This document shows positions 1 through 34,105 of a stretch of DNA of 34,105 bases, in pieces. Where the stretch lies: the IMG/VR virus record IMGVR_UViG_3300037060_000006, positions 1 to 34,105 of that record; one strand, written 5' to 3'. A program made the position numbers and the translations under genes. The notes beneath the pieces were generated by a model. It was not told the DNA's origin, did no database searches, and worked only from the letters and a program-made list of their open reading frames with translations. This DNA comes from a virus. Numbering within the stretch: position 1 is the first letter of the stretch; every line of letters starts with the position of its first letter.

Positions 1-77
1 ACGCGCGAAATAAACGTGTCGAAATAAATCACCGATCCGGCTTCCGTCGCGCACGCGCGAGTACAACCCAAGCTAAA

Positions 78-260
78 GATGACCTGTCAGGTCGGGTATT
101 AAAGGTGACCTGCTGGGTCGGGATTCACGGGATCGAATAGATGACTAAAAAGGTCGGGATTCAAGATTCTTATATAAAGGTACTTGACATAGCGCCTACG
201 CGAGAGTAATTTTGACTCATGGCCCTAATGGTAGGGCCTGAATAGATGACTAGAAAGGTC
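78..260 (+). repeat. Four degenerate direct repeats upstream of the first gene
   Basis: Units begin near 78, 104, 139 and 245 and share the form GATGAC-(4-6 nt)-GGTC, the first three continuing GGG and the second and third GGGATTCA. The stretches 135-155 and 240-260 match at 20 of 21 bases. The last copy ends 4 bases before the ATG at 265, and its AAAGG (254-258) serves as the ribosome binding site. Spacing and position suggest operator or regulator binding sites; the binding protein is unknown. Confidence 0.6.
184..212 (+). promoter_or_regulatory. Sigma-70-type promoter upstream of gene 265-813
   Basis: TTGACA (184-189), 17-base spacer, TAATTT (207-212). The expected start of transcription is followed at once by an inverted repeat, GGCCCT (221-226) and AGGGCC (233-238), which could be an operator or a 5' hairpin of the transcript. 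Confidence 0.65.
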
Positions 261-264
261 AACA

Positions 265-813
265 ATGTCAACCAGTGAACTAACCATTATGCAAGACCTA
301 ACCATTAGGCAACACCTAGCCACGTTGGCGAAAACTCTACGGGCCAAATATTCAAATACTGCCTATCAGGGCGACTACGTAGACACAGTGACGGACACAA
401 CGCTAGGAGATCGCTTGCAGGTAGGCACTACGTACACTGACAAGGGTGAGCGTTATCTCATTGTGCTTAACGTGCTGGTATCGCGCAAGACCGGGGGCAA
501 AGTGTCAATACGTGTCAGTACATGGCGTATTGATAACGAGACTGGAGAATTAGTAGGACACTGGACGGTACGCAGGACAGAACTTAAAGGTGTGCGCCTC
601 ACAACTAAGGGTTTCACTGGTTGCGATGATATAACGGCCCGCATCACTCCCTTTATGACTACTGCCAAGGTCCTACTTAAGGCAGGGTTAGAGGGTAACA
701 AAGTTCAGGTAGAGCACACAGACCGTAACGGGGATAACCCGTACGACACTGGCGAACAACACTTACTAGCCTTCGGTGGCTATGACGGTGCCTACGCTCG
801 GCTGGCTAAATAG
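265..813 (+). CDS. Hypothetical protein, 182 aa
   Basis: I do not recognise the family. The ATG at 265 follows AAAGG at 6 bases and lies 53 bases after a good promoter. The product is mixed alpha/beta, soluble, without signal peptide or membrane segment, and rich in Thr, Arg and Asp. The gene stands alone between a repeat-rich promoter region and an intrinsic terminator at 829-861, so it is probably transcribed as a single-gene unit, perhaps early and regulated through the repeats. Function unknown. Confidence 0.75.
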   Translation: MSTSELTIMQDLTIRQHLATLAKTLRAKYSNTAYQGDYVDTVTDTTLGDRLQVGTTYTDKGERYLIVLNVLVSRKTGGKVSIRVSTWRIDNETGELVGHWTVRRTELKGVRLTTKGFTGCDDITARITPFMTTAKVLLKAGLEGNKVQVEHTDRNGDNPYDTGEQHLLAFGGYDGAYARLAK

Positions 814-828
814 TCACTACGCTGCATT

Positions 829-861
829 AAAGCCCAGACCCTAAAAAGTCTGGGCTTTTTT
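829..861 (+). terminator. Intrinsic terminator after gene 265-813
   Basis: An 11-bp stem, AAAGCCCAGAC (829-839) with GTCTGGGCTTT (848-858), an 8-base loop, and a run of six T (856-861). It closes the single-gene unit. Confidence 0.9.
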
Positions 862-970
862 GTGTCCGTTGTTACCTTCTAACGTTCCATCATACGGCCC
901 TAGATTGACCATACGGGCACGCTACCATCGTCCAAGGGTAGAACTACCCTACTTTGTAGAATCGAAAAGT

Positions 971-999
971 TTGACATAGCGTTTACGCTGTGCTAGGGA
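971..999 (+). promoter_or_regulatory. Promoter-like box, first of a tandem pair
   Basis: TTGACA (971-976), 17-base spacer ending TGTGC, TAGGGA (994-999). The first five spacer bases TAGCG are shared with the promoter at 184-212. It lies 20 bases after the AGGGTA/TACCCT inverted repeat. Confidence 0.5.
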
Positions 1000-1018
1000 A
1001 AATTAGGCTGTGCATGAA

Positions 1019-1047
1019 TTGACATTGTGCAAATTGTGTGCTAGGGG
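1019..1047 (+). promoter_or_regulatory. Promoter-like box, second of a tandem pair
   Basis: TTGACA (1019-1024), 17-base spacer again ending TGTGC, TAGGGG (1042-1047). The shared TGTGCTAGGG with the box 48 bases upstream suggests a phage-specific -10 region. The nearest downstream genes are at 1305-1584. Confidence 0.45.
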
Positions 1048-1404
1048 GAGGTGGGTGGACAATCATCAGCCATCTGGTACTGGGTAGGAAGCTGGATAAT
1101 GCGCTGTCAACACACGCAACTTCTGATCCTTATATTCGAACTTTTGTTCATTCAACTAGTGGCCCCTTCAATATCTGAATTCGTCTACATTCCGACACCC
1201 TTATCTCTATAAATTTTCAGGTATTTCCGTGCTAATTGTGCTTCACCCCGTTCACAAGTGAACGCCCGACCCCAATTTTTTCTTAAGGTGGACAGGAGAG
1301 AATCATGTGCTACACTGGGGAGGTAGCAACAATGCTACTGAACCTTTCCCGGTTCCGCATCAGCAAGTCCCCCAGCCCGAAACTGGGGGCATGTTCTCAG
1401 AAGA

Positions 1405-1584
1405 ATGACAATGAAGATCAACCGACTCTCATTATTCCGCGTACTCGGAGCTGCCAGCTTCATCATCGGGATCTTCGCAGCCCACGGGGAAGACCTCCTC
1501 AAGTTCGGATGGCCGAGCTGGGGACTCCTCGGTCTGACCTTCTGGATCCTCGACGGCTTTATCTCGGACGACAAGACTCCGTAG
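1405..1584 (+). CDS. Small membrane protein, 59 aa
   Basis: The reading frame from ATG 1405 (second ATG at 1411) encodes a basic N-terminus (MTMKINRLSLFR) and two hydrophobic stretches (about residues 13-26 and 35-52, joined by an acidic/Lys hydrophilic turn), ending in DDKTP. It looks like an inner-membrane hairpin protein of the sort often found in actinophages. No strong ribosome binding site is directly upstream, although two good ones lie at 1294-1300 and near 1315-1320 in another frame, and a strong hairpin CCCCCAG/CTGGGGG (1369-1389) stands just before the start. Role unknown. Confidence 0.6.
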   Translation: MTMKINRLSLFRVLGAASFIIGIFAAHGEDLLKFGWPSWGLLGLTFWILDGFISDDKTP

Positions 1585-1679
1585 TCTTACTCTGGCAGGA
1601 TCGGGGGCCAGAAGGGGTCAAATCGGGCAGCAAATCCGGTTTAGGTAGGTCTGTACCCCTAAAAGGCTAGAAACGGCTT

Positions 1680-2045
1680 CTAGAGCGTCTCTAGAGGGGG
1701 CATATTCGAAATAATCATCGTTCCGGGCTCAACATACGGGTGGATGATGACTCTCCCATCCCAGTCACGAAGCGCCCGCCCCAATTTTTTCTCCAGACGA
1801 CGTTGTTTGAACTCCCACCAACGAGCCTTGCGGTACGGAGGGATCCCGATATACGTAACACTAGGCCAGGTGTGGAGCTCTTCCGACCCTTCCCACTTGA
1901 TCCGAGCGTAGTTCCCGCCCAAGAGCTCAGAGGGATCAGTTTTTGTAGGTTCCTCAGTGGAGAGCGACAGGTAAATATCCGAAAATAATGGAATATCATC
2001 CAGAATAACCCTGTCGTAGTTCGCCCCGCGAAAATTTTTGCTCAC
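1680..2045 (-). CDS. Hypothetical protein, 121 aa
   Basis: The chosen start is GTG at 2045, which overlaps the stop of the upstream gene in a GTGA junction and has GGAG 5 bases before it; the frame stays open further upstream but inside the other gene. The product is soluble and aromatic-rich, with a basic helix (WWEFKQRRLEKKLGRAL) in the C-terminal half. I do not recognise the family. Translation is probably coupled to gene 2042-2221. Confidence 0.65.
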   Translation of the reverse strand: MSKNFRGANYDRVILDDIPLFSDIYLSLSTEEPTKTDPSELLGGNYARIKWEGSEELHTWPSVTYIGIPPYRKARWWEFKQRRLEKKLGRALRDWDGRVIIHPYVEPGTMIISNMPPLETL

Positions 2046-2221
2046 AATGACTCCAGTCGCTGGTTCTCTATCTTGTAATCGCATCCACATCCGGGACATA
2101 CTCCGCCCGATTGGCCTTCCCACCACACTAGGTCGCCGCACGGAAGCCGGAACTGAATGGACTTCCCGTCTGCGAAGTCCCAAAGCATCTTCTCAAGTGC
2201 CACATCGGTGAGCATTGCCAT
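2042..2221 (-). CDS. Hypothetical protein with CxxCxC motif, 59 aa
   Basis: ATG at 2221 is preceded by GGAG at 5 bases; an in-frame ATG at 2239 has no ribosome binding site. The C-terminal part carries CPGCGC, half of a possible metal site, after a Trp-Trp segment. A promoter-like pair, TTGCGA (2287-2292) and TATGCT (2263-2268), lies upstream on the minus strand. It is the first gene of a two-gene unit with 1680-2045. Function unknown. Confidence 0.6.
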   Translation of the reverse strand: MAMLTDVALEKMLWDFADGKSIQFRLPCGDLVWWEGQSGGVCPGCGCDYKIENQRLESL

Positions 2222-2262
2222 ACTATCTCCAAGTGCCATTATCGAAAGTTTCCATGTTCCTC

Positions 2263-2292
2263 AGCATAGCAGAGTAACCCCTTTTTTCGCAA
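2263..2292 (-). promoter_or_regulatory. Minus-strand promoter for genes 2221-1680
   Basis: On the minus strand TTGCGA (2292-2287), 18-base spacer, TATGCT (2268-2263). It would give a leader of about 35 bases with a ribosome binding site. It is divergent from the promoter at 2299-2325. Confidence 0.5.
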
Positions 2293-2298
2293 AATTTT

Positions 2299-2325
2299 TT
2301 GAAGGCTAAAGAGCTCTGATATAGT
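2299..2325 (+). promoter_or_regulatory. Leaderless-type promoter for gene 2333-2620
   Basis: TATAGT (2320-2325) stands 7 bases before the ATG at 2333, leaving almost no leader. The -35 is weaker (TTGAAG at 2299, 15-base spacer, or TTTTGA at 2297, 17-base spacer). The sequence CTAAAGAG between the elements is shared with sites at 6981, 13071 and 14705. Confidence 0.5.
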
Positions 2326-2332
2326 GGAAGTA

Positions 2333-2620
2333 ATGAACGATACCCCTGTCCTAGATCTAAATATCAGTGATATACTTATTGCCCCCGAACCTTTTCCTGA
2401 TGTAGCTGAACAGCTCTCCTCATATGCAAAGAACCGGCTAAAGATTCAGTGCTACTCCGCAATGTTCAGAATGGGCAAACTGAATGTCTACCGTGGCAAG
2501 CGCCCGCACCGCACTGAGGATGGCACTAAGTACACGTCAGTACCGAAGGCGCAGCGAAAGGCAACTACGCGAGCGAAGACAAAGATAGTGAAGGCCAGCC
2601 GTAAGAAGAACCGGGTCTAA
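2333..2620 (+). CDS. Hypothetical basic-tailed protein, 95 aa
   Basis: ATG 2333 is preferred because a TATAGT box ends 7 bases upstream, which would give a leaderless message; GTG 2324 in the same frame lies inside that box. The N-terminal half is acidic and hydrophobic. The C-terminal 30 residues are strongly basic (Lys/Arg-rich), suggesting nucleic acid contact. Its TAA overlaps the stop of the convergent gene at 2617. Family not recognised. Confidence 0.6.
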   Translation: MNDTPVLDLNISDILIAPEPFPDVAEQLSSYAKNRLKIQCYSAMFRMGKLNVYRGKRPHRTEDGTKYTSVPKAQRKATTRAKTKIVKASRKKNRV

Positions 2621-2913
2621 GACTTTTCTTTTCGTACGTCACGTAGGGCCACCTTGAGATGGTACTTCAGATGGTAGTCCTCAGATTTTGTACCACTTGG
2701 AACCTCAGGTATTGTACCAAGATATAGGATGCCGATTGGCAACCAAAGTAAAAGTGCTCCAAGGCCAAAGAACCAACTGATATACCAGAATGATATATCA
2801 CCTGCTAGAAGAATCAGAACGATTAGCACGTAGGGAATCGAAATGATGAGTCGATTCGGCTTAAGATCTCTGAGTTGCCTCTTGACAGAAGCTATGTCAT
2901 CCTGCTTTGTCAT
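2617..2913 (-). CDS. Membrane protein, 98 aa
   Basis: ATG 2913 overlaps the previous stop (ATGA). The protein has a short charged N-terminus, two adjacent membrane-spanning segments (about residues 24-66, separated by SFWY), and a charged C-terminal tail. It is the last gene of the ten-gene minus operon and ends against the convergent gene 2333-2620. No homology recognised; possibly a membrane-acting host-modulation protein. Confidence 0.65.
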   Translation of the reverse strand: MTKQDDIASVKRQLRDLKPNRLIISIPYVLIVLILLAGDISFWYISWFFGLGALLLWLPIGILYLGTIPEVPSGTKSEDYHLKYHLKVALRDVRKEKS

Positions 2914-3044
2914 TTTGGGCACTCGGAACGAAAGTTCTCTTGGTGTACCCAGTCAGGTTCAACCTGACATGAGCAGTTCTCATCATTGCAGAACTGCTCT
3001 GACGGAACCATCGTTCCCCCGCACTTGTCGCACGTCTCATTCAT
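2910..3044 (-). CDS. Tiny zinc-finger-like protein, 44 aa
   Basis: ATG 3044 has AAAGG 8 bases upstream and overlaps the end of the preceding gene by 8 bases; the frame extends upstream but without a better start. The sequence starts MNETCDKCGG, followed by CNDENCSC and a final C near the end, giving six cysteines, consistent with a single zinc ribbon. Function unknown. Confidence 0.6.
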   Translation of the reverse strand: MNETCDKCGGTMVPSEQFCNDENCSCQVEPDWVHQENFRSECPK

Positions 3045-3243
3045 ACGCTGAACCTTTCTGTCCCGGCTTGTTCGAACCAGTGCAAGCGTTACGGTGATCG
3101 GTCGCTTTGGGACAACGCTTATTCCCACAATCAATGCAAACGACCATCATTCGACCCACCTCTGCACTAATACCAGTCGCGCCAGGGATCCGGTCTGCAC
3201 CACAAGCGAGACAGTGCCCGCAGCTCTCAATCAATAGACTCAT
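3037..3243 (-). CDS. Small zinc-ribbon-like protein, 68 aa
   Basis: ATG 3243 has GAGG 6 bases upstream and overlaps the preceding gene by 17 bases. It has CGHCLACG near the N-terminus and CIDCGNKRCPKATDH with a later C: two CxxC pairs plus a Cys/His tail. The ending (NKRCPKATDHRNAC-TGSN-PGQKGS) is a motif I know from small actinophage proteins of unknown function. Probably metal-binding, perhaps DNA- or protein-contacting. Confidence 0.65.
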   Translation of the reverse strand: MSLLIESCGHCLACGADRIPGATGISAEVGRMMVVCIDCGNKRCPKATDHRNACTGSNKPGQKGSAYE

Positions 3244-3511
3244 ACGTTGCCTCAAAAATTGTAGATTTGCACGGGTAGAATTCGGCTTGGACACCTTTGA
3301 TGATGTAGTCACCGACACTTGCACGCATTTCTCCTTCGAGCGTGATAATAAAGATGTCAGTCCCGTTGTGCCACGCTTGGCATTTATCCTGTCCTTGATT
3401 CATCCAGTTCACGATTGAGTCCATGTCGGGCGAGCCGACCTCATTATTCGTGTTGAACCTCATGGCACTAATCACGACAGGCTTCTTGCGGAACTTCTGA
3501 ACTTCGCTCAT
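3227..3511 (-). CDS. Conserved phage protein of FRKKPV...GVQ-EFYPCK type, 94 aa
   Basis: ATG 3511 follows AGAGG and sits 4 bases after the upstream stop. The N-terminal KFRKKPVVISAMRF and the C-terminal VGDYIIKGVQAEFYPCKSTIFEATYE belong to a widespread small phage/prophage protein family with these two conserved ends. The biochemical function is not known to me. A longer frame to 3577 is rejected because it runs into the upstream gene. Confidence 0.75.
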   Translation of the reverse strand: MSEVQKFRKKPVVISAMRFNTNNEVGSPDMDSIVNWMNQGQDKCQAWHNGTDIFIITLEGEMRASVGDYIIKGVQAEFYPCKSTIFEATYESID

Positions 3512-3515
3512 TCCA

Positions 3516-3761
3516 CTACCTCTTCTTCCCTCTGTAGAGATCATCATGACGGTGTAGAAGAGCCATGTCCCGTTCATGCAGAGCTATCTCATACGGTGTC
3601 CTGTTATCTATACGCTTCTGCCCGGACTTCGCCAACCACCAAAGCCAAAGAAAAAACAGTGGAATGGAGATGAACCAAAAGGTAATCGCGAGAGAAAAAG
3701 CGTACGCTATCAGGATAAAGGTGACGATGATGATGAGTCCACCAAACATTGCGTAGATCAT
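3516..3761 (-). CDS. Membrane protein, 81 aa
   Basis: ATG 3761 overlaps the upstream stop (ATGA), behind a G-rich GGTTGGTGGGG. There are two closely spaced hydrophobic helices (about residues 5-25 and 28-45) with several Trp at the membrane boundary, then a charged cytoplasmic-type tail rich in Arg, His, Asp and Glu. Family not recognised. Confidence 0.65.
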   Translation of the reverse strand: MIYAMFGGLIIIVTFILIAYAFSLAITFWFISIPLFFLWLWWLAKSGQKRIDNRTPYEIALHERDMALLHRHDDLYRGKKR

Positions 3762-4030
3762 AACCCCACCAACCTTTCTTCCTGGGTCTCTGAGTCGAAG
3801 TAGGACGACCAAAAGCGTACACCAACGTCCTTAAGGCCTTCACAGATGTGCGCTGCTGCCAACCCGATGTACTCACGAGTGTGTTCATCCGTTATCGCGA
3901 GGGGATCGGACAGAAGATCAATGAGCACATCAAGTCGCCCGAGATCGTAAGCCTCAACGTACTGCACATCAAGAGCCTGACTCTTGGAGTAGCCCAGTGT
4001 CCCTGTTTCAAGTGCGTCGTTAATTGTCAT
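3758..4030 (-). CDS. Hypothetical protein, 90 aa
   Basis: ATG 4030 lies 5 bases after a good ribosome binding site (GGAGAT) located inside the end of the upstream gene (11-base overlap). The product is helical and acidic with no membrane segment. The overlaps on both sides show translational coupling within the operon. Family not recognised. Confidence 0.65.
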   Translation of the reverse strand: MTINDALETGTLGYSKSQALDVQYVEAYDLGRLDVLIDLLSDPLAITDEHTREYIGLAAAHICEGLKDVGVRFWSSYFDSETQEERLVGL

Positions 4031-4532
4031 TGTTTATCTCCTCGTACACGCTCAGATCCAGGAAGTGTTCCCACACATCAGCACTACAGTGTTGGTAGTC
4101 TACACCACCATCTACTGAGATAGCGCCACACTTGCATGACACCCAATCGTGACGACTCGTTGATTCGATAATGTCGCCACATACGGAACACTGTGCGCGG
4201 TTGATGAGAAGTCGGCGGTCGGGAGTGTGTCTCTCGTCATCCCACCAATCCGGCTTACCAGGGAACCCCTTGTAGCAACCAGAGCAGCATCTCTCTTCAC
4301 AACAATTGTGACGACGCTCTACCCAATCCTTGGACTTTGGATCATCGGGGTCAGGGTGAAAAAACCCGTGCGGGCACTGTCGCTCCATAAATACTGTTCC
4401 CCTTCGCCCGAAGTACTGAGGAAAGGCAAACATCGCATGTTTGGAAGGATTGTGAATACAGCAGTACTCACCCGCGCACCTATCGGGGGAATGAACATTC
4501 TTGATAGTACCGTTCGCTACTTCGTAGGTCAT
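4020..4532 (-). CDS. Cys/His-rich protein with C-terminal DUF7695-like domain, 170 aa
   Basis: The N-terminal part has CAGEYCCIHNPSKH followed by a CPHGFFHPDPDD stretch, a Cys/His arrangement familiar from small actinophage proteins. The middle is a dense cysteine cluster (HNCCEERCCSGCY). The last third has CSVCGDIIEST..HDWVSCKCG...VDGGVDY, which matches what I remember of DUF7695 (CxxC, IES, HD, CxCG, DGGxDY). It probably binds two or three zinc ions. The ATG at 4532 is 2 bases after the upstream stop. Exact function unknown. Confidence 0.65.
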   Translation of the reverse strand: MTYEVANGTIKNVHSPDRCAGEYCCIHNPSKHAMFAFPQYFGRRGTVFMERQCPHGFFHPDPDDPKSKDWVERRHNCCEERCCSGCYKGFPGKPDWWDDERHTPDRRLLINRAQCSVCGDIIESTSRHDWVSCKCGAISVDGGVDYQHCSADVWEHFLDLSVYEEINNDN

Positions 4533-4534
4533 GG

Positions 4535-5170
4535 TTAGATTGTATCCGTAATCTGATGGGTTGTCAAGGTAATCTTCTTAGATTTTCTTGGCCTCCTTAA
4601 ACGGTCACGTTCTTGTACACATGTGCGACATTTTCTGCCCCCATTATCAATGATGAGATTATTCCCCTCATACGGATGTCCATTTGGGCAGTTAGTTCTA
4701 CGAGTCTGTTTAGCTGTAAAATTTTCTCCGCGCAGTATGTTTTCGCGGTGCGTTACAGGCTCTAGGTGTGTTGGTCGCACGCAATCACGGGTCCGGCACA
4801 AGTGATCTAAATCCTTTTCTTCGGGAGCAGCGCCATACGTAAGAATGTATGCCATCCTGTGAGCCCCGATTGTTTTGCTAACCCTGTCTTTAGTCGGAAT
4901 TATTGTGGCTACTCCATAACCATTCTTGTCAAGTGCCTTGGTCCATAGCCAACACTCACCCAACTCGGGCGCATATTCTGAAATGGGACCATTTTTGTTA
5001 ACCTTAGACCAAAATCTCTCTTCAAACGTGAGATCCATGTCGTTATGGGTGAACGTTGGATCTTGGTGGCGAAACCATCTTGTGTAGTGCTTGCCACACA
5101 TGCCACGACATTTAGCGTCATTGACACATGATTCAATGGAACACTGTAAACCTTTATTTGGTGAGATCAA
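4535..5170 (-). CDS. HNH homing endonuclease, 211 aa
   Basis: A free-standing HNH endonuclease. The core is AHRMAYILTYG (about 103-113), LDHLCRTRDCVRP (121-133), H135 and THRENI (140-145), the pattern of phage HNH_3-type enzymes. It is flanked by zinc-type modules: Cys residues at 10, 15, 21 and 25 before it, and CPNGH (161-165) with CRTC (181-184) after it. The start is TTG at 5170, overlapping the upstream TGA and preceded by AAGGTG at 7 bases; no ATG occurs before residue 24. Likely a selfish gene inserted into the operon, though it still keeps tight overlaps. Confidence 0.85.
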   Translation of the reverse strand: MISPNKGLQCSIESCVNDAKCRGMCGKHYTRWFRHQDPTFTHNDMDLTFEERFWSKVNKNGPISEYAPELGECWLWTKALDKNGYGVATIIPTKDRVSKTIGAHRMAYILTYGAAPEEKDLDHLCRTRDCVRPTHLEPVTHRENILRGENFTAKQTRRTNCPNGHPYEGNNLIIDNGGRKCRTCVQERDRLRRPRKSKKITLTTHQITDTI

Positions 5171-6081
5171 AGTTCGACACCTTGGGAAGAAAGATAATCG
5201 GTAATGGCGATGTAGGTCTCCTCAGGGGTATTTTCATTTACCACCTCGAAGTCTGTTTCGAAATCAATGACCTCGGAGACATGAGAGTTAGCCGCTACTA
5301 CTCCGGGACGATGAATCTTTATCACATAACCACCACGCTGTTTGATTGCTTGAGACTCATTCGCGTACCGCACGTCAGATATCACGAGCCGAGCGTGTGT
5401 GGGCTTAGAAAAGAGAGTATCGACCCAGATATTTTCCCCGAGCACATCTCTTCCAGCTTCTGTACCCAAAATTTGTAGGCTCTGTCGAATGGCTAGGTTT
5501 GACTTCGCTCCCTCCCAACCAAACTTGTCAACATAGTCCTTGACCCTGACAGTGCCATCTTTACCGAAACCGTCACCAACTTCTGCCCAGTTGGGGGCGG
5601 GGAGAATGGGATTGAGTGCGTAGAGCATCTTCTTCAGAGAGTCGGCGAAACCAGTGCGCTTGAAGCCAGCGTTGTCAACAAATTCTTTAGCAATGGTGTC
5701 CTTCCCGGCCCGAGCTACGCCAGCCAATCCAATGATAAGTTCCTTTTCGAAGTAGTCACGGTCGGCATCGACTCGGTACCGTTCGAGTTTGAGGATGTTG
5801 GCGAATTTGCTTTCAAGTTTTGCTCCACGGGAATTTTCCCACTCTGGCATAAACGCCACCGCATCACACTGTAGAAGCGCCGCGTAGTCATGCTTGATGA
5901 TTTCATGGTACTTCTCTTCAGTCATGACGGTGTTTTCGTTGATGCCAAGATCAGCATCAAGCTCAGCCGGTGAGATTACTTTCCAACGATTCTCACGGAG
6001 AAATGCAGCATTTCTATGGAAGGCCGGATAGTTAAATTCAGCAACACCAGTCATTTTTCCTGAGAGATAAATGGTTTTCAT
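5167..6081 (-). CDS. DUF4406 - deoxynucleoside monophosphate kinase fusion, 304 aa
   Basis: Two domains. Residues 1-105 (MKTIYLSGKMTG, a SPAE segment, HDYAALLQCDAV, ENSRGAKLE) are DUF4406, related to nucleoside 2-deoxyribosyltransferases. Residues about 115-304 are a phage dNMP kinase with P-loop GLAGVARAGKDT (118-129), RQSLQILGTEAGRD and a final SDVRYANE segment. Together they should act in the cytoplasm on deoxynucleotide pools, the kinase making dNDP for replication. ATG 6081 overlaps the previous TGA and has GGAG 8 bases upstream; the frame extends further but without signal. Confidence 0.85.
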   Translation of the reverse strand: MKTIYLSGKMTGVAEFNYPAFHRNAAFLRENRWKVISPAELDADLGINENTVMTEEKYHEIIKHDYAALLQCDAVAFMPEWENSRGAKLESKFANILKLERYRVDADRDYFEKELIIGLAGVARAGKDTIAKEFVDNAGFKRTGFADSLKKMLYALNPILPAPNWAEVGDGFGKDGTVRVKDYVDKFGWEGAKSNLAIRQSLQILGTEAGRDVLGENIWVDTLFSKPTHARLVISDVRYANESQAIKQRGGYVIKIHRPGVVAANSHVSEVIDFETDFEVVNENTPEETYIAITDYLSSQGVEL

Positions 6082-6935
6082 CGAAAATTCTCCAGGCTTG
6101 TAGCTTTGATGCCGTAGTGGTCGAGTATTTCTCGATCTGCTTCCCAAATGCGGTACCAGTAGTCAGTATATCTTTCTTGATCTTTGGACATTGCATCTGC
6201 ATCATCCTTCTGACGCTGGAGAAGTTTTATCTGCTTACGCTGGTTAGAGATTCGGCGCTGAAGGTCCTCGCGATTGTACTCACTGGTCGAGTCGGGCTCG
6301 GATGACTCGGACCAGTTCATTTTTGAACCTGATCCATTGCAGCCATCAGTTCCGCCATTCTGCAAATTCTCGACCTCGGGGGTAAGAGTAGTGTAAGTAT
6401 TTCCGGCATCCCAAGAACCAACCTCATTGATTACCTTCACCACGTCTTCTGGCTTACGCCTCCAACCGTTACCGAATTCATTGGTCGGTGTTCGAATGTA
6501 GAGCGTGGGATTGGGGTCTGTCTCAACCGTTCCTCTCAGGACCCTGCTCAAGCCTATGAATTCAACGGTGTCGCCAACTACAATACCCTCTACCTCATCA
6601 ACAGTCACACGACTTTGCAGCACGTCATTTTGTGCATCAATGATGTCGAGAAGTGCGTTGTCGTCCTCAAGAACCTTGATCGTCTCCAGAGCAGATTCGA
6701 GTTCGGCGGCAAGCCACTTCTCATGCTGTACATCATCAAACCGAAACCCTGGAGTCATGAGTACTGCGAAGTTCCGCCCGGTCTCTGCATTGAAGAGACC
6801 AATCGCCGTCTCGCCACTGGACTCTAACGCGGCGTAATTATCGAGCATCTTTTCTATCCTCCGAAATGCTTTTCTCAACTTCGGGTCTTCTAAGTAATCC
6901 ATTGTCATGTTTCCCTCTCTGTCGTTTGTGGTCAT
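6078..6935 (-). CDS. Hypothetical protein with C-terminal coiled coil, 285 aa
   Basis: First gene of the minus operon. ATG 6935 stands 6 bases after a TATCCT box (6942-6947), fitting a leaderless message; ATG 6908, 4 bases after AGAGAGGG, is an alternative start (276 aa). The N-terminal half is helical; the middle contains a short beta-like module (VVGDTVEFIGLSRVLRGTV), then a Ser/Asn/Gly linker, then a charged coiled coil (about 225-270). Family not recognised. Confidence 0.65.
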   Translation of the reverse strand: MTTNDREGNMTMDYLEDPKLRKAFRRIEKMLDNYAALESSGETAIGLFNAETGRNFAVLMTPGFRFDDVQHEKWLAAELESALETIKVLEDDNALLDIIDAQNDVLQSRVTVDEVEGIVVGDTVEFIGLSRVLRGTVETDPNPTLYIRTPTNEFGNGWRRKPEDVVKVINEVGSWDAGNTYTTLTPEVENLQNGGTDGCNGSGSKMNWSESSEPDSTSEYNREDLQRRISNQRKQIKLLQRQKDDADAMSKDQERYTDYWYRIWEADREILDHYGIKATSLENFR

Positions 6936-6941
6936 GAAGAC

Positions 6942-6971
6942 AGGATACCCGAAAGTGCGGGGGAATGTCAA
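6942..6971 (-). promoter_or_regulatory. Leaderless-type promoter of the ten-gene minus operon
   Basis: On the minus strand TTGACA (6971-6966), 18-base spacer, TATCCT (6947-6942), then 6 bases to ATG 6935. It is divergent from the promoter at 6989-7016, with 17 bases between the two -35 boxes. Confidence 0.7.
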
Positions 6972-6988
6972 GTACCAAATCTAAAGAG

Positions 6989-7016
6989 TTGACAAATGCA
7001 GATTATGCTGTATGCT
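6989..7016 (+). promoter_or_regulatory. Leaderless-type promoter of gene 7023-7346 and perhaps the tRNA array
   Basis: TTGACA (6989-6994), 16-base spacer, TATGCT (7011-7016), then 6 bases to ATG 7023. The 17 bases ending in the -35 (6977-6993) match 14701-14717 at 16 positions. No terminator is seen between 7346 and the first tRNA, so this promoter may also drive the array. Confidence 0.65.
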
Positions 7017-7022
7017 GTTTGT

Positions 7023-7346
7023 ATGACTACTTCGATATTCACATCTCTTGCCAACGTCCTCGTGACCACCAGAGTCCGAACTGCCATCAGAGCAGCCGTT
7101 GCAGCAGCGGTGGGATCAGCAGTAGCCTACTTCGCCACTAAGTGGGGGCAGTTCCATACCGGCTATTTTGCGATTGCCGCGCCCACAATCTCGGCAGCTT
7201 ATTACGGTGCAGTTAGTCTGGCCGAAATAAAGTTCCCGAAACTCGGCTGGCTCTTAGGATTGCTTCCTCAGCCGAAGCAACCGGCAGTCAATCCGACCCC
7301 CGTAGTTCCCGTAACACCCGCAGTAGGAAGTAAGTCCGTGAAGTAA
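7023..7346 (+). CDS. Membrane protein, 107 aa
   Basis: ATG 7023 is chosen because the -10 box ends 6 bases upstream; ATG 6996 in frame would lie inside the promoter. An amphipathic N-terminus is followed by two hydrophobic segments (about 24-40 and 48-66) with Ala-rich faces, and a Pro/Val-rich C-terminal tail. The size and two-helix plan would fit a small holin-like or membrane-associated protein, but I have no family match and no lysin gene is near. Confidence 0.6.
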   Translation: MTTSIFTSLANVLVTTRVRTAIRAAVAAAVGSAVAYFATKWGQFHTGYFAIAAPTISAAYYGAVSLAEIKFPKLGWLLGLLPQPKQPAVNPTPVVPVTPAVGSKSVK

Positions 7347-7352
7347 CATCGT

Positions 7353-7428
7353 CGCGGAATGGAGAAGCCTGGTCTATCTCGTCTGTCTCATTAACAGAAG
7401 AACGTTGGTTCAAATCCAACTTCCGCCT
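7353..7428 (+). tRNA. tRNA-Met (CAT)
   Basis: Cloverleaf with acceptor CGCGGAA/TTCCGCC, D-arm GAGA..TCTC, anticodon stem TCTGT/ACAGA with loop CTCATTA, T-arm GTTGG-TTCAAAT-CCAAC. The 1:72 pair is a C:C mismatch, as in initiator tRNAs (which have C:A), but the three G:C pairs of an initiator anticodon stem are absent. No CCA encoded. Confidence 0.8.
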
Positions 7429-7518
7429 CTAAGTCCTAGCGATAGGAAAAGTCTTAAAGTCCGGCGGAAAAGTCTCTTGGGAGGGAAACTTGGAAGTCGG
7501 ACTTTTCGCATTAACAAT

Positions 7519-7592
7519 GCCTTTGTAGCTCATGCTGGTAGAGCATCTCCTTTGTAACGAGAAGGTCGCGCGTTCAATTCGTGTCGAAGGCT
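7519..7592 (+). tRNA. tRNA-Thr (TGT)
   Basis: Acceptor GCCTTTG/CGAAGGC, D-arm GCTC..GAGC, loop TTTGTAA, canonical T-loop TTCAATT. First of three successive threonine tRNAs. A 90-base spacer before it holds a CCTA-GCGA-TAGG hairpin and three copies of AAAAGTC, with GACTTTT opposite. Confidence 0.85.
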
Positions 7593-7596
7593 CGAA

Positions 7597-7674
7597 CTTC
7601 TCGTAGGAGTTCACGCGGTAGAACTCTTCATTCGTAATGAAGCGGAGGCGGTTCAAGTCCGTCCGGGGGAACCA
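7597..7674 (+). tRNA. tRNA-Thr (CGT)
   Basis: Perfect anticodon stem CTTCA/TGAAG with loop TTCGTAA, T-arm GGCGG-TTCAAGT-CCGTC, encoded ACCA (7671-7674). The acceptor CTTCTCG/CGGGGGA has three wobbles and a mismatch at 1:72, and five bases instead of two separate it from the D-stem GTTC/GAAC. Only 4 bases separate it from the preceding tRNA. Confidence 0.7.
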
Positions 7675-7688
7675 AGTAGTAAAGTCTT

Positions 7689-7760
7689 GCCGCTGTAGTG
7701 ATAAAGGCAGCACGGGGAATTGGTATTTCTCCAGACTAGGATCGTTACCTAGCAGTGGCA
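7689..7760 (+). tRNA. tRNA-Thr (GGT)
   Basis: Acceptor GCCGCTG/CAGTGGC, 3-bp D-stem GTG/CAC, anticodon loop TTGGTAT, T-arm CTAGG-ATCGTTA-CCTAG with the unusual A54/T58 loop. The trailer starts CGAAG. Confidence 0.8.
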
Positions 7761-7828
7761 CGAAGGAAGCCGGACGTAGGTATTGTGGGTCCGGTATGTT
7801 GACAGGCTGGGGTTCCTGTTGATACTAT

Positions 7829-7900
7829 GTGTTTGTAGTTCAGTTGGTGGAACGCGGGTTGCCAATCCGAAGGTCGCGAGTTCAAGTCTCGCCAGACACT
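7829..7900 (+). tRNA. tRNA-Gly (GCC)
   Basis: Acceptor GTGTTTG/CAGACAC, D-stem GTTC/GAAC, loop TTGCCAA, T-arm GCGAG-TTCAAGT-CTCGC. The 27:43 pair is a G:A mismatch. No CCA; the trailer is CGAAGT. The spacer before it has a CCGGAC/GTCCGG hairpin. Confidence 0.85.
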
Positions 7901-7998
7901 CGAAGTTGTTTTGCCCGCGCGAAAGAAAATTTGACAGCGGGGGAAACATGCAGTACAGTATTTACGGAAGTGGTCGGACGACAAGCTGCTTCCAACAA

Positions 7999-8069
7999 CG
8001 GGTTGTAGTTAAGTGGTATAACACCTTCCTTCCAAGTAGGTGTCGCGGGTTCGATCCCCGTCTACCCGT
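7999..8069 (+). tRNA. tRNA-Gly (TCC)
   Basis: Acceptor CGGGTTG/CTACCCG with one T:T mismatch, D-stem GTTA/TAAC, anticodon loop CTTCCAA, T-arm GCGGG-TTCGATC-CCCGT. No CCA. The following 179 bases (8070-8248) hold no clear RNA gene; see the rejected list for an open frame there. Confidence 0.85.
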
Positions 8070-8248
8070 CGATGATGTGGCGTGAACAGCTTCATCCGTT
8101 TTACCTAGACGTTACGAGGTACGCAAATGACAGTGGGCTGACGAACTGTTACGTCCTCGGACCTGACTTCCGCAAAAAGTCGCTGCCGAGGGAAGGGTAC
8201 GGAAGGAACCCCTTGCTCGATGTGTTTCACGACACGGCTGAGCGCCAT

Positions 8249-8321
8249 GCTCTATTGGTCTAGTGGAAAGGACGCCAGGTTTTCACCCTGGAGGAGATCG
8301 GGTCAGTACCGATATAGAGTA
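8249..8321 (+). tRNA. tRNA-Glu (TTC)
   Basis: Acceptor GCTCTAT/ATAGAGT, perfect anticodon stem CCAGG/CCTGG with loop TTTTCAC, T-stem ATCGG/CCGAT with the unusual loop GTCAGTA (G54/G58). The trailer is CGAAGT. Confidence 0.85.
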
Positions 8322-8391
8322 CGAAGTCAAACCGAATTGACTTGCACGGTGAGAACGGGGCAACCCTAGTCCGTCGTTAAACAAGGTGACA

Positions 8392-8411
8392 GCCTGGAGA
8401 GACGGGCACAT
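8392..8411 (+). other. GAGAGA-loop leader hairpin before tRNA-Glu (CTC)
   Basis: GCCTG (8392-8396), loop GAGAGA, CGGGC (8403-8407), then ACAT directly before the tRNA. Two other tRNAs have the same loop with changed but still pairing stems (10199-10220, 11518-11535), and all three follow GACA. Confidence 0.6.
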
Positions 8412-8483
8412 GCTGTCATGGTCTAGCGGTCACGACTCCAGATTCTCAATCTGGAAACGGGAGTTCAATTCTCCCTGACAGTA
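8412..8483 (+). tRNA. tRNA-Glu (CTC)
   Basis: Acceptor GCTGTCA/TGACAGT, anticodon stem CCAGA/TCTGG with loop TTCTCAA, T-arm GGGAG-TTCAATT-CTCCC. The leader is a GAGAGA hairpin plus ACAT; the trailer is CGAAGT. Confidence 0.9.
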
Positions 8484-8559
8484 CGAAGTGGGCGCGGGGG
8501 ATACGGAATAGTTTGTACTCCCGCCAGCACGAGGGATAACGACCTGCTACACTTCACAT

Positions 8560-8633
8560 GCTGTTGTGGCCTAAGTGGTAAAGGCGCGTGATTGTCAATC
8601 ACGAGACAGTGGGATCATACCCCATCAGCGGCG
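8560..8633 (+). tRNA. tRNA-Asp (GTC)
   Basis: Acceptor GCTGTTG/CAGCGGC, D-stem GCCT/AGGC, anticodon stem CGTGA/TCACG with loop TTGTCAA, T-arm GTGGG-ATCATAC-CCCAT (A54/T58). The spacer before it starts GAAGTG (8485) and ends CACTTC before ACAT, so it can close on itself. Confidence 0.9.
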
Positions 8634-8637
8634 CGAA

Positions 8638-8709
8638 GGAGAAGGTGCAGGTTCGAGTCCTGTCTGCGGGGGGAAACCCTTGTGGTAGCTTAACTGGCAG
8701 AGCGTCTTC
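8638..8709 (+). other. Permuted tRNA-like element with GAAA-capped acceptor stem
   Basis: The segments of a tRNA occur in the order 3' half then 5' half: GGAGA (8638-8642, as 39-43), AGGT, T-arm GCAGG-TTCGAGT-CCTGT, acceptor 3' CTGCGGG (8664-8670), a GAAA-looped link, acceptor 5' CTTGTGG (8679-8685), TA, D-arm GCTT..GAGC with GG in the loop, G, and TCTTC (8705-8709), which pairs with GGAGA. Acceptor pairing is 7/7, counting four wobbles. It could instead be two remnant halves of tRNAs. There is no acceptor end as written. Confidence 0.4.
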
Positions 8710-8776
8710 CGTGATCTCCGTTTTCCCCTCCTTGAATTTTTGGGTCGGGGGAGCAAGAAGCAGTAAGAAGTATCAA

Positions 8777-8850
8777 CGGGCACTATTATAGTGGCAGAAT
8801 CTTAGGTTTGGAACCTTTGGGCGTACGTTCGATTCGTACGTGCCCGACCA
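8777..8850 (+). tRNA. tRNA-Pro (TGG)
   Basis: Perfect acceptor CGGGCAC/GTGCCCG, anticodon loop TTTGGAA (three good stem pairs), T-arm GTACG-TTCGATT-CGTAC, encoded ACCA (8847-8850), then GGAAGTAGG. Confidence 0.85.
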
Positions 8851-8944
8851 GGAAGTAGGTCCAAGTCCATACTTGGATCCCCAGAAGCGGATTACGTAAC
8901 GCGGGGGATTGGTGTAACATGGGGTAAGCACGACTAACTGACAT

Positions 8945-9017
8945 TGACTTGTGGCGCAATCGGTAGCGCGGCGCTCTCTTAAAGCGAAGGTTGTGGGATC
9001 GTTCCCCACCAGGTCAA
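8945..9017 (+). tRNA. tRNA-Lys (CTT)
   Basis: Acceptor TGACTTG/CAGGTCA, D-stem GCGC/GCGC, anticodon loop CTCTTAA, T-arm GTGGG-ATCGTTC-CCCAC (A54/T58). The trailer is CGAAGT. Confidence 0.85.
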
Positions 9018-9028
9018 CGAAGTATCAT

Positions 9029-9103
9029 CCCCTTGTAACTCAGTCTGGCCAGAGTGGAATCCTTTTAAGATTACGGGCGGGCGTTCAAATCGCTCCGGGG
9101 GGA
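9029..9103 (+). tRNA. tRNA-Lys (TTT)
   Basis: Acceptor CCCCTTG/CGGGGGG, D-stem ACTC/GAGT, anticodon loop CTTTTAA on a 4-bp stem plus G:A, T-arm GGGCG-TTCAAAT-CGCTC. No CCA. Confidence 0.85.
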
Positions 9104-9125
9104 CTAGTAGTAAGAAGTGAATCAT

Positions 9126-9197
9126 TGCCTAGTAGCTCAGTGGCAGAGCAGGAAGCCGTTAACTTCTTGGCCGGGGGTTCGAACCCCTCTTAGGCAG
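9126..9197 (+). tRNA. tRNA-Asn (GTT)
   Basis: Acceptor TGCCTAG/TTAGGCA, D-stem GCTC/GAGC, anticodon stem GGAAG/CTTCT with loop CCGTTAA, T-arm GGGGG-TTCGAAC-CCCTC. Position 33 is C instead of the near-universal U. The spacer after it (9198-9278) has a CATC-TTCG-GATG hairpin and a CGAGG/CCTCG hairpin. Confidence 0.85.
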
Positions 9198-9278
9198 CGA
9201 GAGGTACCCTACGACATCTTCGGATGCAGGTGACCGCTAGTACGAGGAAGTCCATCCTCGACCTCAAAACGGGTACAT

Positions 9279-9362
9279 CGAGCGGTAGTCTAAGTGGATA
9301 AAAGCGTTACGCTGTAAACGTAATTTCTTCGGAATACGGGGGTTCGAATCCCTCTCGCTCGA
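9279..9362 (+). tRNA. tRNA-Tyr (GTA)
   Basis: Acceptor CGAGCGG/TCGCTCG, anticodon stem TTACG/CGTAA with loop CTGTAAA, a class II variable arm with a TTCG loop, T-arm GGGGG-TTCGAAT-CCCTC. Confidence 0.9.
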
Positions 9363-9456
9363 CTAGGGTGTTTAGCTATACGTGAAACTCGTATGAAGCG
9401 GCCCTACTACTTGAAGATTTACCCCCGGTCCCAAAAAATCGGGGCGCAGTAAACAT

Positions 9457-9528
9457 ACGAGCGTGGCATGACAGGAAAGCAAGTGCCTCCAAAACACTGA
9501 TATGGGAGTTCGATTCTCTCCGCTTGTG
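9457..9528 (+). tRNA. tRNA-Trp (CCA)
   Basis: Acceptor ACGAGCG/CGCTTGT, anticodon loop CTCCAAA on AGTG/CACT, T-arm GGGAG-TTCGATT-CTCTC. The leader is a CCCCG/CGGGG hairpin and AAACAT; the trailer is CGAAGT. Confidence 0.85.
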
Positions 9529-9617
9529 CGAAGTAAGTCTCATCAGATTCTTATGATTTAGACTTGCATCCTAGTAGTAAATGCGGTAGGATTCAGTTGA
9601 GTAGTTAGGAGGACACT

Positions 9618-9809
9618 TTGACTGATGAAGTAGAAGAGGATCGCCACACAAGGATCGACGTGTATCACCACTTTGGTGAAGATATTGAGAACCTCGTAGC
9701 AACTCTCACGAAGCTTCTGTCTTCCCCGATTGTGATTGATATCACGGTCTCGGCAGACGGAGTACCAACAGCATTAACCGTAATTTTCGGTACACCCGAG
9801 AACAACTAG
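9618..9809 (+). CDS. Hypothetical protein inside the tRNA array, 63 aa
   Basis: TTG at 9618 lies 5 bases after a strong AGGAGG (9607-9612); the only nearby ATG is out of frame. An acidic N-terminus, a helical middle (about 18-36) and a beta-strand-rich end. It is 9 bases upstream of gene 9819-10163, forming a two-gene unit embedded between tRNA-Trp and tRNA-His. Family not recognised; by position it may work with the Ig-like protein that follows. Confidence 0.7.
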   Translation: MTDEVEEDRHTRIDVYHHFGEDIENLVATLTKLLSSPIVIDITVSADGVPTALTVIFGTPENN

Positions 9810-9818
9810 GAGAGAAAC

Positions 9819-10163
9819 ATGGCTGATGTACTATTACTAGACAACCAGAACGTCACGGGGACAGTAGCCCTCACTGACGCGGCTGGAAATGCAGTACTGA
9901 GTTCGGCCCTCGATGCCGGTAGCCTTGCAGTTACCTTCACTGATCCGACGCAGTTCACGGTAACCATTGCCGCAGACCAGTCTTCCTTCGACGTTCAGTC
10001 AGTTGGAACGCTGGAGACGGGTGACACGGGTACGGTAACGGCAACCGCTGGCGGCGTTCCTTTGAATGGCCCTGGTGGAACTCCGTTCACCTTCACCGTT
10101 GATGTTGCCGCTGGCCCGCCAGTAAGCATCGGTGTTTCCTTCGGAGCACCAGTAGCCAACTAG
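9819..10163 (+). CDS. Ig-like domain protein, 114 aa
   Basis: ATG 9819 follows AGGAGAG at 4 bases. The whole product is Ala/Thr/Val/Gly-rich with alternating beta pattern (VTGTVALTDAAGNAV, QFTVTIAADQSSFDVQSVG, TGTVTATAGG, FTFTVDVAAG), typical of bacterial Ig-like (BIG-type) domains. In phages such proteins decorate capsids or tails and bind surfaces by weak adhesion. No signal peptide. Being in the tRNA array rather than the virion operon is unusual for a structural protein. Confidence 0.7.
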   Translation: MADVLLLDNQNVTGTVALTDAAGNAVLSSALDAGSLAVTFTDPTQFTVTIAADQSSFDVQSVGTLETGDTGTVTATAGGVPLNGPGGTPFTFTVDVAAGPPVSIGVSFGAPVAN

Positions 10164-10198
10164 ATTTTTAGGGAACGCCGCCGATGTCAGGCGTGACA

Positions 10199-10220
10199 GC
10201 TCGGAGAGACGAGCAAACAT
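10199..10220 (+). other. GAGAGA-loop leader hairpin before tRNA-His
   Basis: GCTCG (10199-10203), loop GAGAGA, CGAGC (10210-10214), then AAACAT. Same loop as 8392-8411 and 11518-11535 with compensatory stem changes. Confidence 0.6.
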
Positions 10221-10292
10221 GGTGGATGTAGTTTAGTGGCAAAACCCAGGGTCGTGGTCCCTGTGTCGGGAGTCCGATTCTCCTCGCCCACC
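10221..10292 (+). tRNA. tRNA-His (GTG)
   Basis: The extra G at -1 (10221) can pair with discriminator C73, the histidine identity pair. Acceptor GTGGATG/CGCCCAC with one A:C, anticodon stem CAGGG/CCCTG with loop TCGTGGT (C33 instead of U33), T-arm GGGAG-TCCGATT-CTCCT. The trailer is CGAAGT. Confidence 0.9.
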
Positions 10293-10356
10293 CGAAGTTG
10301 TACAAGATGGCAGAAGTTCACGGAAAACGTGAGTTACCGCCAACAAGAACAAACAT

Positions 10357-10429
10357 TGTGGAGTAGCTCAGCAGGTAGAGCATTCGTCTGATACGCGAAA
10401 CGTCGTGGGTTCAAGTCCCGCTTCCACAA
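10357..10429 (+). tRNA. tRNA-Ile (GAT)
   Basis: Acceptor TGTGGAG/TTCCACA, D-stem GCTC/GAGC, anticodon stem TTCGT/GCGAA with loop CTGATAC, T-arm GTGGG-TTCAAGT-CCCGC. The leader is AAACAT. Confidence 0.9.
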
Positions 10430-10499
10430 CGATGCAGGGAGATCCAGGAGAGTCACCTGGGCCTTCGGGTTAGCTCAAGTGTAAAGAGCCCCTGTATTG
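10430..10499 (+). other. Permuted tRNA-like element with UUCG-capped acceptor stem
   Basis: Fills the gap between tRNA-Ile and tRNA-Arg. A 10-bp closing stem (10430-10439 with 10490-10499, two wobbles) contains GCAGG and CCTGT at the anticodon-stem positions, then a 5-nt variable segment GAGAT, T-arm CCAGG-AGAGTCA-CCTGG, GCC-TTCG-GGT as a capped acceptor stem, TA, D-arm GCTC-AAGTGTAAA-GAGC and one linker base. All linker lengths equal those of a tRNA, in permuted order. Function unknown; it could be a decayed or structural RNA. Confidence 0.45.
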
Positions 10500-10502
10500 C
10501 TT

Positions 10503-10575
10503 CTCCTTGTAGTTCAATGGACAAGAACGATGGTTTACGGAACCATCGATGGGGGTTCGAATCCCTCCGGGGAGA
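10503..10575 (+). tRNA. tRNA-Arg (ACG)
   Basis: Acceptor CTCCTTG/CGGGGAG, D-stem GTTC/GAAC, anticodon stem ATGGT/ACCAT with loop TTACGGA, T-arm GGGGG-TTCGAAT-CCCTC. A34 implies that a TadA-type deaminase makes inosine. The trailer CGAAGTAGTAAAGT equals that of tRNA-Thr (CGT) except that the latter has CCA. Confidence 0.9.
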
Positions 10576-10591
10576 CGAAGTAGTAAAGTAT

Positions 10592-10663
10592 GGTCGCCTA
10601 ACTCAGAAGCAGAGTGCCACTCTTACAAAGTGGAAGTCGTGATGGCAGAATTCACGGTGACTA
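10592..10663 (+). tRNA. tRNA-Val (TAC)
   Basis: Acceptor GGTCGCC/GGTGACT, D-stem ACTC/GAGT, perfect anticodon stem CCACT/AGTGG with loop CTTACAA. The T-arm is odd: GTGAT-GGCAGAA-TTCAC, four pairs plus T:T, and a G54/G58 loop. The T-arm sequence is almost repeated in the spacer at 10306-10323. The trailer is CGAAG. Confidence 0.75.
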
Positions 10664-10730
10664 CGAAGGATGGCGGCGGGTACACTAGTATCGGCAGTCT
10701 AATTCACCTCCCCCGCTAATGGGGGAACAT

Positions 10731-10806
10731 GGTTCTGTAGCTCAGTTGGAAGAGCGTCCCGTTGAAGCCGGGAAGGCCGTCAGATCGTTTCTGACTGGAA
10801 CCACCA
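10731..10806 (+). tRNA. tRNA-Phe (GAA)
   Basis: Acceptor GGTTCTG/TGGAACC, D-stem GCTC/GAGC, anticodon stem TCCCG/CGGGA with loop TTGAAGC, T-arm GTCAG-ATCGTTT-CTGAC (A54/T58), encoded ACCA. The leader hairpin is CCCCC-GCTAAT-GGGGG, then AACAT. Confidence 0.9.
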
Positions 10807-10887
10807 CGACAGTCAGCTTTTTCTCGCGCGGGAAAAGGTAAGTGCAGGGGTTATGCCCCTCAAGGGAATGGATTTCCCGGCTGTCGA
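10807..10887 (+). other. tRNA-like cloverleaf (TAT loop), possibly decayed
   Basis: Starts at the base after the CCA of tRNA-Phe. Acceptor-like CGACAGT (10807-10813) with GCTGTCG (10880-10886), T-arm-like GGGA-ATGGATT-TCCC directly inside it, an AGGG/CCCT arm with loop GTTATGC (TAT after T33), and in place of the D-arm a 9-bp hairpin CTTTTTCTC-GCGC-GGGAAAAGG. The variable region is nearly absent. Probably not a working tRNA-Ile. Confidence 0.35.
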
Positions 10888-10893
10888 TTACTT

Positions 10894-10965
10894 GGGGATT
10901 TAGTGATAAAGGAAGCACAAATCCGTGGCACGGATTAGGAGACGGATCGTTACCGTCATTCTCCA
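10894..10965 (+). tRNA. tRNA-Ala (GGC)
   Basis: Acceptor GGGGATT/ATTCTCC with one T:T, 3-bp D-stem GTG/CAC as in tRNA-Thr (GGT), perfect anticodon stem AATCC/GGATT with loop GTGGCAC, T-arm GACGG-ATCGTTA-CCGTC (A54/T58). It lacks the G3:U70 pair in the strict position (position 3:70 is G:T here when counted from 10894), consistent with alanine identity. Confidence 0.8.
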
Positions 10966-10981
10966 CTAGCAGTACAAACTC

Positions 10982-11054
10982 GGGCGGGTAACTCAGTTGG
11001 TAGAGTGCCTCTTTTGCAAGGAGGAAGCCGCAGGTTCAAATCCTGTTCTGTCCA
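10982..11054 (+). tRNA. tRNA-Ala (TGC)
   Basis: Acceptor GGGCGGG/TCTGTCC with G3:T70, the alanine identity pair; D-stem ACTC/GAGT, anticodon stem CCTCT/GGAGG with loop TTTGCAA, T-arm GCAGG-TTCAAAT-CCTGT. Discriminator A. Confidence 0.9.
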
Positions 11055-11156
11055 CCGTTGGTAGTTTAAGCTGTCGTCAGGTATCGGGCGAGCAGCACTA
11101 GAACCCTGGCCTCTAAGCAAGGCCGGTGATGCAGGGGAAGATCCTGACCCTACGGA
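11055..11156 (+). other. tRNA-like structure with enlarged D-loop (AAG loop)
   Basis: Follows tRNA-Ala directly. CCGTTGG (11055-11061) pairs with CCTACGG (11149-11155) at 6 of 7, then TA, GTTT (11064-11067) with GAAC (11101-11104) around a 33-base loop that itself contains GCTG/CAGC, a 5- to 7-bp anticodon-type stem GGCCT/AGGCC with loop CTAAGCA, and a T-arm-like CAGG-GGAAGAT-CCTG. It may be a decayed tRNA-Leu with an insertion; not called as functional. Confidence 0.35.
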
Positions 11157-11175
11157 TTTTTTGTAGTACCGTTAT

Positions 11176-11248
11176 CCCCTCGTAGCCCAACGGCAGAGGC
11201 AATCGGTTTAAGCCCGATGTAGTGTCAGTTCAAATCTGACTGGGGGGA
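11176..11248 (+). tRNA. tRNA with anticodon TAA (Leu codon UUA)
   Basis: Acceptor CCCCTCG/TGGGGGG, anticodon stem ATCGG/CCGAT with loop TTTAAGC, T-arm GTCAG-TTCAAAT-CTGAC. By anticodon it reads UUA, but the variable region is only 5 bases, whereas bacterial leucine tRNAs, including the other three here, have a long variable arm. The trailer is CGAAGT. Confidence 0.75.
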
Positions 11249-11290
11249 CGAAGTATTTAGACGCCATTAAGTGACGAGGATACTTCACAT

Positions 11291-11377
11291 GCTCGTGTGG
11301 TGGAATTGCCAGACACGCTTGCCTTAGGAGCAAGTGCTAGAGATAGCGTGAGAGTTGGAGTCTCTCCATGAGTACCA
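11291..11377 (+). tRNA. tRNA-Leu (TAG)
   Basis: Class II: acceptor GCTCGTG/CATGAGT, anticodon stem CTTGC/GCAAG with loop CTTAGGA, long variable arm, T-arm GAGAG-TTGGAGT-CTCTC, encoded ACCA. The spacer before it begins GAAGTAT (11250) and ends ATACTTC before ACAT. Confidence 0.9.
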
Positions 11378-11379
11378 AT

Positions 11380-11461
11380 AGGCGTATGGCGAAATTGGCA
11401 GACGCGCATACTTGAGTAGTATGTCCCGCGAGGGGTAGGAGTTCAAGTCTCCTTATGCCTA
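11380..11461 (+). tRNA. tRNA-Leu (GAG)
   Basis: Class II: acceptor AGGCGTA/TATGCCT, anticodon stem CATAC/GTATG with loop TTGAGTA, variable arm with CCC/GGGG, T-arm AGGAG-TTCAAGT-CTCCT. Only 2 bases after the CCA of the previous tRNA. The trailer is CGAAGT. Confidence 0.9.
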
Positions 11462-11517
11462 CGAAGTGGAAGTTTCTAGAGACGACCATTTTGCAACCTC
11501 GGCGGATCGGGGCGACA

Positions 11518-11535
11518 GTCGGAGAGACGACACAT
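11518..11535 (+). other. GAGAGA-loop leader hairpin before tRNA-Cys
   Basis: GTCG (11518-11521), loop GAGAGA, CGAC (11528-11531), then ACAT. Third copy of the family at 8392 and 10199. Confidence 0.6.
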
Positions 11536-11608
11536 CGCGCGGTGTCCGAGCCTGGTTAGGTAGGTCTCTGCAAAAGATCTTACACGGGTCCGAATCCCGT
11601 CTGCGCGT
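11536..11608 (+). tRNA. tRNA-Cys (GCA)
   Basis: Acceptor CGCGCGG/CTGCGCG, anticodon stem GGTCT/AGATC with loop CTGCAAA, T-arm ACGGG-TCCGAAT-CCCGT, discriminator T (U73 is the cysteine identity base). The trailer is CGAAGT. Confidence 0.9.
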
Positions 11609-11612
11609 CGAA

Positions 11613-11655
11613 GTGGTAATATCCCCACATTGTACATTGTGGTAATATCCCCACA
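11613..11655 (+). repeat. 17-bp direct repeat between tRNA-Cys and tRNA-Ser (TGA)
   Basis: The same 17 bases, starting GTGGTAATATCC, occur at 11613-11629 and 11639-11655. Each copy can fold (GTGG with CCAC), and the second directly precedes the leader of the serine tRNA. Confidence 0.85.
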
Positions 11656-11658
11656 CAT

Positions 11659-11741
11659 GGAGTATGAACCTGGAGAGTCCGGGAGCTGTTTTGAAAACAG
11701 ATGAGTCCGCAAGGACAGGGGGGCAGGACCTCCGTGCTCCG
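11659..11741 (+). tRNA. tRNA-Ser (TGA)
   Basis: Class II: acceptor GGAGTAT/GTGCTCC, CTGT/ACAG with loop TTTGAAA, long variable arm GTCC-GCAA-GGAC, T-stem GGGG/CCTC with loop GGCAGGA (G54/G58), discriminator G. Confidence 0.85.
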
Positions 11742-11825
11742 CTGTTCATGATCGTGAAGTTTTTGTTGTGTTAGGGTTATTTTCTCCCCGCCGCGACAAA
11801 AATCTTCGCGGGCGTGAAGAAACAT

Positions 11826-11910
11826 GGAAGGTGAACTCGCAGGGTGCGGGTACCCGTTGGAAGCGGAGTAGGTCTGGCAATGGACTGGTTTTCGAGTAAT
11901 CCGCCTTCCG
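11826..11910 (+). tRNA. tRNA-Ser (GGA)
   Basis: Class II: acceptor GGAAGGT/GCCTTCC, anticodon loop TTGGAAG on a 6-bp stem with one bulged A (TACCCG/CGGAGTA), long variable arm, T-loop TTCGAGT, discriminator G. Confidence 0.8.
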
Positions 11911-11983
11911 CGATGTGATGATTTGATCACATTGATGCTTCGTTTTCCCCCGAATAGGGGGGAATGTGAAGATATCACCACAT

Positions 11984-12066
11984 GGAAGATAAACCGGGCG
12001 GGGCTCGGGAGGGTTTCGAAAACCCTACGGAGGTAACACTCTGGGAATCGTGTTCTCTGTCTTCCG
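11984..12066 (+). tRNA. tRNA-Ser (CGA)
   Basis: Class II: acceptor GGAAGAT/GTCTTCC, perfect anticodon stem AGGGT/ACCCT with loop TTCGAAA, long variable arm, T-loop ATCGTGT (A54/T58), discriminator G. The leader hairpin is GTGA-AGATA-TCAC before CACAT. Confidence 0.85.
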
Positions 12067-12128
12067 CTTGTTCCAATATTAACACATTTGACTTTACTCC
12101 CCGAGTGTGCTAATTTAGGCACAAACAT

Positions 12129-12208
12129 TCCCTAGTGGCGTAATCGGTAGGCGCGGCATCCTCAAAAGGTGCTTCTTAGGAGTTCGAGTTCGAGTCTCGA
12201 CTGGGGAA
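12129..12208 (+). tRNA. tRNA-Leu (CAA)
   Basis: Acceptor TCCCTAG/CTGGGGA, anticodon stem GCATC/GGTGC with loop CTCAAAA, variable arm of intermediate length, T-arm TCGAG-TTCGAGT-CTCGA. The leader hairpin is GTGC/GCAC plus AAACAT. Confidence 0.9.
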
Positions 12209-12234
12209 CAATGGAAAGGCTAGTAGGATCGAAG

Positions 12235-12363
12235 ATGACTAGGTATTTCGGCAAGGTTCCTTCAGGATTCGGGCTTTTCTATACTTATCCAATTCCCCGC
12301 CGAACGGTAAAACGGCGCGAGGAAAGACAGTGGAGGCGTGATGAGCAGAACAGTGAGAAGTAA
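12235..12363 (+). CDS. Small basic hypothetical protein, 42 aa
   Basis: ATG 12235 has AGGA 6 bases upstream. The product starts MTRYFGKVPSGFG, has an aromatic YTYP stretch and ends in a highly charged Arg/Glu-rich helix. It overlaps the next small gene by 23 bases, a coupling often seen in phage small genes. It lies between tRNA-Leu and tRNA-Gln. Family not recognised, and the short length leaves room for doubt. Confidence 0.45.
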   Translation: MTRYFGKVPSGFGLFYTYPIPRRTVKRREERQWRRDEQNSEK

Positions 12364-12481
12364 GGGATACGGGATCTGTCCTGACGGGCATGACTGTGAG
12401 TGGTGCAGACCACGCGATAAGTACCTGAAGCGTTTTTTGGGCCGAGCGAAAAGAATCAAGAGTAGTGTAGTAACGCAGTAA
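12341..12481 (+). CDS. Small zinc-motif protein, 46 aa
   Basis: ATG 12341 sits 4 bases after GGAGG, a strong ribosome binding site. The product contains CPDGHDCEWC (residues 13-22), a compact Cys/His motif that could bind one metal ion, then a Lys/Arg-rich tail. The codon pattern and signal support a real gene. It is in the tRNA array, 5 bases before tRNA-Gln (TTG). Function unknown. Confidence 0.6.
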   Translation: MSRTVRSKGYGICPDGHDCEWCRPRDKYLKRFLGRAKRIKSSVVTQ

Positions 12482-12485
12482 CCAT

Positions 12486-12556
12486 TCAAGGATCGTTTAG
12501 CGGCAGGACGACTGTTTTTGGGGCAGTTCACGGTGGTTCAAATCCATCTCCTTGAG
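12486..12556 (+). tRNA. tRNA-Gln (TTG)
   Basis: Perfect acceptor TCAAGGA/TCCTTGA, anticodon stem ACTGT/GCAGT with loop TTTTGGG, T-arm GGTGG-TTCAAAT-CCATC. The trailer is CGAAGT. Confidence 0.9.
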
Positions 12557-12568
12557 CGAAGTAACCAT

Positions 12569-12651
12569 GGAAGATGGACTCGCAAGGCGCGAGACATCCC
12601 TGCTAAGGATTGTGAGCCGCAAGGCTTAGGAATCGTGTTCTTCGTCTTCCG
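12569..12651 (+). tRNA. tRNA-Ser (GCT)
   Basis: Class II: acceptor GGAAGAT/GTCTTCC, anticodon loop CTGCTAA on ATCC/GGAT, variable arm with AGCC/GGCT, T-loop ATCGTGT (A54/T58), discriminator G. Confidence 0.85.
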
Positions 12652-12723
12652 CGTAGTAAGCAGTATTTTGCCAGTTAGAAGCTTAAGCAGCAATATATTG
12701 CAACATTTTGTGTATTACAGCAT

Positions 12724-12793
12724 TCCCCGTTGGTGTAAAGCAGCACTGATCCCTCTGAAGGATTTAGTCCGAGTGCGAGTCTTGGGTGGGGAG
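12724..12793 (+). tRNA. tRNA-Gln (CTG)
   Basis: Acceptor TCCCCGT/GTGGGGA, 3-bp D-stem GTG/CAC, anticodon stem GATCC/GGATT with loop CTCTGAA, T-arm CCGAG-TGCGAGT-CTTGG. Confidence 0.85.
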
Positions 12794-12807
12794 CAAAGAA
12801 GTACAAT

Positions 12808-12883
12808 CGGTGTGTAGCTCAGGGGACAGAGCGGCAGAGTTCTAACCTGCGCGTCGGGCGTCCGAATCGCCCCACATCGACCA
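12808..12883 (+). tRNA. tRNA-Arg (TCT)
   Basis: Acceptor CGGTGTG/CACATCG, D-stem GCTC/GAGC, anticodon loop GTTCTAA on GCAG/CTGC, T-arm GGGCG-TCCGAAT-CGCCC, encoded ACCA. Confidence 0.9.
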
Positions 12884-12884
12884 T

Positions 12885-12955
12885 ACGTCTGCCAGCGGTC
12901 TGGGCCGAGGTTTCATAAGCCTTGAGAGAAGAATCGTCATCTTCCTGACGTACCA
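12885..12955 (+). tRNA. tRNA with CAT anticodon and reduced D-arm
   Basis: One base after the previous CCA. Acceptor ACGTCTG/CTGACGT (one T:T), anticodon stem GAGGT/GCCTT with loop TTCATAA, T-arm GAAGA-ATCGTCA-TCTTC (A54/T58), encoded ACCA. The whole D region is 12 bases, at best CCAG-CGGT-CTGG. It could be tRNA-Ile2 (if C34 is lysidinylated) or a second tRNA-Met. Standard searches may miss it. Confidence 0.6.
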
Positions 12956-12956
12956 T

Positions 12957-13035
12957 GGATAGGAAGTTCTGCTGGTTGCGGACGACGATCTTATAAATCG
13001 TTCCTAGGTGGGCTCGATCCCCGCACTATCCACCA
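12957..13035 (+). tRNA. tRNA-Ile (TAT)
   Basis: Acceptor GGATAGG/ACTATCC (7:66 mismatch), D-stem GTTC/GGAC with a 10-base loop, perfect anticodon stem ACGAT/ATCGT with loop CTTATAA, T-stem GTGGG/CCCGC with loop CTCGATC, encoded ACCA. Reads AUA. Last tRNA of the array. Confidence 0.85.
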
Positions 13036-13038
13036 TTT

Positions 13039-13065
13039 CCCCACATTTCGCGATGTGGGGTTTTT
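13039..13065 (+). terminator. Intrinsic terminator closing the tRNA array
   Basis: CCCCACAT (13039-13046), loop TTCGCG, ATGTGGGG (13053-13060), five T. It starts 4 bases after the last encoded CCA. Confidence 0.95.
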
Positions 13066-13069
13066 GCTG

Positions 13070-13098
13070 TTTAAAGAGTTGAACGGGGGGTCTACCAT
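13070..13098 (+). promoter_or_regulatory. Possible leaderless-type promoter for gene 13106-13351
   Basis: TTTAAA (13070-13075), 17-base spacer, TACCAT (13093-13098), 7 bases to ATG 13106. It includes TAAAGAGTTGA, shared with the promoter at 6989-7016. Weak boxes, so this is tentative. Confidence 0.35.
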
Positions 13099-13105
13099 AT
13101 GGGTA

Positions 13106-13351
13106 ATGACTTGGTGGCAATATCTACTAACACTTTACGCCGCGATCTTCGCGATTGTGTTCTTCCGCGTCTCCATTCTAGTCAACCGTAAGCGTGCCGA
13201 ACTCAGGGCCACGCGAGGACTTCTTAAGGACAACGATGGGAATCCCATCACCTACGCTCGTTTCCTTCCGACCATTTTGGCAGCGGCGGCGAGATGGCCC
13301 GCAACCGTATTATGGGACGGACTTTACGCCTTTCTAAGGGAGTTAATGTAA
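13106..13351 (+). CDS. Membrane protein, 81 aa
   Basis: ATG 13106 (MTWWQYLLTLYAAIF...) follows a possible leaderless-type promoter; the frame is open further upstream but only through the terminator. One N-terminal membrane segment (about 5-25) is followed by a basic stretch (VNRKRAELRATR), then a soluble part and a hydrophobic C-terminal helix. Its stop overlaps the next ATG (TAATG). Family not recognised. Confidence 0.6.
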   Translation: MTWWQYLLTLYAAIFAIVFFRVSILVNRKRAELRATRGLLKDNDGNPITYARFLPTILAAAARWPATVLWDGLYAFLRELM

Positions 13352-13791
13352 TGGTATATAGTGACTACTATGTTGGCGATTTTATCCCTACGTTCCCGTG
13401 GCAATGCACTCCGTGGCCTCCTAATGTGCCCCCAGCTACTTATTTCCCCAACGCCATAACGACAACCACATTTCCTAATGCGGAAGTAGCGTGGGAATGT
13501 TCCGAATGTGGAGCAAGACAGCTACCATCCGAAGTCGAAGTTACTGAAATAGTCGAACCGGGCAAAGATACCCGCACTGAATATGTCGGCAAGATTCGCC
13601 CCAGCTACATCAATGACGAGGCAGAGTCATGGACTGTGTACGATTGTCTGGTTTGCGGGTACAGTTGGGATAATTTGCCCGACGATACGGACCCAGGTGG
13701 AGCTTCTATCACGTTTCTGCATCCAGTGAACGAGAAGACGGGGCCATGCTACGACGCTCCATTCTGTGAATGCGATAGGGATGCCTGTTAG
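13351..13791 (+). CDS. Hypothetical zinc-ribbon protein, 146 aa
   Basis: ATG 13351 lies 8 bases after AAGGGAG and shares one base with the previous stop. The N-terminal 40 residues are Pro/aromatic-rich. CSECG (about residue 50) and CLVCG (about 104) form two CxxC knuckles far apart, and four more cysteines occur in the last 20 residues. Probably a zinc-stabilised fold; the partner and function are unknown. Followed by the nuclease gene with a TAGTG overlap. Confidence 0.65.
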   Translation: MVYSDYYVGDFIPTFPWQCTPWPPNVPPATYFPNAITTTTFPNAEVAWECSECGARQLPSEVEVTEIVEPGKDTRTEYVGKIRPSYINDEAESWTVYDCLVCGYSWDNLPDDTDPGGASITFLHPVNEKTGPCYDAPFCECDRDAC

Positions 13792-14123
13792 TGAGCCGAG
13801 CAAGACAAGTCGGTACTGAGTTCGAAACGGCTACCGTTAACTATTTACACGAGAATGGTTTTCCCGCCGCCGTCCGAACGGGATCCGCCGCCTACGGTGA
13901 TGGCGATATCACGGGCATCCCAGGTCTTGTGATCGAGAATAAACGACAGGTGAAAATGGATTTGTCGGGCTGGCTTAATCAGGTCACGAAATCCGCCGAA
14001 CGGCGCGGTAAGAACGAAATACCGATAGTAGTCCACAAAAGACGTGGCAAGAATATCTCCCAGGCGTATTGCACGCTTAGTCTTGAAAGCCTTGTTAAGT
14101 TAATCAGTAAGGGAGCCATTTAA
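13791..14123 (+). CDS. Holliday junction resolvase-like PD-(D/E)XK nuclease, 110 aa
   Basis: GTG 13791 overlaps the previous TAG. Motifs in order: GTEFETATVNYL (catalytic Glu near residue 10), GDGDITGIPGLVIENKRQ (about 37-54), which carries the D and ExK of the PD-(D/E)XK fold, and a basic C-terminal part. The size and motif order resemble archaeal Hjc and the small phage resolvases. It should cut branched DNA before packaging, which fits its place just upstream of the packaging genes. Confidence 0.75.
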   Translation: MSRARQVGTEFETATVNYLHENGFPAAVRTGSAAYGDGDITGIPGLVIENKRQVKMDLSGWLNQVTKSAERRGKNEIPIVVHKRRGKNISQAYCTLSLESLVKLISKGAI

Positions 14124-14692
14124 TCAAAATAGGTGCCAAGTCAATATCGCAGCGGTCCAAAGAAAGGCTCACCAGAGCGTCAAAGTCCGTTGAGAAAGTC
14201 AATGAGAACGTTAGCCACATTGACCTCGAAGCCTTAGCAGAGCTATTCCGTCGAGACCAAGTGGGTCCTGATACCTACGCCATGTCCTCCACAGGTTCTA
14301 GCATCGTCGCTTCTTCTCGCGGCGGGAGTTCTGAGCTCACAGCCACTGAGCGTGCTGCCGAACAGAGAATGTCCGGTCGTAAAGTGCGTGATCCATTCCG
14401 CGAGGATCTCCGAGAGCTAGAGCGTTGGCTCTTTGATATGGAGTCTCTTTCGACCAAGATTGTCGAGCGTCAGAAATATCTTTTCTATGCTGAAGAAAAG
14501 AAGCGTCAGGAAAGGGCATCTGTCCCCTGTGAGGCTAACTGTCCTCTCCCCGCAGTGAAGTCGGGCTTCTGCGATGAACACTTCGATGAGTGGAAGGCAA
14601 CTGGTTCTCAGCGTCAGACCTTTGTCATGTTCTGTCAACAGACTCGCAATGCCGCTGGCGAGATTCTCCTTGTCGAGGCTCCGTGGAACTAA
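14123..14692 (+). CDS. Hypothetical protein upstream of terminase, 189 aa, apparent ATC start
   Basis: The frame is open and protein-like from 14123, but the first ATG/GTG/TTG is GTG 14261, which has no ribosome binding site. AAGGGAG (14109-14115) stands 7 bases before ATC 14123, which shares its first base with the previous TAA, exactly where TAATG junctions occur elsewhere in this genome. I therefore infer an AUC start. The N-terminal part is a basic/acidic helix (SKERLTRASKSVEKVNENV), the middle is Ser-rich, and the C-terminal part has CEANCPL..SGFCDEHF, a possible metal site. It could be a small terminase-type protein by position, but I see no signature. Confidence 0.6.
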   Translation: MKIGAKSISQRSKERLTRASKSVEKVNENVSHIDLEALAELFRRDQVGPDTYAMSSTGSSIVASSRGGSSELTATERAAEQRMSGRKVRDPFREDLRELERWLFDMESLSTKIVERQKYLFYAEEKKRQERASVPCEANCPLPAVKSGFCDEHFDEWKATGSQRQTFVMFCQQTRNAAGEILLVEAPWN

Positions 14693-14712
14693 TGATTAAA
14701 AAATCTAAAGAG

Positions 14713-14740
14713 TGGACTTTTCGTAGGAGCCTAGTATAAT
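14713..14740 (+). promoter_or_regulatory. Promoter-like site before the virion operon
   Basis: TGGACT (14713-14718), 16-base spacer, TATAAT (14735-14740). The 17 bases 14701-14717 match 6977-6993 at 16 positions. The perfect -10 overlaps the ATG of gene 14739-14927, so transcripts from here would begin after that start codon; it may serve the downstream genes. Confidence 0.45.
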
Positions 14741-14927
14741 GGTTTATGAGCCTGGAGAAACTCTGCCTCAGCGGATCTCCGATGATGACTTGATTTGGGT
14801 TGGGCTCAACGAATGGCAAGTCGCATACCTCTCACAAGCCTCTGACGATCAACGAGAAATCGTGTATCGAGAAGCAATTCGTATGGCTATGGATAGCACA
14901 GGTGCAATCCCAGGGCTCGGTATTTAA
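14739..14927 (+). CDS. Hypothetical protein, 62 aa
   Basis: ATG 14739 lies 9 bases after AGGAG (14725-14729). The product is small, acidic and mostly helical (LNEWQVAYLSQASDDQREIVYREAIRMAM). It overlaps the next gene in TAATG. Its position directly before terminase suggests a packaging accessory role, but there is no family match. Confidence 0.65.
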   Translation: MVYEPGETLPQRISDDDLIWVGLNEWQVAYLSQASDDQREIVYREAIRMAMDSTGAIPGLGI

Positions 14928-15295
14928 TGTCGATGACACCTGATGAATACGCAGCCCGTGAACTCAATGTACCTGGATGGATGGAAGATGAGCTGCTTTA
15001 TGCTCCGCAAGCCCCTTCTATGGCCGAGTTGTTTGGACAAGTACCTCCAACTCCCTCAGCCCCAGTGGCTACTCAAGAGCAGGAACAACCTATGGCTCCG
15101 AACGATCAGGCCAAAGCAATGGAAATGAGCTTCGAGTACAACTTCACGCTCCCACTGCAATTGCGTCGAACCGAACTCCTTACTGAAGCTACCAAGATTG
15201 GACATTTGAGTGCCCGCACCCTATTTTGGAATGCTCTCTCATTCTCCGTACTCCTCACTCCAATCCTCGTCTTCGTAGCTGTCTTGGTTAAATAA
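14927..15295 (+). CDS. Hypothetical protein with C-terminal membrane anchor, 122 aa
   Basis: ATG 14927 overlaps the previous TAA. The N-terminal 65 residues are Pro/Gln/acidic and probably disordered; a helical segment follows (about 66-95), and the last 20 residues are a membrane helix (LSFSVLLTPILVFVAVLVK). A tail-anchored protein just upstream of terminase; unknown function. Confidence 0.65.
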   Translation: MSMTPDEYAARELNVPGWMEDELLYAPQAPSMAELFGQVPPTPSAPVATQEQEQPMAPNDQAKAMEMSFEYNFTLPLQLRRTELLTEATKIGHLSARTLFWNALSFSVLLTPILVFVAVLVK

Positions 15296-15298
15296 TCA

Positions 15299-18007
15299 AT
15301 GGCCCTCAATGTAGGTGAATTTCTTGCTTCGGCTGTAAATCCGGGCGAAGTAGATACCTTCTCCTTGATGGGCTACGAACCAACTGCACGACAGAAGATA
15401 TTTCACGAACAGTCTCGTAATGGCATAGATCGCATTCTTTTTGGTGGAGCTGCCTCTGGTGGAAAAGAGATCCTGACCAGGGAATATATACCAACGCCCG
15501 AAGGCTGGGTTCCCATGAAGGATATTCATGTTGGTGACCAAGTTTTTGGACGTGATGGAAATGCGTACACGGTTCTATATGAGTCGCCTGTCCATCACCA
15601 CGATGCCTACATGCTTACCTTTGATGATGGTTCAACTGCTACTGTCAATGACGAGCACCTTTGGCTCACTTATGACAACAAAGAACTAGGGCAACTCACT
15701 CGTCTAGATCCCGAATGGCGAGCACGCCGACAGGCTCGACGTAAGGACAAGGGGATTTCTGGTAACAAGAGCCAAAAGTTCTCTGAATCTTTGAGCAAGC
15801 GCAATGCAGAGAGAGAATATTCCTACAAGGACGTTCCCACCGGGACGGTTCGCACTACTGCCGAAATAATGGCTACCCTAAAAACTGAGAGCGGTCGTGG
15901 AAATCACGCTGTTCCAGTGTGTGCTCCAGTCCAGTTGGCCCCAAAGAATCTTTCCATTGATCCCTACACCTTGGGTGCATGGCTAGGAGATGGCATCTCC
16001 AGTGCTGGCACGGTGTGTGGAATAGACGATGGTGTTTTTGACAACATATCCCTCTCATTTCCCGAAATTGTACGCCGTGGTGAAAAAAGTGGATGCCAGA
16101 TTGTCCGATTTGAAGGACTTTATGGGGCGCTGAAATCTTCTGGTCTACTCGGCAATAAGCATATTCCCGAAGAATACCTATGGTCATCGGTCGAGCAGCG
16201 TCTCGCACTTGTGCAGGGTCTTATGGACACTGATGGTAATATTCTGACCAACGGCTCTGCCGAATTCGTAAACACCAATGAGCAGATTGTACGTGGGTTG
16301 GCACAAATTCTCCGCTCCCTTGGTCACAAGGTCAATGTTCGTGAATTTCGCACCAAACTGAACGGAAAAGACTGCGGACCAGCATGGCGAATCAAGTTTC
16401 GTCCCAAGTTTCCAGTTTTCCGTCTTGCCCGCAAAGCTGAGCGTCTTCAGATCGAAAAGAACACTCGACGCGGCGATTTTCGCTACATCGTTTCTGCCGA
16501 ATATGTTGGCAAAGAAGATATGAAGTGCATCGAAGTCAACTCTCCCGATCACCTCTATCTCTGCACCGAGAACTTCATTCCTACGCACAATACAGCCGCC
16601 ATGATCCAAGACGCAATCTGGTTCGCTATGAACTATCCAAAGATTCGAATTGGGATGCACCGTAAGTCGTATCCAGAGCTAGACGAGTCGTTGATTCGTG
16701 AATTAGCAAACTGGGATTATGCTCGAAAGCTTGGAGCACGTTGGAACAAAACCGCCAAAGCTTTGACTTTTCCAAATGGTTCAGTCATCTTGTTCAAGTT
16801 TGCTGAGACCATCGCTGACGCATCAAAGATTCAGGGTGGTGAGTACAACCTCTGGTATTTTGACGAGTCAGCTCTCACAGATCCAAGGGTTATTCAACGA
16901 CTTGAAGAGCGTCTTCGTTCCAGAACACCAACCATTCCGGTATTCGGAAGTCGTGCAGGCTCAAACCCTGGCGGCATAGGCGCTCAGTATTACAAAGACA
17001 CTTACATTAAGCCCACTGACTATGGGCGTGTAATACATGAAGAGACTGTTGGCGAAGGTGATTACGTAGTAACTCACCAGTACTCGTTCATCTGGTCAAG
17101 AATTGATGACAACCCGTACGTTGACATTGGTTACAAAGCCACTCTTATGGCTATTCCAGATCCTGCCCGTCGAGCTGCAATGCTTGAGGGAGACTGGGAT
17201 GTTTCCGAAGGTCAGTTCTTCACTCAGTGGAGTCGTACTCGCCACGTAATTCCAAAAGAAGATACGTTCAACATTCCTATGGAATGGCAGCGTTATGCTG
17301 GAGTTGACTACGGGATCCACGACGCATGGGCGGTTCTGTGGATTGCCCTCGACAACAACAACCGCATGTGGGGATACCGTGAGTATTGCATCTCTGGTGT
17401 CATGGCTCCTCAACAGGCACAACTCATTCTTGCCGCCGAAGTCGAGGCGAAAGAAGGCTCTGTAGTTCACGTTGCCGACCCTTCAATGTGGGGACAACGC
17501 GGAACTCCGTACTCCATTGCCGATATCTACGGTCTGGAAGGTGTTGGTCTGCTTAAGGCGAACAATGACCGCGTGACTGGTTGGTCACTGTGTCATCAGC
17601 GCCTCAACGAAGGCCCGATCTGTGAGTACCACCAACACAAGAAAGACCTGGGACTTTGGCACGAGAATACTTGCCCGATGTTCCATGTTTTCGAGTCGGC
17701 ATGCCCTAATTTCATTGAGACGATTCCAGCACTTCCTCGCGACGATGTTCGTCCCGACGATGCAAAAACTCGTAACGTAGAAGACCACATGGCTGACGCT
17801 TGGCGTTATGTCAATATGTACGCAGGCAACTATGCCAGTCCGGTTCTCTATGATGATTACTCTCCCCCTACTGCTAAGCAGATCTTTGATCGGATGCAAT
17901 CGCGTCCTGCTGTTGATTATTCTCAGCCAACAAAGATTGGCATGAGCGCTGAGGGATTCTTTTTCCCCGCTGACCTAAATGATCCATCTAGCCGAGGAGG
18001 ATGGTAG
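15299..18007 (+). CDS. terL: Terminase large subunit precursor containing an intein, 902 aa
   Basis: Packaging ATPase and nuclease. The Walker A motif GGAASGGK (49-56) is split from its Thr (432) by an intein (57-431). After splicing, a 527-aa TerL results. Walker B is LWYFDESAL (Asp522-Glu523 in the precursor). The RNase H-type nuclease has Asp670 (GVDYG), a VADPS segment and Asp833 (DHMADAWRY). No strong ribosome binding site precedes ATG 15299; translation may be coupled to the gene ending at 15295. The stop shares a base with the portal start. Without splicing the ATPase would be dead. Confidence 0.95.
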   Translation: MALNVGEFLASAVNPGEVDTFSLMGYEPTARQKIFHEQSRNGIDRILFGGAASGGKEILTREYIPTPEGWVPMKDIHVGDQVFGRDGNAYTVLYESPVHHHDAYMLTFDDGSTATVNDEHLWLTYDNKELGQLTRLDPEWRARRQARRKDKGISGNKSQKFSESLSKRNAEREYSYKDVPTGTVRTTAEIMATLKTESGRGNHAVPVCAPVQLAPKNLSIDPYTLGAWLGDGISSAGTVCGIDDGVFDNISLSFPEIVRRGEKSGCQIVRFEGLYGALKSSGLLGNKHIPEEYLWSSVEQRLALVQGLMDTDGNILTNGSAEFVNTNEQIVRGLAQILRSLGHKVNVREFRTKLNGKDCGPAWRIKFRPKFPVFRLARKAERLQIEKNTRRGDFRYIVSAEYVGKEDMKCIEVNSPDHLYLCTENFIPTHNTAAMIQDAIWFAMNYPKIRIGMHRKSYPELDESLIRELANWDYARKLGARWNKTAKALTFPNGSVILFKFAETIADASKIQGGEYNLWYFDESALTDPRVIQRLEERLRSRTPTIPVFGSRAGSNPGGIGAQYYKDTYIKPTDYGRVIHEETVGEGDYVVTHQYSFIWSRIDDNPYVDIGYKATLMAIPDPARRAAMLEGDWDVSEGQFFTQWSRTRHVIPKEDTFNIPMEWQRYAGVDYGIHDAWAVLWIALDNNNRMWGYREYCISGVMAPQQAQLILAAEVEAKEGSVVHVADPSMWGQRGTPYSIADIYGLEGVGLLKANNDRVTGWSLCHQRLNEGPICEYHQHKKDLGLWHENTCPMFHVFESACPNFIETIPALPRDDVRPDDAKTRNVEDHMADAWRYVNMYAGNYASPVLYDDYSPPTAKQIFDRMQSRPAVDYSQPTKIGMSAEGFFFPADLNDPSSRGGW
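15467..16591 (+). mobile_element. Intein with LAGLIDADG endonuclease, class 3 type, in terL
   Basis: 375 residues (precursor 57-431). Block A ILTREYIPTPEGW follows Glu as residue 1, where Cys or Ser is usual. Class 3 signature residues are present: Trp122 (NDEHLW), Cys410 (MKCIEV) and Thr429 before the terminal His-Asn, with Thr432 as +1. Two LAGLIDADG motifs, LGAWLGDGI (225-233) and LVQGLMDTDG (304-313), keep their acidic residues, so homing activity is plausible. Boundaries rest on the conserved P-loop and the HN|T junction. Confidence 0.9.
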
Positions 18008-19638
18008 TGCCATCTTTTCTCTCTAAGTTAGACGATATTCAGGAACGCCATGATTCTCAGTTTGGACTAGTCCTAGAAGGGCGTAAGCCCAAGGCACCAC
18101 AACGCTCCGGTTATGCCGAAGGTGTTCCCATCGGGGGTGCAACAGCGGCTCAGCCAGGAGACGCATGGAGCGGGGATTACTCGAACCGAGCGGCCCGTAT
18201 GGACCAACTGCTCGGTCTCTATGTCAACTGCTACCCACTCTCTGTGGGCATTGACATCATCGCTAAAACAGCAACGGCTGGCGGACTCACTCCAAAGCCA
18301 ATTCGCGACATCAGCTCGCCGGTAAGTATCAAGCAGTCTCCTCACGCTGGCGTAGTCGCTGTAACTAAGTTGCTTCGATTCGTTAACCCAAGCATGGACT
18401 GTCGCCAGTTGATGCGTGGTGTGATTACCGACTTGTATATCTACGGTGATTCATTCACCGAAGTGGTGTACCTCAAGGGATCTCCCTTAGCTCTGTATCC
18501 ACTGGATCCATCTACAATAACCATCACGACCGATCCCCATGGGGATCCCACTGGTTTCCACCAGCAAACGAAGCGTAACCAAACGGCGGACTTTGGGCTC
18601 AACCAAGTCATCCATGTACGATTCGACGCTCCCGGCAATACAATCTATGGGCTTTCTCCCATAGAGAAAGTGTTGCTTCCTGTAACTACGTGGATCTTTG
18701 GCGCATCACTTCTCCGCATGACCTTCATGAAGGGTGACCCTCTCAAGGCTCACGTTGACTGGCCTATGGCACTTCCTGACGTAGAACGTCAGCGATTCCA
18801 AGATCAGTACCGCACTAAGAACATTGGCCTCTCTAACATTGGTACTCTTTTTGAGACCAAGGGCGGGGCAGCCGTTAAAGAGCTCGGTACTAATAACATT
18901 AGTGTGTGGCGCGGTAACCAAGCAGACTCCAGGGATGAGATTCTCTCCTCGCTCGGTGTTCCGGGTTCCAAGGTTGGTGTTGCTAAGTCCGGTGGACTAG
19001 GCGGCGGTGTAGGACTTTCCGATGATAGGAACTTCCGCATCAACGTCATTGGACCCGTTCAAGAGCTCGTTCTCGAAAAGTTTACATTCAAGTTACTCTA
19101 CCAAGCGTACGGCATTGAAGACTGGGCACTCTACTTCGGTACAGTTGACTGGCGAGACGACTACGTGCTCGAACAGATTCGCGACATGCGTATCCGTAAC
19201 GGTACGTGGAGTGTCAACCGAGCACGCGCTGATATTGGTGAGCCTCCGACTCCCGGTGGCGATGTTTCAATCATCGTTGACCGCCAGAACATGGTTGTTG
19301 TCCGTGACCTCGACGCTCTCTCCAAAGCCAACCTTGCGGTAGTACAGCTTGCTGCGGCGGGTGCAGATGCTACGCAAAAGGGTGTTGGAGTACAGGCTAA
19401 GCCAACCAGCACGAGCAAGACAAAGAACGCACCAAGCTCTGGGACCACTAATCCTGGTAAGCCAGACCGCATGAACCCAACACAGAAAGCCCGACAAACT
19501 CGACAGGCCGCTACTCCAGCGGGAGCGCCGAAGCCACCTAAGGCTACTGAGTCAGAAGACTTTGAAGAAGAGATCAAAGAGTCTGTAGTTGAAAACTACT
19601 ACAACCTGACGATCCTCCCACCAGTACCTAACGCATAA
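18007..19638 (+). CDS. Portal protein, 543 aa
   Basis: Dodecameric head vertex through which DNA is packaged. It fits the HK97/SPP1-type portal family by position after terL, size, and segments such as a long N-terminal clip/wing region, DLYIYGDSFTEVVYLKG, and VIHVRFDAPGNTIYGLSPIEKVL. The C-terminal 120 residues are Pro/Thr/Ala-rich and then acidic. GTG 18007 is chosen because GAGGAGG (17994-18000) is 6 bases upstream; ATG 18001 touches that site and would not work. Confidence 0.9.
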   Translation: MPSFLSKLDDIQERHDSQFGLVLEGRKPKAPQRSGYAEGVPIGGATAAQPGDAWSGDYSNRAARMDQLLGLYVNCYPLSVGIDIIAKTATAGGLTPKPIRDISSPVSIKQSPHAGVVAVTKLLRFVNPSMDCRQLMRGVITDLYIYGDSFTEVVYLKGSPLALYPLDPSTITITTDPHGDPTGFHQQTKRNQTADFGLNQVIHVRFDAPGNTIYGLSPIEKVLLPVTTWIFGASLLRMTFMKGDPLKAHVDWPMALPDVERQRFQDQYRTKNIGLSNIGTLFETKGGAAVKELGTNNISVWRGNQADSRDEILSSLGVPGSKVGVAKSGGLGGGVGLSDDRNFRINVIGPVQELVLEKFTFKLLYQAYGIEDWALYFGTVDWRDDYVLEQIRDMRIRNGTWSVNRARADIGEPPTPGGDVSIIVDRQNMVVVRDLDALSKANLAVVQLAAAGADATQKGVGVQAKPTSTSKTKNAPSSGTTNPGKPDRMNPTQKARQTRQAATPAGAPKPPKATESEDFEEEIKESVVENYYNLTILPPVPNA

Positions 19639-19649
19639 GGAAACCAGTA

Positions 19650-19973
19650 ATGACTACTGCCAAGAAGACTGAAGAGACCAACGATGAGACGGTTGAAGAG
19701 ACTGTCGAGACAACTGATCAGACGACTGAAAAGACCAACGACGAAGTGGCTGATGAAGTAAAGGGACCACGCACTCTCGGTGAGCCCGAAGAAGTTGGTG
19801 TTTTCCTTGGACACGAAAAGACTCTCTTCACTGGCAACCTCGGAGGCCATGTACTTCTTGATTCTGGGACTTTTGATAGTGGTGGATTGATGGGTGGTGC
19901 CCTAGGTGTACCTGATAACGGTATCCCCGGAGCTTCTCAGTTCGCAGCCTTACAGCAGAAGCAGGTCGGTTAG
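19650..19973 (+). CDS. Hypothetical protein with acidic N-terminus, 107 aa
   Basis: ATG 19650 with AAGGA 8 bases upstream. Residues 1-38 are almost all Thr, Glu, Asp and Lys and surely disordered; the rest is Gly/Leu-rich with a short conserved-looking core (GEPEEVGVFLGHEKTLFTGNLGGHVLL). It sits between portal and the gene before the protease, so it may be a minor head protein. No family recognised. Confidence 0.65.
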   Translation: MTTAKKTEETNDETVEETVETTDQTTEKTNDEVADEVKGPRTLGEPEEVGVFLGHEKTLFTGNLGGHVLLDSGTFDSGGLMGGALGVPDNGIPGASQFAALQQKQVG

Positions 19974-19980
19974 CTAAACA

Positions 19981-20550
19981 ATGGTTAGCCGTGCTCCTGG
20001 TTTCAGGATCTCGGGAAACGGTTCATCACCGTATGACCGTGCCGTGTCTGGTGCCGCTGCGCTCCATGCTCAGTACTCAAAAGGCCAAGAGACTGCAACG
20101 CAGATAACGGCTCAAGAAGAAAACCTTGAACTTGCGAACGCAGCTCGACTTGGTTCTGTCACCAATATATCTAAAGTGACTAAGGCTGAGCGTGTTCATC
20201 ACGGTGCGATCAAACTTCCTAAGACGGGTCATTACGGAACATCAACTTCGAGGGGACGTAAATACAGCATTCGTTTTCAAGATGGTGTATATCTCTCTGG
20301 TAGCCGCCCGCTTCCGAGAGGTGACAGGTTCATTGTTTACGACGCAAAGAAGGCTCCTAAAGCCGCCACAGTGACCGGAAGGTTTAAGAAGTTCATACCG
20401 GAAATTGGTTCTACTCATTTCGATACCCGAACTTCGTGGAGCAAAGCTCACAAGTCATCGGGGTTTACAAAGATTGTGAAGCCACGAAAGAAACGACTGG
20501 CTCACCTAAAGAACTGGAGTCACCGGGGCCACATGTGGGTTCCGAAATAA
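19981..20550 (+). CDS. Hypothetical basic head-region protein, 189 aa
   Basis: ATG 19981 is 8 bases after the previous stop and has only a weak ribosome binding site. The product is strongly basic (many Lys, Arg, His), especially in the last 60 residues, with no membrane segment. Position between portal and capsid protease suggests a minor capsid or head-internal DNA-contacting protein (inference). Confidence 0.65.
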   Translation: MVSRAPGFRISGNGSSPYDRAVSGAAALHAQYSKGQETATQITAQEENLELANAARLGSVTNISKVTKAERVHHGAIKLPKTGHYGTSTSRGRKYSIRFQDGVYLSGSRPLPRGDRFIVYDAKKAPKAATVTGRFKKFIPEIGSTHFDTRTSWSKAHKSSGFTKIVKPRKKRLAHLKNWSHRGHMWVPK

Positions 20551-20565
20551 CTCTTAGGGGAATTG

Positions 20566-22362
20566 ATGGCAAAAGCCGATACGCAAGTTACGAAGGTTGC
20601 TACTATTCGCGGAACCCTACTCCGCCCTGGTGTGAGTAAGAACAACCGCCTTTACACCGCTGAGAACATTCGCAGCGCCGCTGAATCAGCTACGGCTGAT
20701 CTTGCAGCGGGGAAGACGCTCAACATGTACACCACGCATGACGCCGCTGAAAAAGACGACGTGATGAGCCTCGTGGGACGATTCACCAACGTGTGGCAGG
20801 AAGACGATGGATCTCTTAAGTTTGAGGCTGACGTTCCCAACACGACGACTGGTCGCGATTACGCCGCACTCACTAACGGTGGATTCCAGCGCACCATTTC
20901 TATTCGTGGTGGATGGGGCGCAACGCCAACCATCGAAGACTTCAACGGCCAGAAGGTACTGACGGCCTCCACTCTTCGCCTTGGTGGTGCAGATGGAACA
21001 GCTTCTCCTGGCGTTACCGGAGCAACGATTGAGGGCATTGACTTCTTGGAGTCGGAAGGCAACGTGGATCCCACTACCTTCATGGACATCACCGAAGCAG
21101 TTGAAGTGGTAATCGAGCCATTCACTGAAGATGTAAAGGACGACGAATCTTCTACCACTCATCTTTCCGAGGAATTGGTCGAACGAGTTCTGGACGCCAT
21201 GTCTGAAATCCTGGAAGCCGACGATCCCAAGAAGCCCTACGGAAATGTCACCTACGCCGACCCCGGCTATCAGGCTGACAAGAAGAAGCGCTATCCCCTC
21301 GACTCCGAACAGCACGTCAAGGCTGCTTGGAGTTACATCAACGTAGCGGCTAATGCCTCTAAGTACACGTCAGCTCAACTTTCCCGCATCAAGGGAAAGA
21401 TCAAGAGCGCGGCGAAGAAGTACGGTATCGAAATCGCTGAGTGGTATGAGGATCTTGTTTCGGGAATCCTAGAGACCCTCGAAATCGCTGGCATCAGTGA
21501 AATGTACGCCTCCATGAACATCTCCAACGGTGACGGAAGCGTCCAGACAACTGGTTACGCCAACGACGGAGCGGACCTTCTGAAGGTTGCTCACCGCATT
21601 GCTCTTGCAGCAATCATGGGGATGTACTTCATTGACCCCGACCAGGACGGCGACGTAGACATTCTACCTACGACTGATGTTCCCGATGCCGCTCCTGATT
21701 CCGACGAATCAACAGAAACAAACGATCAACTAACCGAAGCAGGACAGAAGACCAACTGTCCGGCATGTGGAAAGAACGTAAGTTCGCTCATTCCTCTGTG
21801 CCCGTACTGCGAAGGTCCAATATCTCAGGTGGAGTCAGCCGACGACGCCGAGGAAACAACCAATAAGGAGAAGGCTGAAATGTCTGAAACCAACACCACG
21901 GCTGAAACGGCTGACACAGCACCCGCTACCGAGTCTGCACCCGCCGCCCCAGCCATTGACTACAAGGCTCTTGCCGCCGAGATGCTCTCTCAGCAAGCTG
22001 TTGCCGCTGAATCTGCTGCCAAGGAAGCTGCTGAACTAGCTGCTATCGAGGCCGCAAAGCCAGTCGTTTACTCTGCCGAGGAAGTGCAGGCTCTTGTAAC
22101 TGCTGCGTCCGAGACAGCAAGCGCTGAGGCTACCGCCAAGGCACTTGATGAGGCTCGCCGTTCCGGCAAGATTGACCGCACTGGTTTCGCTACTGAAGCC
22201 GCTGCACCCTACTACGAGGCAATCCAGGAATCTGACGAGGCTCAGGCCACGTTCCTTGGCAAGCTCAGTACTGCTGAACTTCAGAAGCAAATCAGTGCTG
22301 TTGCATCCGATGACCGCAACCTAATGGCTTTCGCACCGCGCTTTGCTGCGAACAGCCGCTAA
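20566..22362 (+). CDS. Capsid maturation protease - scaffold polyprotein, 598 aa
   Basis: ATG 20566 sits 4 bases after AGGGGA. Residues about 10-165 are a prohead serine protease (His58 in YTTHDAAE, Ser112 in RTISIRG). Residues about 222-291 (PYGNVTYADPGYQ to AAKKYGIEI) match DUF6582. A zinc knuckle (Cys398, 401, 412, 415) follows, and then an Ala/Glu-rich coiled-coil scaffold (about 450-560). It would assemble the procapsid, then digest the scaffold and process capsid subunits. An internal ribosome binding site and ATG at residue 439 should give the scaffold alone. Confidence 0.85.
   Translation: MAKADTQVTKVATIRGTLLRPGVSKNNRLYTAENIRSAAESATADLAAGKTLNMYTTHDAAEKDDVMSLVGRFTNVWQEDDGSLKFEADVPNTTTGRDYAALTNGGFQRTISIRGGWGATPTIEDFNGQKVLTASTLRLGGADGTASPGVTGATIEGIDFLESEGNVDPTTFMDITEAVEVVIEPFTEDVKDDESSTTHLSEELVERVLDAMSEILEADDPKKPYGNVTYADPGYQADKKKRYPLDSEQHVKAAWSYINVAANASKYTSAQLSRIKGKIKSAAKKYGIEIAEWYEDLVSGILETLEIAGISEMYASMNISNGDGSVQTTGYANDGADLLKVAHRIALAAIMGMYFIDPDQDGDVDILPTTDVPDAAPDSDESTETNDQLTEAGQKTNCPACGKNVSSLIPLCPYCEGPISQVESADDAEETTNKEKAEMSETNTTAETADTAPATESAPAAPAIDYKALAAEMLSQQAVAAESAAKEAAELAAIEAAKPVVYSAEEVQALVTAASETASAEATAKALDEARRSGKIDRTGFATEAAAPYYEAIQESDEAQATFLGKLSTAELQKQISAVASDDRNLMAFAPRFAANSR
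21880..22362 (+). CDS. Nested scaffold protein from an internal start, 160 aa
   Basis: In frame within the protease gene, AAGGAGAAGG (21865-21874) precedes ATG 21880 by 5 bases. The product is Ala/Thr/Glu-rich, helical and coiled-coil-like, ending in the Arg-containing tail PRFAANSR. The arrangement equals the lambda C/Nu3 pair, where an internal start yields excess scaffold over protease. Confidence 0.7.
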   Translation: MSETNTTAETADTAPATESAPAAPAIDYKALAAEMLSQQAVAAESAAKEAAELAAIEAAKPVVYSAEEVQALVTAASETASAEATAKALDEARRSGKIDRTGFATEAAAPYYEAIQESDEAQATFLGKLSTAELQKQISAVASDDRNLMAFAPRFAANSR

Positions 22363-22379
22363 CCCCAAGGAGACAATAA

Positions 22380-23924
22380 ATGTCTGATTATGTACAGGAA
22401 GCCCTGGACGCTGCGGGTTCTGCGGCACTTGTCCAGAAGAACATCTCACCGATGTTGCTGGAGTACGTACGCCGTTACTCACCGCTCGTAGGAATTCTTC
22501 CTACTGAGAAGTGGTCATCGTCTGTGTACTACTTCAACACCCGCACCTCACTCTCTCAGGGTGGCGCTGTGGTTGACGGTGGAGCTCGCGCTGTGTCGTG
22601 GAGCACCTACGTGCAGAACAACTTCCAGATGAAGCACTACCAGATCCTCGGAGCCGTTACTGGTTACGCTGAGGCTGTCACTGCTCAGACGGTTGGTTCG
22701 CTTCGTGCCAAGGAAATGATGGGTGCCTCTAAGTCACTTGGTTTCACCATTGAAACCTCGTTGCTCTGGGGTGCTGGTACGCCAACCGCGTACGGTCCTT
22801 ACCCCGAGTTCGACGGACTGGACGTTATCTGTTCAGCGTTCTCCACTGCTGCGACTGGTGGCCCAAACCCCGGTCTTGGCGCTGGAACCATCGACAACTA
22901 CGGTGGCGCAACGACATGGGGTATCCCTACCTTCGCCCCTTGGGTGCAGGGTGTTGACCAGAACGCTATCGACGCTTCTACCATCAACAGTGGAAACCTC
23001 ACGTACGGTATGCTCGACCTGCTCATGACTCTTGTTGAGTCGAACGTAGCGGAGCCAATCACCAACGCTGATTACTTCTTGCTTTGCTCCCCTGGAGCCG
23101 AGGCTCGACTCAGCCAGTTGGCGTACATCAACCAGCGTTTCTTCAACACCGTTGAAGTTACTCCTGGCTTGATTGCTCCTACCTACAAGGGCGTTCCGAT
23201 CATCAAGACATCGTTCCTCTCGCCTCGCACCTACGTGTTCCCAACGGTCACGGCGACGGCAACTGGTACTGGTACCTTGGCTGCTGCGTACAAGTACAAG
23301 GTCTCGGCCATCGTGACGAACTTCGGTGAGGTCCAGGCATCTGCGGAAGCAAGCGTAACGCCTGCCACGTCCGCTGTTAACCTTGCGTTCACAGTACCTA
23401 CGTTCACGTCAGAAGCATTGACGCCAATCCACTACAAGGTGTACCGCACCGCACCCTCTGGCGCAGCCAACTCCGAGACCCTTCTGGGTATCGTTCCTGC
23501 TGCGTTCACCGACGCATCCGGTAACTCGTGGACCACGACCTCCATCGTGGACAACGGTGCTGCGCTCGTTCCTGCTAACGGTTCGAACGTTCCTGCCTCG
23601 GCTGCAACTCCATCAACGTACCTCTACACCAACGCTGGGCTCAAGCCTTTGACGAACGGTGCAGAGAACATCTACCTGCTCTCGCGTAGCGCGGACAACA
23701 TTGTTCGTCCTGTTGTGCGTGACTTCACCCCAATCGACGTGTACCCAACCACTGGAGCGCCTGACGCCTTGCCGTTCGCTATCCAGACGGACTGCACGCT
23801 TGCCGTACGAGCACCGAAGTACATTGGTCGCCTCGCTAACGTTAACCTCGCGATTGACGCAACGGCTGGAAACGGTCAGGTACCTACTCAGACCAGCTAC
23901 ACGCCGGACCCAGTAGTTATCTAG
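22380..23924 (+). CDS. Major capsid protein, 514 aa
   Basis: ATG 22380 is 8 bases after AAGGAG. HK97-fold capsid protein by its order after the protease, length, N-terminal helix (residues 1-25), and the late P-domain segments (YFLLCSPGAEARLSQLAYINQRFF, GVPIIKTSFLSP). Residues about 285-405 are a Thr/Ala/Val-rich beta domain with YKYKVSAIVTNFGEV and HYKVYRTAPSG, an Fn3/Ig-like insertion, after which the capsid fold resumes. No clear N-terminal delta domain, in keeping with a separate scaffold. Confidence 0.9.
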   Translation: MSDYVQEALDAAGSAALVQKNISPMLLEYVRRYSPLVGILPTEKWSSSVYYFNTRTSLSQGGAVVDGGARAVSWSTYVQNNFQMKHYQILGAVTGYAEAVTAQTVGSLRAKEMMGASKSLGFTIETSLLWGAGTPTAYGPYPEFDGLDVICSAFSTAATGGPNPGLGAGTIDNYGGATTWGIPTFAPWVQGVDQNAIDASTINSGNLTYGMLDLLMTLVESNVAEPITNADYFLLCSPGAEARLSQLAYINQRFFNTVEVTPGLIAPTYKGVPIIKTSFLSPRTYVFPTVTATATGTGTLAAAYKYKVSAIVTNFGEVQASAEASVTPATSAVNLAFTVPTFTSEALTPIHYKVYRTAPSGAANSETLLGIVPAAFTDASGNSWTTTSIVDNGAALVPANGSNVPASAATPSTYLYTNAGLKPLTNGAENIYLLSRSADNIVRPVVRDFTPIDVYPTTGAPDALPFAIQTDCTLAVRAPKYIGRLANVNLAIDATAGNGQVPTQTSYTPDPVVI

Positions 23925-23940
23925 TCCAACAACACTAAGT

Positions 23941-23989
23941 CCCCGGTGGGTGTCTCGAAAGAGAATCCTCCCTCGCCCACCGGGGGTTT
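23941..23989 (+). terminator. Terminator after the major capsid gene
   Basis: CCCCGGTGGG (23941-23950) pairs with CCCACCGGGG (23976-23985), with a 25-base loop and a broken T run (TTTGGTTT). Likely partial, reducing transcription downstream of the capsid gene. Confidence 0.65.
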
Positions 23990-24022
23990 GGTTTGTAACG
24001 TTTCACAATCTAAGGGAGAATG

Positions 24023-24406
24023 ATGAAGCCTGCATTCGTCAAAAAGAATACAGAAGGCGGAGCCGCTGGACTTGACTGGGAAGCCGGTGAGGTTAAAGCG
24101 ATCAACCCCTACCTTGCTGATGAGCTGGTTAGGTTGTCCCACGGTGACTATGAGATAGTGCAGGAAGGCGAGTTCACACCGCCCGCACCAGTTCACAATC
24201 ACCAGGGTACCGAGTTCCTTCAAATGGAATCTAATGGTGCCGGGATTAACATCCATCGGCAAGAAACTTCAGTTGCAGAAGTCGAAGTAGAAGGATCTAC
24301 TGAGAAGAGTACGGCAATTGCCGCACGGCTAACAGATGGGTCCGACAAAACGGTGAAAAAAGTTGGCAGACCAAGAAAGACGCCGGAGCATTCCTCCGCT
24401 GAATAA
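24023..24406 (+). CDS. Hypothetical protein with AT-hook-like tail, 127 aa
   Basis: ATG 24023 is preferred to ATG 24020, since AAGGGAG ends at 24018. The N-terminal half has a small beta-type core (LDWEAGEVKAINPYLADELVRL), and the end has KKVGRPRKTPE, an AT-hook-like motif that can bind the minor groove. Located between capsid and connector genes; could be a head completion or decoration protein. Confidence 0.65.
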   Translation: MKPAFVKKNTEGGAAGLDWEAGEVKAINPYLADELVRLSHGDYEIVQEGEFTPPAPVHNHQGTEFLQMESNGAGINIHRQETSVAEVEVEGSTEKSTAIAARLTDGSDKTVKKVGRPRKTPEHSSAE

Positions 24407-24421
24407 CTCAACGGAGTAGCG

Positions 24422-25123
24422 ATGACAAACTTTCTTGATTATTCGACCGACTGTCCCGACTTTAGTTTTCGTCCTCTCGCTACAGTAGCCGATCTTCGCA
24501 AACGTTGGCCTGCACTATGCCAATCAAAAGAAGACGACACTCTTTACGCGGCCCTTGTGGACGCTACGAGAGAGATCGAAGACCGCACCTCACGTCGCCT
24601 AGCCCCCTTCGTAGGGCACTTGGACGAACTTGGCATGACTGGTATCAACCCTAACGAATTGGGTGGTGGCAACAACATGCCGACCAGTCTCCAAGGATCT
24701 TTGGGTATGTCATACGCGAGCTCTCTAGGCATCAACAGTCTTATACGTCGCTTTTGGCTCAACGAATATGCTCCTCGTTACCCAGAAATGTGGGAATATC
24801 AGGTCACCGAGATGAAGGTTTTGACTACATATGGGAACTGGCAAGATGTCAGTGTCCAAAGTGGTAATGTCATCGACATTGAAAAGACCAATGGCTTTGT
24901 ATGGCTAGAGATCGGATTGTTCGCCCCCGAAGAATCTCGCATTCGCATCGTTTACAGCGGTGGATACGTCAACGACATTCCGGGTTCACTCCAGCGAGCT
25001 TGCCTGCTTCAGGCAGTTCAGTTCATCATCCTGGAGTCCGAGCCACAGCAGCGAGCCAACATGAGTATTGACGAACTAGAACGTCAGATAACGAAGTTGG
25101 TCGCCCCCTGGGTTAAGGGATAA
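24422..25123 (+). CDS. Head-tail connector (adaptor) protein, 233 aa
   Basis: ATG 24422 with CGGAG 6 bases upstream. Begins with a segment typical of head completion proteins (VADLRKRWPALCQSKEDDTLYAALVDATREIEDRTSRRLAPF) and ends with helices after a VYSGGY/IPGSLQRACLLQA stretch, the plan of HK97 gp6/SPP1 gp15-type adaptors. It should bind below the portal. The stop overlaps the next ATG (TAATG). Confidence 0.75.
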   Translation: MTNFLDYSTDCPDFSFRPLATVADLRKRWPALCQSKEDDTLYAALVDATREIEDRTSRRLAPFVGHLDELGMTGINPNELGGGNNMPTSLQGSLGMSYASSLGINSLIRRFWLNEYAPRYPEMWEYQVTEMKVLTTYGNWQDVSVQSGNVIDIEKTNGFVWLEIGLFAPEESRIRIVYSGGYVNDIPGSLQRACLLQAVQFIILESEPQQRANMSIDELERQITKLVAPWVKG

Positions 25124-26016
25124 TGGCTCCCCTTGAGATAAAAGGCTGGGACGCCGTACGCAACCATTTAGGACGCTTTCGTAAGCGTTTGGAAGAGCCG
25201 GGTCCTGCAATACAACAGATTGCCATGATGTTCGAGGCGATGCAGGCCGAGAGATTCGCCAATGGTGGAACTTCTGTCTTTGGCACTAGCAAGTGGCCTG
25301 AGATCCAAGAAAGCACGCTTACTCGTCGTCGTTATAACCCCGGTACAAACCCCAATTCACCGAGTTTAGTGCAAAGAGGGTACCTGCGTGCTGCCAACGT
25401 TTCTCCTCAGTTCTCGTCATTCGATCTTTTCTCCAATGAGCTCACCATTAAAATCGACCCTAAGGGTGGTAAATGGTACGGCGGTGGAGGCAAAGGGTAT
25501 GCCGAGGCACTTATGCAAAAGGGCTTCAAGTTCGTAGAGATAACACCAGTTTTCCGAAAGATGGCAAATGAAATTGTTGATCGCTATTTAATGGGCGAAG
25601 ACGTCAACGATTACAAAGAACAAAAAGATTCGAATGTCATTGACGGTGAGTCAGACAAACGTTATAGAAATTCCAAGGGCGGAAAACGCGGAGCGGGTCA
25701 CCGTTCCATGCGTGAGCAGTCTACTGGTGAGCACAATATGGAAAGCTTCAAGAGCCTTCCTCAAGATCGTCAAAGTTTTGAGTACGCCAAGTGGAAGACC
25801 AACGGTCGGCTGCACTGGAACACTACTGAGTTCAAGGCCGCTAGGGACCAATACAACGAAACACGAATTGTTAATGCTCTCTTCTCGAAGTACACGGGCG
25901 CTGAAGCGCGTACAGGGGTTATTGACTGGTCGTCATTCGGTAGCGAATCTGCGTATCGCACATCATTAAGTTCCGCTCGCCGGTTCTTTTCTTCCGTGAG
26001 GGACGGTAAGCTGTAA
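25123..26016 (+). CDS. Phage virion morphogenesis / tail completion protein, 297 aa
   Basis: ATG 25123 overlaps the previous TAA. The N-terminal half has an IQQIAMMFEAMQAERFANGG helix, W-x-E-x-x-x-STLTRRR and a PSLVQRGYLRAANV strand, as in the phage virion morphogenesis (gpS-like tail completion) family. The long C-terminal half (about 165-297) is extra and basic, with no match I recognise. Confidence 0.7.
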   Translation: MAPLEIKGWDAVRNHLGRFRKRLEEPGPAIQQIAMMFEAMQAERFANGGTSVFGTSKWPEIQESTLTRRRYNPGTNPNSPSLVQRGYLRAANVSPQFSSFDLFSNELTIKIDPKGGKWYGGGGKGYAEALMQKGFKFVEITPVFRKMANEIVDRYLMGEDVNDYKEQKDSNVIDGESDKRYRNSKGGKRGAGHRSMREQSTGEHNMESFKSLPQDRQSFEYAKWKTNGRLHWNTTEFKAARDQYNETRIVNALFSKYTGAEARTGVIDWSSFGSESAYRTSLSSARRFFSSVRDGKL

Positions 26017-26762
26017 TGTCAGAACGTCTTCCCTCTCGTCAAACTACGGAACCCAAGCCAGACTCACCTCGCTGGTGGGAGAACTGGGATCTCAACTACG
26101 TCACTACCCAGTACGGAAAGATCTATGGTGCTGGCTCAGTACTAGAGGCTACGTACCGCACACTTGAAAAGTGGTTGCCTTCATACGTGAGTGAGTTCAA
26201 CCGACAGATAAAGGCCGACGTACTCCAGACGCCAATCTATCGACAGAACCTTCCCGAGTATGACACTCTGAGTGCTGACAGCAACCAGCCGCGACTTATA
26301 GCGACGGTTCCTCACACCATTGGGAATGTAGGACAACTCGGTAGAAGCTATCAGGTTACATGGCGTCTTTCAGTCGAAGTGTACCTCTACGGTACTACTG
26401 ACTGGCAAGAGACGCAGGCTATGACTATGGCCTACGCCGCAATGGTTCGTACGCTTCTTGTTCAAAACCAAACACTCGGTGGCCTCGCTCGTTCAGTCAT
26501 CTTCGAATCAGAAGAGTACTACGAAGGCGAACATACGTCCACCCGTACTACAGGAATTACAGTTCTGCACTTTGCTGTAGTCGTTGATAACGTTCAGACC
26601 ATTGATGGCCCTCCTGTAGTTGGAGATCCTTATCTAGGTGCGAATGCCACAACAGCTCCATCTTCCAGCCCCCTCCCGCCCGATCCTATGGCGGAAACTT
26701 CAGAAGTCACCGTGACTAATACTCCGGTGCAAATGGACCCCGAATGGCTTTCTCTAAATTAA
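26016..26762 (+). CDS. Putative tail terminator / neck protein, 248 aa
   Basis: ATG 26016 overlaps the previous TAA. Alternating beta segments (PRLIATVPHTIGNVG, YQVTWRLSVEVYLYG, TGITVLHFAVVVDNV) with a central helix fit the tail terminator fold, and the position between tail completion and sheath genes supports this. The C-terminal 50 residues are Pro/Thr/Ser-rich. Assigned mostly from position. Confidence 0.6.
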   Translation: MSERLPSRQTTEPKPDSPRWWENWDLNYVTTQYGKIYGAGSVLEATYRTLEKWLPSYVSEFNRQIKADVLQTPIYRQNLPEYDTLSADSNQPRLIATVPHTIGNVGQLGRSYQVTWRLSVEVYLYGTTDWQETQAMTMAYAAMVRTLLVQNQTLGGLARSVIFESEEYYEGEHTSTRTTGITVLHFAVVVDNVQTIDGPPVVGDPYLGANATTAPSSSPLPPDPMAETSEVTVTNTPVQMDPEWLSLN

Positions 26763-26986
26763 AGGTCATTGTGACCGCCGCGCATGTCGTACAAGATGAT
26801 GATGGGGCTCAGTTAGTCCCCGGATACGTCTATGACGTGAAAGATGCGCCAGTAATCCAGCAGTTGATCGAGGACGGACAGCTCAGGGTTGTCATTTCCA
26901 AAGATCAAGAAGCAGAAAAAACTGCTTCAACCACAACTGCAAAAAACAACAAAGATTCGGCCTCGGCTGACTCCAACCCCTCCTAG
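26744..26986 (+). CDS. Hypothetical protein, 80 aa
   Basis: ATG 26744 overlaps the previous gene by 19 bases and lacks a clear ribosome binding site, so it is probably translationally coupled. The N-terminal half is a small beta fold (KLKVIVTAAHVV, GYVYDVKDAPVIQQLIEDGQLRVV); the second half is Lys/Thr/Ser/Asn-rich and disordered. Small proteins of this shape often sit before the tail sheath or tube gene. Confidence 0.65.
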   Translation: MAFSKLKVIVTAAHVVQDDDGAQLVPGYVYDVKDAPVIQQLIEDGQLRVVISKDQEAEKTASTTTAKNNKDSASADSNPS

Positions 26987-26994
26987 GAGACTTA

Positions 26995-28545
26995 ATGGCT
27001 AACACTGCCCCAGGCGTTATCGTCAACGTAACCTCCGCTGGTCCTAACCCCACGCTTCCCTCTTCAACGGGAACTTGGTTCGTTACGGGACTCGCCGCTG
27101 GTCCAGCCAACACTGCTTTTCCGCTTCGTTCGCTCAACGACTTCACCACCAACTTCGGCCAGATCGTAAACGGTCAGGTCACTGGTCGTTACGTCGTCTC
27201 TGCTGCCATGTCGAGTCTGACAATCTATGACGCCTTGTCCGAATACTTCCAGGACGGAGGGAACGTTGCATACTTCTCTCGTATCCAGCCAACATCTACA
27301 GGTGTCGCCGCTGCCTCATCTGCTGTCGTAAACGCATGGCAGCTTACCGCTAACGGTAAGGGAACGTGGGCAAACTCTTCGAGCGCAAATGCCGCTGGTA
27401 TCATTGTAACGATCACTGGCTACACTGTTGGATCTCAGACTGCCTACATCGCGAACATTGCTTACAACGGTACATCAATTGCTTCTGAGAACGGCCTCCT
27501 CAATGACACCGACTTCATCAACTGGGTAAACTCCCTGTCGGTCGGATCGGGCGGAGGATTCATTACCGCTGTTGCTCAGGTGGAAGCCACAACGCTGCCG
27601 ACAGCTGGTAACTCCATCACCATCTACTTGACTGGTGGAACCGATGTAGCTATCGCTGATACTGACATGCCCGTTGCTCTTACCGCGTTCACGCCGCTTC
27701 TTGGCCCCGGACAAGTCTCATACCCAGGTGGAACGTCTGCCACTGACTGGAATAACCTCACGACCCACGCCATTGCGTTTAACCGTGTTGCGTACCTTGA
27801 TGCTCCCAACACAGGTACTGCCGCGACAATCCAGTCACAGGTAACTACATTCCAGGCTGCTGTCACCGACTCGTCATACGCTGCAATCTTCGCTCCTTGG
27901 GTAGTTATCCCTGGAGTAGTGAACACCAACGCCTCAGCATTGACAAGCCCAGTATTCAACCGTACCGTCGCGCCAAGTGCTTACGCTGCTGCCTGTGCCG
28001 CTGCGAACGACGCCAACGCAGATGCCAATAACGCTGCCGCTGGTCTAGCCTTCGCCTCGAACTACATCACGGGTGTTACTCAGACGTACGTACAAAGCGA
28101 TCTCGCCAACCTTAACGCTGCGGGCGTCTGCATCATTCGACAGGTCCCAACGGGACAGTTCGTTCTATGGGGATTCCGTTCGGCTGCATTCAACCCAGCC
28201 TGGACCTACCTCAACAACGTTCGTATGCGTATGCAGATCGTATTCCAAGCTGGAAATCTCGCAGAGAACTTTGTATTCCAAGAGATCGACCCACAGGGCA
28301 AGCTCTTCGGACGACTCAATGGTGCTCTTGCCGGTCTTATGCTCGGTTACTACCAGCGCGGCTCGCTCTACGGTGCTACTGCCGGTCAGTCATTCTCGGT
28401 TAACACCGGGCCTGCTGTGAACACAGCGAACACTATTGCCGCTGGAGCCATTATCGCTGATATCGCGTGCAAGCTCTCGCCAGCCGCAGAAACCGTAACC
28501 CTGAACATCACCAAGTACAACCTGACCACGGCTATCCCAGCCTAG
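26995..28545 (+). CDS. Tail sheath protein, 516 aa
   Basis: Contractile sheath subunit. ATG 26995 with TAGGAG 6 bases upstream. N-terminal PGVIVNVTSAG segment, a domain with YDALSEYFQDGGNVAYFSRI, and the conserved C-terminal part (PTGQFVLWGFRSA, WTYLNNVRMRMQIVFQAGNLAENFVFQEID) that forms the sheath mesh. Presence of this gene identifies the phage as a myovirus. The tube gene follows by 19 bases. Confidence 0.92.
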   Translation: MANTAPGVIVNVTSAGPNPTLPSSTGTWFVTGLAAGPANTAFPLRSLNDFTTNFGQIVNGQVTGRYVVSAAMSSLTIYDALSEYFQDGGNVAYFSRIQPTSTGVAAASSAVVNAWQLTANGKGTWANSSSANAAGIIVTITGYTVGSQTAYIANIAYNGTSIASENGLLNDTDFINWVNSLSVGSGGGFITAVAQVEATTLPTAGNSITIYLTGGTDVAIADTDMPVALTAFTPLLGPGQVSYPGGTSATDWNNLTTHAIAFNRVAYLDAPNTGTAATIQSQVTTFQAAVTDSSYAAIFAPWVVIPGVVNTNASALTSPVFNRTVAPSAYAAACAAANDANADANNAAAGLAFASNYITGVTQTYVQSDLANLNAAGVCIIRQVPTGQFVLWGFRSAAFNPAWTYLNNVRMRMQIVFQAGNLAENFVFQEIDPQGKLFGRLNGALAGLMLGYYQRGSLYGATAGQSFSVNTGPAVNTANTIAAGAIIADIACKLSPAAETVTLNITKYNLTTAIPA

Positions 28546-28564
28546 TCCTCTGAGGAGCTAATAG

Positions 28565-29035
28565 ATGTCTACTTCAAACAACCTTCAGTATTCCTCTGAG
28601 CAACAGTGGCAGGCCGTCATGACGTTCACTGATATCAGCGGAACCGTCTGGACCGTCACCTACGATGATTTCTCGGGTGGTGACGCCACATCTTCAAACA
28701 CCAAGTACCGTCCATCGGGCATGGGGAACGAAGTCATCGTTTCGGCGCTTCCCGTCTACTCTGAGATCATGCTGAGTAAGGGTTTCAACAACAACAACGA
28801 CACGAACAACCACTACGGTGGCGACTATGCTCTTCAGCAGGCCATCCGCAACTCGGCTGGGCTTGTCGCCGGTCAGGTCTCAATCACTCCATTGACATCA
28901 CTTGGTGTCGCGTACGGAACACCTCGTGTTTACTACGGTGTTGTGTCAGAGATCTCGGACGGCGCTACGAGCTCAGAATCGGGTTCGGTGCGTAAGTGGA
29001 ACACCAAGTTCACTGTTTCGTCTGTTGTCAACTAG
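28565..29035 (+). CDS. Tail tube protein, 156 aa
   Basis: ATG 28565 follows GAGGAG at 9 bases. Beta-rich, with Ser/Asn loops, and a typical length for the inner tube of a contractile tail. Directly after the sheath and before the tail assembly chaperones, its standard place. Assigned by context and composition rather than a specific motif. Confidence 0.8.
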   Translation: MSTSNNLQYSSEQQWQAVMTFTDISGTVWTVTYDDFSGGDATSSNTKYRPSGMGNEVIVSALPVYSEIMLSKGFNNNNDTNNHYGGDYALQQAIRNSAGLVAGQVSITPLTSLGVAYGTPRVYYGVVSEISDGATSSESGSVRKWNTKFTVSSVVN

Positions 29036-29082
29036 GCATAAACTGTTCTCATCAGCACTAACTATTCTTCCAGGGAGGACGA

Positions 29083-29726
29083 ATGGCACTTGATATTAAA
29101 CCCCCCACGCCTGAAATGGAAACTGTAGACGAGCCAGTAGGCGAGCCAGTTCACGCAGTGAACTACGCACAGGATCAAGAGTTCGTAGAAGCACCTGCGC
29201 CTCGTCGCCCCTCGGTGACATCAAGGCGAAGCGTGCCGCGTTCCTGGGGAAGATGCACAAGGATGTTCATGTCCCTCGCTGGAATTCCGACAACGGGCTT
29301 CCTTACTTGTTCATTCGTATCGCACCAATCTCACAGACTGATCTCTTCAACGCCATTAAAAAGCGTCGAGATGAGTACGAGCATCAAGTGCAGAATCGAG
29401 AAGTGCCAGCAGAAGACTCTGGTATGAAGACTAATGCCGACCTAGTAGCACTCGCGTGCAAGGGAATTTACTTCCTCGCGGACGAAGAAGATCTCACTAA
29501 GTATGCAGTCACTGGCTCAACAGACGAAGCGAAATGGACTAAGTTCGACGGCGCTACCGGACCTATCACCGCTGAGCACCTTGGCATCTCTGTCAATCCT
29601 CTCGACCCAGTTGCTTCACTAGTACGCGGTGTCTTCTCTGACACGGACGGCGACCTCCTTTGGTTTACCAACCGCCTCCTCGAATTTTCTAACCTCTCCA
29701 ACTCTGAGGCCGACACGGCTTTTTAG
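29083..29726 (+). CDS. Tail assembly chaperone (with internal -1 shift)
   Basis: ATG 29083 is 4 bases after AGGGAGG. The first 43 codons (MALDIKPPTPEMETVDEPVG, then EAPAPRRP) read in one frame; from about 29208 the protein-like sequence continues in the -1 frame (LGDIKAKRAAFLGKMHKDV...) to TAG at 29726. The switch lies at CCCC (29208-29211). The product would be about 214 aa, helical in the second half, and should bind the tape measure during tail assembly. ATG 29253 is an internal start in the second frame if no shift occurs. Confidence 0.75.
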
Positions 29727-29953
29727 AAGCCCTGAAAGATGATCCGCATATAAAGTGGGCATCTGCCGCTGTGCGATTGGGTCTTGACCCAATAAAGTTT
29801 CTCGATCAGGGCAATGAGGATTTTCTTATATCAATGGCTGTCGTAAAGATGGCCCGAGAAGATGAGCAGAAAGAGAAGGTTGAGGAATTGAAGGCATTGT
29901 CGTCGCGTACGGCAAACGAACTAGCGAAAGTGTTAGCTCCAGTCTTCAGGTAA
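29723..29953 (+). CDS. Tail assembly chaperone extension made by -1 frameshifting
   Basis: At GGCTTTTTAG (29717-29726) the zero frame reads GCT TTT TAG. Slipping back one base on the five T reads TTT TTA and continues for 77 codons (LEALKDDPHIKWASAAVRLGLDP...). This is the G/GT arrangement conserved before tape measure genes in tailed phages. The extension is helical and charged. It has no start of its own apart from a weak GTG at 29771. Its end is 100 bases before the tape measure gene. Confidence 0.8.
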   Translation, partial: LEALKDDPHIKWASAAVRLGLDPIKFLDQGNEDFLISMAVVKMAREDEQKEKVEELKALSSRTANELAKVLAPVFR

Positions 29954-29997
29954 ATATCCATTCAACTTATTTTTCCGCTGTACTGGCGGACGAAACC

Positions 29998-30021
29998 GCC
30001 TCCCTCCGGGGAGGCTTTTTT
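29998..30021 (+). terminator. Intrinsic terminator before the tape measure gene
   Basis: GCCTCC (29998-30003), loop CTCCGG, GGAGGC (30010-30015), six T. It sits inside the tail operon, so it probably sets the level of the long tape measure message or is read through with an antiterminator. Confidence 0.85.
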
Positions 30022-30052
30022 CGTGTCCTAACCCCTACCACCGAGGATAATC

Positions 30053-33000
30053 ATGGCTGAGAACGCTATTCAAATTATCATTGATGTCCTCGCACAAGAG
30101 GGTGTTACGTCCCTTGACAGCTTCACCAAGGCACTCTCTACCGCCTATGACAGAACTGGTACTCTTTCGGTTTCTGTTGATGACCTTGACGCCTCTCTTA
30201 AAGAACTCGCTAGTGTAACGAAGAACACGGATGTCATGGCCGCTGCGATGGTCGCTACTCTTGAAGAGTTCGGCATTCAGGTTGAGGACACGGATGGCCT
30301 TGTTAATGCCCTCTCTGGAGCCCTCAAGGGATTAGCAGCATCGAGTGATGAAGCAGCAGGCGGCGTAGACAAAGCTAGTGTTTCGACAAAGAAGCTTGCC
30401 GGATCTGCTGACGTAGCTACTGCTTCTGTAAAGCGTCAGGGCATCGCTATGAAGGAGAACGCTGCCACTGCCGACTTCATGGGCAACGCTATGGTGAGCG
30501 CCGAAGCTCGTGCAGCATCTGGGGCAGTAGAGGCTGCCGCTGCCATTGAAACTATGGGTAAAGGATACGCCAGAGTCGCCACGATGGCTGAGCTCGGTAC
30601 CCCAGCACTCATGAAGGCTGCAACGTGGGCTGGTATCGGTCTTGCCGGTCTTGCCTACGAGGGCATCAAGCAATACACTGCGTTCAACCGACTCATTACC
30701 CAGACAATCACTCAGGCTGGTGAAGCTCCATCTAAGATGGGTTTTCTTACCAACCTCGCTGAATCAGTTGCGAAATCAACTGGTCAGAACCTTGACGACG
30801 TAGCAAACTCGATCTACCGCGCAGCATCAGGTACAGCCTCGTGGAATAACGGACTTGGTGCGACAAAGAAGCAACTGGCCGACATCGTTACTCAGGTATC
30901 TAAGCTTAACGTTCTAGGTAACGTCTCTGGTGGTGCCGAGTCCGAGCAAGCCTCCCGTGTTATTACTGCCTTGATCAACGCCAACATTAAAGGCATTGGT
31001 CGTAACCCTGCTGCTGCCGCTGCTCTTGTTAACGCCGCCGTTGGTTCTGGTGACATGCGCCTCGCTGACTTGGTTCCCGGTATTGGCCGTGGTGTTCTTC
31101 AATCTGCCGTTGCAAACAAGGTAAGTGCTAAAGACACCTTCGCGTGGATTGCCGACCTTACTTCTACTGGTACTACCGCTTCGGTGGCCGGTAACTACGT
31201 GAAGACGGGTATCAACCTTCTCGCTAACCCATCGGCGCAGGGCACTGACGTTCTTTCCATGATCGGAATCCAGCCGGGTGAGATAGGACAAATCATGTCT
31301 GGCCCTGGTGGCCTAGTTTCTGCTGCTAAAACACTGAAGTCGTCTATGAATCAGTTAACCCCAAGTGCTATTGCTGGATACTTCTTTAATACTACAGGCC
31401 ACGTACGAGCTGGCGGTGGTGGTCTGCAAGGTGCCTGGGACAAGCTTCAAACCATGTCAGCCAATGAGCTGAGCCCGACATTGAAGAAGAACTGGATGGC
31501 AGGAACACTTACTACTGCTGAAAAGCAGCAGGTGTTCAGCCTCGTGCTCGACAAGGCGTATGGTGGATCTAAGCAATTCGCTACCATTGCCTCTATTTTG
31601 AACAACCCTGGAATGTTGCAAAATATCGAACAGCACATGACAGCCCAAGACAATCCTGCCTACTTGAAGGCCAGTGAACTCCGTGCCGAGAATACTCCTT
31701 CACAGCAGTTCAAGATTATGGGGCAACACCTACTCGTTGACTTGGTGAACGCTGGTAAGACGCTGACACCTATTGCCCTCACCTTCGCCCATGCTATGAC
31801 AGGGGTAATCGGTGGACTGTCTAAGTTCAAGGGTATCCTCTATGCCTTCGCTGGTCTTGCTGGGACTTTGCTTCTTGGTGCAGGTATAACCAAGGGTGCA
31901 GAACTAATGCACGGGATTTCCCCGTACATTGGTGCTGGTTTCAACCGCATGGGCATCATGGCTGGAAAAAACTCTGCATTCACACGGGGGATGGAGAGCA
32001 AGGCCAACTCTGGCGCATTTAGGTTCCTTAACATCTATGATACAAAGAAGCATGGTATCCTCAGTAAGATTGGTGGTGAATCCATCAGTGCTGGCTACCT
32101 TCCAGGAAGTAAAGAAGCCGTAGCGGCGCAAGAACAGCAGGATGCAGCCAAGGCTGCTGCACTTTCTGATAAGGCAAGTCCTGGAGAAAACTTGATTAAC
32201 AACTCCCTGAATAAGGGTGTTGGATACCAAGAGCAGACCGCTGCAAACACCAGAATGATTGCTGAGGCTATGGGAAATGGTGGAATAGGTGGTGGCGCAG
32301 GAGGTGGGCTACGCGCTGCCGAGAAAGACGGCGGAACTGTCTATGCTCCTCAATTCAAGGATCCCGTAACCGGAAGGTTCCTTTCTGCCGCAGAGTCTGC
32401 GCCACTTGCTGCAAGAATGAGTGAAGAGGAAAATGCTGCTCAGACTGCCGCCATGTACTACGGTGCTACTGGTAAGGGCCGTGGCATAAAGTCATTCAAA
32501 ACCAAGATGATGGGTGGTGCAGATACCGCCGCTGAAAATATTGCAAGTACCGAAGAGGCGCGTATGGCTGCTAGCGGTGTGACTGATGTGGCAGAAACTG
32601 GATTGGCCGATGTAGCAAAATCCACTGTTCCTGCGATTGTGGACACCGCTGGTAGTGGAATGCTTGCTGGCCTAGGCGAAATGGCCGGTGGTATCATGGG
32701 CGGCCCGGTCGGCATGATTGGCATGATGCTGGCCCCAGAGCTTATTGGGGCACTGACTCCAGTGCTCGGAAAGCTTGGCTCACTTTTTGGTAGATGGCTC
32801 GGAGCTGGATCCTCTAAGCCCTACAATCCTAACGTCAAGAACCCACTAAGTGTCACTGCTGCTGCTGCAAAATTGGCGAAGGCAACCAAGACCCTACGTC
32901 AGTTCCAAACTGAGCACAAGAACAAGGCCGGAAAAGAAATATGGTCTACCAATGTGGCCGCTCTCCTTGCAGACCCCGACGCTTTCAATAAGGCAGTTAC

Positions 33001-33913
33001 TTCTTACACCAAGGCCGGGGGCAACTACCACAATTCCATTAAGCACGCCAACGCGACTGACCAGCTAGCTTTGAGTCAGCTCTTTGGTCCAGGAAAGAAA
33101 CACCTCAGTAACATTCTCAAAGAAATTCATGGAGACGAGAGTCGTTTCTCTCAGCAAAATTCCATGGCGGAGGCTATGGGTGGTCACTTTGCTCCTATCC
33201 CTGCTGGAGAATTACGCCGATTGAGAATGATCGGTCTACAACTGCCCAATGGTGCGCGACAAGCCTTCAACGATCTGCTAAAGAAGAATGGTCTGGGGCC
33301 CGGAACTCTAAATGCTGACTTTGCCGGGGCAGCAACAATCGTTGGTAAGCAAAAGAAGTGGGCGCAGCAAACATTCAATGATGCCTCTAGCGAATCTATG
33401 ACCGCCCTCAAGAAGCATGACCCAACACTCGCAGCCATGATTACGGGTGGATACTTCGGAACACGTGACGCGCTCAACCTTAATAGTTCTCAAGAGAAGC
33501 ACTTCCTTAACGACAAAAATACTACCACCGCTATCGCTGAAAAATACCTTCCTCAATTTGCTCACAAATATCACTTACAAGCAGTGGCTGACGCGAATGC
33601 TCTCAAGACCAAGAATCTTCCTCCTGATGCCATCTTGGCACTCAAAGCTCAGGAAAAGCAAGCCAATGATGATGCCAAGAAGACGGATGAATTGATTCGC
33701 ACAATGCGAGATGCGGCGAAGAACACGCATCTCTCGGGAGAATCTGTGAGCAAACTAGCTAAAGAAATTGCGACACAAACGGCTAGTAGCGCATTGCCAG
33801 CTAACATCGCCAACAAACTCGGGCCTCTACTCAATCAATACATGAAGACCAGCAGCGTGACGGGTACGGGCTCTGGATCTACGAAGACTAAACCCAGCTA
33901 TGGAGGAGTGTAA
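30053..33913 (+). CDS. Tape measure protein, 1286 aa
   Basis: Longest gene of the window, ATG 30053 after GAGGAT. Sets tail length; at about 0.15 nm per residue it predicts a tail near 190 nm. The N-terminal 190 residues are helical/coiled coil, followed by an Ala/Gly-rich region with a hydrophobic stretch (about 188-205), a membrane-like helix pair near 590-620 (LYAFAGLAGTLLLGAGI) and a second near 865-895 (MGGPVGMIGMMLAPELIGAL), and a charged C-terminal end. No peptidase or lysozyme motif seen. Confidence 0.93.
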   Translation: MAENAIQIIIDVLAQEGVTSLDSFTKALSTAYDRTGTLSVSVDDLDASLKELASVTKNTDVMAAAMVATLEEFGIQVEDTDGLVNALSGALKGLAASSDEAAGGVDKASVSTKKLAGSADVATASVKRQGIAMKENAATADFMGNAMVSAEARAASGAVEAAAAIETMGKGYARVATMAELGTPALMKAATWAGIGLAGLAYEGIKQYTAFNRLITQTITQAGEAPSKMGFLTNLAESVAKSTGQNLDDVANSIYRAASGTASWNNGLGATKKQLADIVTQVSKLNVLGNVSGGAESEQASRVITALINANIKGIGRNPAAAAALVNAAVGSGDMRLADLVPGIGRGVLQSAVANKVSAKDTFAWIADLTSTGTTASVAGNYVKTGINLLANPSAQGTDVLSMIGIQPGEIGQIMSGPGGLVSAAKTLKSSMNQLTPSAIAGYFFNTTGHVRAGGGGLQGAWDKLQTMSANELSPTLKKNWMAGTLTTAEKQQVFSLVLDKAYGGSKQFATIASILNNPGMLQNIEQHMTAQDNPAYLKASELRAENTPSQQFKIMGQHLLVDLVNAGKTLTPIALTFAHAMTGVIGGLSKFKGILYAFAGLAGTLLLGAGITKGAELMHGISPYIGAGFNRMGIMAGKNSAFTRGMESKANSGAFRFLNIYDTKKHGILSKIGGESISAGYLPGSKEAVAAQEQQDAAKAAALSDKASPGENLINNSLNKGVGYQEQTAANTRMIAEAMGNGGIGGGAGGGLRAAEKDGGTVYAPQFKDPVTGRFLSAAESAPLAARMSEEENAAQTAAMYYGATGKGRGIKSFKTKMMGGADTAAENIASTEEARMAASGVTDVAETGLADVAKSTVPAIVDTAGSGMLAGLGEMAGGIMGGPVGMIGMMLAPELIGALTPVLGKLGSLFGRWLGAGSSKPYNPNVKNPLSVTAAAAKLAKATKTLRQFQTEHKNKAGKEIWSTNVAALLADPDAFNKAVTSYTKAGGNYHNSIKHANATDQLALSQLFGPGKKHLSNILKEIHGDESRFSQQNSMAEAMGGHFAPIPAGELRRLRMIGLQLPNGARQAFNDLLKKNGLGPGTLNADFAGAATIVGKQKKWAQQTFNDASSESMTALKKHDPTLAAMITGGYFGTRDALNLNSSQEKHFLNDKNTTTAIAEKYLPQFAHKYHLQAVADANALKTKNLPPDAILALKAQEKQANDDAKKTDELIRTMRDAAKNTHLSGESVSKLAKEIATQTASSALPANIANKLGPLLNQYMKTSSVTGTGSGSTKTKPSYGGV

Positions 33914-33915
33914 CA

Positions 33916-34105
33916 ATGGCAAAATTCTCCTCAAGAGCTCACCCTAATCAATTAACCGTCATTACTCCGCACGCGCTCTCTGGCGGCACCTATAGAGCCG
34001 TAACGCTCATGGTCACAGGCGAAGTAGAGATGGCTCAAGTCTCTGGGAGCGGTGGAGTTCAGGCAATAGATCGCCCTCGCCAGGTCGCCGCGATTCAATG
34101 GTATG
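33916..34105 (+). CDS. Tail or baseplate protein, N-terminal part only
   Basis: ATG 33916 lies 7 bases after GGAGGAG (33902-33908) and runs off the end of the window (63 codons seen). It starts MAKFSSRAHPNQLTVITPHA and is beta-rich. Position right after the tape measure suggests a distal tail or baseplate hub component; no family can be named from this piece. Confidence 0.7.
   Translation, partial: MAKFSSRAHPNQLTVITPHALSGGTYRAVTLMVTGEVEMAQVSGSGGVQAIDRPRQVAAIQWY

Follow-up and report, generated by a model that had tools for sequence, protein, structure and literature searches.

Few parts of a tRNA are as conserved as the elbow, which RNase P, RNase Z, the CCA-adding enzyme, the ribosome and modification enzymes all read; TrmA, TruB and TrmI act on U54, U55 and A58. 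The eukaryotic initiator tRNA-Met carries an A54/A58 T-loop, and selected E. coli suppressor tRNAs reportedly contain G54-A58 or G54-G58, while A54-U58 is not known to have been among them. The closest precedent for the tRNAs described here is eukaryotic tRNA-Ala(AGC), where A54/A58 is combined with R15/A48 and R60 in a variant stated to be absent from bacteria and archaea (Westhof et al. 2020, PMC7566577). A further relevant fold is the UGNRA loop of rRNA and riboswitch T-loops and lonepair triloops, in which an A from elsewhere docks to complete a composite GNRA loop (PMC2258182). No description of A54-U58, G54-G58, A18-G55 or A19-U56 in phages or bacteria was found in the open literature.

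On its plus strand at 7353..13032 the window, that is the whole 34,105-nt stretch of viral DNA analysed, has about 36 tRNA genes that together serve all 20 amino acids and have small ORFs interspersed among them. The true start of this array is 7353, not 7689 as the original prediction had it, and Rfam tRNA matches extend over most of its length. The spacers appear to contain tRNA-like remnants. The window tRNAs consist of a 7-bp acceptor stem, 5-bp anticodon and T stems, a 7-nt T-loop, T33 and the cognate anticodon, the exceptions being one T-stem mismatch in each of tRNA-Val and the three variant tRNA-Ser and a weak D-stem in the second CAT tRNA (CAT-2).

Within the array, 11 tRNAs had been proposed to exchange positions 54 and 58 of the T-loop jointly, eight to A54/T58 and three to G54/G58, and all 11 T-loops proved to be correctly placed. 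Seven were recovered by a cloverleaf scan with no 54/58 term. Six of these are A54/T58 (all genes on the plus strand): tRNA-Thr(GGT) (7689..7760, ATCGTTA), whose state is common to two relatives; tRNA-Asp(GTC) (8560..8633, ATCATAC), likewise A54/T58 in relative L019; tRNA-Lys(CTT) (8945..9017, ATCGTTC); tRNA-Phe(GAA) (10731..10803, ATCGTTT), the same in relative L007; tRNA-Ala(GGC) (10894..10965, ATCGTTA), with a D-arm resembling that of tRNA-Thr(GGT); and CAT-2 (12885..12952, ATCGTCA), a weak call with a cloverleaf score of 15.5 and a poor D-stem that has an identical copy in relative L001. The seventh, tRNA-Glu(TTC) (8249..8321, GTCAGTA), is G54/G58 and identical in relative L017. The other four were placed by explicit pairing of acceptor and T stems, namely tRNA-Ser(CGA) (11984..12066) and tRNA-Ser(GCT) (12569..12651), both A54/T58 (ATCGTGT) with A53-T61, together with the G54/G58 forms tRNA-Ser(TGA) (11659..11741, GGCAGGA), which has G55, and tRNA-Val(TAC) (10592..10663, GGCAGAA), which has G55, A18 and a T53.T61 mismatch. 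The cloverleaf scan and explicit pairing ruled out misplacement of the T-arms.

Further departures from the canonical elbow had been overlooked. tRNA-Ile(TAT) (12957..13032, CTCGATC), found by the cloverleaf scan, is C54/A58. At 18-55, A18-G55 is present in tRNA-Val, tRNA-Ser(TGA) and tRNA-Gln(CTG) (12724..12793, TGCGAGT, D-loop AAAGCA), the last of which came from the cloverleaf scan and retains T54/A58. At 19-56, tRNA-Leu(TAG) (11291..11374, TTGGAGT, D-loop AATTGCCAG) also keeps T54/A58 and replaces G19-C56 with C19-G56.

A set of 1,396 non-redundant viral tRNAs was assembled with a structure-only scanner that is blind to loop bases and gave zero matches in shuffled loci at the thresholds applied. 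The 54-58 states were T-A in 1256, A-T in 79, G-G in 31, A-A in 18 and all others in 12. Mutual information between positions 54 and 58 was 0.41 bits, whereas 1,000 within-isotype shuffles never exceeded 0.022; such shuffles ignore sequence relatedness, and the A-T state nonetheless occurs in 43-44 contigs and 25 anticodons. The control pairs 54-56 and 56-58 were flat. The half-changed states T-T, G-A and T-G were nearly absent, and the G54-A58 of the suppressors described by Zagryadskaya et al. 2003 is absent from these natural tRNAs. The G-G state covers 18 anticodons.

Changes at 54/58 were accompanied by others in the elbow, with G18-U55 giving way to A18-G55, G19-C56 to A19-U56, C19-G56 or U19-A56, Y60 to A60 and Y48 to A48. 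The 18-55 and 19-56 exchanges were observed in 7-nt D-loops, where cross-controls were flat. Across all loop lengths, A18-G19 (without GG) was present in 48/59 G55 tRNAs and 16/1337 others, G18-A19 in 27/28 T56 tRNAs and 21/1368 others, and C19 in 3/3 G56 tRNAs. A60 was found in 2% of T-A tRNAs compared with 62–83% of the A-T, G-G and A-A classes, and A48 in 7% compared with 29–60% in the variant 54/58 classes; the A-A tRNAs stood at A60 83% and A48 60%, and the A-T tRNAs at A60 62% and A48 40%. Stem scores were equal across all 54/58 classes, and T33, C56, R57 and G53-C61 were as good in variant viral tRNAs as in canonical ones. Their stems being normal and their C56, R57 and G53-C61 conserved, the variant tRNAs do not resemble decaying copies.

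The use of G54-G58 as a substitute for U54-A58 is shared with the Zagryadskaya et al. 2003 suppressors, which arose by laboratory selection, and a purine-purine 54-58 contact is shared with initiator tRNA-Met, although the tRNAs here are elongators in which A-U and G-G prevail. As in eukaryotic tRNA-Ala, the 54-58 swap is coupled to position 48 and a purine at 60, and the A54/A58 state itself occurs in the viral set in the same company. This coupling in viral A-A and A-T tRNAs is not always complete and is not found in tRNA-Ala. Whereas the precedent concerns one eukaryotic isoacceptor and A54/A58 only (PMC7566577), the variation here extends to many phage isoacceptors and some bacterial tRNAs, includes A-U and G-G, and exchanges 18-55 and 19-56 as well. 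From their sequences, U54 G55 C56 R57 A58 and a docked A18 would fit a UGNRA loop, in which the G pairs with an external A within a composite GNRA fold (PMC2258182); the combination of a G at loop position 2 with an external A was present at sequence level in the same 48 of 59 G55 tRNAs.

Independent variation of 54 and 58 was not seen in relatives either. The joint change recurs in five relatives whose tRNA arrays are syntenic. The tRNA-Asn orthologues of L007 (ATCATAC) and L017 (GGCAGGA) have the same acceptor stem and differ little in the D-arm. For tRNA-Gly(GCC), the window copy is T-A and that of L007 is A-T, and the two match in the acceptor stem. The idea that the exchange is peculiar to one phage was ruled out by the five relatives, many other viral contigs and some cells. 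Among culturable phages, Arthrobacter phage Atuin (OK040794.2, host A. globiformis NRRL B-2979) has an A54/U58 tRNA-Glu(CTC) as well as A54/A58 in its tRNA-His and tRNA-Asp. Close annotated relatives were not found by megablast or portal tblastn; distant sheath matches were the only ones, mostly to Gordonia and Brevibacterium phages, and scanning with the portal alignment turned up nothing new.

The A54-U58 form was also identified in cells, in tRNA-His (Kiritimatiellae and relatives), tRNA-Phe (Erysipelotrichaceae), tRNA-Gly(CCC) (Bacteroidales) and tRNA-Thr (Hadesarchaea). One Kiritimatiellaeota genome yielded no other tRNA-His, which makes the form compatible with essential translation and rules out a phage-only device. 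The form is otherwise rare, with frequencies of 0/298 and 0/295 genomes once the centre genomes, picked for having it, were excluded, and it is all but missing from cells of two large phyla; for comparison, 21 Pseudomonadota genomes gave canonical matches at 8.6 per genome.

Many tRNAs of the window phage and its relatives, and of numerous other phages, seem, from these sequences, to have swapped or substituted elbow contacts in matched pairs while keeping the shape. The favoured reading, given a probability of roughly three in four, is that these are working tRNAs whose elbow was rebuilt by structure-preserving compensatory change, tolerated through a lower dependence on modification of U54, U55 and A58. 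The computed observations behind it are the covariation, its breadth, the intact stems, the switches between orthologues and the use in one cellular tRNA. In this scheme the U54-A58 closing pair (trans Watson-Crick/Hoogsteen) would become A54-U58, G54-G58 or A54-A58, as a rule together with A60 and in many cases with A48 too. In some tRNAs G18-U55 would become A18-G55, giving with C56 and R57 a composite GNRA-like loop comparable to UGNRA T-loops, and the Watson-Crick pair G19-C56 would become A-U, C-G or U-A. Selection would then act on the three-dimensional elbow and not on its sequence. A brief period of action and a weaker dependence on host TrmA, TruB and TrmI would allow phage tRNAs to drift along such paths, and gene exchange between tRNA arrays would subsequently disseminate the variant elbows among phages. 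From the sequences we infer how the bases pair geometrically, that modification is needed less and that these elbows carry no fitness cost. Where U54, U55 or A58 is lost, those tRNAs automatically escape modification, irrespective of whether this is the cause.

The original prediction also held that the alternative T-loop is selected, perhaps to evade a host nuclease or modification enzyme. A concerted exchange that recurs in relatives and unrelated phages with the cloverleaf intact is naturally read as selection on the T-loop fold; evasion as its cause was not borne out, given that most array tRNAs are still T54/A58 and that cells use A54-U58. In its adaptive version, variant elbows would shield certain phage tRNAs against a tRNase, of the host or of a rival, or against an elbow-reading factor, that recognises U54, U55, A58 or G18-G19, the mosaic reflecting isoacceptor-specific nucleases. 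Changes in the anticodon loop are known to let phage tRNAs evade anticodon nucleases (van den Berg et al. 2023, PMC10264068), and the phage tRNAs described here similarly differ from host tRNAs at a possible enzyme-read site, although no nuclease is known for the elbow. A tRNase that cuts the T-loop does exist, CdiA-CT E479 acting on that of tRNA2-Arg (PMC9086364), and Cas12a3, which cuts the CCA tail, contacts the T-arm, but touches its backbone (PMC12851939). The uneven distribution would also suit such escape, with Asp and Lys leading the A-T isotypes and Glu and Thr the G-G isotypes, and with the window's phage family enriched about tenfold (23/103 vs 11/409 in other viral contigs), an enrichment that counts against the favoured reading in that uniform relaxation does not account for it, while the two cellular phyla lack the form almost entirely. 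However, most tRNAs of each array retain the canonical loop and so stay exposed, a patchiness that disfavours a general T-loop nuclease, and as the sole form of essential cellular tRNAs A54-U58 is generally workable and no proof of an arms race. T-loop nuclease evasion may occur, but adaptive escape of this kind is considered unlikely.

A related counter-defence, likewise unlikely, would have isoacceptors adopt different compensated elbow codes, such that no single enzyme reading U54, U55, A58 or the G19-C56 face could inactivate the whole set or block its processing. If true, elbow codes would form a second front of tRNA-based immunity besides the anticodon loop. Capture of cellular tRNA genes from hosts with the same loops is very improbable: several cellular lineages do have A54-U58 tRNAs, but each sampled lineage has essentially one affected isoacceptor against the many viral anticodons, position 60 is mostly C60 or G60 where viral forms typically have A60 and A48, and the state switches inside one phage family. 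Degeneration into non-functional copies free of constraint, to which single T-stem mismatches, weak D-stems and apparent spacer remnants might point, is scarcely credible beside the canonical-grade stems and loop bases, and is largely refuted by changes that are paired and non-random.

Compensatory rebuilding would make phage tRNAs a natural catalogue of elbow builds, hundreds of solutions in which contacts are exchanged in matched sets. Such exchanges allow the required elbow to be told apart from the usual one by experiment, and with it whether m5U54, pseudouridine-55 and m1A58 matter. If host enzymes read these bases, the elbow would become one more recognised site at which phages and tRNA-directed defences clash. 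The variants also expose a blind spot in annotation, as ARAGORN recovered 1253/1256 T-A tRNAs and only 11/31 G-G and 32/59 G55 tRNAs.

The 34.1-kb record derives from a contractile-tailed phage and encodes terminase, portal, major head and sheath proteins; its tRNA array spans positions 7353–13032. ARAGORN called 28 tRNAs in the array and Rfam 23–28; a pairing-based cloverleaf scanner that left positions 54 and 58 unscored, with explicit placement of the remaining genes, gave approximately 36 genes, with every one of the 20 amino acids represented. By the same means, all eleven T-loops originally read as A54/T58 or G54/G58 proved correctly assigned. ARAGORN's tRNA-Pyl(CTA) on the plus strand and tRNA-Arg(TCG) on the minus strand at 12808–12902 were miscalls, the real gene being tRNA-Arg(TCT) (12808–12880). 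Spacers at 8637–8720 and 10464–10500 contain tRNA-half-like stretches (e.g. ggttcgagtcc and ttagctcaagtgtaaagagc), possibly remnants of lost tRNA genes.

Terminase and portal searches returned related viral contigs at 77–98% protein identity, and five of the eight tested carried tRNA arrays. Cloverleaf scanning showed the same mix of T-A, A-T and G-G at positions 54 and 58 as in the window, with other isoacceptors affected. tRNA-Thr(GGT) is A-T in the window and in the relatives L017 and L019. tRNA-Gly(GCC) genes of identical acceptor stem carry T-A in the window and A-T in L007. For tRNA-Asn the window has T-A, L007 has A-T, and L017 has G-G together with G55; the L007 and L017 genes match in the acceptor stem and almost throughout the D-arm. 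Given these isoacceptor-specific states across orthologues, positions 54 and 58 switch together and have done so repeatedly, bearing out the concerted exchange of the original prediction. The window tRNA-Ala(GGC) (10894–10965) has the acceptor of its orthologues and a D-arm and T-loop resembling the tRNA-Thr(GGT) of the array, which suggests a chimera formed by exchange of an elbow module.

The common D-arm with an A54/T58 T-arm matched at least 120 stretches in viral contigs; among genomes of bacteria and archaea there were at least 113. A second scanner, which left every D- and T-loop base unscored and gave zero matches in shuffled loci, yielded 1,396 distinct viral tRNAs, not counting those by which contigs were selected. 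These comprised 1256 T-A, 79 A-T (25 anticodons), 31 G-G (18 anticodons), 18 A-A and 12 others, with no G-A. Non-T-A tRNAs made up 23/103 in the phage family (the window and its relatives) compared with 11/409 in a control sample of viral contigs selected by this D-arm in combination with a T54/A58 loop (odds ratio 10, p = 5e-10). No genome among 298 Pseudomonadota and 295 Actinomycetota matched the A54/T58 pattern, once the two centre genomes that had been picked for carrying it were set aside; the canonical-pattern comparison gave 180 matches in 21 Pseudomonadota genomes. Two genome contigs (L247 and L254) bear closely packed tRNA arrays in which T-loops of the G-G and GGCAGNN kinds are common and the ends encode CCA; the arrays possibly come from prophages, or from phage contigs placed in host genome bins.

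In the canonical elbow, a trans Watson-Crick/Hoogsteen U54-A58 pair closes the T-loop, G18 is intercalated and bonded to 55, and G19 pairs with C56 (PMC4810234). Positions 18 and 19 can be assigned without ambiguity in 7-nt D-loops; there, 18-55 was G-T in 242 tRNAs, A-G in 16 and G-C in 5, and 19-56 was G-C in 254, A-T in 8 and C-G in 1, while the control cross pairs 18-56 and 19-55 were flat. Across all loop lengths, A18-G19 accompanied G55 in 48/59 tRNAs, G18-A19 accompanied T56 in 27/28, and C19 was present in all three with G56, including the window tRNA-Leu(TAG). G55 was far more frequent in non-T-A (34/140) than in T-A tRNAs (25/1256), A60 rose from 2% in T-A to 62–83% in the variant classes and A48 from 7% to 29–60%; stem scores did not differ between classes. 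These linked shifts at 54-58, 18-55, 19-56, 60 and 48 show that the elbow changes as a set.

Merely exchanging the two bases of the trans Watson-Crick/Hoogsteen 54-58 pair does not give an isosteric pair. A54-A58 occurs in eukaryotic initiator tRNA, and G54-G58 is said, in work by Zagryadskaya in 2003, to be functional in E. coli suppressor selections. A54-A58 may be a stepping stone from U-A to A-U; in eukaryotic tRNA-Ala it is accompanied by A48 and R60 (PMC7566577). The 19-56 exchanges would retain Watson-Crick pairing. In the UGNRA loop, its G and an outside A pair to give a composite GNRA fold (PMC2258182), which G55 and A18 of the phage tRNAs would fit by sequence. Among the 40 tRNAs read at 42 Rfam-hit regions of a Kiritimatiellaeota genome, the single tRNA-His is A54-U58 and the other 39 are T-A, indirect evidence that A54-U58 tRNAs work; tRNA-Phe of an Erysipelotrichaceae genome (29/40 tRNAs read) is also A54-U58.

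We favour compensatory drift, in which phage tRNAs would depend weakly on TrmA, TruB and TrmI (which modify U54, U55 and A58) and variant elbows would pass between arrays by exchange. Evasion of an elbow-reading enzyme is a less favoured alternative: variants are strongly enriched in the phage family and tRNases cutting the T-loop exist (PMC9086364), but the arrays are mosaics of canonical and variant loops, and cellular tRNAs with A54-U58 exist.

No paper describing A54-U58, G54-G58, A18-G55 or A19-U56 in natural tRNAs was found in the open-access literature searched. The tRNA-Ala study describes the A54/A58 set as unseen in bacteria or archaea (PMC7566577). Among cultured phages, Arthrobacter phage Atuin carries A54/U58 in one tRNA and A54/A58 in two; every tRNA read in T4, Annadreamy, CR9 and AS-zj was canonical at 54/58. 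Standard tRNA finders miss many of these genes: ARAGORN recovers just 11/31 G-G and 32/59 G55 tRNAs, and published phage tRNA counts are therefore likely low.

Among 127 distinct tRNAs of the window, L001, L007, L017 and L019 arrays, the genomic base 3' of position 73 is always C, the second mostly G or T (C in just 32) and the third A in 107, so that encoded ends are CGA, CCA or CTA, and CCA is not uniform. The trinucleotide directly 5' of position 1 is predominantly CAT (of 127, C in 100, A in 108 and T in 111), and several genes are preceded, by eye, by short hairpins with a GAGAGA-like loop. Elsewhere in the window, an internal stretch of the terminase large subunit gene (15299–18007) breaks the terminase match, also matches helicase-loader and primase profiles, and is probably an intein.
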